Of a stretch of DNA of 64,000 bases, positions 1 to 64,000 are shown one piece after another. The translations under genes were made by a program, and so were the position numbers. The first letter of the stretch is position 1. Every line of letters starts with the position of its first letter. Below the pieces are notes generated by a model. It searched no databases. It saw only the letters and a program-made list of their open reading frames with translations, and was not told where the DNA came from. Origin of the DNA: Pseudomonadota bacterium (GTDB taxonomy: Bacteria > Pseudomonadota > Alphaproteobacteria > UBA8366); assembly GCA_036339585.1 (NCBI GenBank), contig JAYZAS010000002.1, positions 124,001 through 188,000 of the forward strand. The letters run 5' to 3'.

Positions 1-1
1 A

Positions 2-751
2 AGCGGTGCTGATGAGTCACTTTCCATTGGTGCATGCCTTCACCGATATTATTATCAAAACGAACAAACCGATCATAGTGAGAGTATTTTTGAAAATCTT
101 TACCTCGGGGGTGAATTCACTAAAAAACAAGAAGAACGGGCAATTGCGGAAATATGCGGTGACAACATAGAGGTTGCGGAGCTGGAGCATGTTGATGGTG
201 TAGTTGCTGACCTGCTGGCTGAAGGTGAAGTCGTGGCACGCGCGCGAGGAAAAATGGAATGGGGTGCCCGCGCTCTTGGTAATCGTTCAATCCTTGTAAG
301 CGGACATGATTACCGCATCGTTGATCAGCTCAATCAGGCAATTAAACAGCGTGATTTCTGGATGCCCTTTGCGCCGTCCGTGCTTGAGGAGAGCGCCCAT
401 CGATACTTTAGCGACCCAAAAAATCTGAGGCCCTATTTCATGACACACACATTTGAAACAAATAACGAAGGTCGTGACCACCTATCCGCCGGGACTCACC
501 CGCGTGACCACACAATTCGAGCTCAGGTAGTTACAGAGAAAGCTAATCCTGATTATCATGGTCTTCTTAGTTCCTTTGAAATGAAGACTGGACGCGGTGG
601 TTTAGTGAATACATCATTCAATCTACATGGAGAGCCGATAGTCCACTCACCAGAAGATGCTATCCGGGTACTGACGAAATCAGGCTTAAAACATCTAGCC
701 CTGGGGCATTTTCTCTTGAGCAAGAAAACCCAATCCTATAACAATTCGTAA
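2..751 (+). CDS. Carbamoyltransferase (NodU/CmcH family), 5'-truncated by the window edge
   Basis: C-terminal part of a carbamoyltransferase that would transfer carbamoyl from carbamoyl phosphate to a hydroxyl of a sugar or similar acceptor. The frame is open from base 2 with no stop, and it reads family-like sequence (SIGACLHRY) well before the GTG at 233, so that GTG is not the start. The hallmark GKMEWGARALGNRSIL is present, followed by the MPFAPSVLEE and GGLVNTSFNLHGEPIVHSP blocks typical of the C-terminal domain. It is followed after 13 bp by a formyltransferase and then by glycosyltransferase genes, so it probably decorates a surface polysaccharide; the acceptor is unknown. The N-terminal catalytic part lies outside the window. 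Confidence 0.86.
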   Translation, partial: SGADESLSIGACLHRYYYQNEQTDHSESIFENLYLGGEFTKKQEERAIAEICGDNIEVAELEHVDGVVADLLAEGEVVARARGKMEWGARALGNRSILVSGHDYRIVDQLNQAIKQRDFWMPFAPSVLEESAHRYFSDPKNLRPYFMTHTFETNNEGRDHLSAGTHPRDHTIRAQVVTEKANPDYHGLLSSFEMKTGRGGLVNTSFNLHGEPIVHSPEDAIRVLTKSGLKHLALGHFLLSKKTQSYNNS

Positions 752-764
752 ATCATATCCGGAT

Positions 765-1571
765 ATGCGAATACACCTTTTTACAACCGACCCAAGCGGA
801 CTGCAGCTAGAAAATATGCTCCCCTCTGGTGTCGAACTATCTTGTGTCATCATTCCTCAAAACAGAAGAACATCAGAAAAAGTGGCTAATGTCGTAGAGT
901 TATGCCAAAGGTCAAATATTGAAGTTTTTGAGCACAAGCGCGGAGAAGCATTGCCTAATACGCTACCGATAGCTGAACGTGCGATATCTTGGCTCTACTC
1001 ACAAATCATTAGTAAAAAAGATTTAGAGCGTTACCCTCGGGGCATGTTGAACATGCATGGTGGAAAAATTCCTGATTACCGTGGTGCCAACGTGATGCAA
1101 TGGCAAATTATTAATGGCGAAAAAGAACTTGGTATTACATGGCACGAAATAGTTGAAGAGGTAGATGCTGGGCCAATATGGGCCGAGACAGTAATTCCCA
1201 TTAATGAAGATGCCACCGCATTTGAATTGCGAAACGATATGATTCATGCCGGGGTCACTCTTTTTAAGGAGGCATGGCTTAATTCAACATCGGAAAATTT
1301 CATCCCACGCAAACCTGATCTCCGTAAAGGGCGAGTATGGCCAAACCGCCAACCAAAGGATGGCTTTTTGACTTCCGAATTTACTGCTAAAGAAGTCAGA
1401 AACACGGTCAGAGCACTAAGCCCTCCTTGGCCACCCGCAACAATTGAAATAGGTGGAAAAATCGTAGCGATAAACGGCGTATTTAACATGCCGGCTCATG
1501 ATCGTATTCCTTACAAAACTGCAGACGGTGAAACACTGTATCTTGATACATACGATATCGGGGCACAATGA
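765..1571 (+). CDS. Formyltransferase-family protein (methionyl-tRNA formyltransferase fold)
   Basis: 268 aa. The central block has the catalytic triad of the folate-dependent formyltransferase family: Asn96 and His98 in MLNMHGGKIPDYRG and Asp134 in EEVDAGPI. It is shorter than methionyl-tRNA formyltransferase (about 310 aa) and lies between a carbamoyltransferase and a WbqC-like gene, so formylation of an amino sugar in a surface glycan is more likely than initiator tRNA formylation. The C-terminal part (residues about 205-265) resembles the small OB-like C-terminal domain. The stop overlaps the next start (ATGA), indicating translational coupling. Substrate is inferred from context only. 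Confidence 0.82.
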   Translation: MRIHLFTTDPSGLQLENMLPSGVELSCVIIPQNRRTSEKVANVVELCQRSNIEVFEHKRGEALPNTLPIAERAISWLYSQIISKKDLERYPRGMLNMHGGKIPDYRGANVMQWQIINGEKELGITWHEIVEEVDAGPIWAETVIPINEDATAFELRNDMIHAGVTLFKEAWLNSTSENFIPRKPDLRKGRVWPNRQPKDGFLTSEFTAKEVRNTVRALSPPWPPATIEIGGKIVAINGVFNMPAHDRIPYKTADGETLYLDTYDIGAQ

Positions 1572-2263
1572 AAGTTGTAGCTATCCATCAACCAAATTAT
1601 CTTCCGTGGCTTGGTTACTTCGCAAAAATTTCTGAGGCCGACGAGTTCGTTTTTCTTGATGATGTGCAATACAGCAAAAATAGCTATATCAATAGAGTCA
1701 AAGTTCTGCACTCGGGCAAACCGCGTTGGCTTACCGTGCCAGTATCATTTAGATATGGCGATACCATCGATAATGTTATGCCCGCCCAGAATGATTGGGT
1801 GCGGCGGCATATTGACGGGCTCAAGAGTTTTTATCAAAAATCACCTTTTTTCGCCAAGATCTGGACCGATATTACGGATATTTATTGTGAACTACCGTGC
1901 GACTCCCTAGCCTCCATTAACATTGAGCTAATCGAACGTGTCAGTACATTATTAAAACTTCGCTGCACGTTCAAACGTTCATCGTCAATGGTCTTAGGAG
2001 ACCTTGTGGGCGATAAACGCCTCGCCGAGATTGTTAGTATACTCGCACCCGGCGGTAAATATCTCTCAGGAGAGGGAGGTGATAATTATCAAGATAAAAA
2101 AACATTTTCCAGCGCAGGAATTTCGCTGACGTACAGGGCTTTCGTCAATCCTGTATATACTCAGAGTTCGGATCAATTTGTTTCTGGGCTATCGGTAATA
2201 GATGCAGCCTTTCATCTTGGCTGGGCGACTACTGCTAAAATGTTGTCACAAAATAGAACGTAA
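1568..2263 (+). CDS. WbqC-like family protein
   Basis: 231 aa. The N-terminus MKVVAIHQPNYLPWLGYF and the following block FVFLDDVQYSKNSYINR match the WbqC-like family, found in O-antigen and other polysaccharide loci; the family's biochemical role is not settled. Start overlaps the previous stop by 4 bp and the next gene begins 2 bp after its stop, so it belongs to the same operon. A GEGGDNYQD block near residue 170 is also family-like. No membrane segment or signal peptide is visible, so it is probably cytoplasmic. Confidence 0.8.
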   Translation: MKVVAIHQPNYLPWLGYFAKISEADEFVFLDDVQYSKNSYINRVKVLHSGKPRWLTVPVSFRYGDTIDNVMPAQNDWVRRHIDGLKSFYQKSPFFAKIWTDITDIYCELPCDSLASINIELIERVSTLLKLRCTFKRSSSMVLGDLVGDKRLAEIVSILAPGGKYLSGEGGDNYQDKKTFSSAGISLTYRAFVNPVYTQSSDQFVSGLSVIDAAFHLGWATTAKMLSQNRT

Positions 2264-2265
2264 TT

Positions 2266-3444
2266 GTGAAAAAACTTAGGGTGCTTTGTCTTGACATTGA
2301 GGGCGGATTCGGCGGGTCCTCGCGAAGCCTGTATGAAAGTATTGCGCATATAGACCGAACCAAACTAGAGGTATCCATCTGGTGCAAAGCTGCAGGACCA
2401 ATCCAAGATAAATATGAGAACCTCGGCGCAGCAGTTACAGTTCAGCCAAAAATGCCAAAAGTCTCCTCTCTGCCAAGGTTAAGCAGAAACATAATAGCCT
2501 ACCTGCGTTTCATATCTGATTGGGTCAAGTCTCGGTATTTTCGGAAAAAATTATTGGAGGCATCCCAAATTGCTGATGTAGTCCACTTCAATCATGAGTC
2601 TTTATTTTGGTTGGCTCGCTGGCTAAAACCACGCACCAACGCCAAACTTTCGATGCATATTCGCACCAACCTCTACGGCACAATCTTTTGCCGGTTCCAA
2701 ATTAGGTGCATAGCAAAAACAATACACAAATTAATATTTATTACTGAAAATGAACGATCCACGCTTGAACGTATTACTGGCCTACCAATAACCGGTGACG
2801 TAATCCACAATATTGTTGATCTAAAAGAACACAAACCCCACATACTAGTTCCATCGGATGACCGGTTTAAAGTAGCCAGCTTATCAAATTTTGCCTGGGT
2901 TCGCGGGGTGGATCGCTGTGCAGAAATTGCCCGCGCATTAAAGGATCGAGGGCGGAACGATATTTTATTTGTTCTTGCGGGTAAGATGTACATGCCGCGT
3001 ACGTTACCGGGCCCTTGCGGAAGAGCAGCTCGCAAAGGTAAGACCTTCGATGAATTTATCTCTGAATGCGGCCTCTCTGATATGTTTGTTTTTTTGGGGC
3101 ACGTAATTAACCCAGAAAATGTACTTGCGTCCTGCAACGCGCTGATCAAACCAACCCGGGAGTCTAACCCTTGGGGTCGCGATATCCTAGAAGGCCTTGC
3201 AGCCGGAAAACCCGTCATATCAGTAGGCACGTATGACAAATTTGTCGAGGATGGTGTGACGGGTTTTTTAAATCATGATTTTGATGCCGGAGCGATTGCA
3301 GCGAATATAATATCGCTAGCAGATAATCCTGTATTGGAAAAAAAAATGGGTGCAGCTGGACGCAAGCGCGTAGCAGAACTGTGTAATGGAAAAGCGCGAG
3401 CGAAGGACTTGCTTATAGCTTGGCAAAGCACGGTAGCCGGATGA
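2266..3444 (+). CDS. Glycosyltransferase, GT4-like
   Basis: 392 aa, GTG start 2 bp after the WbqC-like stop. The N-terminus has a Gly-rich donor-fold loop (GGFGGSSRSLYESI) and the C-terminal half has the GT4/GT-B nucleotide-sugar signature: KPTRESNPWGRDILEGLAAGKPVI, with the Glu-x7-Glu type spacing expected of retaining GT-B enzymes. No transmembrane segment is obvious. It probably adds a sugar to a lipid-linked or polysaccharide acceptor at the cytoplasmic face of the inner membrane. Donor and acceptor cannot be told from sequence. Confidence 0.83.
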   Translation: MKKLRVLCLDIEGGFGGSSRSLYESIAHIDRTKLEVSIWCKAAGPIQDKYENLGAAVTVQPKMPKVSSLPRLSRNIIAYLRFISDWVKSRYFRKKLLEASQIADVVHFNHESLFWLARWLKPRTNAKLSMHIRTNLYGTIFCRFQIRCIAKTIHKLIFITENERSTLERITGLPITGDVIHNIVDLKEHKPHILVPSDDRFKVASLSNFAWVRGVDRCAEIARALKDRGRNDILFVLAGKMYMPRTLPGPCGRAARKGKTFDEFISECGLSDMFVFLGHVINPENVLASCNALIKPTRESNPWGRDILEGLAAGKPVISVGTYDKFVEDGVTGFLNHDFDAGAIAANIISLADNPVLEKKMGAAGRKRVAELCNGKARAKDLLIAWQSTVAG

Positions 3445-4514
3445 AATATAAAATAGTTTTTTTAGTGCCTTCGTTTGCAGGAGGCGGAGCCGAGCGAGTA
3501 ATTATTATGCTTGCAAATAGCCTTGATAGAAGTCGTTACATCCCTTCGATCATTGCGCTAGATGCGAAAGGTCCTCTCCAGAATCTCATCGCCAACGATG
3601 TTGCAGTTGTTAATCTTGAACGCCCGAGATTACGTTATGCGATCATACGCTTAATCAAGGAGATTCGAAGGATAAATCCCTACGCCGTTGTCCCAACTAT
3701 GGGCTATCTGAATCTTTGCGTCCTTTCAATATGGAAGTACGTCGGCTCTGATATTAAAGTAATAGTAAGAGAAGCAAATGCGGTAGATGCTACGTTGAAG
3801 GCAATTAGATTACCGTGCCTTGTCCGATATCTTTATCGCTACCTTTACCCTCGCGCAACACATGTAATTGCTCCAAGTCAGCTTATAGCAAAAGACCTGC
3901 GTGAAAGATGGAGGGTATCCGATGAGAAGTTAGTAGTGTTACCCAATCCGGTCGATACAAAATGGATCCGCAACCAAGCTAACAAAATCAAACGCTATCC
4001 AGGAAAGGGAAGGCGGTTTGTCGCATCGGGTCGACTTGTTGACCAAAAAGGATTCGACCGCCTAATCTCTTGGTTGCGAGATATGCCGCCTGATACTCAT
4101 GTTACAATATTTGGTGAAGGGCATATGAGAAATTCCTTAATTGCCCAAGCTAATGAAATGAAGGTGATGAAACAGCTTCGGTTCGCGGGTTTCGTAAAAA
4201 ATCCGTGGGGTTTCTATGCTGGTGCCGATGCTTTCTTACTCACATCGCGATGGGAGGGTATGTCGAATGCGTCGCTAGAAGCGCTTGCACTAGGGACCCC
4301 CATAATTGGAACACCACAAGCGGGTGGTCTTAAGGAAGTCGCAATCCAGGCCCCTCCTCAAGCAATAACACTTGCCGAACCGGGAATGAATTTCGTGGAT
4401 GCATTAATGCGGGTGCCTGCATCAATACCGAGTAAATTACGTCCGAGTTTACTCCCTGGTTTCTATTCACTGGAACGTGCTAATAAGAAATTTGAAGAAG
4501 TTTTAATCTCTTAA
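3441..4514 (+). CDS. Glycosyltransferase, GT4 family
   Basis: 357 aa from the ATG at 3441, which overlaps the previous stop (ATGA). An in-frame TTG at 3420 would add seven residues but lies inside the upstream gene and the protein's natural beginning is MKYKIVFLVPSFAGGGAERV, the GGGAERV loop being typical of GT4 N-terminal domains. C-terminal donor-binding block: DAFLLTSRWEGMSNASLEALALGTPII. Last gene of the glycan operon; a hairpin follows about 25 bp after the stop. Specificity unknown. Confidence 0.84.
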   Translation: MKYKIVFLVPSFAGGGAERVIIMLANSLDRSRYIPSIIALDAKGPLQNLIANDVAVVNLERPRLRYAIIRLIKEIRRINPYAVVPTMGYLNLCVLSIWKYVGSDIKVIVREANAVDATLKAIRLPCLVRYLYRYLYPRATHVIAPSQLIAKDLRERWRVSDEKLVVLPNPVDTKWIRNQANKIKRYPGKGRRFVASGRLVDQKGFDRLISWLRDMPPDTHVTIFGEGHMRNSLIAQANEMKVMKQLRFAGFVKNPWGFYAGADAFLLTSRWEGMSNASLEALALGTPIIGTPQAGGLKEVAIQAPPQAITLAEPGMNFVDALMRVPASIPSKLRPSLLPGFYSLERANKKFEEVLIS

Positions 4515-4538
4515 GATTTGATGAGCATTGATACATTC

Positions 4539-4560
4539 ATGCCCCAGCCAATTGGGGCAT
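4539..4560 (+). terminator. Hairpin after the glycan operon, possible terminator
   Basis: An 8-bp perfect stem (ATGCCCCA pairing with TGGGGCAT) with a 6-nt loop sits 25 bp after the last glycosyltransferase stop. Only a weak T-rich stretch follows, so intrinsic termination is plausible but not certain. It separates the glycan operon from the next gene, which has its own strong ribosome binding site. Confidence 0.5.
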
Positions 4561-4646
4561 TATGCTCTCTGAAGGCTTTGGCCCATGATAAAACCGAATT
4601 TAATTACCATTTTTAGTATACACTTCGTCTAACTCAGGAGGCAGAC

Positions 4647-5546
4647 ATGGAAAAAATGACCACAATGTTAAGGAATTTAATAGCAAGCAATGATTTTTTA
4701 TACATGCCCGCCGCATACTACCCATTATGCGCCCTTGTAGCACAAAAAATTGGGATAAAAACAGCTTACGTAGGTGGGTACGTCACCGGTGGCTCTAAGG
4801 CGGTCTCGGAACCTCTTTTATCTATGAGTGAACAGGTAACCGTTGCTGGTGAAATTGCCCAAGGCTGCTCAATTCCCATTATTGCTGACGCTGGTGCTGG
4901 TTTTGGTGAACCACTTCATTGCATGCGGACCGTGAGAGAATTCATCAATGGGGGCGTGGCTGGTGTGCATATAGAAGACCAACTCTATCCAAAGCGAGCG
5001 CATTATCATAAATACGTAGCTCATGCAATTCCAGCCGATGAGTTTGCATACAAAATTCGCTATGCTTGCCGTGAACGCGACGCTAAAGATCCCGATTTCG
5101 TAGTAATAGTACGTTCAGATACCTGTCGTTTTGAAGGTTTTGATGAAGCGGTTAAACGCGTCAACATGGGTGCAGAAGAGGGAGCTGACATGGGACTTAT
5201 TTTTCCAACTAATCACGACGAGGCTGTGCAAGCACCAAAAGAATGCACCATTCCTATGGTTTACGTACAAAGCCGCGGCAATCGAGATGGTAGACCGTTA
5301 TATGGTAATAATGAACTTCAGGATATGGGCTACAAGGCATGTATAGATGCACAGCTTTGGTTAATGGTGAGTTTTCATCATGCAAAAAAAGCTCTGGAAG
5401 AAATACACTCAACAGGAAATTATACCGGTATGACCGACGCCGAAAATATTTCAGTGCGTCAGGATATCGAAGATGCTATCGGCCTAGAGGACTACTATCT
5501 CATCGAAGAAGAAACTGTTGAAGAAAAGAAATGGGGTAAACGTTGA
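4647..5546 (+). CDS. Isocitrate lyase / PEP mutase superfamily enzyme of unknown substrate
   Basis: 299 aa, ATG preceded by a strong CAGGAGG site. The fold signature is clear: metal-loop Asp81 in IIADAGAGFGEP, the acidic pair Glu110-Asp111 in GVHIEDQLYPKR, and IVRSDTCR as the later family strand. The KRCGH active-site loop of isocitrate, methylisocitrate and related lyases is replaced here (PKRAHYHKY, residues 115-123), so the catalytic Cys is missing; neither is the PEP mutase loop (PKxNS) present. It may be an oxaloacetate-decarboxylase-like or other carboxylate lyase. It stands alone between the glycan operon and an MFS gene, so context does not name the substrate. Confidence 0.75.
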   Translation: MEKMTTMLRNLIASNDFLYMPAAYYPLCALVAQKIGIKTAYVGGYVTGGSKAVSEPLLSMSEQVTVAGEIAQGCSIPIIADAGAGFGEPLHCMRTVREFINGGVAGVHIEDQLYPKRAHYHKYVAHAIPADEFAYKIRYACRERDAKDPDFVVIVRSDTCRFEGFDEAVKRVNMGAEEGADMGLIFPTNHDEAVQAPKECTIPMVYVQSRGNRDGRPLYGNNELQDMGYKACIDAQLWLMVSFHHAKKALEEIHSTGNYTGMTDAENISVRQDIEDAIGLEDYYLIEEETVEEKKWGKR

Positions 5547-5860
5547 TAGGTAACGGCTAGAGATACTTTGAAGTAGTAAAAGTAGAATCATTCCGGCCCG
5601 GAGCGCTGGGCTGACAAGCCTTAAGTTGTCATTTAGTTTGAGAAAAAATTGTATGTAAGACTAAATTGAACCTAGCCACTATTAAATAGTGTACCCGGCA
5701 AGCCCTAGAAAAATGCTTTTCACTATTAACGATAAGCAATGCAATTCGCGGCTTAAGAATATAAGAGGGAACATATCACAAACGCTTTTTTTAGCATATC
5801 GGACAAATAAGCTCTCCTAAATATTTCTACTATATTGTCTAAATCCCGAAAGACCTTGAT
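5547..5860. other. Intergenic stretch, no gene seen
   Basis: About 310 bp between the lyase-like gene and the MFS gene. AT-rich, with stops in every frame. It contains a small perfect hairpin (CACTAT-taa-ATAGTG, 5677-5691) without a T tract. A promoter for the MFS gene should lie here, but no -35/-10 pair stands out. No RNA gene recognised. Confidence 0.5.
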
Positions 5861-7384
5861 TTGAATACCGTTAAAAATGGCGACGTTGCGACTGAAAACC
5901 CGGGCCAATTATTATTACTGACAATTGGTGTATGCCTTGCTTCAGGTATGCAGTCGATGGACACTTTTCTATCTGGCATTGCCTTACCCAAAATGATGGG
6001 AAGCTTCTCTACCTCTTATGATGAGATTTCTTGGGTCCTAACCGCGTACCTTATTGCTGTTGCTGTTTTTACTCCACTCACGGCTTGGCTAGGACGACGC
6101 TTTGGGCGCAAGCGAGTACTACTTATCGGCATAGTCGGTTTCGTAATCGCGTCAACATTTGCCGGACGTTCTGACAACTTATTAGAGATCGTGACCTGTA
6201 GGTTCATACAAGGAGTCTTTGGTGCCCCGCTAGTGCCGGTTGCTCAGCAAATCTTGTTAGATGCTTGGCCCAAAGAACGCCATAATATTGCACTCGGCTG
6301 GTTCAGTGTAGGCATGATGGTGGGCCTGATTGTTGGCCCAGTTCTGGGTGGCTTCCTAACCGAGTTTTATAGTTGGCGTTGGAACTACTACGTCAACATA
6401 CCAGGCGGCGTTACCGCATTCGTGCTTATATTTTCTTTCGTGCGCGAAAATGATCCTGACAAAACTCGTAATTTTGACCTGACAGGTTTTCTCCTTTTGG
6501 GCACCTTCCTGATTTGCCTTCAGTGGATACTGGACCGCGGCCAAAAACAGTCGTGGTTTCAATCCAATGAGATAATAATAGCCACTGCTGTCGCAGGATG
6601 TGCACTGTATCTATTTATCATTCATATCTTTACTGCGCGTCGGCCATTTGTCGACCCATCACTATTTAAAGACCGTAACTTTGCGATTTGTTCATCATAT
6701 TTGATTCTTAATGGCATAATGATGTTTGGTTTCATCGCATTATTTCCCGCCTTGTTACAAAACTATATGGGCTACCCAGTACTTGATTCTGGATTAATTC
6801 TGACCCCACGGGGTATTGCGACCATGTTTGCATCAGTTTTTGTTGGGCATATTCTTGCCCGGATTGGCCCAAAACCGCTGATAGTTGCTGCCAGCATTCT
6901 AATGGGCACCTCATTCTTTTTCCTTGCACGTATTACACCAGACATAGATTCAATTAGCCTAGTTGTTTTGATTGCACTTCAAGGGGTAAGCTTTGGTTTC
7001 TTCTCAACAACTTTAACTGCCTCAGCTTATTCTAATTTACCAAATGAGTTACGACCTGATGCCACTGCTTTTCAAGCATTATCGAGGCGTATCGGCGCAA
7101 GCATAGGAGTTTCAGTTCTTGTTGCTCAACTTCTTAGGTATCAACAAACTAACCGTTCGATGCTCGGCGAAAATATATCCCTATATAACGATCGGTTTCG
7201 CCACATGGCACTGCCCGAAGACTTAAATATGTTAGACCAATCTGGACTTCACGCATTTGGGAAAATGATTAACGAACAGGCAGAATTTATAGCATTCTTA
7301 GATTGCTTCAATTTTCTCGTTTGGGTTTGCTTCTTCACGGCTGTGGGTGCTTTTTTTATAAAAACTACAAAGAAAAAAACATGA
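5861..7384 (+). CDS. DHA2-family MFS efflux transporter (EmrB/QacA type)
   Basis: 507 aa, the usual length for 14-helix DHA2 exporters. TTG start; no ATG or GTG in frame nearby. Motif A is present between helices 2 and 3 (GRRFGRKRVLL, after AWL), the motif-C-like stretch GLIVGPVLGG precedes SWRWNYYVNIPGG, the DHA2 hallmark after helix 6. Many further hydrophobic helices follow to the C-terminus, which ends in a Lys-rich tail. Inner-membrane proton-driven export of a hydrophobic compound or drug is expected. No adjacent membrane-fusion (EmrA) gene or regulator is visible, so a tripartite pump is not indicated locally. Confidence 0.87.
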   Translation: MNTVKNGDVATENPGQLLLLTIGVCLASGMQSMDTFLSGIALPKMMGSFSTSYDEISWVLTAYLIAVAVFTPLTAWLGRRFGRKRVLLIGIVGFVIASTFAGRSDNLLEIVTCRFIQGVFGAPLVPVAQQILLDAWPKERHNIALGWFSVGMMVGLIVGPVLGGFLTEFYSWRWNYYVNIPGGVTAFVLIFSFVRENDPDKTRNFDLTGFLLLGTFLICLQWILDRGQKQSWFQSNEIIIATAVAGCALYLFIIHIFTARRPFVDPSLFKDRNFAICSSYLILNGIMMFGFIALFPALLQNYMGYPVLDSGLILTPRGIATMFASVFVGHILARIGPKPLIVAASILMGTSFFFLARITPDIDSISLVVLIALQGVSFGFFSTTLTASAYSNLPNELRPDATAFQALSRRIGASIGVSVLVAQLLRYQQTNRSMLGENISLYNDRFRHMALPEDLNMLDQSGLHAFGKMINEQAEFIAFLDCFNFLVWVCFFTAVGAFFIKTTKKKT

Positions 7385-7506
7385 TACTCTTTTGCTAACA
7401 GCCTTAGTAAAATAGGCAATCCTAAGCATGAAATTTACCGGCAAACTATAGTTTTTAAAAACCCAGGTTAATCAATGGTTAGTATCCACAACACTGTCGG
7501 CCTACT

Positions 7507-8583
7507 GTGACCCTTATAGTATCCAATGAACAAGTTGCGCAGTTACTTAGTATAAAAGATGTGATTCATTCGCTCGAGGAAGGATATCGCGAGGCATCTG
7601 CGGGAAAAGCCATTCTCGGTTCACGCGCTGACTTGAACACAATTACATCACATCCCGATTCCGTCTACCAATTAAAATCTATGAGCTCGGTTGTCCCTAG
7701 TTTAGGTGTTGGGGCAGTGCGTATAAATTCGGATATACTCTCTTATCCGACCATCGAAGGAAAGGTTCGGCGTCAAAAAGTTCCACTCGCACCCGGCAAT
7801 CGATGGACGGGGTTAGTTCTACTTTTCAGCACCGAAACGGGGGAACCGTTGATGATATTTCCTGACGGAGTGATGCAACGCCTCAGAGTGGCTGGAACGA
7901 GTGCCCTAGGCGCAAAATATATGGCCCGGTCGGACGCCGAAACCGTTGCCCTGATTGGATCAGGATGGCAAGCGGGCGCCCAAGTCATCGCTATTGCTGC
8001 TATTAGGAATATCAGAAACTTTAGGGTTTACAGCATGAATCCGCAAAATTGCAAAGTCTTCTGTGAAACAATGTCGCCAGAGATAGAAATTGACATGGAG
8101 CCTTTTGAGAATGTGAGTGATGCAGTGGCAAAAAGTGATATTGTACTTTGCGCAACAAACTCAAATGAAAATGTCTTACTTAATGATCATGTCGAACCAG
8201 GCATGCACATAAGTTCTATTCGAGATAACGAGATCGCTTTAGAAGCAATCAGAAATGCTAATGTAACTGCGATGCATGACACGAAAAGCATGGACTTTGA
8301 AAACTACGACAGCACTCACGGTTTGGTAACTAAGGACCAAGAAAAAGAAGCAGGCAACGACCCGCGTATGGATTACTTGCGCAGCGTCCCAACATTACCG
8401 GACCTCATTACGAAAAAAGCTTGCGGTCGTGTTTCTGATGACCAGGTAACGTGTTTCCTCAACTATCGCGGCCTTGCGCTTCAATTTGCTGTGTGCGGTG
8501 CGTTACTGTACAAGCAAGCGAAAGAAAGGAACATCGGGAATGCGTTACCAACTGAATGGTTTACTGAGAATGTTGTTCCTTAA
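7507..8583 (+). CDS. Ornithine cyclodeaminase / mu-crystallin family protein
   Basis: 358 aa, GTG start. Family blocks: substrate Lys in YQLKSMSS, the RLRVAGTSALGAKYMAR helix (R-x-x-A-x-T/S-A), the Rossmann loop ALIGSGWQAGAQ for NAD(P), and SSIRDNEIALEA, where the conserved Asp sits near the C-terminal part. The family includes ornithine cyclodeaminases, alanine dehydrogenases and imine reductases, so the substrate is not assigned. It follows the MFS gene by about 120 bp and could be co-expressed with it. The gene is intact and somewhat longer than the usual 315-350 aa. Confidence 0.82.
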   Translation: MTLIVSNEQVAQLLSIKDVIHSLEEGYREASAGKAILGSRADLNTITSHPDSVYQLKSMSSVVPSLGVGAVRINSDILSYPTIEGKVRRQKVPLAPGNRWTGLVLLFSTETGEPLMIFPDGVMQRLRVAGTSALGAKYMARSDAETVALIGSGWQAGAQVIAIAAIRNIRNFRVYSMNPQNCKVFCETMSPEIEIDMEPFENVSDAVAKSDIVLCATNSNENVLLNDHVEPGMHISSIRDNEIALEAIRNANVTAMHDTKSMDFENYDSTHGLVTKDQEKEAGNDPRMDYLRSVPTLPDLITKKACGRVSDDQVTCFLNYRGLALQFAVCGALLYKQAKERNIGNALPTEWFTENVVP

Positions 8584-8672
8584 CCCATTAACCACCTGCG
8601 AAACCGGAAAACTTTTGTACTGTCTTTGAAAACGCCACAACATTGAAAAATTACGCACCCTTTTTCAAAACC

Positions 8673-10361
8673 TTAAGGAGTAATTTTATATTTAGAGTTA
8701 TACGGAGGCTGAAAACGGTTCAACGCGGCATTCATCACAATCACTGGTATTACGCCAGTAACAACTATTGCTAGCGCAGGCAAAGCCGCCTTCTCCAACA
8801 TTTCATCTTTTGCAAATTGGTATACGTAGGTTGCTAATGTCTCAAAATCAAAAGGACGCAACAACAATGTCATGGGCAGTTCCTTCATTACATCAACAAA
8901 AACCAAAAGACCACCAGCAACACAGGAAAGACGCATCATGGGGAGGATTACAAAACCCATTGTTTTTCCAAAGCCATGCCCAAGGACACGGCTGGCTTCG
9001 ATCATGCTTTCAGAGATTCGGGCTAGACCCGATTTAACAGCACCGTACCCAACAGCCTGGAAACGAACCACGCACGCAAAAATCACCAACGCAACGCCAC
9101 TTGTCAGACCACCACCATATTCCCAACCAAAGATATCCCTAGAAAATATCGCAACATAATTATCTAGGGCACCTCCAGCCATAACCACACCCACGGCTAG
9201 GATAGTGCCCGGGAACGCATATCCAAAAGATGAAATTGCAGTTAATCGCTGGACAACCAAATTCTTGTTAAATGATGCTACCAATCCCAGGAACACGGCT
9301 GTTGCCATAACCAAACTGGCAACTGCACATCCAATTAAAATGGAATTAGCGGCGGCATCAAACATAGCGGCAGTAAGTGCTGTGGAATGTCCCTCGATAA
9401 TAAACCCGACGAGAACCGAAACTGGCGTAACAAACCCCACAACCACGGGAAATAAACAAAAAAATATACAAAAACCTGCACGCCAACCATTAAGCGGCTC
9501 CGGTGAGAAAGAGACCGAATAACGCGACGTGTCAACAAAACGCCTCTTAGCGCGAGCTAATATTTCTACTAGAAGTAACAGTATGATGAAAAGAAAGGCA
9601 CAGGTTGCGATTTGTGCTGCTGCTGCCAAATTGTTCATCCCAAGCCACACATTGAAAATACCAAGAGTAAGGGTTTCAATTGCGAAATATTCTACTGTTC
9701 CAAAATCGGATATCGTTTCCATCATCACTAATGCGACACCGGCGACTATAGCCGGCCTTGCTAATGGAAGACCAACGGACCAAAACATATTACGACCTGA
9801 AATGCGGGCCGCTTCAAAATATGATGAGGGAGTAAGTAGGAAAGCTGTTCGAGCGATAACATAAACATACGGATACAACACAGCACTCATAACGAATATT
9901 GCGCCACCCATGGAACGTATTTCTGGGAACCAATATTCACGAGCTGACTGCCAGCTAAAGAAATGCCGTAACAAACCCTGGACTGGGCCGGCATATTCCA
10001 GAAAATCAGTGTAGGTATAAGCGATCAAATAAGAGGGAATGGCGGCAGGCAGCAACAATATCCATTGACACCATTGCCTTCCGAAAAATTCATACCTACA
10101 GACAACCCAAGCAGCCGTTACCCCAAAAAGAACGCTCAATGCACCCACCCCGGCCATTAAGGCAACAGTATTAACAACGTAACGCGGCAGAACTGTTGCA
10201 AATAAATGTTGCCAAAGACCACCACTGTCACCCGCTGCTGTCACTACGACTGCTACAACCGGAGTGAAAAATGAAACGGCAACCAGGATAGCTGCTATCG
10301 CCCAGAGGTTGAAACGTCCTCTTGTGCTCTCTGAAATCGAGTTACCGATGACAGCTACCAT
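8673..10361 (-). CDS. Ferric-iron ABC transporter permease (FbpB/AfuB type)
   Basis: 562 aa, two homologous six-helix permease halves in one chain, the architecture of FbpB, SfuB and ThiP. Each half has the ATPase-contact loop (EAA motif): YFEAARISGRNMFWSVGLPLA in the first and MIEASRVLGHGFGKTMGFVILP in the second. Its ATG overlaps the stop of the upstream substrate-binding fusion by 7 bp, so the two are translated together. It should move Fe3+ delivered by that binding protein across the inner membrane. No gene for the cognate ATPase occurs anywhere in the window. Convergent with the cyclodeaminase-family gene downstream. Confidence 0.88.
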   Translation of the reverse strand: MVAVIGNSISESTRGRFNLWAIAAILVAVSFFTPVVAVVVTAAGDSGGLWQHLFATVLPRYVVNTVALMAGVGALSVLFGVTAAWVVCRYEFFGRQWCQWILLLPAAIPSYLIAYTYTDFLEYAGPVQGLLRHFFSWQSAREYWFPEIRSMGGAIFVMSAVLYPYVYVIARTAFLLTPSSYFEAARISGRNMFWSVGLPLARPAIVAGVALVMMETISDFGTVEYFAIETLTLGIFNVWLGMNNLAAAAQIATCAFLFIILLLLVEILARAKRRFVDTSRYSVSFSPEPLNGWRAGFCIFFCLFPVVVGFVTPVSVLVGFIIEGHSTALTAAMFDAAANSILIGCAVASLVMATAVFLGLVASFNKNLVVQRLTAISSFGYAFPGTILAVGVVMAGGALDNYVAIFSRDIFGWEYGGGLTSGVALVIFACVVRFQAVGYGAVKSGLARISESMIEASRVLGHGFGKTMGFVILPMMRLSCVAGGLLVFVDVMKELPMTLLLRPFDFETLATYVYQFAKDEMLEKAALPALAIVVTGVIPVIVMNAALNRFQPPYNSKYKITP

Positions 10362-12367
10362 CCTACCCGATCAATCACTTTCTGAGCCTCTGGCGCACGC
10401 TTTGCGATCATCAGTACAGGCATCTCGTGTTCACGAAACGTACCCCATTTAATTAAATCGGAAGACAGGGGAACTGCAGCATTAACCGGATACTCAAAAT
10501 TTATTGTCCCGTACAGCTGCTGCGCTTGTTTCGATGTAAGAAACTCTAAAAACCGAATTGCTTCCTTATAATTTTTTGAAAACTTCGCTATTCCACCACC
10601 AGAAATATTTACATGCGAACCTCTGTCATTTTGATTTGGAAATATTAGGTTCACCGACCCTGCCCACTTTCTATGTTCTAATTTTTCTGAATGTTTGAGT
10701 TTTCCAAAGTAATAATTATTAATGATCGCAATATCACAGACCCCTTCGTAGATACCCTTTATCTGGGCGCGGTCATTTCCCTGCGGCCTCCTCGCCAAAT
10801 TAGAGACCACGCCCTTTGCCCACAACTCCGCTGCTGCAACGCCAGAGGTGTGTATGATGGACGCTACCAACCCCCGGTTATAAACATGACTACCGGGCCT
10901 CGAACAAATCCGGCCCCGCCATTTCGGATCAGCTAAATCTTCATATCGTGCAATACCTGCTGCATCCCGAGCTTTTTTGGATACCGCTACTATCCTTGCG
11001 CGCTTGGAAAAACCAAACCATCTGTTTTCAGGGTCGCGCAGGTGCGCTGGTATATTTGTCTTCAATGTTTCTGATATCACCGGCTGCAATAATTTTTTAT
11101 CCGCATAAACATACAGCCTTGCAATATCAACAGTGAGGATCACATCCGCCGGACTTCTGGGCCCCTCTGCCTGAAGGCGCTGTGCCAAACCTTTGGACGC
11201 ATACACCACATTTATTTTTGTCCCGGTCTTATTTTTATAGGCCTCTAAAAAAGGCTTTATTAAAAATGGCTGACGATGTGAATAAATATTCAGTTCGGCG
11301 GCTGAGGCGTACCCGGGAAATAAGCCCCCCCCAAATATCGACACGGTTAATAAGACCCCACCCACCATTCCTGAGCGACGAGACAGTACCTTCAAAAATT
11401 GAACCATCTTTTTTGAATCCTTTTTCAAAATTTTTGCGATTACGTTCGCCGACGTCGTAAATGGTAGAAAATATAATGAGGACAAGTCATGCTGCTTTCC
11501 ATTCACAACTCCGAACTTAAGTTTTTGTTTTTTGCCTGCTAGCATTAGCGTTCCAAACATTCCATCCCAAATTGCTAAAACGACCCCAAAGTTTCGATCA
11601 TGATGCTCCCTATCTGTGGAGTGGTGAATCTGATGCTGGGCCGGAGAAATCAATAGCCTTTCGACAAACCGTCCGTATGAAATCCATATATGGGAATGGC
11701 GCAGATTTGAACCTACGGCGTTAAATACAAACAAAAAAGCATTTGCGCCCAAAATAGTTAAAAGATCTGCACGGTCACCAAAGAAAAACAAGAAGACAGA
11801 AATAGTTACTGCTTGGACTAAGATTGTGCGCAAAGTAAAGAATAAAGCTTCAATAGGATGTGCCCGAAAGACGGTAAACGGAGTGAGCGTTTCGGCCGAA
11901 TGATGGACTTGATGAAAGGCCCATAAAAAGGAATATTGGTGGAGAGCCCTATGCAGAACATATTTTGTAAAATCATCCAATAGGAATACCGATAGCGTAA
12001 AAATAATGCCTATCGTTAAATCGGATGCATCATCCAAGAGTAAGGTACGGCCATCAAATATTAAGTGTAGTGTCTCGAAAAGCACGGTGGCAAGGGCGAG
12101 CTTGGATATAAGTAACGGCGCAATCCCCAGAAACAACGCTTGATTTATAGCCATTAACTTAAAATCTGCCTTAGCGGAGTCAGACAACCAAATTTTAATT
12201 GAAAATAATTCTGCTAAGGCACTTTTTGGTCGCATTTTGTAAACAAATACTTGTACACCCAAGGCGATCAAGATCGCAGCCAATAAAAACCCTACGAAAA
12301 TGCGTTTCTGTGGATTAAAGAGAGGACCGAATAATTCTCTCGCATAATCAAAGAAGAACAGATCCAT
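10355..12367 (-). CDS. Fusion: fatty-acid-hydroxylase/sterol-desaturase domain + ferric-iron-binding periplasmic protein
   Basis: 670 aa in one open frame. Residues 1-315 are a membrane di-iron hydroxylase of the sterol desaturase superfamily: several hydrophobic helices and His boxes H139-x3-H143, H152-x2-H155-H156 and H245-x2-H248-H249. Residues 321-670 are a complete FbpA/FutA-type iron-binding protein with its own signal peptide (Met321, twin Arg330-Arg331, hydrophobic core, cleavage after GYASA around 356), His364 and the iron-binding Tyr552-Tyr553 pair. Met321 (base 11407) has an AAGGA site about 10 nt upstream, so the binding protein may also be made separately. Such fusions are not familiar to me. 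The hairpin before the gene and the permease after it place it mid-operon. Alternatives: a recent loss of the stop between two genes. Confidence 0.82.
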   Translation of the reverse strand: MDLFFFDYARELFGPLFNPQKRIFVGFLLAAILIALGVQVFVYKMRPKSALAELFSIKIWLSDSAKADFKLMAINQALFLGIAPLLISKLALATVLFETLHLIFDGRTLLLDDASDLTIGIIFTLSVFLLDDFTKYVLHRALHQYSFLWAFHQVHHSAETLTPFTVFRAHPIEALFFTLRTILVQAVTISVFLFFFGDRADLLTILGANAFLFVFNAVGSNLRHSHIWISYGRFVERLLISPAQHQIHHSTDREHHDRNFGVVLAIWDGMFGTLMLAGKKQKLKFGVVNGKQHDLSSLYFLPFTTSANVIAKILKKDSKKMVQFLKVLSRRSGMVGGVLLTVSIFGGGLFPGYASAAELNIYSHRQPFLIKPFLEAYKNKTGTKINVVYASKGLAQRLQAEGPRSPADVILTVDIARLYVYADKKLLQPVISETLKTNIPAHLRDPENRWFGFSKRARIVAVSKKARDAAGIARYEDLADPKWRGRICSRPGSHVYNRGLVASIIHTSGVAAAELWAKGVVSNLARRPQGNDRAQIKGIYEGVCDIAIINNYYFGKLKHSEKLEHRKWAGSVNLIFPNQNDRGSHVNISGGGIAKFSKNYKEAIRFLEFLTSKQAQQLYGTINFEYPVNAAVPLSSDLIKWGTFREHEMPVLMIAKRAPEAQKVIDRVGW

Positions 12368-12386
12368 TTATACCCCAGATAAAGAA

Positions 12387-12420
12387 ATGGCGGCTCAACC
12401 TCTGTAGGCCGGGCCGCCAT
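12387..12420 (-). terminator. Intercistronic hairpin, likely attenuator
   Basis: Between the DUF4856 gene and the fusion gene an 8-bp perfect GC-rich stem (ATGGCGGC with GCCGCCAT) encloses an 18-nt loop. Read on the - strand it is followed by TTTCTTTAT, an imperfect T tract. It would let most transcripts end after the DUF4856 gene and some continue into the transporter genes, a common design for operons starting with an abundant secreted protein. Termination is inferred. Confidence 0.55.
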
Positions 12421-12432
12421 CTTGAATAAGGC

Positions 12433-13878
12433 TTAGTCATTTTCAACTGATTTGCCGCCACCGAGCTTGTTTGCTAGGTCTGCCAAATCGCCAGAAATTG
12501 AATTGTTTCGAGCCCGAACCCCAAACTCATCGACAAGTAGCTTCTGAACTTTAGCCATGTGCAGCATATACTCGCCCCAAGAGGAGCCTTGACCCCGCAC
12601 ATAGTTACCTTTGCTATCTATATCTGTGACTTGGCTAAGGTTTGGCATCAGTGGACCCGCACCAATCATCCTGTTAAGCCTAGTTGCGGTTTCACCGAGA
12701 TTTTTCTTACCAGTTTGGAGCGCGAGAGCGAAGCCCTTAAGTTCACCCCAATACTTGATGTATTTGCGAAGTTGTTTCTTGGTGTCACCGTTAGCGTCAA
12801 TGATTGTTTGAAGCTTACCCATGGTCTTGTAAACTGACCCTGCATATTTGTAAGTCGCTTCCGCTAAAACTTTCTCCCAATTATCACCAATCACTGCTGC
12901 ATGTTGGCGCAGTTTTGTTCGCTGTGCATCTGATAATTTCTTACCACCAGCAGACGTAATTAGTTTACGGCCATCAATGAAAGCTTTCACGATAGTATGC
13001 AGGTATTTCGTTTCATTACCTTTCCCATAAACTGAGGCATCGAAACCTGCCGCGTAGTAAGCAGGCCCAAACGTGTGCTCGGATTTAAGGTCGACTTTTC
13101 CATCTTTATTGTAATCCGCGAATATCAGCGCATTCTTTTTTGGCTTTGATTTTTTTCCTTGTTTAGCAATTTCATAAACTTGACGGGGAGTAAGTTTTAA
13201 GGCGTGTGCGGGTGCTCCAAAATAGCCGAACCCCTCATCCCAAGAATGTTCTTTACCCGTGTAGTGCTTTCCCTTTTTGTAAGGCTTATCATTAGGCTTC
13301 TTTCCTGCACTTAACTTTTCATCGAGATAATTATCGACGGCCTGATTATACATCATGGCCCCCATGATGAATTTGGATATGAGCTGTCCGTAATCGTATC
13401 CGTTGGAATAATCCACACCCTTTGTAGCCGATGACGCCTTGTCTATCCAAAATGCTACCAGGTCAGGACCTGTCATATTGCCAGGCATGCCCGTGATAGA
13501 GCCTTTAAAGGTTTTCCCTGCAATATTTTTTTTCTTCGAAATTTCATCGATTGTTGTTTGTTTGACCACATAGGACCCTTTGGTCTTTGGAGCTATTATC
13601 TTGCGCCCTTTATCCTTACCTTTAAAGTAAGACATCATCTTGGATTTTAGCTCTGCATTCGGCTTGCCGTTGCCCTTTGAGGCCAGCTTTTTGAGCGAAT
13701 CATGAAGCGCATGCCGAGCGATTTGGCCAGAATAAGCTACTGAATTTGTTTTCTTACCACTGTACCCCGTAACAGTGACCGGGTATGGTCCATAAACGTC
13801 ACTGTCGGCTACGGCAGCTGTCGTGACTATCGCGAATAACAGTCCAACTAAACCGATTAGGTTTCTTGCTTTTAGCAT
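12433..13878 (-). CDS. Secreted DUF4856-family protein, iron-regulated
   Basis: 481 aa from the ATG at 13878, chosen because GAGGA lies 8 nt upstream and a clean signal peptide follows (MLKARNLIGLVGLLF, cleavage near AVADSDVYG); the longer frame from 13929 has neither. The mature N-terminus (YPVTVTGYSGKK...VAYSGQIARHAL) resembles DUF4856, an imelysin-like family often linked to iron acquisition. A calcium-loop-like DYNKDGKVD lies near residue 260. Very Lys-rich for a periplasmic protein. Two Fur-box-like palindromes lie upstream and a ferric-iron transporter lies downstream, so a role in periplasmic iron handling is inferred; no catalytic activity can be stated. Confidence 0.74.
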   Translation of the reverse strand: MLKARNLIGLVGLLFAIVTTAAVADSDVYGPYPVTVTGYSGKKTNSVAYSGQIARHALHDSLKKLASKGNGKPNAELKSKMMSYFKGKDKGRKIIAPKTKGSYVVKQTTIDEISKKKNIAGKTFKGSITGMPGNMTGPDLVAFWIDKASSATKGVDYSNGYDYGQLISKFIMGAMMYNQAVDNYLDEKLSAGKKPNDKPYKKGKHYTGKEHSWDEGFGYFGAPAHALKLTPRQVYEIAKQGKKSKPKKNALIFADYNKDGKVDLKSEHTFGPAYYAAGFDASVYGKGNETKYLHTIVKAFIDGRKLITSAGGKKLSDAQRTKLRQHAAVIGDNWEKVLAEATYKYAGSVYKTMGKLQTIIDANGDTKKQLRKYIKYWGELKGFALALQTGKKNLGETATRLNRMIGAGPLMPNLSQVTDIDSKGNYVRGQGSSWGEYMLHMAKVQKLLVDEFGVRARNNSISGDLADLANKLGGGKSVEND

Positions 13879-13966
13879 TTTTAAATCCTCTTTCAAGATT
13901 TGTTTAATATAAAAGCCACGATGTCGCAAAAAACCGCGATCCGGAGATTTGAGAACGAAACATAGT

Positions 13967-13987
13967 TGCGAATGGTTATCAATTGCA
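13967..13987. promoter_or_regulatory. Fur-box-like palindrome, DUF4856/fur intergenic, copy 1
   Basis: 21-bp imperfect palindrome with arms TGCGAAT and ATTGCA around GGTTATCA. It matches four other sites in this window at the promoters of iron genes. It lies 89 bp upstream of the DUF4856 ATG and 250 bp upstream of fur. Together with copy 2, exactly 60 bp away, it occupies the divergent promoter region (13879-14236), which holds no other gene. Confidence 0.78.
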
Positions 13988-14026
13988 AAGTTGTCGCACT
14001 GAAAACAAAAAATGTAAAGCGCAAAA

Positions 14027-14047
14027 TGCGAATGGTTATCAGTTGCA
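14027..14047. promoter_or_regulatory. Fur-box-like palindrome, DUF4856/fur intergenic, copy 2
   Basis: Identical to copy 1 at 20 of 21 positions (TGCGAAT...GTTGCA). It is immediately followed on the + strand by a TATAAT at 14068-14073, a possible -10 element for fur, so a repressor bound here could control fur itself as well as the DUF4856 operon. The 60-bp offset puts the two sites near six helical turns apart, hence on similar faces of the DNA. Confidence 0.76.
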
Positions 14048-14236
14048 CTTTTACTGCACTTTCGAACTATAATGATTTTTGGTTGCTTTTTTTGGCAAGG
14101 TCACAGTTTTGAAACATTTTGAATAAAATCAGTACTGGAAACTAAATGGGGGAGATTTAGTTCTTTCCACAACCTCTACAACTGAGTGATAATAATTAAT
14201 GAGTCTACACATTAAGACAGCGCAGGTAACCGGCAA

Positions 14237-14653
14237 ATGATAGACAGCAGAATCGAAAGTCTTTGCGAGAAAAAGGGTATGCGTATGACCAACCAACGTC
14301 GCGTGATTGCACAGGTTCTCTCTGATTCAGTTGACCATCCTAGTGTACCCGATGTTCATGAGCGAGCCGTTAAGATAGACCCAAGTATATCAGTGGCGAC
14401 CGTTTACAGAACGGTTCGCTTGCTTGAAGAGACCGGGATTTTAGAAAGACATGATTTTAAGGATGGGTATTCGCGGTATGAGACAAAAAATGAGCACCAC
14501 GATCACCTAGTGAATATCGAGGATGGTACCATAATAGAATTTGCAAACCAAGAAATTGAAACTCTCAAAGAACGGATAGCAAGGGAACATGGTTTTCGGC
14601 TAGTAGATCACAGGCTCGAGCTATATGGAGTGCCTATTGACAGCGACACATGA
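14237..14653 (+). CDS. fur: Ferric uptake regulator, Fur family
   Basis: 138 aa, the family length. N-terminal winged helix with recognition segment SVATVYRTVRLLEETGIL (52-69), then the metal-sensing region: His87-His88-Asp89-His90, Glu101, His118 and His125. No CxxC structural-zinc motif (only Cys10), as in many alphaproteobacterial Fur proteins. It represses iron uptake genes when Fe2+ is plentiful; in some alphaproteobacteria the same family responds to manganese (Mur), which sequence alone cannot exclude. Its neighbours and the five palindromes nearby favour iron. It converges on bfr, with 48 bp between the stops. Confidence 0.9.
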   Translation: MIDSRIESLCEKKGMRMTNQRRVIAQVLSDSVDHPSVPDVHERAVKIDPSISVATVYRTVRLLEETGILERHDFKDGYSRYETKNEHHDHLVNIEDGTIIEFANQEIETLKERIAREHGFRLVDHRLELYGVPIDSDT

Positions 14654-14701
14654 AAAAAATTCTGCTACCCAAATCATAAACCATCGCAAACTTGAAAGCA
14701 T

Positions 14702-15184
14702 CTAGGCTTCTTTTTCCTCATACATGTGTTCCTGCAAATAATTTGGTAAGCCTGCCTGTTCTATCCGAGTGTCCTGAGCTTCAATCCAATCAATGTGTTC
14801 CTCAGTGTCTTTAAGAATAGTTTCAAAAACATCGCGGGAACCATAGTCCCGTACACTTTCACATTCGGCTATTGCCACCTTCAAACAGGCTTGATTTGTT
14901 GTCTCTGACGCCATATCGCATTCGAGGATCTCTGGAACTGTCTCTCCAATTCGCAGTTTACCCAAGCTTTGGAGATTAGGAAGCCCGTCCAGCATCAGGA
15001 TACGTTCTATCAACATATCTGCATGTTTCATTTCGCCGATTGATTCTTCGTAAACCTTCTGGCCGAGCTTTTTAAACCCCCAATCTTCCAACATTCGCGC
15101 GTGAAGAAAATATTGATTGATAGCAGTGAGCTCATTTTTCAATATTAGGTTAAGCTGCTCCAAAACGTTTGTATCGCCTTTCAT
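14702..15184 (-). CDS. bfr: Bacterioferritin
   Basis: 160 aa from the ATG at 15184, giving the canonical MKGDTNVLEQLN beginning; the longer frame from 15274 would translate through the Fur box. GGGG lies 6 nt upstream of this ATG. Iron-storage 24-mer subunit. Haem ligand Met52 and ferroxidase residues Glu18, Glu51, His54, Glu94 and His130 align with E. coli Bfr, but the position of Glu127 is Thr (DTEEHIDW against DEEGHIDW). Tyr25 is kept. It is divergent from bfd, the usual partner that reduces the core for iron release, and a Fur-like palindrome lies between them. Confidence 0.92.
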   Translation of the reverse strand: MKGDTNVLEQLNLILKNELTAINQYFLHARMLEDWGFKKLGQKVYEESIGEMKHADMLIERILMLDGLPNLQSLGKLRIGETVPEILECDMASETTNQACLKVAIAECESVRDYGSRDVFETILKDTEEHIDWIEAQDTRIEQAGLPNYLQEHMYEEKEA

Positions 15185-15252
15185 GCCCTGCCCCATAAAT
15201 ATTGTTAACAATCGGACCACCAAAGGCCTTAGCACGAGAAAAAATCCACATG

Positions 15253-15273
15253 TGCAATTGACTCTCAAGTGCA
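15253..15273. promoter_or_regulatory. Fur-box-like palindrome between bfr and bfd
   Basis: 21-bp palindrome with arms TGCAATTGA and TCAAGTGCA around CTC, symmetric at 8 of 9 arm positions. It lies 69 bp upstream of bfr and 52 bp upstream of bfd, so one site could serve both promoters. Sequence fits the other four sites in outer arms (TGC...GCA) more than in the core. Confidence 0.68.
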
Positions 15274-15324
15274 AAAAATTTACTAACGTTCAACATATTG
15301 AACGCATGCACCCGGGACTAACTT

Positions 15325-15564
15325 ATGTACATCTGTAACTGTAACGCTATAACAGCACGTGACATTGCAGTTGCCATCAAGGGTGGAGCATCGCACTGGA
15401 AAGATGTTCATGCCCATTTTAAACGCACTCCATGTTGCGGAATGTGCGAAAACGAAATAACCGAGACTATCAAAGTTACAAAGTTTAATATTTGTCAGGG
15501 TGGGGAGGATCTATCGTTGCTCCGACCCCCCCCCTCCTCGTCGAGAGGTAGCAAAGCGGCCTGA
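15325..15564 (+). CDS. bfd: Bacterioferritin-associated ferredoxin
   Basis: 79 aa [2Fe-2S] protein. Cys4, Cys6, Cys38 and Cys41 (ICNCNAIT and CCGMC) match the four cluster ligands of E. coli Bfd. It passes electrons to the haem of bacterioferritin so that stored iron is reduced and released. The last 25 or so residues (QGGEDLSLLRPPPSSSRG...) are an extra tail, encoded across a nine-C run; a slip in that run could have changed the natural C-terminus. Low-iron expression through the shared Fur-like site is expected. Confidence 0.9.
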   Translation: MYICNCNAITARDIAVAIKGGASHWKDVHAHFKRTPCCGMCENEITETIKVTKFNICQGGEDLSLLRPPPSSSRGSKAA

Positions 15565-16037
15565 CAATTCCTATTTGCTGATTTAAAATGCCTACACATA
15601 TCCACCACATTTTAATCTGACGATCTAGCTCAGTTGTTTTAGTGGATGTATGGTAAGGCTGTTTATAACAGTTTCTAACCAGCCATAAGAACTTTGACAG
15701 GCTAGAGTAATTTTTATGTGGCTCAGTGCCCGTGCCACTTCAAGTTAGTGAGATTACTGACAATAAGGGCGGAGACCGGTCAAGTGAGGAGAGATAGCAA
15801 CTGTCAACATCACCTGCCCGGCCCCCGCAGTCACCGCACCGACTTCATCATGGCAAGGAGGAAAAGTCGGTTTGGAGGGAGACTGGAGAAATCACTGGAA
15901 ACATTATATAAATACTTTGAAAACCGCGCCCAATAAGGAAAAGCTCTCTACGTTATAATGTTCTGTCCTTCAGCTAATAATTTGAATGGTTCCGTTTTTG
16001 TCTTCTCCTTTTTTTAAAGGCATTACCAATACATGCT
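15565..16037. other. Intergenic stretch, no supported gene
   Basis: About 470 bp between bfd and the Cys-motif gene. A 72-codon open frame at 15718-15936 has no ribosome binding site and Pro/Arg-rich composition; I do not accept it. A segment near 15620 (GATCTAGCTCAGTTG) resembles a tRNA D-arm but no cloverleaf can be drawn. A hairpin GTGGC...GCCAC lies near 15719-15740. The stretch could hold a small RNA, but nothing proves it. Confidence 0.4.
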
Positions 16038-16537
16038 TCAAGCCGTTACCGGGTCCGGGGCAGCGAGCTGCCTTCGGGAATATCCGGGAATATCTGTTTC
16101 GGAACCGAACCTTAATAGGAGGCCCGCTTTCTGGAGTTTCATTGTAAACTGAGAGAGGTGCGGTTTGGTAGGGTTAACAGCCATTACAGGCATCCATCCC
16201 TTAAACAAATCATTATCCCCCGATTTCGAAAAACCCGCTTGGCTGATTGCTAACCAGTTCAAAAAAATCAGCTCGTCTTCACTTATGGAAGCACAATGCT
16301 CGCAACGAATATCGATGGGACCCGAGGAACTGATTGTCACGATAGTCATCATTGCGTCCAGATCCAGATAGCATTATCAACTCTCGCAAGTCGGTATGCA
16401 TCCTGAAGTTGTTCAGAAATGCTACACCAACTTTGAATTCCATCAATCCAGAGGCGAACACTCCAAAGAACGAGCCTTTCCGGAAAGTACAGTTTCTCAA
16501 ATAATTCCTCTGGTTTAGAAGGAAATAAAGCTGACAT
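16038..16537 (-). pseudogene. Frameshifted Cys-motif protein, paralogue of the divergent neighbour
   Basis: Two overlapping frames make one gene: 16349-16537 (62 aa, ATG with AGGAAA about 7 nt upstream) and 16038-16352 (104 aa). The first stop overlaps the second ATG (ATGA). Joined by restoring one base near 16374, they give about 166 aa that aligns along most of its length with the 169-aa product of the gene at 16650: ERLVLWSVRLW with ERFVVRSIRKW, and IDIRCEHCASISEDELIFL with IRFHQPCCPCLVLDEYFLV. Function unknown. Either a recent frameshift, an assembly error, or two translationally coupled proteins. The Fur-like sites just upstream suggest iron control. Confidence 0.68.
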
Positions 16538-16555
16538 TAAAAATTTCCTTAAACG

Positions 16556-16576
16556 TGCAAATAATTCTCATTTGCA
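16556..16576. promoter_or_regulatory. Fur-box-like palindrome in the divergent Cys-motif gene pair, site 1
   Basis: 21-bp near-perfect palindrome, arms TGCAAAT and ATTTGCA with core AATTCTC. It lies 19 bp before the - strand ATG at 16537, overlapping where that gene's promoter or leader should be. Of the five sites it has the most perfect outer arms. Confidence 0.78.
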
Positions 16577-16600
16577 TATTTAGCGCCAGCGAGCTAAAAA

Positions 16601-16621
16601 TGCAAATGATAACTATTCGCA
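16601..16621. promoter_or_regulatory. Fur-box-like palindrome in the divergent Cys-motif gene pair, site 2
   Basis: 21-bp palindrome, arms TGCAAAT and ATTCGCA with core GATAACT. Its reverse complement differs from the DUF4856 upstream copies at only two or three bases, which ties this gene pair to the same regulator. It lies 28 bp before the + strand ATG at 16650. Confidence 0.78.
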
Positions 16622-16649
16622 ATGCAGCGAAAAATATTGAGGAAAGCAT

Positions 16650-17159
16650 ATGCGTATCCAAAATAATGATCAAATTCAGGGAGACCAAACACCTGATTTA
16701 GTCGATTTAACCGAAGCCGAAAGGTTTGTCGTTAGATCAATACGCAAATGGCTATTCGGTCATAGGTTTGAAAAACAGCATGTATGGGATTGTATGTGCA
16801 AAGATTTTAAAATTTCATTTGGCGAAGAAGATGGCTGTAAGATAGTTACTAGTGTATCTGCTATCATCTCGACTTTGTTGAAGAATGCGAACCGTAAAAT
16901 AAGATTTCACCAACCGTGCTGCCCTTGTCTGGTTTTAGACGAATATTTTTTGGTCCGCTTTGTGGCAGCCTGCCAACACAAAGACTGGCCCCAAGCGCAT
17001 GCGGCAGCGCGTTGTTTAATTTCTGAAGATGGTATAGGGGACTTTCTCGTAGCCGGATCGCGTCTTGGAAAGGCCATGCGCCGGCATGCCCTACAACTAC
17101 CTAAAGACCGCATCGATGAATTTATATTTGATAATTCTAAGTCCCACTATGTGCACTGA
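16650..17159 (+). CDS. Cys-motif protein of unknown function, Fur-boxed
   Basis: 169 aa, ATG with GAGGAAA 5 nt upstream. No signal peptide or membrane helix. Residues 24-35 (ERFVVRSIRKWL) and a C-terminal block HQPCCPCLVLDEYFLV around residues 87-102 are shared with the frameshifted - strand paralogue; the CCPC/CxxC cluster and a further Cys in CQHKDW look like metal or Fe-S ligands. I recognise the arrangement as a conserved hypothetical type but cannot attach a family name. Two Fur-like sites lie between the two ATGs, so iron-starvation expression is likely. Possible roles are an iron-sparing regulator or cluster-binding adaptor; this is inference only. Confidence 0.8.
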   Translation: MRIQNNDQIQGDQTPDLVDLTEAERFVVRSIRKWLFGHRFEKQHVWDCMCKDFKISFGEEDGCKIVTSVSAIISTLLKNANRKIRFHQPCCPCLVLDEYFLVRFVAACQHKDWPQAHAAARCLISEDGIGDFLVAGSRLGKAMRRHALQLPKDRIDEFIFDNSKSHYVH

Positions 17160-17304
17160 AAAACAAATATCTTTGGATTAGATAAAAACAAAATCAAATC
17201 ACTTGATCAAAATTATAATTTTAATCCCAATGTTCAGCCGAATTTAAGCTCCTGTGAGGCCGTAGAACTTTAACCCCGATCGGGCTGAGAATACCCAGAA
17301 TTTG

Positions 17305-18690
17305 CTAAATGCGAAATGCGGACAGCCCATTCAGGTTTTTTAAAGCCGCAATCTCAAGACAGTAATCTTGCAATTGATTAGCCAAGCTATTGTCCCAACC
17401 ACCATATTCACAATTTGCATGAAACTTGGACGTTAATTCTTCCTCGGTGAGGGGCTCGACCGGACCTCCACGCATATGCGGTTGCGAATATTCATGCACC
17501 GTACCGTCTTTCATAACAGCCTTGAGATGACCGGTATAGTTTGCTGGATACTCGTTATTCGGATCGACTACGTAAAAAACTTTCCGCGCAATTTCGGCAG
17601 CTATTGGATTTTTATACTTGTCCTTGGTGAATTGAGCCAGCCCTGCGGCACCCTCCGCAAAAGAAATTCCAATGCAGTATGGAACCGAAAACTTACCTGC
17701 GTAGGGTGTCGGAATATTTTGTTTTAACTCGAGGGGCTCCCATAAACGGTGAACAGTACCTTCTCCAACATTACATTCGATTTTTTCAATAGCGTTGTGA
17801 TCAACACCCTCATCCCTCAACCGAAGGGCGCAATCAATAAATGGTTGTGTCATAGTTCCGCAAGCATACGATTTAAAAGTAATCTTATCTGCAACCCAGC
17901 TACTTCCAAGATCTTTTGTAACCTTGCCGAAGTCCTGCTCAATGTCAGGATGCGCAAATGCCGCGAAAGCTCCGTGTTCGCCCTCAAACACATATTTCGG
18001 CCCAAAAAATCCAGCTTGACCCAGAAGTGCGGCCCGAAGTCCAGCTTGTGCATTCCAACCAGGATGCATGCGTTTCGTCCAGCTGCCATCGCCGAGATAT
18101 TCTATAATGCCAGCAGCCAGACTTCCGGCAGTGCCCAGCGCATCCACAGTCTGCTTTTTACTGAGACCGAGACTAACAGATGACCCTAGAGTTGCACCAA
18201 AACAACCAAGGACGGCGGTAGGATGAAAAGATGCGCGGTGCTGAGCGGTCGGCGCTACAACTGCCAACCGACAGGATAGCTCGATGCACGCGGCAATACC
18301 GAGCATGAGTTTTTCACCGGACAACTCATAACGCTCTGCTACGGCAAATAATGTTGGTAGACCCACAGCACCACCAGCGTGCATTGGGGAACCCTCGGCA
18401 GTATCATCGTAATCTTCACCATGGGCAGCCGTGCCATTTATAAAGGCTGCATCAGATGCAGAAAACCCATTTTTATGCCCAAGGGCAGTGCACGAACCAG
18501 AACTATCGGATGAAGAGACTATCGCTTTTACATAGTCCTCATTTCGAGCTGCAACCATCAACCCAGCACCATCCAGCACGACTTTGGTAACGATGGCCTT
18601 TACCGACTCGGGCAAATCTTCGTATTTTAAATTCGCCGACCAGTCAGCAATAAGCTCTGAGATCGATGACCCGGTTTGCTGCTGTGCCAT
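17305..18690 (-). CDS. MmgE/PrpD family protein
   Basis: 461 aa, the family length. Matches the MmgE/PrpD superfamily (2-methylcitrate dehydratase, cis-aconitate decarboxylase, immune-responsive IRG1): FINGTAAHGEDYDDT, SPMHAGGAVGLPTLFAVAE, KRMHPGWNAQAGLRAALL, and YACGTMTQPFIDCALRL. A full prp cluster (prpB, prpC) is absent, so 2-methylcitrate is not assured. It lies 63 bp downstream of the ComA-like gene and is probably co-transcribed with it on the - strand. Cytoplasmic; no signal peptide. Confidence 0.85.
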   Translation of the reverse strand: MAQQQTGSSISELIADWSANLKYEDLPESVKAIVTKVVLDGAGLMVAARNEDYVKAIVSSSDSSGSCTALGHKNGFSASDAAFINGTAAHGEDYDDTAEGSPMHAGGAVGLPTLFAVAERYELSGEKLMLGIAACIELSCRLAVVAPTAQHRASFHPTAVLGCFGATLGSSVSLGLSKKQTVDALGTAGSLAAGIIEYLGDGSWTKRMHPGWNAQAGLRAALLGQAGFFGPKYVFEGEHGAFAAFAHPDIEQDFGKVTKDLGSSWVADKITFKSYACGTMTQPFIDCALRLRDEGVDHNAIEKIECNVGEGTVHRLWEPLELKQNIPTPYAGKFSVPYCIGISFAEGAAGLAQFTKDKYKNPIAAEIARKVFYVVDPNNEYPANYTGHLKAVMKDGTVHEYSQPHMRGGPVEPLTEEELTSKFHANCEYGGWDNSLANQLQDYCLEIAALKNLNGLSAFRI

Positions 18691-18753
18691 ATTTTGCCTC
18701 CATTATTGCGCAATAACCTTCCTGCAGAACTGAGCTTCTTCTTTCAGTCTGTT

Positions 18754-19548
18754 TTATTCACCAGAGCTGGCCACAAGGCCAAACAATCCGTGTTTGCGAA
18801 TATTCCGCCTCATTAATTCAAGATCAATAACTTGATCGTAATCTACGTCGAGATTTACAATATTCCCTAGCGTGTTGATGTAAAATGCCTGTGTACCGCC
18901 ATCCTTAGCTTGGAAAATCAGATCTTTAACATCGAAAGCTGCGGCTATGTTCAACATCAAGTCCTCTTTGCGATCCTCAACTCCCTCACTAACGCCTTCT
19001 CCCTGAATAAGTGTTTTCCATGCGCCAGCCTTAAAATAGGCCTCGATCTGTTTATTGATGTAGCTTAGGCTGTGTGTCCAATTATCATGCCCCTTTTGCC
19101 CTGCCTCTGCTACAACCTTTAAACCAGCATCGGAAGCCATCATAATGAGACGACACTTGTCGTCGATAGACATCGAAACTTGTGCTGATGATACCTCTAC
19201 GGCGTCACTACCTAGGTCTTTGACCTTTCGATAAAATTTTTCAGACTGGCCCTGAAGAAATGCTGCTTCTGTTATATCTCCTGCAAAGAAGACCTCAACA
19301 CCGCTCTCGTGGAGGTGATCTATTTTATTCCGCAAAAATTTCTCCGTTTGAAGACGGAAAGCGCCAATTCCTATTTTCATCATATCGACAAAGTCACCAG
19401 CCGATTGCATTAGATCAACTTGCGCATTCATACCAACACCCCGATCGGCAACGATGGTCATACCGCAATCCCGTGGCTTCGCTGGCCGTGGCGCAACACG
19501 TATAAAACTAAACGCCTTATCATCAAGTACTTCACTTGGATTTTCCAT
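18754..19548 (-). CDS. ComA-like phosphosulfolactate synthase family protein
   Basis: 264 aa. Matches the TIM-barrel family of phosphosulfolactate synthase (adds sulfite to phosphoenolpyruvate): PRPAKPRDCGMTIVADRGVG at the start, DFVDMMKIGIGAFRL, FFAGDITEAAFLQGQ, DAVEVSSAQVSM and VVAEAGQKG. The archaeal enzyme opens coenzyme M synthesis; in bacteria related genes occur in several contexts and the product is often uncertain. No other coenzyme M or sulfolactate gene is seen nearby. The likely partner is the MmgE/PrpD gene just downstream. The GGT(L)-type loop of archaeal enzymes reads AGDIT here, so activity is not assured. Confidence 0.78.
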   Translation of the reverse strand: MENPSEVLDDKAFSFIRVAPRPAKPRDCGMTIVADRGVGMNAQVDLMQSAGDFVDMMKIGIGAFRLQTEKFLRNKIDHLHESGVEVFFAGDITEAAFLQGQSEKFYRKVKDLGSDAVEVSSAQVSMSIDDKCRLIMMASDAGLKVVAEAGQKGHDNWTHSLSYINKQIEAYFKAGAWKTLIQGEGVSEGVEDRKEDLMLNIAAAFDVKDLIFQAKDGGTQAFYINTLGNIVNLDVDYDQVIDLELMRRNIRKHGLFGLVASSGE

Positions 19549-19690
19549 TTTTTCCCCCTACAGTAGGATTTAGCCTTGATAGGCCTACCTTCTAAACAAA
19601 ACCATAGTTATCAACTCTGCCTATCAGCCGAGTTATCGAGACTGACACAACATGCTCCACTAAACTGTAAATAACGTTAAAGGGGTTCAC

Positions 19691-21091
19691 TTGATTATCC
19701 GGACAACACTTTTCGGCATTTTTCTAATTCTAGGTACCATGATGTTAGCAGTGGCGAAAGAGGAAAGGCCTACCCCAATAAAAAGTGCCGCTATTATTAC
19801 CGTCGACGGTGCTATAGGCCCCGCAACAGTAGAATATTTAAAACGCGCAATGAAAATTGTTGTTAAAAAAAGTCATGAGTTGGTCATTCTAAGGATTAAT
19901 ACTCCCGGTGGGCTTGTCGATAGCACGCGAAAAATCAACGCCATGATTTTAAATGCTCCTGTGCCAATTGTGGGTTATGTCTCGCCGTCCGGAGCACACG
20001 CAGCCAGCGCTGGTACCTATATTCTTTATGCTACCCACATTGCGGCAATGGCTCCGGGGACAAATCTCGGTGCGGCTACCCCCGTGCAAATAGGCGGATC
20101 TGGTACTCAAGGCAATAAACCAAAGGTTGAAAAGAACCCAAAAAAAGATCTTGAGCGGCAAAAAACCAGCAATGGCACTAGTGTTTCACCAAAAAAAAGT
20201 ACCATGCAAGCCAAGGCGATCAACGATCTAATTGCCTACATCAAAAGCTTGGCTGAACTCCATGGCAGGAACTCAACATGGGCAGAAAAAGCCGTAACTG
20301 AAGCGGCCACACTTACCGCAACAGGGGCCCTGAAAAATAACGTCATCAACATTATTGCTAAGGACGCAAATGAGTTGTTGATGAAACTTCACGGACGTTC
20401 GGTCGAGCTAAGGAATTCGCCCGTCACACTTAACACTAAAAATATGGCCGTAGACCATATTGATCCAGATTGGCAGATACAATTGCTTTCTATCGCTACT
20501 AACCCAAACGTTGCGTTCGTCATGATGCTAATTGGTATCTACGGTATCATCTTTGAGTTCTGGCATCCGGGCTTAATAGGGCCGGGGGTAATTGGCGGAA
20601 TCTGCCTGCTTATAGGTTTGTATGCCACAAACATGCTACCCCTTAACTACACTGGTGCCGGGTTGCTAATCTTGGGAATGGCATTCATGACTGCAGAGGC
20701 ATTCCTTCCGTCATTTGGTATATTGGGCATCGGTGGCATAATTTCGTTTATTTTTGGCAGCATTTTACTTTTTGATACAGATTCGCCCGAATTTCAATTG
20801 TCATGGATTGTCATTTTATCATCGGCGTTGTTCTGCTGTGCCTTATTGTCGTTCATTCTTAGCTACGTTTGGCGCAGCTTTAAGCGCCCAGTCATTTCGG
20901 GGACTGGAAACTTGATCGGCACGATGGCCGAAGTTCTTGAATGGTCAGATGATGAAGGATCGGTCAGAGCTGAAGGTGAACGGTGGAAAGCATCTGGAAT
21001 GCGTGGTTTAAAAAAGGGACAGAAAGTAAAGATTGTCCAATTAGTAGGGCTAAGTGTCGTAGTTACCGAATTAGATAGCAAAGAAAGTTAA
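19691..21091 (+). CDS. NfeD-type membrane serine protease (long form)
   Basis: 466 aa, TTG start with AGGGG about 6 nt upstream. Signal peptide at residues 1-22, then a ClpP-like Ser-Lys protease domain (INTPGGLVDSTRKIN, then VSPSGAHAASAGTYI holding the nucleophilic Ser), an insert rich in Lys and Ser (about 135-175), four or five membrane helices (about 275-400) and a C-terminal OB-like NfeD domain. It is partnered with the slipin gene 3 bp downstream, the standard NfeD-stomatin operon, thought to process or organise membrane proteins in microdomains. Starts divergently from the ComA-like gene. Confidence 0.87.
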   Translation: MIIRTTLFGIFLILGTMMLAVAKEERPTPIKSAAIITVDGAIGPATVEYLKRAMKIVVKKSHELVILRINTPGGLVDSTRKINAMILNAPVPIVGYVSPSGAHAASAGTYILYATHIAAMAPGTNLGAATPVQIGGSGTQGNKPKVEKNPKKDLERQKTSNGTSVSPKKSTMQAKAINDLIAYIKSLAELHGRNSTWAEKAVTEAATLTATGALKNNVINIIAKDANELLMKLHGRSVELRNSPVTLNTKNMAVDHIDPDWQIQLLSIATNPNVAFVMMLIGIYGIIFEFWHPGLIGPGVIGGICLLIGLYATNMLPLNYTGAGLLILGMAFMTAEAFLPSFGILGIGGIISFIFGSILLFDTDSPEFQLSWIVILSSALFCCALLSFILSYVWRSFKRPVISGTGNLIGTMAEVLEWSDDEGSVRAEGERWKASGMRGLKKGQKVKIVQLVGLSVVVTELDSKES

Positions 21092-21094
21092 AAA

Positions 21095-21847
21095 ATGGAT
21101 ACATTTTACGTTGTGACGCCAGTCATTATTTCAGCCATCATTATTTTAGCCGCTTCAATCAGAGTTCTGAGGGAATACGAGCGTGGTGTCACTTTTACGC
21201 TTGGTCGTTTTACCTCGGTAAAAGGTCCTGGAATAATACTGCTGGTTCCAGTCGTACAAACAATGAACCGAGTTGACTTGCGCACCCTTGTAGTTGATGT
21301 GCCAACCCAAGACGTCATCTCAAAAGATAACGTCTCAGTCAAAGTCAATGCCGTTATTTATTTCCGTATTGTCGAACCATCAAAGGCTATTATTCAAGTC
21401 GAAAATTACCTCGCTGCTACTAGCCAGCTTGCTCAAACAACATTACGTTCTGTTCTCGGCAAACATGAACTCGACGAAATGCTATCGGAACGAGATAAAC
21501 TAAATACGGACCTACAGGAAATCCTCGACACTCAGACCGATGCCTGGGGTATCAAGGTTGCTAACGTCGAGATAAAACATGTTGATATCGATGAGAGTAT
21601 GGTTAGGGCAATCGCTCGTCAGGCAGAGGCTGAGCGAATACGCCGTGCAAAAGTAATTAATGCTCTTGGCGAACAAGAGGCTGCGGAGAAACTTGTAGAA
21701 GCCGCCCACGCACTTGCGAAAGAACCGCAAGCAATGCAATTACGTTACCTGAGCAGTCTTCAAGACATCGCCAGCGATAAAACCAACACAATAGTATTCC
21801 CATTTCCAACAGAATTCACAAAAATGCTAAAAATCTCTAATGACTAG
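21095..21847 (+). CDS. Slipin / SPFH (band 7) membrane protein
   Basis: 250 aa. One N-terminal membrane helix (residues 5-24) followed by an SPFH domain: [30 protein letters not shown], then the slipin pattern [20 protein letters not shown], and the coiled helical end [23 protein letters not shown]. It forms oligomers at the inner membrane and is the substrate or scaffold partner of the NfeD protease immediately upstream (3 bp gap). Normal length and intact. Confidence 0.9.
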
Positions 21848-21941
21848 ATCCCAGCATTTCTTTATTTAATCAATAGGAGGCACTTCCTATTCGGTTGCGC
21901 CCTAAGTATTGCGTCTTTTTTTATCCTTGGAGGGAAGTCTA

Positions 21942-23600
21942 ATGACTACCGGTGCAGCTCGCGTAATTGCTGGAACACTCAACGCCCAAGGCGTCGATGT
22001 AGCTTTTTGCGTCCCAGGGGAAAGCTATTTGCCGCTTACCGATGCTTTCCTAGAATACCCAAATATGAAGTTGATAGTCTGTCGTCATGAAAGTGGGGCA
22101 GGTTTCATGGCGATTGCGCACGGCAAAGTCACTGGTAAGGCCGGAGTGTGTATTATTAGTCGCGGACCTGGTGCAATGAATGCTGCAATTTCACTGCATG
22201 TTGCATACCACGATGCGGAGCCAGTGGTATTCCTAGTCGGGCAAGCAGAATTGGATGAACTCGGCCGCATGGCTCTGCAAGAAATGAACTACTCTAAGAC
22301 ATTTTCTGACACGGCAAAACTAGTTATTGAAGCTGTTGATCAAAAACGGCTCGGAGAATACATTGCCCGCGCTTTTCATGTTGCGGAAACTGGCACGCCG
22401 GGCCCAGTTGTTGTCGTATTGCCCGAGGATCTTCTTTATGGTGATAGTATCTCAGAAATAATTTCACCGGTGCCACGACCAAAAGCCGGACCGTCTCGTG
22501 CCGATGTAAACCGTGCTCTAGACATGATCCGAAGTGCAGAACGTCCACTGGCTATCGGGGGGGGTAATATTAAAGGCCCCGAAGCTATGGCAGCATTAAC
22601 GAAGTTTGCCGAGACCTTTGATATACCGGTAGCAGCCCCTCAACGACGGTTTCACATATTCGATAGCAAGCACTCTCATTGTGCGGGAAGACTGCCAAAT
22701 AGGGCCCCTGCTGAGCTCTTAGAGATTATGAAAACCACTGATCTGATGCTAATAATTGGTGATCGTGGTGGACCGTCCATGAGCCAGAACTTTACTTTTC
22801 CGCGCGCACCAGTTCCTGATCAACCTCTTATACATATATGGCCCGACGCGGAAGAGATTGGGCGACTTTGGCATCCAACACTCGGAATTGCCTGTGATTC
22901 AACAGAGTTTTTAAATAGCATGATAGAAGCTGGAGGAGGTGGTAAGGACCGCAAGAGCTGGGTAAAAAAATTGAATGATGCACACAAAAACGTCATGCGC
23001 TGGAGACCAGTCTCATCGAACGACGGTGTTGTATTCGGGTCTGTGATTCAAGCCATTGGCAATCACCTCACTGAGGATGCTATCGTAACTACGGACGCGG
23101 GTAACTTCTCAAGCTGGCCATCACGCTTTCTTCATTTCACACAGCGGAATGATTTCCTAGGTGCTACAGTTGGCGCGATGGGCCCCGGAGTTCCTTGCGC
23201 GGTTGGTGCTGCTTTGTCGACCCCTGGTCGTCAGGTTGTGGCATTCTGCGGCGATGGAGGCGTTATGATGACCGGCCAAGAACTTGCGACGGCCGTCCAA
23301 TACGGAGTGCCGTTAAAACTTTTCATCGCAAACAACAACGCCTATGGGACTATTCGCATGCATCAAGCTAAAAACTTTCCGGGACGTATCACGGCAACAG
23401 AACTCCAAAATCCTGACTTCGTTGCGTGGGGAGAGAGCTTTGGTGCTAAGGGCTTTCTTATCGCGAATGAAGGAGAGGTTGATCAAGTTGTTGCCGCTGC
23501 CTTCGCCCATGACGGGCCTTCAGTAATTGAAGCCCGCATAAGCTTGAATCACATCTCACCTTCGGCAACCATCGAGGAGATAGAATCCCGAACCGCATAA
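21942..23600 (+). CDS. Thiamine-diphosphate-dependent acetolactate-synthase-like enzyme
   Basis: 552 aa from the ATG at 21942, preceded by GGAGGGAAG; a longer frame from 21909 has no such site. Three-domain ThDP architecture: N-terminal Pyr domain with the activating Glu in CRHESGAGFMA, central domain with the GGGNIKGPEA loop, and C-terminal PP domain with the ThDP/Mg motif GDGGVMMTGQEL...NNNAYGT. Related to acetolactate synthase, benzoylformate decarboxylase and sulfoacetaldehyde acetyltransferase-like enzymes. No small regulatory subunit gene is adjacent, so branched-chain amino acid synthesis is unlikely; a catabolic 2-keto acid role is inferred. Confidence 0.83.
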   Translation: MTTGAARVIAGTLNAQGVDVAFCVPGESYLPLTDAFLEYPNMKLIVCRHESGAGFMAIAHGKVTGKAGVCIISRGPGAMNAAISLHVAYHDAEPVVFLVGQAELDELGRMALQEMNYSKTFSDTAKLVIEAVDQKRLGEYIARAFHVAETGTPGPVVVVLPEDLLYGDSISEIISPVPRPKAGPSRADVNRALDMIRSAERPLAIGGGNIKGPEAMAALTKFAETFDIPVAAPQRRFHIFDSKHSHCAGRLPNRAPAELLEIMKTTDLMLIIGDRGGPSMSQNFTFPRAPVPDQPLIHIWPDAEEIGRLWHPTLGIACDSTEFLNSMIEAGGGGKDRKSWVKKLNDAHKNVMRWRPVSSNDGVVFGSVIQAIGNHLTEDAIVTTDAGNFSSWPSRFLHFTQRNDFLGATVGAMGPGVPCAVGAALSTPGRQVVAFCGDGGVMMTGQELATAVQYGVPLKLFIANNNAYGTIRMHQAKNFPGRITATELQNPDFVAWGESFGAKGFLIANEGEVDQVVAAAFAHDGPSVIEARISLNHISPSATIEEIESRTA

Positions 23601-23633
23601 CATCCCATTTCTTCTGACAAATACAAAAAGTCC

Positions 23634-25339
23634 ATGTCTCTCACGAAAACCAACCAAGGCATCTTCAGTAAAGCGAAAAATGCGCATGAGGACGGGCGTT
23701 TTGAAAAGGCGGAGTCTCTATACAGGCCTATTCTGAAGACCACGCCAACTCATCCAGAGACTTGTAATTATTTAGCTCTTCTATTGCACAATAAAGGGGA
23801 AGGTAAAAGTCCGTTGTCCCTTTTAAAAATGTCACTTGAAGCAAACCCTGGGAATTTAGATACTCAGGGTAATCGGGCAGTTATTCTGGAGTCGTTTGGC
23901 GAGAAAGATACCGCTATTCTCCAATATCGTTCAGCACTCACAGGTTCGCCCAGCAATAGCGATATTGCACTTGATCTTTGACGATTGCTCGGGGCAGAGG
24001 GTAACTTTGACGCAGCACTAGCCATTGCACTTACTACACGGGAACAAAATCCCGACGATAGTCAACTACAACTTGAGACTGCGCGCCTCCTCCAATAAAA
24101 TGGAGATGGGGCCGAAGCTGTCACAATAACGCAAAACCTTATCCAGAATTTTCCAGATAAGGTAGACCTTAAACTTCAATTAGGCCAACTTCTGCAAGAC
24201 CTTTACCGCATAGATGAGGCTGCTGATCAATATCGCTCCGCAATTCAGTGCGAAAAAACCAATGCGCTCGGACACTACAAGCTTGGCAGGTGCCTTGCTA
24301 AGAAGGGTGATTGGACCGACGCAGTTGCGATGTAGTGAAAAGCACTGGCGTTAAGGACCGAACAACCGGAAATTCTGCTATATCTATTACGCCCATTAAA
24401 TGAGGTTGGAGAACGGGAGGAGGCAATAACATTTTCCCGAAAGGCTTACGTCGCACAGCCGGATTGTTGGGGGCGAGACATAACCTCAGGAATCCTTTTA
24501 TAAGAGGTAGAACGCTATGAAGAATCGGCCGCCAAGTTTCATAACGCTATGGAGTATCATCCAACTAGTGTGGACGTCGCAGCGCTAGCACAATGTTTAC
24601 TTGCACAGGGGCGAACCCTTGCTGCTCAAAAAATTTCAGATGAACATCTAAAGAAATGCCCGGGAGACACGCATGTCTTAGTTATTCACTCTCTAGTTTT
24701 AGAAGCCCTGGGCGACGAGAGAGAGAGGTGCGCCGACTTGTTGATTTTCAAAACCTAGTGCAAAAAACACGTGTCCATCCTCCAGAAAAATTCAAGACCA
24801 AAGATGACTTCAACACAGCGCTAGCCAACCATATCTTAGCGCACCCATCGCTGACGCTTATGAAACGCGAGATGGCTACCACTCGGGAGAACTGTTTGAG
24901 ACACCTATGGGGCCATTCAGCTCTTACCGCACTGTTTCGGAAACGGCTGTGAAAATATATGACTAAAATGCCAAAGGATCCATCTCATCCATTCATATTG
25001 GGCGCACCCAAAGACTGGTGGCGGCGTGCTTGGGCAGTTATACTAGATGGCGCGGGCCGTCAGATTAGTCATGCACACAAACCTGCCTAGCTTAACGGTG
25101 TTTATTACTTGCAGTTACCGGCAGTAGTTAACAATGGGAAAGATAAAGAGGGGTGGATTGAGTTTGGCACACCTCCCCATGACTTTCCTATTCACCTAAA
25201 CCCTAAAACTTTTTTCATACAACCGGAGGTTGAGAAATTTATTTTATTCCCGGGATATATGTTCCATCAGACCGTACCAACAGAAGTATCTGAGCGGCGT
25301 ATCAGCGTTGCCTGCGAAGTAATACCTGAGCCTGGATAA
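23634..25339 (+). pseudogene. Decayed TPR protein with C-terminal 2OG-Fe(II) oxygenase domain
   Basis: One ancestral gene read through damage. In the first frame TPR units repeat from 23634 to about 24720, interrupted by TGA 23979-23981, TAA 24096-24098, TAG-TGA 24333-24338 and TAA 24501-24503. A frameshift in a GAGAGAGAG run near 24720 moves to a second frame with TGA 24950-24952 and TAG 25088-25090. Past these lies a putative 2OG-Fe(II) oxygenase domain: WAVILDGAGRQISHAH, LNGVYYLQLP, and FILFPGYMFHQTVP, whose last His is a metal ligand type. The TAG at 25088 replaces an expected Trp before LNGVYYL. At least seven lesions argue against sequencing error. Confidence 0.85.
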
Positions 25340-25469
25340 AACTGTTCTCGGATTTTTAAACCAGCAGCCAGCTATTCCAGCACCATCGAAATAGCTACTA
25401 CTCACGGAGAAATCTATGCCCAAAATCGAAGAAACTTTTTTTGACCTATGTCGCCGTGTTAATCCAATT

Positions 25470-26681
25470 CTATATTATTTCATTTTTTTTCAGTTCCTGC
25501 ATTTCCGCTTGATCTAAGCCAAGCTCATCACAAAACACCTCTTGATTATGCTGACCCAAAGGCGGACCCGAATGTCGTATTTTGGCTGGTGTCTTCGATA
25601 AAAACGGAAAGGCATTAGCCATCCGAATAGGCCCCAATTCGTCATCTGGAACAGTGACAATATCGTTCCGAGCTTTATATTGAGGGTCCTCAAAAATTTG
25701 TGCAATATTGTATGCGGGCCCAATAGCAGCCTCAGCGTTTTCGAATTTTTCTAAAACTTCGTCAAGATTGCGCTCCCTAATCCAGCTAGCAACAATCTCA
25801 TCAACTTCGTCGATATTCTCGACCCTTCCCTGTGGCGTCGCAAACCGGGGATCATCTGCTACTTTTTCTCCACCACAGAGTGTCAGCACCCGTTTTACGA
25901 TTGCAGGCGAGTTTGTCGAAATTGCTACCCAATGGCTGTCTTTTGTCTGATAAGTGTTACGGGGTGCGTTATTCTTTGAGCGATTACCCATGCGCTGCTG
26001 CACAATACCCAACTGATCATATTGTAATGGCTGAGGACCCAGAACCTGAAACATTGGCTCATAAATCGATAGATCTATGAATTGCCCCTCGCCCCCATGA
26101 ACATCACGATGGTAAAGCGCATACATCACTGCCGAAGCGCCGTAAGATGCGGCAATACCATCTGCGAGCCCAAAATTTGGTAATGTTGGCGGGCCACTAG
26201 GCTCACCTGTGATATTTGCAAAACCGCTGAACACCTCTGCTATGGTGCCAAAACCAGGCCTCTTTCTGTATGGTCCAGTTTGTCCAAAACCAGTGAGCCT
26301 AACCATCACAAGTTTGGGGTTTATCCGGCTCAAATCCTCATATCCCAGCCCCCATTTTTCCATCGTTCCCGTGCGGAAATTTTCGACTAACACGTCAGCA
26401 TCAGCAATCAATTTTTTGAACAATTCCTGACCACGAGATTTCGAGAAATTCAGAGTAATACAGCGTTTATTGCGGTTAGCCATTTTAAACCAAAGTCCTA
26501 CCCCTTTTTTCTGATAACCTGTTTCGCGGAGGACATCACCACGTGGGTGCTCAATTTTCAACACCTCGGCGCCAAAATCAGCCAGATGCATCGCAAGCGT
26601 AGGGCCCGCTATTACGGTAGCCGCATCAATCACTTTCAAACCACTAAGGGGCGGAATTTCCATTGTATTCATGCCAGGCAC
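25470..26681 (-). CDS. CaiB/BaiF family CoA transferase
   Basis: 403 aa, class III CoA-transferase. N-terminal PPLSGLKVIDAATVIAGPTLAMHLADFGAEVLKIEHP, the RNKRCITLNFSKSRG block and ADVLVENFRTGTMEKWGLGYEDL, then DLSIYEPMFQVLG; C-terminal EVFCDELGLDQAEMQEL. These enzymes move CoA between carboxylic acids through an aspartyl-CoA anhydride. The substrate is not readable from sequence, and no neighbouring acyl-CoA enzyme helps. It stands alone, convergent with the decayed TPR gene and beside tRNA-Ser. Confidence 0.86.
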   Translation of the reverse strand: MPGMNTMEIPPLSGLKVIDAATVIAGPTLAMHLADFGAEVLKIEHPRGDVLRETGYQKKGVGLWFKMANRNKRCITLNFSKSRGQELFKKLIADADVLVENFRTGTMEKWGLGYEDLSRINPKLVMVRLTGFGQTGPYRKRPGFGTIAEVFSGFANITGEPSGPPTLPNFGLADGIAASYGASAVMYALYHRDVHGGEGQFIDLSIYEPMFQVLGPQPLQYDQLGIVQQRMGNRSKNNAPRNTYQTKDSHWVAISTNSPAIVKRVLTLCGGEKVADDPRFATPQGRVENIDEVDEIVASWIRERNLDEVLEKFENAEAAIGPAYNIAQIFEDPQYKARNDIVTVPDDELGPIRMANAFPFLSKTPAKIRHSGPPLGQHNQEVFCDELGLDQAEMQELKKNEII

Positions 26682-26929
26682 TCCGAAAGATTAAAAAACT
26701 ATTCATAATAAACTAATTAGCAGATCTCGCAGTCCTAAAGTGCCGCGCCACGTTCCTTCGGTGTGTCATCATACCCTAAAAATACCCTAAAAAGGCCAGT
26801 GTTAAGATGGATCAAAATCCCAGGGTTGGGAGAGAGAATGAGAAACCTGATTTCACCACTTTAATCTGGGCCTTTTTTAATTGTTTTTTATCCTAATTGC
26901 ACACTAACTCAGTAGGATACATACAAAAA

Positions 26930-27019
26930 TGGCGGAGAGAGAGGGATTCGAACCCTCGGTGAGGTTACCCCCACACCGGTTTTCGAGACCGGCACATTCA
27001 ACCACTCTGTCACCTCTCC
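26930..27019 (-). tRNA. tRNA-Ser (anticodon CGA)
   Basis: 90 nt including an encoded CCA. Acceptor stem GGAGAGG pairs with TCTCTCC (last pair G-T), anticodon stem CCGGT/ACCGG with loop CTCGAAA giving anticodon CGA for UCG codons, a long variable arm (GGGGGTAACCTCACC region) typical of class II Ser tRNA, and T-arm GAGGG-TTCGAAT-CCCTC. Discriminator base G. No intact integrase is adjacent, and no duplicated 3' end of the tRNA was noticed nearby. Confidence 0.95.
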
Positions 27020-27388
27020 GCAGATTATTTTTCCATTCCAGCTTCGCACCAATATCGGGTTAACGTGATCATTTTGAATATTTATAATATGTTCCCAGAC
27101 CAATTACCTGCGCTGAGAGTGATATTCCCTAAACACTGCAGTTTGTACCGAAAACTGTCAAGATTTGAGCGGCGGTCCGACGCCTCTGGTTGCTGCTGAT
27201 TAACAGTTATACCCAAACAGGGCAGGGCCAGATCTCGGTTCTTATCTGCTTAAACGCCTCCACAGAAGGGATGCACTTAATAAGAGAGCAAGCCTTTATT
27301 TCAGGTTTGTGTTTTTCTCAAAATGCAACGATCACAAAAGATCAGGAATAGTGGTGATCCAAAACAAAGTTATAAATGTATTTCAAAT
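27020..27388. other. Intergenic stretch upstream of tRNA-Ser and the VOC gene
   Basis: About 370 bp without a convincing gene. It must hold the tRNA-Ser promoter on the - strand (an A/T-rich TATTATAAAT lies on that strand near 27080) and any promoter for the small + strand gene. An in-frame ATG at 27323 could extend the VOC-like gene upstream but gives a low-quality N-terminus. No repeat or RNA structure recognised. Confidence 0.4.
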
Positions 27389-27700
27389 ATGGAAAACGTT
27401 CGAACTTTTCACCACGCCGCAGTTTCAGTTGACAATGTCGCTGTTGGGATACAGTGGTATACCCGTACTTTGTCGGCACATGTTCTATACCAAGATGAAA
27501 CGTGGGCTCTTTTATCGATTGGCGACACCCGCATTGCTTTAGTCATTCCGGAAGAGCATCCCCCGCACCTTGCCTTTGAATGGTCAGGAGCAGGAGACTT
27601 TGGTTCCCTTGTGGACCACAGGGACGGGACTTCCAGCCTTTATATAGAAGATCCTTTTGGCAATAAAATTGAACTGATGGAACCAAAAAACGGAAAATGA
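27389..27700 (+). CDS. Small VOC (glyoxalase/bleomycin-resistance fold) family protein
   Basis: 103 aa from the ATG at 27389, where the family-like sequence begins (FHHAAVSVDNVAVGIQWYTRTL); an upstream ATG at 27323 adds 22 unlike residues. Pattern of one vicinal-oxygen-chelate module: His near the start as first metal ligand, LLSIGDTRIALVIPE in the middle, SSLYIEDPFGNKIELME at the end, where the last Glu is the usual metal ligand. It would act as a dimer or be a non-catalytic binder. No ribosome binding site is obvious, which lowers certainty about the start. Confidence 0.7.
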   Translation: MENVRTFHHAAVSVDNVAVGIQWYTRTLSAHVLYQDETWALLSIGDTRIALVIPEEHPPHLAFEWSGAGDFGSLVDHRDGTSSLYIEDPFGNKIELMEPKNGK

Positions 27701-27840
27701 TACGTCAGAGGCTACAAAATAGAACGCCAAGAATTTTTAGGTGGGTGCGCCAATGCCTTTCACCTTTCGACAAAACATGAAAGCTGCAATTAGTCCTTAC
27801 GGCCGGCGCATCCAGCCATCTTCAAGCTCAGGAGTATCTA

Positions 27841-28017
27841 ATGGCGATAACAAACGATAATGGAAATACTTCGGTTGATTTGAACGCCCTCGATCCCGAT
27901 CCAGACAAACGGGTTTGGGAGTATGATGGGGATGGCAATCGTATATATAAAGAGAATCAAGGGTTCATTGCCAAGCGTCTCTACACGGCGATACGGTCAT
28001 CAGGAAGGCATGGTTAG
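27841..28017 (+). CDS. Small acidic hypothetical protein, 58 aa
   Basis: ATG with a strong AGGAG at 27830-27834, spacing 6 nt, and a clean stop at 28017. The product is 58 aa: an acidic N-terminal half (LNALDPDPDKRVWEYDGDGN) and a basic C-terminal end (KRLYTAIRSSGRHG). It does not overlap any other gene. I recognise no family; the acidic cluster superficially resembles a calcium loop. The ribosome binding site and coding-like composition are the support. No promoter assigned. Confidence 0.6.
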   Translation: MAITNDNGNTSVDLNALDPDPDKRVWEYDGDGNRIYKENQGFIAKRLYTAIRSSGRHG

Positions 28018-28123
28018 TTGAACCGACTATGAAAGTTGTTGCTCTAATGACAGCGATATTTATATCTGTTAGCATCTAGAAACTCGACGGTGTGTTTCGC
28101 TAACTGGCAAGAGTTATGGTTCG

Positions 28124-28393
28124 TTAGAAATGTTTAACGATAGCCCGATTCAGGCTTAATGTTCCTCCTATTCGGTTCAGGCATATATCATTAGGCAACG
28201 TGGCTTCTAAGTCGCGTGCGATTATGTCAAAAGTCTGGCTACCAACAGGAATTTCATCTTTGTCATAGTTAAGCCTAAATAAAATATCTCTCTCCAACTC
28301 TTGTTTTGGATCACTTTTCCCATCAACAGAGATTAGATAATCCAAGGTTATTGAAATACGGAGAGGATGTGCAGTATTTTCGTTAGCGTGCAT
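28124..28393 (-). CDS. Hypothetical protein, 89 aa
   Basis: ATG at 28393 with AGGA 7 nt upstream. 89 aa, mixed charge, no membrane helix or Cys. Blocks such as ITLDYLISVDGKSDPKQELE and LPNDICLNRIGGTLSLN suggest a folded cytoplasmic protein, but no family is recognised. It is transcribed in the same direction as the downstream-positioned carboxylesterase gene (upstream in transcription, about 90 bp apart) and could share its transcript. Confidence 0.55.
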   Translation of the reverse strand: MHANENTAHPLRISITLDYLISVDGKSDPKQELERDILFRLNYDKDEIPVGSQTFDIIARDLEATLPNDICLNRIGGTLSLNRAIVKHF

Positions 28394-28486
28394 TGTTCAT
28401 CCTAAAAAGCTCAATTTTTTCTTTTATGAAAAAAGCGTTGCATCATTAAATTTGTAACTTAACCTAAGTGCTAGTTCGATTGCGTG

Positions 28487-29380
28487 TCATTTGCTGATAC
28501 CTCCATTTTTCCCACGAACTCTAGGATACTTGCCGGTCTTTAGGAAAGATACTGCATCGTTAAGTGTTGATGCCATACCTGTAAAAGGGAAAGTAAGTGA
28601 ACCAACGGTAAGCCCGTGTCCAACACCCTCATAAATAACTGCAAATGCCCTATTGCCTAGCTCGTTCATTCTATGGGCCAAAGCTACACTGTTTTCTGGC
28701 GAGACAGCAGTGTCGTGGCTCCCGTGGATGAGTAAAGCATCTGGAGCACCACGCCCCACCCTCACTACAGGACGTGTTAAGTTCTCTGCAACCCCCTCAA
28801 ACACATCTTTCACCGAATGAACCTTTGAAGGGTAGAATGCATATGGACCCGACAAACCAACCCAACGCCCAAGGGTATCCTTACCTAAATTAAATTTCCT
28901 GAGATACTCTTCGTCAAGAACGAGTAATGCAGCTATGTGGGCACCGGCGGAGTGCCCCATCAAATGAATATTTTTATTTAGCCCTCCATATTTTCCTATG
29001 TTTTCTGTAACCCATGCAATAGCCTGCGCACCATCGTGGACAAATATTGGAAATTTAACTTCGGGATACAACCTGTAATCGGATATCACCACAACGAAAC
29101 CTCGCTGTGCGAGAGCGTGCCCCACGAACGCATAGTTTTCTCTACTGCCCCGCTTCCAACTGCCTCCGTAAAAAAATAAAATGGTCGGCAACGACCCTTT
29201 CATCCGAACTGGACGGTAAATATCCAACCGCTGTTTTTCATGGGATCCATATGAAATTGCAGTGCTAACACTTACATCCTCACTATTTGCCAAAAAATTT
29301 ATCATGCCAAAAGGTGAGCATGCGCTTATGCCAAACGCAGTCACGGCGGCCCCGACCAGAACCTTTATTACCATCTTCAT
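28487..29380 (-). CDS. Lipoprotein alpha/beta hydrolase (carboxylesterase-like)
   Basis: 297 aa. N-terminal lipoprotein signal with lipobox GISAC (Cys21), so it is tethered in the envelope. Alpha/beta hydrolase fold: LFFYGGSWKRGSRENY as oxyanion-hole segment, nucleophile elbow GHSAGAH, Asp in LIHGSHDTAV and His in EGVGHGLTV. Resembles the BD-FAE/hormone-sensitive-lipase-like esterases that hydrolyse small esters. Substrate unknown. Transcribed away from rplU, whose promoter region it shares. Confidence 0.85.
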   Translation of the reverse strand: MKMVIKVLVGAAVTAFGISACSPFGMINFLANSEDVSVSTAISYGSHEKQRLDIYRPVRMKGSLPTILFFYGGSWKRGSRENYAFVGHALAQRGFVVVISDYRLYPEVKFPIFVHDGAQAIAWVTENIGKYGGLNKNIHLMGHSAGAHIAALLVLDEEYLRKFNLGKDTLGRWVGLSGPYAFYPSKVHSVKDVFEGVAENLTRPVVRVGRGAPDALLIHGSHDTAVSPENSVALAHRMNELGNRAFAVIYEGVGHGLTVGSLTFPFTGMASTLNDAVSFLKTGKYPRVRGKNGGISK

Positions 29381-29530
29381 ATAAAACTATACGCAGAAAA
29401 TTGTGTTGTGGATGCGAGAAATTCCTCCAAAATCGTTGACTTGAACAGTTTGCGGCGTATAGTCGCGCGTTACTACAGAGGTGAGGTGCCTCTTTAAATA
29501 TAGGTCACACTCATGAATGAAGATAAAAAA

Positions 29531-30001
29531 ATGTTTGCAGTAATCAAAACCGGTGGAAAACAATACAAAGTTGCCGAAGAGGACGTAGTTCAGGTTGAAA
29601 AGCTGGATGCGAAGACTGGCAGTAAGATAGCTTTTGATAACGTTCTGATGGTTGGTGATTCTACATCCAGCACTTTTGGTACACCCTTAGTGGAGGGTGC
29701 AAGTGTTTCTGGAACAGTCATGGAGCAAGGTCGTGAAGATAAGATACTAGTTTTCAAGCGCAAGCGACGCCAAGGATATCGCCGTCTGAAGGGTCATCGG
29801 CAGCACGTGACTTTGGTCAAAATAACAAATATCATGACTAAAGATAAAAAAGACTTACCCCCGAAAAAAAAGGCTCTCTCAAAAGACAAGCCTGAGGGAA
29901 AAGTTACAGATAAGAAAAAGAAAACCACAACAAAAAAGACCAGTTCAAACAAAAAATCAGCCGCAAAAAGACCTGAAAGCGGCGATATAATCAAGGAATA
30001 A
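29531..30001 (+). CDS. rplU: 50S ribosomal protein L21 with Lys-rich C-terminal extension
   Basis: 156 aa from the ATG at 29531, which gives the family start MFAVIKTGGKQYKV; an ATG 18 bp upstream would add MNEDKK and neither has a strong ribosome binding site. L21 core is residues 1 to about 105, ending KGHRQHVTLVKI; RNA-contact Arg/Lys stretch VFKRKRRQGYRRLKGHRQ. The remaining 50 residues are nearly all Lys, Thr, Ser and Asp, as in some alphaproteobacterial L21. The rpmA ATG begins 6 bp after its stop. First gene of the large + strand housekeeping run. Confidence 0.95.
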   Translation: MFAVIKTGGKQYKVAEEDVVQVEKLDAKTGSKIAFDNVLMVGDSTSSTFGTPLVEGASVSGTVMEQGREDKILVFKRKRRQGYRRLKGHRQHVTLVKITNIMTKDKKDLPPKKKALSKDKPEGKVTDKKKKTTTKKTSSNKKSAAKRPESGDIIKE

Positions 30002-30007
30002 TTGCAA

Positions 30008-30262
30008 ATGGCGCATAAAAAAGCGGGTGGAAGCTCAAGAAATGGTCGCGATTCTGAGGGACGTAGGCTGGGTGTAAAAAAGTATGGTGGAGAAACCGTC
30101 ATTCCAGGAAACATCATCATACGGCAACGCGGCACTAAAGTGCATCCAGGACATAATGTTGGGTTAGGGAAAGACCATACTTTGTTTGCAACGGCAGAGG
30201 GCACGGTCAAGTTCCATAAAACGCGAGTACGAACAACCGTACACGTAGAGCCCACCGGGTAA
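30008..30262 (+). CDS. rpmA: 50S ribosomal protein L27
   Basis: 84 aa from ATG 30008 ([16 protein letters not shown], canonical N-terminus that reaches the peptidyl transferase centre). Later blocks: [18 protein letters not shown] and [16 protein letters not shown]. Follows rplU by 6 bp as in most bacteria and is itself followed by two hairpins. Confidence 0.97.
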
Positions 30263-30265
30263 AAA

Positions 30266-30319
30266 CGTCCAGCACCTTATAATGGCTGGACGGGGGATGG
30301 CTTGCCATTCCCCTTTTTT
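30266..30319 (+). terminator. Tandem hairpins with T tract, terminator after rpmA
   Basis: First hairpin CGTCCAGC/GCTGGACG (30266-30292). It is immediately followed by a second, GGGGATGG-cttg-CCATTCCCC with TTTTTT (30293-30319), a classic Rho-independent terminator with one bulged T. It should end the rplU-rpmA transcript; obgE begins 47 bp later with its own AGGAAA site. Confidence 0.85.
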
Positions 30320-30332
30320 AATGTGTGCTTAA

Positions 30333-32548
<2,216 letters not shown>

Positions 32549-32555
32549 ACAATAA

Positions 32556-33836
32556 ATGAGCGAGAAGACCGAGAATTTTAAAGATATAGCCGCGTGTGTG
32601 CGCACTATCGCTGCGTCAGCGCGAACAGCAACACGCGAGCTGGCATTGGCTTCTTCTATTGCCCGAAATAATGCACTTGTCCATGCTGCTGATGCCATTC
32701 GTGCAAATAATCTTGCGATAAAAACTGCAAATGTCACCGACATGACCTTCGCCAAAAAAAAGGGCGTTAATGGTGCCATGCTCGATAGGCTCATGCTTGA
32801 TGATACTAGGATTGAAGCCATAGCAAACGGCTTGGAAAGTGTAGCTGAGCTGCCTGACCCTCTGGGAAGGGTCTTGGGCAACTGGCACAGGCCAAATGGG
32901 TTAGAAATATCACGCGTTAGCGTTCCACTAGGCGTCATAGGCATCATTTACGAGAGCCGCCCTAACGTGACTGCAGATGCAGGTGGTCTTTGCCTTAAAT
33001 CGGGAAATGCAGCAATTTTGAGAGGCGGATCTGAAAGTCTATATTCCTCAAAAAAAATAGCATCGTGTTTGCGAAAAGGTCTTACGGCTGCTGGTTTACC
33101 AGCAAATGCTGTACAACTAATCCCAACCCGGGATCGTGCAGCCGTTGGAGAAATGCTTAAGGCAGTTGGTTGCATCGATGTAATCATTCCACGTGGAGGC
33201 CAATCACTTACGGAACGTGTCATCACGGAGTCAAAGGTGCCAACGCTTGCCCATCTTATTGGTAATTGCCATGTGTATATACATACTGATGCGGAGATAG
33301 AAATGGCACTCCAAGTAACTGTCAATGCTAAGTTGCGTCGACCAGGAATTTGTGGTGCAGCAGAATCACTTTTAATTGATCGTGCCGTAGTTAAAAAGAT
33401 ATTACCTAAATTAACAGATAATCTATTGAGTGGTGGGTGCACACTACGCGGCGATCGCGAATGCCGTAAAATTGAGCCTCGCATAGAATATGCGAGTGAG
33501 CAGGATTGGAGTACGGAGTACTTGGACAAAATCATTTCGGTAAAAATAGTTGAGGGAGTGGACGAAGCGATCAATCACATAAATCAGTATGGCTCAAGCC
33601 ATACTGAGGCCATACTCACGAATAATAATGATGTGGCAACTCATTTTCTTAACGGTGTTGATAGCGGGATTGTAATGCATAATGCATCCACGCAATTTGC
33701 AGATGGCGGTGAATTTGGAATGGGGGCTGAGATTGGAATTGCAACGGGGAAGTTGCACGCCCGAGGACCTGTAGGGGCAGATCAGCTCACCAGCTACAAA
33801 TATCATGTTCGAGGTAATGGTCAAACTAGAGCATAA
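32556..33836 (+). CDS. proA: Gamma-glutamyl phosphate reductase
   Basis: 426 aa, ATG 7 bp after proB. ALDH-like fold with VPLGVIGIIYESRPNVTADAGGLCLKSGNAAILRGG split over the cofactor site, catalytic Cys in RRPGICGAAESLL, and FADGGEFGMGAEIGIATGKLHARGPVG at the C-terminus. Reduces glutamyl phosphate to glutamate semialdehyde in proline synthesis with ProB. Confidence 0.96.
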   Translation: MSEKTENFKDIAACVRTIAASARTATRELALASSIARNNALVHAADAIRANNLAIKTANVTDMTFAKKKGVNGAMLDRLMLDDTRIEAIANGLESVAELPDPLGRVLGNWHRPNGLEISRVSVPLGVIGIIYESRPNVTADAGGLCLKSGNAAILRGGSESLYSSKKIASCLRKGLTAAGLPANAVQLIPTRDRAAVGEMLKAVGCIDVIIPRGGQSLTERVITESKVPTLAHLIGNCHVYIHTDAEIEMALQVTVNAKLRRPGICGAAESLLIDRAVVKKILPKLTDNLLSGGCTLRGDRECRKIEPRIEYASEQDWSTEYLDKIISVKIVEGVDEAINHINQYGSSHTEAILTNNNDVATHFLNGVDSGIVMHNASTQFADGGEFGMGAEIGIATGKLHARGPVGADQLTSYKYHVRGNGQTRA

Positions 33837-34052
33837 GTTCTATTTACTAGCTGCATCTTCGCCTTTTGTATGTGAGATGTCTGTTCCCGCAAATAAATAC
33901 AATGACAGGTTAGTAGAATGCACCACAATACTTTCTTCTCACCAGCGGCTCAAATCGTTTGGAATTAATGCTGTACTTCATGACAGCGGGCCCGAGACAG
34001 TAGGAATTGTGAGCTAAGGTATCGTTATTGTTGGAAAGAGGGGCTTTCTGTC

Positions 34053-34742
34053 TTGAAAAACTATCGTTTTCCTTTTCCCGGTCGTAGAGTTGGTTTGTTA
34101 GGAGGCTCCTTTAATCCAGCTCATCGTGGTCATCGTTTAATCAGTACCGAGGCGATTAAAAGACTACGGTTAGATGCGGTGTGGTGGTTAGTCACTCCTC
34201 AAAACCCGTTAAAAAGATGCAATAATTTGGCTGAGCTCGAAGAACGATTGAACTATGCCAGCAACTTCGCCAACCACCCTCGCATATGGGTCACTGATCT
34301 GGAACGCAAGCTTGGTTGTCAATATTCAATTGACACCATCAGAAGGTTGAAACGAAAATTCCCTAAACGCAGATTTGTGTGGCTTCTTGGAGCTGATAAT
34401 CTAACACAAATGCCACTCTGGCAGAACTGGTCCAAAATTTTCGACTCAATCCCCATTGCGGTTTTCAATCGTCCATCATATTGTCATCAAGCATTGGCCG
34501 GGTTAGCAGCAGAGCGATTTCGGAGATCTCAGCTTAGGGAGAAATATGCACGGTGTTTGATAGATACGGCGCCACCTGCGTGGATGTTTATGCACACCCC
34601 AGCGGACCCAACCTCATCAACAGAGATCAGGAGCATTCAAAACCAAAAGTCCAAATCCCATAAATTAAATAAACAGGATACTCTAGTTAGGCATCAATTC
34701 GACACAGACTTGACCAAACATAGCGACCCAAAAAGCGAATAG
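34053..34742 (+). CDS. nadD: Nicotinate-nucleotide adenylyltransferase
   Basis: 229 aa, TTG start giving MKNYRFPFPGRRVGLLGGSFNPAHRGHR. The GSFNPAHRGH motif is the nucleotidyltransferase (H/T)xxH type site, with VWWLVTPQNPLK, FVWLLGADNLTQMPLW and the SSTEIRS C-terminal motif. Makes nicotinate adenine dinucleotide from nicotinate mononucleotide and ATP. An extra C-terminal tail of about 25 residues is present. Located between proA and rsfS, as usual in alphaproteobacteria. A 216-bp gap follows proA. Confidence 0.94.
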   Translation: MKNYRFPFPGRRVGLLGGSFNPAHRGHRLISTEAIKRLRLDAVWWLVTPQNPLKRCNNLAELEERLNYASNFANHPRIWVTDLERKLGCQYSIDTIRRLKRKFPKRRFVWLLGADNLTQMPLWQNWSKIFDSIPIAVFNRPSYCHQALAGLAAERFRRSQLREKYARCLIDTAPPAWMFMHTPADPTSSTEIRSIQNQKSKSHKLNKQDTLVRHQFDTDLTKHSDPKSE

Positions 34743-34746
34743 GAGG
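34741..34746 (+). promoter_or_regulatory. Shine-Dalgarno AGGAGG deciding an unusual rsfS start
   Basis: Perfect AGGAGG at the nadD stop, 9 nt before an ATA triplet at 34756 in the rsfS frame. No ATG, GTG, TTG or CTG exists in that frame between the stop at 34711 and the ATG at 34888, so this site most likely serves an AUA (or AUU at 34768) start. Confidence 0.65.
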
Positions 34747-34755
34747 ATAGATACC

Positions 34756-35166
34756 ATAAACAAAGTAATTAAGCGACCTCGCGACTGTAACCACCTACTT
34801 GAAATCATTCATAGTTCTCTTGAAAATAACAAGGCAACCGATCTAGTTACGATTAATGTTGAGGGAAAAACAAGCCTAGCTGACTATATGATTATCGCGT
34901 CTGGTACCTCCAGCCGTCACGTTAACGCGCTGACTGAACATTTACGCGAAGACCTTAGGGGCGCTGGCCTCAAACGAATACAGGTCGAGGGCGACCAGCA
35001 CTGTGATTGGGTATTGGTGGATGCCGGGGACATTATAGTGCATCTTTTTCGACCTGAGGTCAGAGACTTTTACAGGCTCGAACGTCTATGGGATCACACT
35101 TTTGATGATCAAAGCACGTCTAGCAAAAACGCTCCAAGCCCCAGCGATAGCATCCTAACGCACTAA
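34756..35166 (+). CDS. rsfS: Ribosome silencing factor RsfS, non-canonical start
   Basis: About 136 aa if begun at ATA 34756 (spacing 9 nt from AGGAGG). The conserved family N-terminus (LEIIHSSLENNKATDLVTIN, EGKTSLADYMIIASGTSS) is encoded upstream of the first ATG at 34888, so starting there would remove roughly 44 residues including core strands. Other blocks: RHVNALTEHLRE, EGDQHCDWVLVDAGDIIVHLF, FYRLERLWD, all RsfS. It blocks subunit joining by binding L14. Lies between nadD and rlmH, the standard order. Alternatives: a base-call error at the start codon. Confidence 0.85.
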   Translation: MNKVIKRPRDCNHLLEIIHSSLENNKATDLVTINVEGKTSLADYMIIASGTSSRHVNALTEHLREDLRGAGLKRIQVEGDQHCDWVLVDAGDIIVHLFRPEVRDFYRLERLWDHTFDDQSTSSKNAPSPSDSILTH

Positions 35167-35173
35167 GTCGACT

Positions 35174-35635
35174 ATGCGTATTCTAATAGCTGCAATAGGT
35201 CGCTTTCGAAATGGCCCTGAATATGATCTATACCAAAACTACGTAAAACGCTTACGCTGGCCAATCGAACTTAGAGAATGTGAATCCAAACAAAGATTAT
35301 CGATGCCGGCGCGTAAAAAAGTCGAGGAACGCCTTTTAGTAGGAATAATTCCTAAAGCGGCTGTTGTGGTGGTGCTGGATGAGGGAGGCACAAATCTTTC
35401 AAGTGTTTCCTTAGCAAAAACAATGGGAGCATGGCAAACCGATGGCCGTTCCACTGTCGCTTTTTTAATCGGTGGGCCAGATGGGGTCACTGATGCACTC
35501 CGTCAACGAGCAGATCTTTTACTGTCTCTTGGCGCTGCTACTTGGCCTCATCTTCTGGTACGCCCATTACTTGCTGAACAGTTGTATCGAGCGGAGACTA
35601 TTCTTAAAGGACATCCATACCATAAAAGGGGATGA
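35174..35635 (+). CDS. rlmH: 23S rRNA (pseudouridine1915-N3)-methyltransferase RlmH
   Basis: 153 aa SPOUT methyltransferase, normal length. Blocks: MRILIAAIGRFRNGPEYDLYQNYVKRL, the VVVLDEGG strand, SAM-knot FLIGGPDGVTDALRQRADLLLSLG, and HLLVRPLLAEQLYRAETILKGHPYHK at the C-terminus. It methylates pseudouridine 1915 in helix 69. Starts 7 bp after rsfS. Confidence 0.96.
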   Translation: MRILIAAIGRFRNGPEYDLYQNYVKRLRWPIELRECESKQRLSMPARKKVEERLLVGIIPKAAVVVVLDEGGTNLSSVSLAKTMGAWQTDGRSTVAFLIGGPDGVTDALRQRADLLLSLGAATWPHLLVRPLLAEQLYRAETILKGHPYHKRG

Positions 35636-35713
35636 CTAAAATTCGTTGCTCGAAATTTGAAAGCAGGTAGTCTTAACCTAAATAATATCCATTACATTCA
35701 AGAGTAAAACAGC

Positions 35714-37270
35714 ATGAATAATAAATCTCAATCTAGACCGGTGGTGCTATGCATTTTAGACGGATGGGGTGAGCGCAATGAGACTCAAAACAATGCGGTA
35801 GCATTAGCAAAAACACCGGTGTGGGATAGGCTCAACAAAACTGTGAAAGGTAGTCAGCTTCAAGCCTCAGAGCAATATGTCGGGTTACCTCCCGGTCAGA
35901 TGGGAAACTCGGAAGTAGGGCACATGAATCTCGGGGCAGGCCGTGTGGTCACACAGGACCTGCCGCGGATTGATCAGGCGATAGATGATGGCTCTTTACA
36001 TGATCATAAAATTTTATCTGATTTAGCTGAGAAAACAAAGATAGCGGGGGGGCGTATTCACCTAGCCGGCCTTTTGGGCCCCGGTGGAGTGCATTCACAC
36101 CAAAAACATATAATAGCGTTGGCAAAAGTTCTCCTGTCAAAAGGTGCGCAAATCACGCTTCACCCTTTCCTTGACGGTAGAGATACTCCACCAAAAAGTG
36201 CAAAGGATTATCTCACAGATTTGCTTGAACAGTTGCCAGAGGTAACAATTGGCACTTTATGTGGCCGTTACTTCGCGATGGATAGAGATAAACGCTGGGA
36301 CCGCGTGAATAAGGCCTACACTCTGCTAGCAGATGGCGCTGGCGAACGTGCTGTCGACCCCTTAGCTGCAATTGAAAAATCCTACCTTAAAGGTATTACT
36401 GATGAGTTCTTGCAACCTGTTGCAATTGGCAATTATAACGGAATCAACGATGGTGATAGTTTTTTGATGGCAAATTTTCGCGCAGACAGAGCGCGCGAGA
36501 TTTTGTCGGCCCTGCTCGATGATAAATTCGATGGATTTAGAAGAAGCCGTATCGTCTCATTAACCCAAGCTGTCGGTATGGTTGACTACTCACAGACATT
36601 GCAAGCATATCAGAAAACACTTTTTCCTCCTCAGACCCTCAAGAAAGTAATGGGAGAAATTGTGGCAACCGCAAAATTGAAGCAGCTTCGCATAGCGGAA
36701 ACAGAAAAATATGCGCATGTTACATTTTTTTTTAATGGAGGTCAGGAAGCACCCTTCGACGGAGAGGATCGTATCCTTGTGCCCTCCCCAAAAGTAGCAA
36801 CCTATGATTTAAAACCGGAAATGTCAGCAACTGAAGTCACTGATAAATTAGTAGCAGCAATACAGGATGGTAAATATGACTTCATACTAGTCAATTACGC
36901 CAATACTGATATGGTGGGACATACTGGTATTTTAAAGGCAGCAATAAGCGCAGTTGAAGCCGTAGATGTTTGTGTGGAAAGGGTGGAGGAGGCCGTTAAA
37001 AAAGCTGGTGGAGTATTGGTGGTTACCGCAGATCACGGTAACGTCGAAACCATGCTAGACAGTGAAACTGGTGAACCACATACAGCGCATACGTGCAATC
37101 CCGTTCGCTGCCTACTTGTTGGAGATAATTTAAACGAAGTACGGCTCGAAAATGGGAAACTCGCCGACATAGCACCGACTATGTTGGAGTTAATGGGTCT
37201 TGAAATTCCCTCAGAAATGTCCGGAAAATCCCTTTTGCGATCGACTGGCGCCCATGAAACCTCAGGCTAA
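35714..37270 (+). CDS. gpmI: 2,3-bisphosphoglycerate-independent phosphoglycerate mutase
   Basis: 518 aa, the usual length. Alkaline-phosphatase fold: LCILDGWGERNET with the first metal Asp, phospho-Ser in GQMGNSEVGHMNLGAGR, DGRDTPPKSA, FFFNGGQEAPFDGEDR, NYANTDMVGHTG and VVTADHGNVETM with metal ligands. Converts 3- to 2-phosphoglycerate using Mn2+. Its end overlaps the EnvC gene by 17 bp. Confidence 0.96.
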   Translation: MNNKSQSRPVVLCILDGWGERNETQNNAVALAKTPVWDRLNKTVKGSQLQASEQYVGLPPGQMGNSEVGHMNLGAGRVVTQDLPRIDQAIDDGSLHDHKILSDLAEKTKIAGGRIHLAGLLGPGGVHSHQKHIIALAKVLLSKGAQITLHPFLDGRDTPPKSAKDYLTDLLEQLPEVTIGTLCGRYFAMDRDKRWDRVNKAYTLLADGAGERAVDPLAAIEKSYLKGITDEFLQPVAIGNYNGINDGDSFLMANFRADRAREILSALLDDKFDGFRRSRIVSLTQAVGMVDYSQTLQAYQKTLFPPQTLKKVMGEIVATAKLKQLRIAETEKYAHVTFFFNGGQEAPFDGEDRILVPSPKVATYDLKPEMSATEVTDKLVAAIQDGKYDFILVNYANTDMVGHTGILKAAISAVEAVDVCVERVEEAVKKAGGVLVVTADHGNVETMLDSETGEPHTAHTCNPVRCLLVGDNLNEVRLENGKLADIAPTMLELMGLEIPSEMSGKSLLRSTGAHETSG

Positions 37271-38459
37271 AAGCCAAATTACTCTGCTAGTGATAGCTGC
37301 TATAGTTTGTTTTGCAGCAACTATGGAGGCTTCATGCGCATGGGCCCAAGAATCGCGTGTCCTGAAAGAAATCGAAGGAGAGATCGCATCCGACCAAGTT
37401 CGTCAACGCAAACTTGAACAGCGGTCCAAGATAATCGATGCTGAAATGGCAAGCCTCAGGAATCAAATGATTTCTACTGCCGATGCTGTTCAAGCCCAAG
37501 AAGCACATATGACACGCATCGAAGAAAAATTACAGTTTTTGCAAAAAGATGTAACCGCAAGGCGTGAAAAACTCAAACTCAGCCACAAACAAATGCAAGG
37601 CACGCTCGCTGCGATTGAACGACTTTCTCGTAATCCACCCGAAGCATTATTTCTTGCTCCGGGGAAACCGATCAACGTTGTGCGCAGCGCTACACTTTTG
37701 CGCGCTGCTGTGCCTCGGATACATTCGCGAGCACGAAATCTGCAGAAAGAGGTAAAGGAATTAGATACGTTACAAACCGCGATGTTAGCACAGTTTGAAA
37801 AGATGGCCACAGCAACACAAGCACTAGAAAATGAGCGCCAAAAGATGCGTATTTTAGTTTCCCGCAAAGCCTCCCTTCGCCGCCTTACCGATGTGGAGAA
37901 GGCACGGATCGCGCGACGCGTTGCACAACTAACAGCGCAGGCGCAGTCTCTGCGGGACCTCTTTAACACTTTGCAAAAAAACGGGGCGACGGATAGAAGA
38001 CTCCCTCCAAAGCCAAAAGCTCGCAAAAATAAATACCCCAATGCCATTCGTATTTTCCCGGCAAGTGGTGGCGTTCGATTGCCTGCGCGCGGTGTTATCG
38101 TAAAATCTTATGGGCAGCCCTCAGGGCGCGGGAACACCGCAAAAGGACTCACGATAGCTGCTCGCGCTGGAGCACAGGTCATAGCTCCTTTTGACGGCAG
38201 AGTCGCATTTTCTGGACCATTTCGTGGTTATGGAAAAATAATAATAATAGAACATCGGGGTGGCTATCACACTCTTTTGGCTGGTCTTGGAAGGCTCGAT
38301 AGCTCGCTAGGACAGTGGTTATTGGCTGGAGAGCCAATCGGCGCAATGGCTGGCACATCAGGGAAGAAAGCAATGCTGTACCTCGAACTGCGGCGACGTG
38401 GGAGACCAGTAAACCCGTTACCTTGGGTAACATATAAAACCGTTCGCCGCCGCGGCTAA
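37254..38459 (+). CDS. envC: EnvC-like murein hydrolase activator, degenerate LytM domain
   Basis: 401 aa from ATG 37254, which gives a signal peptide (SQITLLVIAAIVCFAATM, cleavage near AWAQ). A long coiled-coil region (about 35-235) is followed by a C-terminal LytM/M23 domain (about 285-395). The zinc ligands of active M23 peptidases are lost: GLTIAARAGAQVIAPFDG replaces the HxxxD type and MLYLELRRRGRP replaces HLHFE. So it is probably a periplasmic amidase activator, as EnvC is, not a peptidase. Overlaps gpmI by 17 bp and precedes ctpA as in alphaproteobacteria generally. Confidence 0.88.
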   Translation: MKPQAKSQITLLVIAAIVCFAATMEASCAWAQESRVLKEIEGEIASDQVRQRKLEQRSKIIDAEMASLRNQMISTADAVQAQEAHMTRIEEKLQFLQKDVTARREKLKLSHKQMQGTLAAIERLSRNPPEALFLAPGKPINVVRSATLLRAAVPRIHSRARNLQKEVKELDTLQTAMLAQFEKMATATQALENERQKMRILVSRKASLRRLTDVEKARIARRVAQLTAQAQSLRDLFNTLQKNGATDRRLPPKPKARKNKYPNAIRIFPASGGVRLPARGVIVKSYGQPSGRGNTAKGLTIAARAGAQVIAPFDGRVAFSGPFRGYGKIIIIEHRGGYHTLLAGLGRLDSSLGQWLLAGEPIGAMAGTSGKKAMLYLELRRRGRPVNPLPWVTYKTVRRRG

Positions 38460-38541
38460 GGCTAGGCTATTATGTATGAAAGAAAATAGCTTCAGCTTGA
38501 CTTACATTTATGTTCTCTCCGACTGCTTGAAAGGAATGACA

Positions 38542-39963
38542 GTGATAAAGGAAATAAAAACAAAGGTTGCAAAGGGATGCCTCACTTTCGGACGGTTTTT
38601 TATAATTTTCAGCGCCTTAATGTCCTTTTCTACACCTGCATTGACCACAAGCTTAAAGAACAAAACTGACACATACCAATTGTTAGAGTTATTTGGGAAC
38701 GTTTTTGAACGAGTACGTAATGACTACGTTGAAGAAATATCTGACGAAGATCTAATTGAGGCTGCAATTGAGGGAATGCTTGGGCACTTGGACCCACACT
38801 CTAATTTTCTTAATAGAAAAAAATTTAAAGAAATGAAGGTTCAGACACGTGGTGAATTTGGCGGACTAGGAATCGAAGTGACCTTAGACCAAGATACGGA
38901 TATGATAAAAATTGTCTCGCCAATCGACGATACACCAGCATTTAGGGCCGGCCTCAAAGCCGGCGACCTCATTTCACATATCGACGGCACGCCTGTCCGC
39001 GGCCTTTCTTTGTCGCAAGCAGTCGAGAAAATGCGCGGCCGCGTCAACACCGACATCAAAATAACAATAAGACGCAACACAAAGAAACCTTTTGATGTGA
39101 AAATTACTCGTGCTCGCATTCGAATCCAATCAGTTCGGTCCCGCGCAGAAGGTAAGGTAGGGTATATACGTGTTACTAATTTCACCGAACAAACTACACG
39201 CGGAATAAAGAACGCCGTAAAGAAGCTTAAAAGCACTATTGGTGCAAACATTAAAGGGTATGTTCTAGACCTGCGTAATAATCCGGGGGGGCTTTTGGAG
39301 CAAGCTGTAAGTGTCAGTGACGTTTTTCTGAATCAAGGTGAAATCGTATCGACGCGCGGTCGTGATATAAAGTCAGCTCAACGTTTCCAAGCTAAGGATG
39401 GAGACGATACCGGAGGCTCGCCGCTGGTAGTACTCATAAACGGCGGATCCGCGTCAGCATCTGAAATTGTGGCAGGCGCCTTACAAGATCATCGGCGAGC
39501 AATTATTCTAGGGACTAAGTCCTTCGGAAAGGGTTCTGTTCAGACCATTATCCCATTAGGCCAGAATGGAGCAATCAAAATGACCACCCAACGCTACTAC
39601 ACTCCTAGCGGCCAATCAATTCAAGCCAAGGGAATAAGTCCAGACATTATCGTTCAACAGGCAAAACCTGCGATTATCAAACGTCCGAATATTCGGAGTG
39701 AAGCATCTCTTCGAAACTCTCTTAGAAATGAATCCGAAGGCGAGAAGAAAAACAAGAGTGAGAAAGACAGACAGAAATCAAAAGATAAAAAATCGCTTGA
39801 AGGATCAGGAAATAAGCAGATAGAGGGACCGGGTGCTTCAGGGGAAAAACACACCCCAACAAGAGGTACGCCAAAAATTCAGGATTATCAGCTGTCACGT
39901 GCTCTAGATCTTTTGCGCAGTTTATCATTATTGAAGCAAACCCGAGTGGGGATAAATAATTGA
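38542..39963 (+). CDS. ctpA: S41-family C-terminal processing peptidase
   Basis: 473 aa from GTG 38542, chosen because AAAGGA lies 6 nt upstream; ATGs at 38536 and 38476 are possible. Signal peptide (FFIIFSALMSFSTPAL), then a PDZ domain (GEFGGLGIEVTLDQD, DTPAFRAGLKAGDLI) and the peptidase: LRNNPGGLLEQAV, catalytic Ser in GGSASASEIVAGAL and Lys in GTKSFGKGSVQT. A strongly charged Lys/Ser/Glu tail (about residues 380-450) is unusual in length. Periplasmic, trims proteins from the C-terminus. Confidence 0.9.
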   Translation: MIKEIKTKVAKGCLTFGRFFIIFSALMSFSTPALTTSLKNKTDTYQLLELFGNVFERVRNDYVEEISDEDLIEAAIEGMLGHLDPHSNFLNRKKFKEMKVQTRGEFGGLGIEVTLDQDTDMIKIVSPIDDTPAFRAGLKAGDLISHIDGTPVRGLSLSQAVEKMRGRVNTDIKITIRRNTKKPFDVKITRARIRIQSVRSRAEGKVGYIRVTNFTEQTTRGIKNAVKKLKSTIGANIKGYVLDLRNNPGGLLEQAVSVSDVFLNQGEIVSTRGRDIKSAQRFQAKDGDDTGGSPLVVLINGGSASASEIVAGALQDHRRAIILGTKSFGKGSVQTIIPLGQNGAIKMTTQRYYTPSGQSIQAKGISPDIIVQQAKPAIIKRPNIRSEASLRNSLRNESEGEKKNKSEKDRQKSKDKKSLEGSGNKQIEGPGASGEKHTPTRGTPKIQDYQLSRALDLLRSLSLLKQTRVGINN

Positions 39964-41282
39964 GTTTGATTAATACACTTAAAACTCTGCCGCTGCGTCT
40001 CAACCTATTTAAACGTAAATCTGAAGTTGAAAACGGTCCAGACGAAGGAGGGTCTGCCGATAGGAAGAGATTTCGTATACCCAAGCTTGAACTCGGCATA
40101 TTTAAATTCAGATCAAGTCAAGATGCCGAACAAGAAATGGCAGAAATATTTGGCCTGCCACAGCCTAAAAAACCACTTTACAGGTCCCCCCTATTTTTGC
40201 TTATCAGCGGCGTAGCCGTTGTAATTAGTTCTGTTCACATATGGTTTTTCTCAGAAAACGAAAACCTAGGGAAAGAGGTACATATAAAACAGCCCCGTGC
40301 CGTGATAAAACTCTCGAATAGGTCAGACGTATCTGACCAACCCATTCCCGTGAATGGTAAAAATGAGTCGGAGACTCCTAAACTCAAGCTCCAGAGTCCT
40401 AGCATTAAATTGAATGACCCGCCAAAGCTGGCGCAAACACTTGAGCCAATCGCCCGCATTCCCGCCAAAAAGCCAGCACTAGAACTTCGATCCCACCCCG
40501 ACCCAGGTCTAATTGAGAGTAATGCCCTTGGGCCACTGCCCATTATTGGCGAAGGTGGTAGAAAGCCGTGGCAGGTTTACAGCCGTCCATTTGACCAAAC
40601 CGATACGCGACCTCGCGTTGCAATTGTGTTCGTAGGATTGGGAGTTTCAGCAATAGCTACCAAAACAGTGCTAAAAGAAATACCTAGGCCCATTTCACTT
40701 ACCTTTGCACCCTACTCAAGAGGTCTCAAGGATTGGATAAGCGCCAGCAGAGCAGCTGGTCACGAAGTTTTAGTGGATTTGCCATTGGAACCATTCGAAT
40801 ACCCCAAGAATGACCCCGGTCCTTATACACTTTTAACAACTCTCCCAGAGGATCAAAACAACTACCGTTTACGTTGGGTTTTGAGCCGTCTTACCGGCTA
40901 TGTGGGCGTTAGTACTTTCATGGGCAGCAAATTCACGACTAAACCAGCCAAGTTACGGCCTGTCATTAAAGAGCTAAAGACGCGCGGATTAATGCTACTA
41001 GACGTTCGCGAAAATCCTCTAAGTTCAGCAGCTAGTATCGCGGAGAGACTGGAGACGCCATCCGTTGCCCGGGATTATGTTATTGATGACACTCTTACCC
41101 AACAAGGTATACGAGCTCGTTTAATGCAGACAGAACAATTGGCAACTAGTCGAGGCTATGCAGTTGCTATCGCCCGACCATACCCCTTGAGCATAATTGA
41201 GATAAAGCGATGGACTGACCAAGTCGAGGATCGTGGTTTAGCATTAGCGCCTATAACAGCCATCCTTCGAATGCAAAAATGA
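39960..41282 (+). CDS. Divergent polysaccharide deacetylase family protein (DUF610)
   Basis: 440 aa, TTG start overlapping the ctpA stop. One membrane helix near 80-98 (PLFLLISGVAVVISSVHIWF), a Pro/Lys-rich linker, then the divergent deacetylase domain (about 210-440): RVAIVFVGLGVSAIAT, LTFAPYSRGLKDWISASRAAGHEVLVDLPLEP split across two strands, TGYVGVSTFMGSKF and RGLMLLDVRENP. The family lies next to ctpA and rppH in alphaproteobacteria. Envelope role likely; deacetylase activity not shown. In this copy the classic D-D-H zinc motif is altered (FVGLG where many have DDxG), so activity is doubtful. Confidence 0.84.
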   Translation: MSLINTLKTLPLRLNLFKRKSEVENGPDEGGSADRKRFRIPKLELGIFKFRSSQDAEQEMAEIFGLPQPKKPLYRSPLFLLISGVAVVISSVHIWFFSENENLGKEVHIKQPRAVIKLSNRSDVSDQPIPVNGKNESETPKLKLQSPSIKLNDPPKLAQTLEPIARIPAKKPALELRSHPDPGLIESNALGPLPIIGEGGRKPWQVYSRPFDQTDTRPRVAIVFVGLGVSAIATKTVLKEIPRPISLTFAPYSRGLKDWISASRAAGHEVLVDLPLEPFEYPKNDPGPYTLLTTLPEDQNNYRLRWVLSRLTGYVGVSTFMGSKFTTKPAKLRPVIKELKTRGLMLLDVRENPLSSAASIAERLETPSVARDYVIDDTLTQQGIRARLMQTEQLATSRGYAVAIARPYPLSIIEIKRWTDQVEDRGLALAPITAILRMQK

Positions 41283-41764
41283 TGAAAAATAAAAGAAATG
41301 ACCCTCGTCCATACCGACCTTGCGTTGGTATGGTGTTGATTAACAGTCACAAACGTGTTTTCGTTGCCAAACGAATTGATACACAGAGCTCTCATTGGCA
41401 GATGCCCCAAGGTGGCATCGAAGATGGGGAGACACCAGTTGAGGCAGCTTTTCGGGAACTAAATGAAGAAATTGGCACCAATAGTCTTGAATTAATAGCA
41501 GAATGTCCTGATTGGTTTTCGTACGATCTACCACACAATATTTCAAAAACAGTGTGGCAGGGCCGTTATCGTGGGCAAAAGCAGAAATGGTGCGCCTTTC
41601 GTTTTCTGGGCATTGACAGCGATATAAATATTCAAACGAGAAGTCCTGAATTCTCGGATTGGCGCTGGGCTGAGGCTCAGCAGCTGCCAAAACTCGTTAT
41701 CCCTTTTAAAAAAGACGTTTATGAGCGTGTGATAAGCATATTCCAGCCTCTATTGGTTGACTGA
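41279..41764 (+). CDS. rppH: RNA pyrophosphohydrolase
   Basis: 161 aa, ATG overlapping the previous stop. Nudix box GGIEDGETPVEAAFRELNEEIG is complete (G-x5-E-x7-R-E-x2-E-E-x-G), with YRPCVGMVLIN at the start and WRWAEAQQLPKLVIPFKKDVYE at the end, typical of RppH. It removes pyrophosphate from mRNA 5' ends to start decay. Confidence 0.94.
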   Translation: MMKNKRNDPRPYRPCVGMVLINSHKRVFVAKRIDTQSSHWQMPQGGIEDGETPVEAAFRELNEEIGTNSLELIAECPDWFSYDLPHNISKTVWQGRYRGQKQKWCAFRFLGIDSDINIQTRSPEFSDWRWAEAQQLPKLVIPFKKDVYERVISIFQPLLVD

Positions 41765-41975
41765 AAATTATACCTTACACCTAGACAAATTTCTAATATT
41801 TATATTAAATAGTATTTCACGATAGATGTAGTTTGGTTTTTGTTGTGATAAACGGATTTTATGTATAACTACGGTTGTAGGTATTTCACATGGTTCTGAC
41901 CATGCTAATTTCTGAAGGCGTTTGATAACCGACGAAGCTATTTTCCAAGCTAAGAAATAAGGGGTTTCGATAGCG

Positions 41976-42854
41976 ATGGTTCCGCAAGTAGAAACAGCGC
42001 GGCCTACAACGGCCCAAGCGGTAGGGCTTAATAAGGCACCGCTTGCTAGAATCAGAGATGGTAGTGAGATACGAGTCCAAAAACCTTTATTAGGGGCGGA
42101 GCTATCAATTAATACTCGGAATGGCTTGGGTTCTACACTCTCTGGGGGTTCATTTTCAAAACTTGACAAAGACAGTTTAGCGGTTGCGCAGGAAGCTCAA
42201 GATCCAGACGGAGAACAAATAGGAGAATATGCTACCGCCCTAAAAAATAAAGTGGATTTTAATGCGGAAGGCAAGGACGGCCTTACAGATGCCGAACGCC
42301 GGAAGGTAGAAGCATTGAAAGCACGCGACAGACAAGTACGTGAACATGAGCGTGCTCATCAGATTGCGGGAGGACACTACGCAAGTTCACCAACTTATCG
42401 CACCGTTCGTGGGCCAGATGGAAAATCGTACGCAGTCGGCGGGGAAGTCAGGATAGATACGTCTGTTGTTCCCAATAATCCAGAAGCAACAATACGCAAA
42501 ATGCAGACAGTAAAACGAGCCGCGTTAGCTCCTCAAGAGCCATCAAGCGCTGACCGGGCAGTAGCAGCAGAAGCCGACGCCAAGATTGTTCGTGCTCGTC
42601 AAGAGATACAAGAGCGTAAAATTGAAGAAGCAAAGGAACGAAAAGATGAAGGCAATAATTTTGTAGACAAGGATCGAAATATTAGTGATGCACAAAAAGT
42701 TAATGGTGATCTTATTTTTAACCCCGAGGGCCGCTTCAAGGGTGATCCTATCGGCGTGGGAGTTGTAGATCACGCTGCACTCATAGGATTGTCAAGATTA
42801 CCCAAGGGACATGGAGTTCTTGATCCTGGGCAACTATTCAGCCTTATCGCTTAA
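41976..42854 (+). CDS. Putative metalloprotease, SprA-related / CJM1_0395 family
   Basis: 292 aa. Core block around residues 118-190: an HExxH zinc motif (His124-Glu125...His128 in VREHERAHQIAGGHYAS), then YRTVRGPDGKSYAVGGEVRID and NPEATIRKMQTVKRAALAPQEPSSADR, the signature of the family. The N-terminus is low complexity; the C-terminal end holds a charged helix and VGVVDHAALIGLS. Function of the family is not established. No signal peptide. A 211-bp gap separates it from rppH. The gene converges on the ATP synthase operon. Confidence 0.83.
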   Translation: MVPQVETARPTTAQAVGLNKAPLARIRDGSEIRVQKPLLGAELSINTRNGLGSTLSGGSFSKLDKDSLAVAQEAQDPDGEQIGEYATALKNKVDFNAEGKDGLTDAERRKVEALKARDRQVREHERAHQIAGGHYASSPTYRTVRGPDGKSYAVGGEVRIDTSVVPNNPEATIRKMQTVKRAALAPQEPSSADRAVAAEADAKIVRARQEIQERKIEEAKERKDEGNNFVDKDRNISDAQKVNGDLIFNPEGRFKGDPIGVGVVDHAALIGLSRLPKGHGVLDPGQLFSLIA

Positions 42855-42862
42855 TTATAATT

Positions 42863-42902
42863 AAAAAAATCTATGCCTGTGGGACAGATCCTTTACCCCA
42901 CA
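42863..42902 (-). terminator. Terminator of the ATP synthase operon
   Basis: Read on the - strand, TGTGGG...CCCACA forms a 6-bp GC stem 17 bp after the atpC stop, followed 8 nt later by a seven-T run. The T tract is slightly displaced, so a modest Rho-independent terminator. Confidence 0.65.
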
Positions 42903-42919
42903 ACTCAGTAAGAAAATAG

Positions 42920-43336
42920 TCATGAATAGGCTGGATTATCAATTGCAGACAACTTGGCGACTAAACTGTCTCGTTTTCGAGTTGCACTATTACGCACCAA
43001 TTGATTTTCTGTGGCACGCATTTCCTCCTCAACGACGCCGAGCATTTTTAGGGCCTCATCGCGGTCGATATCATCAACGTTCTCGACATCTTCAGCTAAA
43101 ATAGTACAAACTTGGTCATTCACCTCAACGAAGCCGCCTCCTACGAAGATACGACTTTTGACTTTGTTTTTTTCAAAAACAACTATTTCACCAGGACGTA
43201 AAGTCGAAATGACGGGGGAATGTCCCCGCATTACTCCAAAATCTCCCTCACCTCCTGGCAGCACCGCCATCTCGACATTTTCTGACAAAATTAACTTCTC
43301 CGGAGAGACCAACTCAAGTTTTAATGCCTCTACCAT
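42920..43336 (-). CDS. atpC: ATP synthase F1 epsilon subunit
   Basis: 138 aa. N-terminal beta sandwich (LELVSPEKLILSENVEMAVLPGGEGDFGVMRGHSP) and a C-terminal helical pair (VDDIDRDEALKMLGVVEEEM). Final gene of the operon, adjacent to atpD with no gap. Regulatory subunit of the central stalk. Confidence 0.95.
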   Translation of the reverse strand: MVEALKLELVSPEKLILSENVEMAVLPGGEGDFGVMRGHSPVISTLRPGEIVVFEKNKVKSRIFVGGGFVEVNDQVCTILAEDVENVDDIDRDEALKMLGVVEEEMRATENQLVRNSATRKRDSLVAKLSAIDNPAYS

Positions 43337-44767
<1,431 letters not shown>

Positions 44768-44786
44768 CTATCAATTTATAATCGCT

Positions 44787-45665
44787 CTAAAGCGCCTCAG
44801 CACCAGAGATGATCTCTATCAACTCTTTGGTAATTTGGGCCTGACGACTTCGGTTATAGTTCAGGGTTAGCTTGTTAATCATGTCTCCTGCATTGCGAGT
44901 GGCATTATCCATCGCAGTCATCCGCGCGCCCTGTTCAGATGCAAAACTCTCCAACATGGCTCTAAAAATCTGCATAGATATATTACGCGGCAGAAGCTCA
45001 TCAAGTATTTGTTCTTCTGACGGCTCAAATTCGTGTGCACTGGACGCCGTAACAATCGACTCAGCCCCGTCCTCAGCGAGTGAAAACGGTATCAATTGCT
45101 GCGGTGTTACTATCTGGGTCAAGGCAGATACAAATTTATTGTAAAAAACAGTGCAACTATCGAACTCGTTGTTGCTAAATCTTTGTATAAGGCTGTCAGC
45201 GATTTTAGACGCAGCCTCAAAAGAGGGAGAGGGTTTTGATATATCCTCTGCTACCTCCACTATCAAATCCGCGAATTCTCTCCTAACAAGACCAACGCCT
45301 TTGCGACCTATAATGAAAAGCTGAACGGTTTTACCCTCGGCTTGTAAACGTTTAATTGCCTTGCGTAACCCACGCATTAGACTGATGTTGAACCCTCCAC
45401 AAAGGCCCCGATCTGCTGAAATTAACACCAGGAGATGAGTTTTATCTGAACCCGTTCCAACAAGAAGCGGAGAACCTCCAGCTCCTGAATTATCACTAAG
45501 CGAACGAAGCATATCCTCCATCCGCTCAGCATATGGTCGCGCCGCCAACGCATGTTCTTGGGCACGCCTTAATTTCGCAGCCGCTACCATCTTCATCGCG
45601 GCGGTTATGCGCTGTGTCGACTTGACGCTTGTAATCCTGTTGCGAAGGTCTTTTAAACTGGGCAT
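44787..45665 (-). CDS. atpG: ATP synthase F1 gamma subunit
   Basis: 292 aa. N-terminal [36 protein letters not shown] and C-terminal [34 protein letters not shown], the two coiled-coil helices of the rotor shaft. Central stalk of F1. Confidence 0.96.
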
Positions 45666-45682
45666 TTGCTATATAAGCTTTC

Positions 45683-47227
45683 TCAAACCTTAGGGGCCCA
45701 GATTGATGATTTGGCAAACTCTTTTATGATTTCAATCAGTTTTTTCTCTGTGCTGTCGGAGATTTCACCCTCATTACGTATAGCATTTAATACATCAGAA
45801 TGTTTATCTCGCACTAAAGTCAAAAGCGACTGCTCAAAGGAGTTAATATCAGTAATAGGAACATCGTCTAAAAACCCGCGAACCCCTGAAAAAATAGACA
45901 CAACCTGTTCCTCAACCGGTAACGGCGAATACTGAGGCTGTTTCAATAGCTCCGTCAAACGAGCGCCTCGAGCTAAAAGTCTCTGAGTAGCGGCGTCAAG
46001 GTCTGATGCAAACTGCGAAAACGCTTCCATCTCCCGGTATTGGGCAAGTTCGAGCTTAATGGTTCCAGCTACTTGTTTCATTGCTTTTATTTGAGCTGCA
46101 GAACCTACACGGCTAACTGACAAGCCAACATTAATTGCCGGCCGAATACCCTTATAGAATAGCTCTGTTTCAAGAAAGATCTGGCCATCCGTAATTGATA
46201 TTACATTAGTGGGAATATAGGCCGACACGTCATTGGCCTGAGTCTCAATTACTGGAAGGGCTGTAAGTGACCCACTACCCAACTCTTCATTCATTTTTGC
46301 TGCACGTTCAAGCAATCGAGAATGCAGATAAAAAACGTCGCCAGGATAAGCTTCACGCCCAGGCGGACGCCGCAGTAAAAGAGACATCTGACGATAGGCA
46401 GTAGCTTGTTTTGAAAGATCATCGTAAATGATCAATGAATGCATACCATTATTCCGGAAGTACTCGCCCATAGCACAACCAGCATACGGCGCTAGGAATT
46501 GCATTGGGGCTGGTTCTGAAGCAGATGCCGCAACAACAATTGTATATTCCATCGCTCCATAGTCTTCTAGAGTTTTAACTACCTGCGCGACAGTGGAACG
46601 CTTTTGCCCAACAGCAACGTAAATGCAATATAATTTTTTTGACTCATCATCACCGTCATTAGCCGGCTTTTGATTAATAATTGCATCTATGGCAACCGCC
46701 GTTTTTCCGGTTTGACGATCACCAATTATTAATTCACGCTGACCCCGTCCAACTGGAACTAATGCATCAAGAGCTTTCAAACCAGTCTGCACCGGTTCGT
46801 GAACTGATTGGCGTGGGATAATGCCGGGCGCCTTAACCTCGACTAAACTCCGTTCATCGCTGTCTATTGGGCCTTTCCCATCAATTGGTTCTCCAAGACC
46901 ATTTACAACTCGACCTAATAAACCCTTTCCAACCGGCACGTCGACGATATCACCAGTCCGCTTGACAGTATCTCCCTCTTTAATATCGCGGTCATCACCA
47001 AAGATCACCACACCAACATTATCATGCTCCAAGTTTAGCGCCATGCCCTTTATTCCACCGGGGAACTCAACCATTTCCCCGGCCTGAACATTATCAAGCC
47101 CATAGACACGCGCCACACCATCCCCGACAGAAATTACTTGACCTACCTCGGCGACATCAGCGTCAGCGCCAAAATTCGCGATTTGCTCCTTGAGTATTGC
47201 AGATATTTCTGCTGCCTTAATTTCCAT
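45683..47227 (-). CDS. atpA: ATP synthase F1 alpha subunit
   Basis: 514 aa. Non-catalytic nucleotide-binding subunit with P-loop [28 protein letters not shown], and [30 protein letters not shown]. The start overlaps the atpH stop by one base (TGATG). Confidence 0.98.
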
Positions 47228-47784
47228 CAGGCTGCCCCTTTCAACGCGAGTTTCAACTTTGACAATTTTGTTTTAATGGAAGAATCAATCATTCGGCTGC
47301 CCACTTTAACTATTAGCCCACCAATTAACGATGGATCGATTTGAACATCTACCGAAACTTTTGCTCCGACTGCGGCTTTTAGCTCAGAAGCAATAGAATC
47401 AGTCTGTTTTTTCGTAAGTTTTATAGCGCTTGTCACTTCTGCTGACACCTCACCACGCCGGGAAGATAGTTTATCTAGATAAGCACGTATCATAGCTTGC
47501 AAGGCAAACAAACGGCGATTGGATGCCACCAACCCAACAAAATTACAAGTTAATGCGCTAACCTTAGCATTTTCCAAAAACGCCCCCATGGCAGCACCCG
47601 CCTCGCGCCGACTAATTACTGGGCTTCGAACCAAACGCTGCAAATCTTGCACATCTGTAATTGCGTTATTGATGGCTCGTAGATCACGCGCAACCTCATC
47701 TAATTGACCAGATTCATCCGCCAACTCAAATAACGCCGATGCATAGCGTGGCGCAACACCCGTTTCACCTGTTTTCACCGCCAA
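47227..47784 (-). CDS. atpH: ATP synthase F1 delta subunit
   Basis: 185 aa if started at TTG 47784, which has AAGGGA 8 nt upstream and gives a length like other alphaproteobacterial delta subunits; an ATG at 47850 adds 22 residues of less typical sequence. Core block [23 protein letters not shown] at the start and [18 protein letters not shown] at the end. Peripheral stalk linker. First gene of the F1 operon. Confidence 0.88.
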
Positions 47785-47969
47785 GTGAATTTTCCCTTCG
47801 GTTTCAGTTAATCCCGCATGTAGCAAATTTGCTACAATCGTAGACATCACTTTATTAACTTAACAATATCCTGCCTTTGAGCGGTTAATTAACACACGCC
47901 TAGGGCGGAGACAAGCTGCGACTCTGCGTCCTCAAGTCGCGCCTTACGAGCGTTCTCTGATTCTAGCAT

Positions 47970-50180
47970 TCAAAGAAAGCTTTGCGGATCAATATCGACG
48001 TAGAGCCGCACCGCATGCGGAATTTTTACCTCAGAAAGCCACGATGACAGCACATTTTGAACATTTATTGACCGAGTAGTTTTAACAAGTAGTCTCCACC
48101 TGTGTTTACCCCTCAGCAAGGCTAGTGGAGCCGGTGCGGGACCTAGAACTCGTATCGCGGTATCATGGGGTGCGGATCGAGCTAGATTAAAGGCCGTAGC
48201 CTTTACTTGGTCGCCTTGATGGCCCGATAAAATCAGGGCCACTAGTTTGCCAAAGGGCGGCCACACACCCTCCTTACGAAGTGCAGTTTCCCCTGCGATG
48301 AAGCTGTCTCTATCTCCGTCAGCAAGGGCACGCATTACGGGATGTTGAGGTTGGTATGTTTGCAACAGCACACGTCCAGCGCACTCGGCCCTACCAGCTC
48401 TTCCCGATACTTGATGAAGCATTTGGTAGGTCCTCTCTGCTGCGCGCAAGTCTCCACCGGTTAATCCAAGGTCTGCATCAACAACACCCACCAGTGTAAG
48501 CATAGGAAAATGGTGCCCTTTTGCAACAAGCTGTGTGCCGATCAATATATCAATTTCACGCCTATGTACTGATTCGACAATTTTTGCTGCCGACCTAGGA
48601 CCGCGGATGGTATCGCTTGTCATTAGTCCTACTCGGGCATCAGGCAGCAGGTTAAGTACTTCTTCAAGCAACCTTTCCACCCCGGGCCCGCAAGCAGCCA
48701 TAACACCTTTAGTTCCGCAATCAGGACAGGAGTCTGGCATTTGCATTTCAAAACCACAGTGGTGGCAGATTAACCGTCGGGCAAATCGATGTTCCACTAG
48801 CCATGCAGTGCAATTTGGGCAGTTGAGACGAAAGCCGCATGCACGGCATATGGTTAGAGGAGCATAGCCTCTTCGATTGAGGAAAAGAAGCGACTGTTCA
48901 TTTGTTTTGAGATTAGCCTTTAATGCGTCTTGAAGCGGAGGCGAGAGCCAACTCTGGCGAGGCAGCGGGCAAAGACGCAAATCTATCATTTGCACTTTAG
49001 GCATGGATGCTCCCGCATGTCGCTCCGGTAGAACAAGATGCCTATACATTCCACGCTTCACATTTATTATGCTCTCCAACGACGGGGTGGCACTTGCCAA
49101 CACGGCCGAACAGCCTTCAATTTTAGCGCGGACGACTGCCATGTCTCGAGCATTATACAGCACTCCGTCAGACTGCTTAAACGACCCATCATGTTCCTCA
49201 TCGACAACAATCATCCCTAACCGGTCAAAAGGCAGAAAGAGCGCTGATCGCGCACCAACGATTACGTCAATACTGCCCTCGGAAACACCACGCCATCTGT
49301 GCCTGCGATCTGCTTGACCTAAATCTGAGTGCCATTCAGCAGGAGCCACGCCAAAACGAGTTTCAAAGCGCGTGAACCACTGAGCGCTGAGCGCAATTTC
49401 AGGAAGTAAAACCAAAACCTGTCGACCATGCCGTAAGGTTTCTGCAACGGCTTCAAAATAAACCTCAGTTTTGCCTGAACCAGTTACCCCGTCCAGAAGT
49501 GTAACAGAAAATTTTTTATCCTGAATGCTTTTGACTAACTTGTCGGCGGCAAATCTTTGTAAATCGGATAATTGCGGGCCGGGACAGTCCGGATCTGGAG
49601 ATGGAAAGTATGCATCTTGCGACAGCGCTACTTTCTCTAAAACGCCCAAGTCGCAAAGACCCCGGATTACTCCGCCGCTCACACCTGCCTCTCGCGCAAG
49701 TTCCCCCCCAGCGCGGGGACACCCAACTTTCATTAAGTCAAGCACCCTTTTTCTAGCAGCTGTGACGAGAAAATTAGTTGGTTCCGCAGAAAGTGAAAAC
49801 CCAACACGTGATTTTGGAGGCTCTAGCGCCTTGGGCACACTCATTACCATACGTAGTACTGCACCAGGAGGACTAAACGTATAATCCGCAACCCAATTCA
49901 CGAATCGCCTGACCGATTCGGGTAATGGTTTAACATCAACAGGGCCCTCAATGAATTTCAAACGCTCGTCATTTACCGTACCATTACTACTAAAGCCCCA
50001 TACCACACCGACAACTATGCGCTTGCCGAGCGGCACGTAAACGAATGTTCCTAAAGGGATTTTTGCGTCACTGAGAACTTTGTAATCGTATACGCCGGCC
50101 AAAGGTAGAGGGATAAGAACCTGTATTCTCTGCATGCCCGTGTTTTTTCCAGCGGTTGATGTAGTATGCGGTTCAGCCAT
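47970..50180 (-). CDS. priA: Primosomal protein N' (replication restart helicase PriA)
   Basis: 736 aa. N-terminal 3'BD (VLIPLPLAGVYDYKVL), Walker A LLDGVTGSGKTEVYFEAV, DEEH box VVDEEHDGSFKQSDG, and an eight-Cys zinc module (CRACGFRLNCPNC, then CHHCGFEMQ and CPDCG). Reloads the replisome at stalled forks. Located upstream of atpH in the same direction with a 119-bp gap, the usual alphaproteobacterial order. Confidence 0.95.
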   Translation of the reverse strand: MAEPHTTSTAGKNTGMQRIQVLIPLPLAGVYDYKVLSDAKIPLGTFVYVPLGKRIVVGVVWGFSSNGTVNDERLKFIEGPVDVKPLPESVRRFVNWVADYTFSPPGAVLRMVMSVPKALEPPKSRVGFSLSAEPTNFLVTAARKRVLDLMKVGCPRAGGELAREAGVSGGVIRGLCDLGVLEKVALSQDAYFPSPDPDCPGPQLSDLQRFAADKLVKSIQDKKFSVTLLDGVTGSGKTEVYFEAVAETLRHGRQVLVLLPEIALSAQWFTRFETRFGVAPAEWHSDLGQADRRHRWRGVSEGSIDVIVGARSALFLPFDRLGMIVVDEEHDGSFKQSDGVLYNARDMAVVRAKIEGCSAVLASATPSLESIINVKRGMYRHLVLPERHAGASMPKVQMIDLRLCPLPRQSWLSPPLQDALKANLKTNEQSLLFLNRRGYAPLTICRACGFRLNCPNCTAWLVEHRFARRLICHHCGFEMQMPDSCPDCGTKGVMAACGPGVERLLEEVLNLLPDARVGLMTSDTIRGPRSAAKIVESVHRREIDILIGTQLVAKGHHFPMLTLVGVVDADLGLTGGDLRAAERTYQMLHQVSGRAGRAECAGRVLLQTYQPQHPVMRALADGDRDSFIAGETALRKEGVWPPFGKLVALILSGHQGDQVKATAFNLARSAPHDTAIRVLGPAPAPLALLRGKHRWRLLVKTTRSINVQNVLSSWLSEVKIPHAVRLYVDIDPQSFL

Positions 50181-50258
50181 TCGATAAAGTACATTAAAGC
50201 CTATAAAGAAAAATTTACTTGATCGCTATAATGATTTTAAAACTGTGAGGACCCAAAA

Positions 50259-50915
50259 ATGAAGTTTTTCGTGGACACTGCTGAAATTGACGAAATTCGC
50301 GAACTAGAAAATACTGGGCTCGTAGATGGCGTCACCACAAACCCATCCTTGATAAACAAATCTGGGCGAAATTTTTTTGAAGTTGTTCGAGAAATTTGTT
50401 CCCTCGTAGATGGCCCCGTCAGCGCAGAAGTCACTTCACCTGATTTTGACACCATGCTCGAAGAGGGTAAGAAATTAGCCGAAATAGCCTCAAATATTGC
50501 AGTTAAGGTACCTCTAACACGAGCAGGTCTGAGGACCTGTAAATCGTTAAGCGACAAAGGAACAATGGTAAATGTGACACTCTGCTTTTCGGCAAATCAG
50601 GCCATACTAGCGGCAAAGGCGGGCGCACGTTTTATTTCTCCCTTCGTCGGTCGGCTGGACGATATTGCTTATGACGGGATGGATTTGATATCGGACATAT
50701 GTGATATCTACGCAAATTATCCTGATTTCTCAACAGAGGTGTTGGTTGCGTCTGTTCGAAGCCCAATGCATGTAGTAGAGGCAGCAAAGATCGGCGCCGA
50801 TGTGGCCACTGTTCCTCCCTCAGTGCTGCACCAAATGTTTTCACATCCGCTTACGGACAAAGGTCTAGCTGATTTCATCTCCGATTGGGAAAAAACCGGC
50901 CAGTCTATTCTTTAG
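50259..50915 (+). CDS. tal: Transaldolase, small (FSA-like) type
   Basis: 218 aa, ATG with GAGGA 7 nt upstream. Start [16 protein letters not shown], catalytic Lys in [12 protein letters not shown], and [33 protein letters not shown]-type barrel strands (split around the active site), with [23 protein letters not shown]. Pentose-phosphate transaldolase of the short TalB3/Fsa group. Divergent from priA. Confidence 0.94.
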
Positions 50916-50922
50916 GCAAGAA

Positions 50923-51636
50923 ATGGAACAAGATTTATCAAAAACGAAGAACACCCCTAAGATAACCGCGGCCGACGTTGTGGAGTATCTGCGTAATGAA
51001 CCTAATTTTTTTTCACGGCACCCAGAAGCACTGACTGCCATCAGCTCGCCTGATAGTGGCCAGGGTGATGGGGTGATTAATTTTCAAAGTGTCGTAATCA
51101 ACAAATTGCGCGACAGTGCAGAAGAATTCAAACAAGAACGGAAAGACCTTTTACTCACTGCCCGCACCAATCAGCAGAGTTTGTCTCGTATCCATGAATG
51201 TGTATTGGCGGTACTAGCTTCGAAATCTTTCGAACAGGTGATCCACACGGTTACCACGGATTTTGCGGTCATGCTCGATTTAGATATGGTAGTCTTATGC
51301 ATAGAAGCTGATGATGAGAAAATACGCCTACTAGACACGCGAGGTTTAGTGGTTCTTCCGAAAGGAGAGATCGAGCGTTACCTTGGTGCTGAAAAGCTCG
51401 TGCGCTTGCGCGGCGATATTACGGGCGAAAAACAAATTTTTGGTGCCGGAGCATCACTAATTAGGTCTGAGGCTATCGTTCGCCTTAATATATCCTCTGT
51501 CACACCTCCTTCCTTGATAGCTTTTGGTTCACGAGACCCACTTCGTTTTGACTCTGGCCAATCAACTGAACTGGTAGCCTTTCTTGCATGCGTTTTAGAA
51601 CACGTGATAAGCACATGGCTCGATATTCCAAAATAA
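50923..51636 (+). CDS. DUF484 family protein
   Basis: 237 aa. N-terminal helix segment (ITAADVVEYLRNEPNFFSRHPEAL), a short coiled coil and a GAF-like C-terminal domain. The family sits directly upstream of xerC in many proteobacteria; its exact role is not established. Its end overlaps the xerC start by 22 bp, so the two are coupled. Confidence 0.86.
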   Translation: MEQDLSKTKNTPKITAADVVEYLRNEPNFFSRHPEALTAISSPDSGQGDGVINFQSVVINKLRDSAEEFKQERKDLLLTARTNQQSLSRIHECVLAVLASKSFEQVIHTVTTDFAVMLDLDMVVLCIEADDEKIRLLDTRGLVVLPKGEIERYLGAEKLVRLRGDITGEKQIFGAGASLIRSEAIVRLNISSVTPPSLIAFGSRDPLRFDSGQSTELVAFLACVLEHVISTWLDIPK

Positions 51637-52574
51637 TTACCCTCCTTAAGGATCCGATATGTGCCGATCCCGCACTAAGAGACTCACTTTCTGACTGGTC
51701 TGCTTGGCTGGCTAAAGAACGCCGTTTTTCTGACCACACTGTGAATGCATATCTTCGCGATATAAAATATTTCTTATACTTCGTTGCCAATCATATTGGT
51801 GAACCCCCAACGCTTTCCGCTCTTCAAAACCTTCGCACAGTTGATTTCCGGGCATGGCTGGCGAGTCGTGCCAATAACGGCCTCAAAAAAACTACTATCG
51901 CCCGAGCTCTCTCGGTCACTCGAAATTTTTTTTCATGGCTAGAACGGAATAGTTTAGGAGCTAATCCAGCAATTAAAGTTTTGAATGCTCCAAAAATCCC
52001 GCATGGGACACCAAAACCGATAATGGCAAAAAATGCAGTACGTGCTATGAAAACTATCAAAAACGAAGCGGGATATTCTTGGGTGGCCACGCGTGACGCA
52101 GCCGTATTGTTATTACTCTATGGTGCGGGCCTCCGAATCGGCGAGGCATTGGGAATATTGGTAAAAGATGCTCCAATTAGCAACAGTTTAAGAATTTTGG
52201 GAAAAGGGGATAAAGAGCGCACAGTGCCAATACTACCTGTTATCCAGAACGCTGTACGGTCTTATTTGAAAAGCTGCCCGTATAACCTTATGCCAGAAGA
52301 TATACTTTTTCGGGGGGTCAGAGGGGGATCACTGAGTCCCAGAATAATTCAAAAAAGAATGCAGTTACTACGTGAACAACTGGGCTTACCTCCTAGCGCC
52401 ACCCCACATGCACTTCGTCACAGCTTTGCAACCCACTTACTATCTAACGGCGGAGACCTTCGTTCGATACAGAAGATTCTAGGGCATGCTTCATTATCAA
52501 CCACCCAGATATATACTGAAGTTGATGAAGGGCACATTCTTCAACAATATAACGCACACCCACGACGTAAATAA
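51615..52574 (+). CDS. xerC: Tyrosine recombinase XerC
   Basis: 319 aa from ATG 51615, within the end of the DUF484 gene. N-terminal core-binding SAM-like domain, then the catalytic domain: Arg174 in GAGLRIGEALG, Lys in LGKGDKERTVPI, His265 and Arg268 in HALRHSFATHLL, His291 in LGHASLSTTQIY and Tyr300. Resolves chromosome dimers at dif with XerD. Context (DUF484 upstream) marks it as the housekeeping XerC and not a phage integrase. Confidence 0.92.
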   Translation: MARYSKIITLLKDPICADPALRDSLSDWSAWLAKERRFSDHTVNAYLRDIKYFLYFVANHIGEPPTLSALQNLRTVDFRAWLASRANNGLKKTTIARALSVTRNFFSWLERNSLGANPAIKVLNAPKIPHGTPKPIMAKNAVRAMKTIKNEAGYSWVATRDAAVLLLLYGAGLRIGEALGILVKDAPISNSLRILGKGDKERTVPILPVIQNAVRSYLKSCPYNLMPEDILFRGVRGGSLSPRIIQKRMQLLREQLGLPPSATPHALRHSFATHLLSNGGDLRSIQKILGHASLSTTQIYTEVDEGHILQQYNAHPRRK

Positions 52575-52660
52575 ATAGATGCCCTCTATAAAATAGACCT
52601 CATTCTTTTTTACACTTACCACAGCAGCTGAGTTCATAACCCTCTAAACGCAAATAAGGT

Positions 52661-52951
52661 TTAGTTACTGGTTAATATGCGGCTCAAAATCTGCCGCGCT
52701 CTGACACGAGCATTACGATTGATTTTAGCAAATTTTGGATATTTCTGGGCTATCTTATCCAACTTACTTGCAAGCCAGAAAGATTCTAAAGAGAGTACGT
52801 ATGCGCCAATAATTAAAAATATAACCCCCGGCATCACTGGTAATAAAATTCCTATTATACCGAGGAAAATAAAGCCCCAGCCTGCCGCCAATGTTATCAG
52901 ACGTTTCCAGACAGCTTTTAACCTGCGCTGACGCGGAAGATACTTGCCCAT
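52661..52951 (-). CDS. Small inner-membrane protein, DUF454/PGPGW-like
   Basis: 96 aa. Two hydrophobic segments (GWGFIFLGIIGILLPVMPGVIFLIIGAYVLS, here split at the PVMPG turn) flanked by basic residues, like YbaN/DUF454 or PGPGW proteins. No known activity. It starts 39 bp after the lpd stop and shares its direction, so it may be the last gene of the lpd transcript. Which of the two similar families applies is not certain. Confidence 0.7.
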   Translation of the reverse strand: MGKYLPRQRRLKAVWKRLITLAAGWGFIFLGIIGILLPVMPGVIFLIIGAYVLSLESFWLASKLDKIAQKYPKFAKINRNARVRARQILSRILTSN

Positions 52952-52990
52952 TGTCAGGAGGCAAACTCGTAAAACATAATAGTTCGTTCT

Positions 52991-54397
52991 TCATGCATGA
53001 ATTTGTCTGTTAGACACTGCTAACGCTGCCTCCTTAATTGCCTCGTTCAACGTCGGGTGGCCGTGACAGGTTCGGGCCACATCCTCTGCCGCTCCCCCAA
53101 ATTCCATAACAGCCACCAACTCAGCAATCATTGTTCCTGCGTCAGCCCCTATTATATGTGCACCAAGGATGCGATCAGTTTCCGAATCTGCAAGAATTTT
53201 TACAAACCCTTCGGTGGTGTCATTACAACGGGCTCTGCTATTCGCTGTAAATGGAAACTTTCCGGAAGTGAATGAGACCCCCTCTTCCTTTAATTGTTCC
53301 TCAGTTTTCCCCACCGACGCAACTTCTGGCCAAGTGTACACAATCCCCGGAATGGCGTTGTAGTTAATATGACCAGCCTGCCCAGCCAACATCTCGGCGA
53401 AAATTGTACCTTCCTCCTCAGCTTTGTGAGCGAGCATGGCACCTCGAATACAATCGCCTATAGCATAGACGCCCGAAACTGCGGTTTGAAATGAGTCGTC
53501 GACCGCAATTAAACCATTAGCATCCGGTTCAAGGCCAATTGTTTCTAGACCAAGACCTTTCGTATAAGGCCGCCGCCCAACGGAAAGTAATACAGTATCA
53601 CATTTTATTTCGCTTTCCTCATTTTTGCTCACAGACGCCAAACTTAATGCAACTGTCGACTTATTTGTACTTGCACCCAACACTTTGGTGCCCAACAAAA
53701 ATTTAAAGCCCTGCTTCGTTAAAATACGCTGAAAATGTTTTGCCACCTCAGCATCCATGCCGGGTGTAATTCTGTCCAAAAATTCTACAACGGTGACTTC
53801 GGATCCAAGCCGGCGCCAAACTGAACCCATCTCCAAACCTATATAACCAGCACCAATTACCACCAAATGCTTTGGCACCTTAGAGAGTGATAAGGCTCCA
53901 GTCGAACTTACAATACGTTTCTCATCAACTGTCACTCCGGGTAACGTGGTACCCTCCGAGCCTGTAGCAATTAAGATTGCCTCGGCCTCTAATATTTGCT
54001 CTTCGCCCTTATTCAAAGCCACTTCTACTTTTTTTCTGTCGGCAAAAGCACCGTGGCCATTGAAGTAATCAACCTTATTCTTCTTAAAAAGATATTCTAT
54101 ACCTTTGGTGAGGTCGTTAACAATCCGGTCTTTCCGTGCCATCATCTGTTTCAGGTTTAGCGTAGCGCCTTTGATATCAACACCATGATCAGCCAAATGG
54201 CCGCAAGCCTCAGCATATTTTTCTGAGCTTTGAAGAAGCGCTTTGGAAGGAATACATCCTACGTTCAAACAAGTGCCTCCTAAGGTGCCGCGCTTTTCTA
54301 CGCAGGCCGTCTTCATACCGAGCTGGGCTGCTCGTATAGAAGCAACGTATCCGCCAGGACCACCGCCAATGACAACCAAATCGTATTTTTCCGACAT
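52991..54397 (-). CDS. lpdA: Dihydrolipoyl dehydrogenase (E3)
   Basis: 468 aa. FAD-binding VVIGGGPGGYVASIRAAQLG, redox disulfide in LGGTCLNVGCIPSKALL, NAD site VIGAGYIGLEMGSVW, AIGDCIRGAMLAHKAEEEG, and catalytic HGHPTLNEAIKEAAL at the C-terminus. E3 of the 2-oxoglutarate dehydrogenase complex. In related genomes it follows odhB closely; here about 2.6 kb of other genes lies between them. Confidence 0.97.
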   Translation of the reverse strand: MSEKYDLVVIGGGPGGYVASIRAAQLGMKTACVEKRGTLGGTCLNVGCIPSKALLQSSEKYAEACGHLADHGVDIKGATLNLKQMMARKDRIVNDLTKGIEYLFKKNKVDYFNGHGAFADRKKVEVALNKGEEQILEAEAILIATGSEGTTLPGVTVDEKRIVSSTGALSLSKVPKHLVVIGAGYIGLEMGSVWRRLGSEVTVVEFLDRITPGMDAEVAKHFQRILTKQGFKFLLGTKVLGASTNKSTVALSLASVSKNEESEIKCDTVLLSVGRRPYTKGLGLETIGLEPDANGLIAVDDSFQTAVSGVYAIGDCIRGAMLAHKAEEEGTIFAEMLAGQAGHINYNAIPGIVYTWPEVASVGKTEEQLKEEGVSFTSGKFPFTANSRARCNDTTEGFVKILADSETDRILGAHIIGADAGTMIAELVAVMEFGGAAEDVARTCHGHPTLNEAIKEAALAVSNRQIHA

Positions 54398-54577
54398 AGC
54401 AATACTATCTCCTCAAAGAATTAAATTGACCGTCAGATCATTATTTGTCTTTACCCTATCTACGACCATTAGCTGTGTCACCTTCAAAAATATCAACAAC
54501 AGCAAGGCTAGCGGCAAATCGCCGTTCCCATTAGGATAGAATAAGATTTTGGTCCTAAGCAACATAATGGAGAGAGC

Positions 54578-54991
54578 ATGACTGCCATTTTTGATAGTTT
54601 AATGACCGGACTCCCCTTTCTTTTACTTCATTCCAGCGTTACATTTTTAATGTTGGGCGCCGGCCTATTAATTTATGTTCGCATTACACCATTTGACGAA
54701 ATATCGTTGATCAAGAATAAGAATAATGCTGCGGCCATCACCCTGGGTGGAGCTGTAGTTGGATTCGCTATCCCCCTGGCGGCTTCGCTCAAAACGAGCC
54801 TGAACCTGTGGGATATAATAATTTGGGGCTTTGTAACATTAATACTAATGTTGATTTCCTATAGGGTGATTGATTTTCTCGTGAGAGATTTAGCACGACG
54901 AGTAGAGGCCAATGAAATTGGGCCAGCTATCCTTCTTGCAGCCATCAAATTAGCGGTTGGGTTGATTGCAGCAGCCAGCGTTGCCGGCTAA
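54578..54991 (+). CDS. DUF350 family membrane protein
   Basis: 137 aa, ATG with GGAGAG 6 nt upstream. Four membrane segments in two similar halves (LMLGAGLLIYVRITPFDEISLI; AAITLGGAVVGFAIPLAASL; DIIIWGFVTLILMLISYRVIDFLVRD; AIKLAVGLIAAASV); DUF350 proteins (YjfL) have this repeat. Function unknown. Twelve bp upstream of the protease gene, probably one operon. Opposite strand to the flanking TCA-cycle genes. Confidence 0.82.
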   Translation: MTAIFDSLMTGLPFLLLHSSVTFLMLGAGLLIYVRITPFDEISLIKNKNNAAAITLGGAVVGFAIPLAASLKTSLNLWDIIIWGFVTLILMLISYRVIDFLVRDLARRVEANEIGPAILLAAIKLAVGLIAAASVAG

Positions 54992-55003
54992 AGGCTCCAC
55001 ACA

Positions 55004-55912
55004 ATGCGATTACCAACCGGCTTGTCATTTATTTTTGCCGCTCTTGTTTGGACCATCGGCGGATTGTTTATTGAGCGCGAAAATATTCCACGAGACCGAA
55101 GCCCAAGCCCTTTGATGGAAAAACCGCGAAAAGAAGCACCCAGATCTATTGGTTCAATAAAGGAAACACAGCCCGAAAAGATACTACCTGATATTTCCCC
55201 AGGTGATCCCGAAATTTCGGTACAGTGGGGAACTAGCGGTGGAACTTCCACCGGAACAGCCTTTCCGGTAAGTAGTGGGGGATTTTGGTTAACAGCTCGT
55301 CATGTCGTGGATGACTGTACTAGGGTCGGGATATTTTCTGCACAAAACTCGCAGGGGGGATTTTGGGTGCGAAAAGTATATGTTCATCCGAGTGCGGATA
55401 TCGCCGTTTTACAAACTAGTCGTACACCTCCTGCTATTGCGATCCGACCCGCTTCCAAAAAATTAACTGTCGGCCAGACAGGTTATCATTTTGGTTTTCC
55501 ACAAGGCGAGCCCGGCGACTTGCTGTCAGAACTCATCGGACGTCGCAAATTACGTAAAATTGGTAGACATAGCTTTGTCGAACCGGCCATCGCGTGGGCA
55601 GTTAAACTTCAGGCCCCGCGCCTCGGTGCATTTGGTGGTATTAGCGGAGGACCAGTATTGGATCGGAAAGGCCAAGTCGTAGGAGTAACGGTAGCAGGCA
55701 ATATTCGACGCGGTAGGGTTATTGCCAGCCCCCCAAAAACAATTAATGAATTTTTACAATTTATTAGCATTAGGCCAGATGGAACTCCCTCGGCGAATGT
55801 GTCGACAAAGACACTAAATAAGGGTGCTTTTTCGGTTCATGGTGACTATCTCCGAAAGAATTTGTCTGTTGCTAAAGTCCTGTGTTCAAATAAAAAGCCG
55901 AGTAAAAACTAA
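55004..55912 (+). CDS. Membrane-anchored trypsin-like serine protease
   Basis: 302 aa. N-terminal membrane helix (LSFIFAALVWTIGGLF), a Pro/Lys-rich linker, and a chymotrypsin/trypsin-like domain: GTSGGTSTGTAFPVSSGGFWLTARHVVD with His100, Asp132 in SADIAVLQTS and Ser214 in FGGISGGPVLDRKGQVVG. No PDZ domain, so it is not a Deg protease. Periplasmic. The pairing with a DUF350 membrane protein suggests a shared envelope role; the substrate is unknown. Confidence 0.85.
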   Translation: MRLPTGLSFIFAALVWTIGGLFIERENIPRDRSPSPLMEKPRKEAPRSIGSIKETQPEKILPDISPGDPEISVQWGTSGGTSTGTAFPVSSGGFWLTARHVVDDCTRVGIFSAQNSQGGFWVRKVYVHPSADIAVLQTSRTPPAIAIRPASKKLTVGQTGYHFGFPQGEPGDLLSELIGRRKLRKIGRHSFVEPAIAWAVKLQAPRLGAFGGISGGPVLDRKGQVVGVTVAGNIRRGRVIASPPKTINEFLQFISIRPDGTPSANVSTKTLNKGAFSVHGDYLRKNLSVAKVLCSNKKPSKN

Positions 55913-55999
55913 TCAATTAAATTGGCTTAATCGCAAGAACCCAATTGCCCAAAAAACAAAAACCCCAGACACAAAACCAAAAAGTAATATTAGTTTCAT
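55913..55999 (-). CDS. 28-aa membrane peptide coupled to azlD
   Basis: Too short for usual gene calls. Its ATG overlaps the azlD stop (ATGA). The product is one hydrophobic segment (MKLILLFGFVSGVFVFWAIG, then FLRLSQFN). It ends 3' to 3' with the protease gene, without overlap. Whether it is translated is unproven; the coupling and the clean single-helix composition are the support. Confidence 0.4.
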   Translation of the reverse strand: MKLILLFGFVSGVFVFWAIGFLRLSQFN

Positions 56000-56235
56000 A
56001 AGACAAAAATTACGAGAGCTATAATCGCGGCAATGAGCCTATCAAATAAGAGCGTTTCTCCCAAGGCACCAGTAGGATTGAATAACATACGGAACGCAAG
56101 ACCTGACGCCATAGCGTATGCAACGCATGTCATCCATTCAAAAATACGGCCGGCGGGGTCCACGCGGCCTGCTGCAAGGGCTCCTAATGCACGAGGCAAT
56201 AGTGTTGCGACGGCCGCAACTAAAAAAATGTCCAT
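55996..56235 (-). CDS. azlD: AzlD-family branched-chain amino acid exporter subunit
   Basis: 79 aa, shorter than the usual 100 or so. Hydrophobic with the family blocks AAVATLLPRALGALAAGRVDPAGRIFEWMTCVAYAMASGLAFRML (read as two helices around a polar turn) and a final helix. AzlC/AzlD exports branched-chain amino acids or analogues. It starts 9 bp after the end of the frameshifted azlC, so its own function may be lost. Confidence 0.72.
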   Translation of the reverse strand: MDIFLVAAVATLLPRALGALAAGRVDPAGRIFEWMTCVAYAMASGLAFRMLFNPTGALGETLLFDRLIAAIIALVIFVL

Positions 56236-56244
56236 TGCGATAAA

Positions 56245-56967
56245 TCATTCACTACGTCTCTCCGAGCGCAAACCCAGTAAGAATGCAAGTGTACCACCCA
56301 CAAATCCGCCCAATACCAAGCCCCACCCCGCCAAACTCAAATCTATAGCTACTACTGCACCACCGCCAAAAAACACAGCGACAACAGGCAGAAGGGTGCT
56401 TGCGTTAGCCGCCAGCAAAAGAAGGTGGATTGTTGGTATAATTAAAAGTGCTGAGTTGAAGTGATACGGCACCTTGCCCGCAGCTAAATAACCGATGATA
56501 GTTGCGATTACAGCTAATGTAAGCACTGTAATGGCGAAGCTAACGAAATAGACAGGCCGCTTACTTTGCTCAATCTTCGGTGCACACGTTGTCATATAAC
56601 TCCAACTTATAACTGAAAGTAAGTGAGCATATAATAGGTGAAGCGCGCGGAAAGGCTCTGCCCCCCTTGACCAGTGGAAGAGTTGCCAATGCTAAAGGAA
56701 AAAATCTAGCGTTAACAAAGAGAACTGCAAAAAAAGTGCGGCTAAACTATCCGAAGGATACAAGTCGACTAGAACAATCTGTCCGGGCAATGCCCAAACA
56801 CCTAGCGTCACCGAAACGGCAACCAGCAAAGTTTTACCGTTTGACTCAGCAAGCGCTCCGAAATCTAGCGTTGACGAAAAACCAGCAATGCTTGGTACGC
56901 CAAGGGCGTTTCTTACACCATTCCAAATTACCGCAGAGTGACGCCTGGTTTTCGTTGCAACGAGCAC
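56245..56967 (-). pseudogene. azlC: azlC, interrupted by two frameshifts
   Basis: Fragments in three frames read like one AzlC membrane protein: 56692-56967 (WNGVRNALGVPSIAGFSSTLDFGALAES, then GQIVLVDLY), a middle frame (VNARFFPLALATLPLVKGGRAFPRA) and 56245-56595 (RPVYFVSFAITVLTLAVIATIIGYLAAGKVP). Shifts occur near 56712, by T runs, and near 56640, at CGCGCG. The gene would have been the larger subunit of an AzlCD exporter. Two shifts in 700 bp look like decay, though homopolymer errors remain possible. Lies 25 bp after odhB. Confidence 0.75.
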
Positions 56968-56992
56968 TTTTTCGTCAGTCGATTAAAAAGTG

Positions 56993-58237
56993 TTACACGT
57001 CTATTAATAATCTTTGCGGGTCTTCCAATACTTCTTTCATACGAACTAAGAAAGTAACAGCTTCCCGACCGTCGACAATGCGATGGTCATAGCTTAGTGC
57101 CAAGTACATCATCGATGCAATTTCGATTTCATCGCCACTCACGATTGGTCGTTTCTGGATCGTATGCATGCCCAGAATTCCTGACTGGGGTGGGTTGAGG
57201 ATAGGCATTGACATGAGAGAGCCATAAACTCCACCATTAGATATTGTAAAAGTACCACCAGTCATTTCTTGGATAGTAAGCTTTCCGTCCCGCGCTCGCC
57301 TACCAAAGTCAGCGATAGTGCTTTCAATTTCCGCAAAAGTTAACTTATCAGCATCGCGAACAATAGGCACTACCAGCCCCTGCGCCGTTCCCACCGCGAC
57401 TCCAATGTCATAGTAATTCTTATAAATAATCTCGTCGCCGTATATTTCAGCATTTACTGCAGGAATTTCTTTAAGTGCGATTATGGCTGCCTTAAGGAAA
57501 AAAGATAAAAAACCTAGTCTTGAGCCATACTTTTTCTCAAAAATTTCACGATACTCCGACCGAAGTGCTATCAGATTATCCATTCGGCACTCGTTGTAAG
57601 TGGTCAAAATAGCTGCGTTATTTTGGGCCTCCTTCAAGCGCCGAGCAATCGCCTGCCGCAACCGAGACATACGCACCCGTTCCTCACCGCGGTTGTCCAC
57701 CGGCCGTAGCGGTAAATCAGCAGAATCATGGGAGGATAGTGGCAGCGTATTATGCTTGTTAGTTTCTGCCGGAACAACCGAGGGCGTCCCACTATCCTTG
57801 GTTTTGAGAAACTTTAACACGTCACCTTTTGTGATGTTACCTTTAGCACCCGTCGCCGAAATCTGTTGCGGATCAATCCTGTTTTCTTCAACTAGTTTAC
57901 GCACAGCGGGAGACAGCTCTGGAGCTCGGGATTGCACTTCATCAGCTGCATTCTGACCCTCTCCAGTAGACGTCTCAGCGGTTGGCGTCAGCTCAGCGGC
58001 TCCTTCGTCTAAATTACCAAGTACGGAACCAACTGCAACCTCTGCGCCATCAATTGCAATAATTTTACTTAAAGTGCCCGCTGAAGGAGATGGCACCTCT
58101 AGCGACACTTTATCTGTTTCGAGTTCAACCAGAGGCTCGTCAACACCAACCGCATCTCCCACGTTTTTAAGCCACTTAGCTACCGTGGCTTCATTGACCG
58201 ACTCGCCTAGAGTAGGGACTATTATATCAACTGCCAT
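56993..58237 (-). CDS. odhB: Dihydrolipoyllysine-residue succinyltransferase (E2)
   Basis: 414 aa. Lipoyl domain with Lys in [19 protein letters not shown]3-binding segment [37 protein letters not shown] (split by linker), and catalytic domain ending [20 protein letters not shown] with the active His-Asp. Core of the 2-oxoglutarate dehydrogenase complex. 39 bp after sucA. Confidence 0.96.
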
Positions 58238-58276
58238 TTTCGACTCCTCTTAGCCGCCATTCCTATTTTTTGGACT

Positions 58277-61204
58277 TTAGCCCTCGTAAGTCAGCGCAGC
58301 ATTAACAAGATCGTTTTGTTCTTTCAAATGCCGCTTTAGAAGACCCGTAGCTGGAGCTGCCGCTGATGAACGACCTGCATAAACCGGGCGCTTTTGCTTC
58401 ATATCTAGTTCTACCATTAACTCTTCGACAAGATCACTAATAAAGAACCACGCTCCCATGTTTTTCGGCTCTTCCTGACACCAAACAACGTTAGCGTTTT
58501 TGAACCTAGCAAGCTCATTGCGAAGCGCACTAGTTGGAAATGGATATAGTTGTTCTAACCGCAAAAGATAAGTGTCCATTGCACCTCGTTTGTCACGCTC
58601 TTCTAACAGGTCAAAATAAACCTTCCCAGAACAGATTACGACACGCTTGATAGATTCATCATCAAATAATTTCCCACTGTGCTGTGCGTGATCCCAAAGA
58701 ACACGGTGGAATGTCGATTTTGGACCAAACTCTTTTATCGAAGAGACACAACGCTTATGGCGCAGTAGAGACTTAGGCGTCATGAGAATAAGCGGCTTGC
58801 GAAACTCACGCCTAATTTGTCTGCGCAGAATATGAAAGTAATTAGCAGGATTGGTGCAGTTAGCTACTTGAATATTATCTTCACCGCATAGCTGCAAATA
58901 ACGTTCAAGCCGAGCTGAGCTGTGTTCAGGCCCTTGCCCCTCATAACCATGGGGAAGAAGAAGAACAAGGCCACTCATCCGTAACCACTTAGATTCACCA
59001 GAGGAAATAAACTGATCTATTATGACCTGTGCACCATTGGCAAAGTCCCCAAACTGCGCCTCCCACAAGACAAGAGCATGAGGCTCTGAAACACTGTAGC
59101 CATACTCATACCCAAGAACACCAAACTCTGAGAGTGGACTATCAATGACTTCAAATGGCGCCTGACCGAAATGAATGTTATTCAACGGCACATAACGATT
59201 TCCGCTTTCCTGATCATTTAATACTGAGTGTCGCTGACTAAACGTCCCACGCTGGCAATCCTCACCAGAGAGCCGAACCGGTGTTGACTCACAGAGCAGC
59301 GTGCCAAATGCGAGTGCTTCTGCCGTCGCCCAGTCGAAGCCATCGCCGGTCTCAATCATGGTCCTCTTCGCTTTTAATTGTCTTACAATCCTAGAGTGAA
59401 CATTAACGTTAGGAGGAACCTTCGAAATTGCAAACCCAACCTCTCTTAGAAGGTCGAGACTGACACCTGTTTTTCCACGACGCTCATCCCCTGACGCAGT
59501 GGCTAACCCCGACCACTTGCCTTCAAGCCAGTTGGCTTTATTAGGCTTAAAAGATTGTGCAGCTTCAAATTCAGTATCAAGATCTTCATTAAATGCCTCC
59601 GCGATACTGTCAGCTTCACCGTTCTCAATTACCTTCTCTTTTTCGAGTTGTTTGGCGTAAATAGTCCGCGTAGTCTCATGGCCAGCTATCTTCTTGTACA
59701 TCTGCGGCTGGGTAAAGGAAGGCTCATCACCCTCATTATGCCCGTGGCGCCGATAACAAATTAGATCGATTACTACGTCCTTTTTAAAACGCTGCCGATA
59801 TTCGGTGGCAAGACGTGCCACATGAACGCATGCCTCTGGATCATCGGCGTTCACGTGAAAAATTGGAGCTCCAACTGCCTTTGCCATATCTGAACAATAG
59901 GGCGAAGACCGAGAAGATGATGGCATGGTTGTAAAGCCAATCTGATTGTTTACGATTAAATGTATGGTCCCGCCAGTTTCGTACCCATCGAGATCAGACA
60001 AGGCAAATGTCTCTGGAACTATTCCCTGACCAGAAAAAGCAGCATCCCCATGCATTAAGACAGCCATTACCTTTACTCGCTCTTCATCGCCGCGTTGTAG
60101 TTGCTTTGCTCTTACTCGTCCCAATACAACTGTATTCACTGCCTCAAGATGACTCGGGTTCGGATTGAGGGAGAGCCTCACGACGTTTCCATCAAACTCC
60201 CGTTCCGTTGATGTTCCAAGATGATACTTTACATCCCCTGAACCTTGGACATCCTCGGGAGCCGCTGGTTGACCTTGAAACTCAGAAAAAATTGCTCGGT
60301 AAGGTTTTCCCATGACATTTGCAAGAACATTGAGGCGCCCGCGATGCGGCATTCCAATGACAATCTCCTCAATTCCTAACTGACCACCGCGTTTAAGCAT
60401 CTGCTCGAGCATGGGAACCGTAGTTTCACCCCCATCGAGCCCAAACCGTTTTGCACCTTTGTGCTTCCGATCGATGAACTGCTCAAAAAGTTCGGCCTCT
60501 GTTAGACGTTCCAAGATCGTGCGCTTGCCAAGCTTAGTAAATTTTGTTTGGTTCCGGGCACCCTCTATTCGCTCTTGAATCCAGCTTTTTTCATCCGGTT
60601 CTGTTTTATGCATAAACTCGACGCCGATTGAGCCACAATAAGTCTCACGAAGGATTTTAACAATATCTCTAAGCGTGGCCGACTCTAATCCAAGCACGTA
60701 ATTTATAAAGATAGGTCTGTCCATATCGCTTTCACTGAAGCCATAACTTTCAGGATCTAGCTCTGAATGTGGCATTGGCTTTTGAAGCTTTAAAGGGTCT
60801 AAGTCGGCTTCTAAATGACCACGCACTCTGTAGGCTCTGATAAGCATCAGTGCACGAATTGAGTCCTGAGTTGCCTGTCTAATTTTATCAGCACTATCCA
60901 CAACCCCACCCATTTGAGACACAAGTGAGTCAGAGGGCATCTTTTCTTCAGGCAGGCGTGGCGCCGAATTGGCCACGGATAATGATGCGTCATTCTGGCC
61001 CAAGACCGATGTTTTCCGTGGAGCCCAACTTGGGCCGTTCAGATCATCTGCAACAGATTTCTCAAGTTCCTCTAATTTATCAAAGTAAGCTAACCATCCG
61101 CCGTCGATAGATCCAGGGTCGTTCAAATATTTTTCATACATCTCAACAATGTAGGTCTCATTTGCGCCAAACAAGAAGGAGGTCTCACCAGAATACTGCG
61201 CCAT
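58277..61204 (-). CDS. sucA: 2-oxoglutarate dehydrogenase E1
   Basis: 975 aa. ThDP enzyme: N-terminal FLFGANETYIVEMYEKY, GGQLGIEEIVIGMPHRGRLNVLANV (hinge and substrate loop), ThDP/Mg site HGDAAFSGQGIVPE...NNQIGFTT, HVNADDPEACVHVARLATEYRQ, and GYEGQGPEHSSARLERYLQL. Decarboxylates 2-oxoglutarate and passes the succinyl group to E2. 46 bp after sucD. Confidence 0.97.
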   Translation of the reverse strand: MAQYSGETSFLFGANETYIVEMYEKYLNDPGSIDGGWLAYFDKLEELEKSVADDLNGPSWAPRKTSVLGQNDASLSVANSAPRLPEEKMPSDSLVSQMGGVVDSADKIRQATQDSIRALMLIRAYRVRGHLEADLDPLKLQKPMPHSELDPESYGFSESDMDRPIFINYVLGLESATLRDIVKILRETYCGSIGVEFMHKTEPDEKSWIQERIEGARNQTKFTKLGKRTILERLTEAELFEQFIDRKHKGAKRFGLDGGETTVPMLEQMLKRGGQLGIEEIVIGMPHRGRLNVLANVMGKPYRAIFSEFQGQPAAPEDVQGSGDVKYHLGTSTEREFDGNVVRLSLNPNPSHLEAVNTVVLGRVRAKQLQRGDEERVKVMAVLMHGDAAFSGQGIVPETFALSDLDGYETGGTIHLIVNNQIGFTTMPSSSRSSPYCSDMAKAVGAPIFHVNADDPEACVHVARLATEYRQRFKKDVVIDLICYRRHGHNEGDEPSFTQPQMYKKIAGHETTRTIYAKQLEKEKVIENGEADSIAEAFNEDLDTEFEAAQSFKPNKANWLEGKWSGLATASGDERRGKTGVSLDLLREVGFAISKVPPNVNVHSRIVRQLKAKRTMIETGDGFDWATAEALAFGTLLCESTPVRLSGEDCQRGTFSQRHSVLNDQESGNRYVPLNNIHFGQAPFEVIDSPLSEFGVLGYEYGYSVSEPHALVLWEAQFGDFANGAQVIIDQFISSGESKWLRMSGLVLLLPHGYEGQGPEHSSARLERYLQLCGEDNIQVANCTNPANYFHILRRQIRREFRKPLILMTPKSLLRHKRCVSSIKEFGPKSTFHRVLWDHAQHSGKLFDDESIKRVVICSGKVYFDLLEERDKRGAMDTYLLRLEQLYPFPTSALRNELARFKNANVVWCQEEPKNMGAWFFISDLVEELMVELDMKQKRPVYAGRSSAAAPATGLLKRHLKEQNDLVNAALTYEG

Positions 61205-61250
61205 AACGCGCTCTCCTTTTCAAAGATTAATTGTGCACTCGCGTTTAACC

Positions 61251-62123
61251 TTAGCCCATTGATTTCAGCATCGTGCTACCCAGCTCGGATGGACTATCGG
61301 CAACATGTATTCCAGCAGACTTGAGAGCATCTATCTTGTGCTCAGCAGTATCTTTCCCACCTGAAATTACTGCGCCCGCGTGACCCATACGCCTACCTGG
61401 TGGTGCAGTACGCCCGGCAATGAATCCGGTTACCGGTTTTCTGGTGCCGGACGCTTTTAAGAATTCGGCCCCATTCGCCTCCGCATCTCCGCCAATCTCA
61501 CCGATCATTATAATACCCTCTGTCTCATTGTCGGCGACAAACCACTCTAAACAGTCAACAAAATCTGTACCATTTATAGGATCACCGCCTATTCCTATAC
61601 ACGTACTCTGACCGAGCCCAGCTGCCGTCGTTTGTGCCACCGCTTCATAGGTTAAGGTGCCCGAACGTGAGACTATCCCTATTTTCCCACGCTGGTGGAT
61701 ATGCCCCGGCATGATACCAATCTTACATTCATTTGGCGTAATCACACCCGGGCAATTTGGCCCAATCAATCGGGTGCGACTGGTTTTGAGGGCCTTTTTG
61801 ACTACCACCATGTCTCGCACAGGTATCCCCTCCGTTATGCACACAATCAACGGCAATTCCGCATCTATCCCCTCTAATATGGCCTCAGCGGCAAATTGGG
61901 GAGGAACGTAAATTACGGATGCTGTAGCACCGGTCCGGTCAACAGCATCTTTCACAGTATCAAAAACGGGAAGGTCAAGATGAGTTGTTCCTCCTTTGCC
62001 CGGAGTAACACCACCAACCATCTGCGTCCCGTAACTTATTGCTTGCTCAGAATGAAAATTACCCTGCAATCCGGTGATACCCTGACAAATCAGCCTCGTA
62101 TTCTTATCAACCAAAACCGCCAT
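61251..62123 (-). CDS. sucD: Succinyl-CoA synthetase alpha subunit
   Basis: 290 aa. CoA-binding [38 protein letters not shown], and phosphohistidine region ([20 protein letters not shown] with the His). Five bp after sucC. Makes ATP or GTP from succinyl-CoA with SucC. Confidence 0.97.
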
Positions 62124-62128
62124 CGTAT

Positions 62129-63316
62129 TTAACCCCTCACCGCTTCTACGATTTTCTTTGCGGCATCGCCAAGATCTTCTCCGGAGATTATGGTTAGCCC
62201 AGAGTCTGCCAGTATTCTATTGCCCTTGTCCACATTAGTACCTTCCAAACGCACAACTAACGGCACTGAAAGATTAACCTCTTTCGCCGCCTCTACAACG
62301 CCTTCAGCTATTATATCGCACCGCATGATTCCGCCAAAAATATTAACTAAGATACCTTTTACATTTTCATCAGATAAAATTATCTTGAAAGCAGCTGTCA
62401 CTTTTTCTGTTGTTGCACTTCCACCAACATCTAAGAAATTGGCCGGCTCTTCGCCGTAAAGCTTGATTATATCCATGGTAGCCATGGCCAACCCTGCTCC
62501 GTTAACCATGCAACCTATGGTACCATCTAATTTGACATAGTTGAGGTCATACTTCGCAGCCTCAGTCTCGGAAGGGTCCTCCTCAGCTTCATCGCGCATT
62601 TTTTCGATTTCAGGATGACGGAATAGCGCATTGTCATCAAAGTTCATTTTAGCATCAAGCACTATTAAATTATCCGTTTGAGTAACAACTAAGGGGTTAA
62701 TTTCGAGAAGAGTGGCATCAAGCTCGCAGTATGTTTTGTAAAGGGTCTTCAGTAACTTAATACCTGCAGATAGCTTGCTGCCTTCTAAACCGAGACCAGA
62801 GGCGACGCGGCGAGCGGAGAATCCTGTCATGCCGATCAGTGGATCGATGGCAACCCGGGTAATTTTTTCAGGCGTCTTTTCTGCAACCTCTTCTATTTCC
62901 ATACCGCCTTCTGTAGATGCAACCACAGTGACCTGGCTAGTTGCCCGATCAGTTAGTATTGCGAGGTAAAGTTCGCTGCCTATCGCACATCCATCCTCTA
63001 TGTAAATTCGACGCACCTCCTTGCCAGACTGCCCGGTTTGCTTGGTGACAAGAGTATTACCAAGCATTGCTTTAGCATGGCTGACGGCTTCCTCTTTCGA
63101 TTTGGCAATCCTTACTCCGCCTATCTCTGGTTTTTCTTTGAAAAAGCCAGCACCACGCCCACCCGCATGGATTTGAGCCTTCACAACCCAAACCGGCCCT
63201 TCAAGACTATCGATAACTTTCTCCACTTCATCAATTGTGAATGCCGCAGCTCCTGCTGGAACTGGCACATCGAATTTTTTCAGAAGGCCTTTGGCCTGAT
63301 ATTCATGGATATTCAT
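62129..63316 (-). CDS. sucC: Succinyl-CoA synthetase beta subunit
   Basis: 395 aa from ATG 63316 ([20 protein letters not shown]), which has a GGGTTGGG stretch upstream; a longer frame from 63370 has none. ATP-grasp domain ([40 protein letters not shown]), then the ligase domain ([28 protein letters not shown]). Normal length. Confidence 0.97.
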
Positions 63317-63535
63317 AAATCCCAACCCTTTATTCGAAATTACTATTATCGACCACCGGCAGTTAGTCAAACGAGGTATTAACCAATCGTTCTTGGATCT
63401 TTAATTAAATTTAATAATGTACTCGCAGCAACAGCTTAATCCTAGAACATCGCCATTCAAGGTAGCAACAAAGTCATACAATACATCGCTGTTATGCAGG
63501 ATTCTGTTTTATCGATTACCGCAGGTCGAAAAACA

Positions 63536-64000
<465 letters not shown>

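Follow-up and report, generated by a model that had tools for sequence, protein, structure and literature searches.

The locus described here raises the question of why a membrane enzyme and a periplasmic iron-binding protein should be encoded in one reading frame and which polypeptides a cell would make from it. The frame lies on the minus strand (10355 to 12367) of the window, that is, the whole stretch of 64,000 nucleotides of alphaproteobacterial DNA that was analyzed, and it encodes 670 amino acids without interruption up to a stop codon at 10355 to 10357. We favor, with a probability of about 0.6, a conserved gene fusion in a ferric-uptake operon that would yield both a full-length precursor and, from an internal start at Met321, free FbpA; the products, the cleavage, and the origin by an indel are what we infer from the sequence.

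Pfam searches placed FA_hydroxylase at residues 125 to 273 (E value of 1e-25) and bacterial solute-binding families at residues 368 to 641, in agreement with the earlier note, which had read the frame as a hydroxylase joined to a full FbpA-like protein. This frame occurs only once in the source genome. The same note had held that a stop or frameshift near 11410, together with relatives carrying two separate genes, would speak against the fusion. The junction contained neither, and the whole-genome copy and independent assemblies had the same frame. The relatives that have two separate genes belong to other clades, and the fusion stands. The search for the same fusion in other assemblies, which had been proposed as a check, returned 26 distinct fused loci in the first set and further family members. 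Within the order, all full-length fused relatives that were found had the frame open (G002 [90%], G005, G009 [70%], G004 with two copies, G010, G020, G038, and G011 [57%]). Elsewhere in the class, the fusion was found in G148 and G298, and in the family of G148 also in G430, G438, G439, and the diverged G442. Nisaea denitrificans DSM 18348 (L051), a type strain in culture, has the fused form as well. Given that the source genome is an assembly of 25 contigs, the fusion could be suspected to result from faulty sequencing or assembly at the junction. However, the same frame in many independent assemblies, including the single-contig genomes G020, G038, and G438, had already refuted this explanation, which we rejected and to which we give virtually no chance.

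A tree of both parts was built with 26 fused and 54 two-gene loci after removal of duplicates. Most fusions fell in one main alphaproteobacterial clade of 20 rows (support of 95), with an inner clade of 18 (support of 99). It contains 19 fused loci and L011, whose binding-protein part is interrupted by in-frame stops resembling a frameshift in that assembly. The fusions outside this clade (L055/L057, L035, L064/L065, L066, and L103) appear, from their placement, to represent several separate fusions, and at least six changes between the fused and split labels are forced by the starred branches of the tree. The locus L103, from a Bdellovibrionota metagenome-assembled genome, also joins these two families but is distant (37% and 33% identity) and occupies a very long branch. 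Neither the DUF4856 gene nor the permease gene described below had a match there, its linker is unrelated, and the fusion is possibly of separate origin. L052 (CP051228.1, “Mesoflavibacter”) and L057 (“Flavobacteriales TMED123”) carry Bacteroidota labels, yet they group with alphaproteobacterial fusions, and their taxon labels or binning are probably wrong. A sister species has, in addition to its fused operon, another one in which DUF4856, hydroxylase, FbpA, and permease are unfused (L033; G002:C46).

The second half of the frame is, by sequence and model, a complete FbpA/FutA-type ferric-binding protein, and it is predicted to bind iron. The predicted mature protein corresponds to residues 357 to 670 (10358 to 11299, minus strand). 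With phmmer, this half matched 6g7n (E value of 1e-87) and 1q35 (E value of 1e-79). Its fold aligned with that of Mannheimia FbpA 1si0 (VIA-align Z score of 44.4, root mean square deviation of 2.0, and 312 aligned residues) and 2pt1 (Z score of 43.9), and the pLDDT of the model over residues 361 to 670 was mostly 92 to 99. The pair Tyr552-Tyr553, already singled out in the earlier note as an iron pair, aligns by residue count with Tyr198-Tyr199 of Mannheimia FbpA, and by the same count on the alignment, Tyr496 corresponds to Tyr142; all three tyrosines are invariant in an alignment of ten fusions. In the Mannheimia protein, Tyr142, Tyr198, and Tyr199 are the iron ligands. No second FbpA of the same family was found in the source genome.

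The hydroxylase part comprises residues 1 to 320 (11408 to 12367, minus strand), with several long helices in the model, and its match to PF04116 (11549 to 11995) reached 91 bits against a gathering threshold of 31. The three histidine boxes that had been described as intact (H139-x3-H143, H152-xx-HH156, and H245-xx-HH249) proved invariant in the ten fusions. On the other hand, the score of this half against the curated OlsE model (NCBIfam NF052566) was 49 bits, far below its cutoff of 475. A fold search with the full model returned matches to the FbpA half only, and sequence searches found no solved relatives for the hydroxylase half or for the DUF4856 protein. We expect the substrate to be a lipid or other membrane substrate that is altered under iron stress.

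The genomic context points to iron uptake. An FbpB-like two-domain iron permease gene (8673 to 10361, minus strand), a conserved neighbor, overlaps the stop codon of the fusion by 7 nucleotides, which bears out the view that the FbpA-type half sits next to its own permease. The first gene of the operon (12433 to 13929, minus strand; likely start ATG at 13884) encodes a DUF4856 exported protein, for which an “imelysin-like” label was not confirmed and was dropped. The order DUF4856, hydroxylase, FbpA, and FbpB permease was found in nearly all loci with enough flanking sequence, across Alphaproteobacteria, including members of SAR11 and SAR116, and Gammaproteobacteria (Neptuniibacter, Aliamphritea, Endobugula, and others). 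In SAR11, SAR116, and the Gammaproteobacteria, the hydroxylase and FbpA are mostly encoded by two overlapping or adjacent genes. An FbpC-like ATPase gene adjoins the operon in a Pelagibacteraceae genome (L094); in the source genome, such an ATPase is encoded on another contig (43%).

Divergent from the operon lies an open reading frame (14237 to 14653, plus strand) whose product, from its translation and from sequence knowledge of the family, is presumably a Fur-family regulator, followed by another (14702 to 15274, minus strand) whose product we assume, on the same grounds, to be a bacterioferritin-like iron-storage protein. Fur and bacterioferritin genes recur near the operon in some relatives. 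The intergenic region that separates the Fur-family gene from the operon contains two short inverted repeats (14140 to 14162 and 14196 to 14215), which are candidate regulator sites. An alternative layout was seen in some Rhodobacteraceae (L107 to L110, L112, and L113), where the DUF4856-hydroxylase pair is divergent from FbpA. In other loci (for example, L102, L105, L106, L114, and L121), the pair is kept without FbpA beside it, with some of these contigs ending soon after. The pair may be an uncharacterized iron-related module. The literature search found nothing relevant that concerned DUF4856 or that paired a sterol desaturase with an iron transporter.

Exactly at the junction between the two parts, we found two elements that are absent from the earlier note, an in-frame ATG encoding Met321 (11405 to 11407, minus strand), which is a probable second translation start, and a Shine-Dalgarno-like AAGGA 10 nucleotides upstream of it (11418 to 11422, minus strand). 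In the alignment of ten fusions, Met321 is the sole invariant residue between P302 and L359. The codon is ATG in all 19 fusions of the main clade, with no changes on the tree, and it lies 20 to 21 codons (once 23) past the end of the hydroxylase alignment in these 19 members. Upstream of it, most fusions have a purine motif (AAGGA, GGAG, or GAGG) that is encoded through differing amino acids (KD, KE, KG, WRP, and GRH), and columns −15 to −10 show the fewest changes among the 24 upstream nucleotides. The predicted pairing with the 16S rRNA tail had a mean of −4.4 kcal/mol at the internal ATG of 20 fusions, whereas 134 further in-frame ATGs averaged −2.6 (P = 1e-4) and synonymously shuffled sequences −3.2 (P = 0.005), although these P values treat related sequences as independent and ignore shared ancestry. 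Genuine starts scored similarly to the internal ATG, with −5.0 for unfused FbpA genes and −4.7 for the hydroxylases. The signal is moderate in strength, and no motif was present in 3 of the 20 fusions (L047, L050, and L055). Among the separate fusions, L064 to L066 had no clear internal Shine-Dalgarno sequence, and L035 and L103 had no usable ATG at the expected place, while the diverged L125 carries GGAGGG upstream of its ATG. L035 (G298) is an A+T-rich locus; if it is confirmed, that fusion must work without an internal start.

As the earlier note had stated, the FbpA half keeps its own signal peptide, internal to the frame. It spans residues 321 to about 356 (11300 to 11407, minus strand), with a putative cleavage site between ASA and AEL. 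Its hydrophobicity (KD19) was 1.86 in fused, 1.80 in split, and 1.75 in lone proteins, and a small-x-small motif was present in all fused loci, which is a weak test, easily met by chance. The structure model, built from 125 sequences, had a pLDDT of 92 and a pTM of 0.62; residues 332 to 353 were undefined, and the pLDDT of the signal region was <50. The C-terminal helix of the hydroxylase (301 to 331) runs into the first residues of the signal peptide, and the model defines no fixed contact between the two halves.

The hydroxylase part does not end in a stop codon, and each complete round of its translation therefore yields a hydroxylase-FbpA polypeptide. Under the two-product reading, ribosomes would also initiate at Met321 and make an ordinary pre-FbpA with an N-terminal signal peptide, and this extra initiation would supply free binding protein in excess of its membrane partner. 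Within the full-length polypeptide, the signal peptide would take FbpA to the periplasm, where signal peptidase would probably cut the precursor and release the same mature FbpA, a cleavage within a multispan precursor that we infer. Free FbpA is most likely the dominant product. As for the origin, a frame-changing indel most likely brought two overlapping genes into one frame. Overlaps between the hydroxylase and FbpA genes were found in 25 of the 53 split relatives with a called start, mostly of 11 to 20 nucleotides and out of frame, and a fusion would result at once from a short indel within one of them.

How the frame is held open is a related matter. The last eight codons before the internal ATG have accumulated at least 158 nucleotide changes and no stops, versus about 10 expected (P = 3e-5). 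We had taken the missing stops as proof of selection for the fusion, an argument that we withdrew since unfused hydroxylases extend a median of 32 residues past Tyr299, to about residue 331, and thus end about 10 residues beyond the position of Met321. A hydroxylase that needs this tail, combined with an FbpA start at Met321 in the same frame, would leave no room for a stop, and the continuity of the frame may therefore be forced by the overlap itself. These data also fit an accidental in-frame overlap, in which two normal proteins are needed and the fusion polypeptide is made but functionless, kept only by the overlap of tail and start. This explanation shares the two-start mechanism with our preferred one but assigns no role to the fused form. 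The frequent overlaps in split relatives and the long tails of unfused hydroxylases speak for it. Against it, though not decisively, a clade with about 50 to 60% hydroxylase identity never reverted to two frames and other lineages contain fusions as well, and we regard it as unlikely while taking it seriously.

The other alternatives concern the fate of the fused polypeptide. The fusion could be the sole product, cut after the internal signal peptide as in FbcH, with the internal ATG as a relic. The signal peptide, as hydrophobic as in unfused proteins and with its small-x-small motifs kept, would suit such a precursor, as would the separate fusions that lack the internal ATG and Shine-Dalgarno sequence (L035 and L103). 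However, an invariant ATG and slowly changing Shine-Dalgarno-like columns in a linker that otherwise varies would be left unexplained, and the enzyme and the binding protein would be made 1:1, which is unusual for such transporters; we hold this reading to be improbable. The earlier note had instead proposed that the signal peptide stays uncut and anchors the iron receptor in the membrane, next to both the hydroxylase and its permease. The topology permits it, fused forms arose several times, and the fusion has persisted without stops before Met321 in one deep clade, yet the need for the hydroxylase tail accounts equally well for the missing stops. Moreover, the signal peptide is no closer to a transmembrane helix than in unfused relatives, cleavage-type motifs remain, the model has no fixed interface, and the internal start would provide untethered copies. 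Because the ATG and Shine-Dalgarno-like site are kept at the junction and the signal peptide resembles that of unfused relatives, free or released FbpA is likelier than a permanent tether, and we could not uphold the proposed anchor, which we find very doubtful; some fusion molecules may still be tethered. Quite improbable as well is that the full-length fusion forms a functional, lasting membrane complex of a di-iron hydroxylase and a receptor tethered at the permease, with the internal start giving free receptor. In such a complex, the hydroxylase might free iron at the uptake site by oxidizing, for example, a lipid or a weak ligand of iron.

The architecture, announced earlier as new if conserved, is conserved, and no paper describing a hydroxylase-FbpA fusion was found in the literature searched, nor was any prior link of the hydroxylase or the DUF4856 protein to iron found in those papers. 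The finding links a membrane hydroxylase and a DUF4856 protein to ferric uptake in many marine bacteria, SAR11 and SAR116 members among them. The separate, overlapping, and fused loci form a natural series for studying how overlapping genes may turn into fusions and still keep two products, and since Nisaea denitrificans DSM 18348 is cultured and fused, it offers a testable system.

Several known systems put this locus into perspective. Many SAR11-type genomes with SfuABC/FbpABC systems (PMC2864753) share the same kind of FbpA and FbpB and have the hydroxylase and DUF4856 genes upstream in the same order, but there the hydroxylase and FbpA are encoded by two overlapping or adjacent genes rather than one frame. 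In Pelagibacter under iron stress, the transcript of sfuC (the binding protein) increased 16-fold, that of the permease 10-fold, and that of the ATPase 5-fold (PMC2864753), a pattern that suits the two-product reading. With FbpA/FutA proteins (Mannheimia 1si0/1q35, Trichodesmium FutA 6g7n, and Synechocystis FutA1 2pt1), the second half shares the fold, 41 to 46% identity, and the three iron tyrosines, whereas here it follows a membrane enzyme without a break in the frame, which makes its signal peptide internal. The first half agrees with the fatty acid hydroxylase/sterol desaturase superfamily (PF04116) in its domain score above the gathering threshold, its three histidine boxes, and its nature as a membrane protein; it differs in bearing a C-terminal periplasmic binding protein, in belonging to an iron operon, and in falling far under the cutoff for the ornithine lipid hydroxylase OlsE. 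The cytochrome b/c1 precursor FbcH likewise joins a polytopic membrane protein to a periplasmic protein in one frame with an internal signal sequence. Its proteins are unrelated, and it is known as a single cleaved precursor, whereas an internal start seems to be kept here. CheA, with its long and short forms, is an in-frame internal-start gene and similarly has one frame, two starts, and a common C-terminal part, but the short form predicted here would be exported as a distinct protein by means of a signal peptide of its own.
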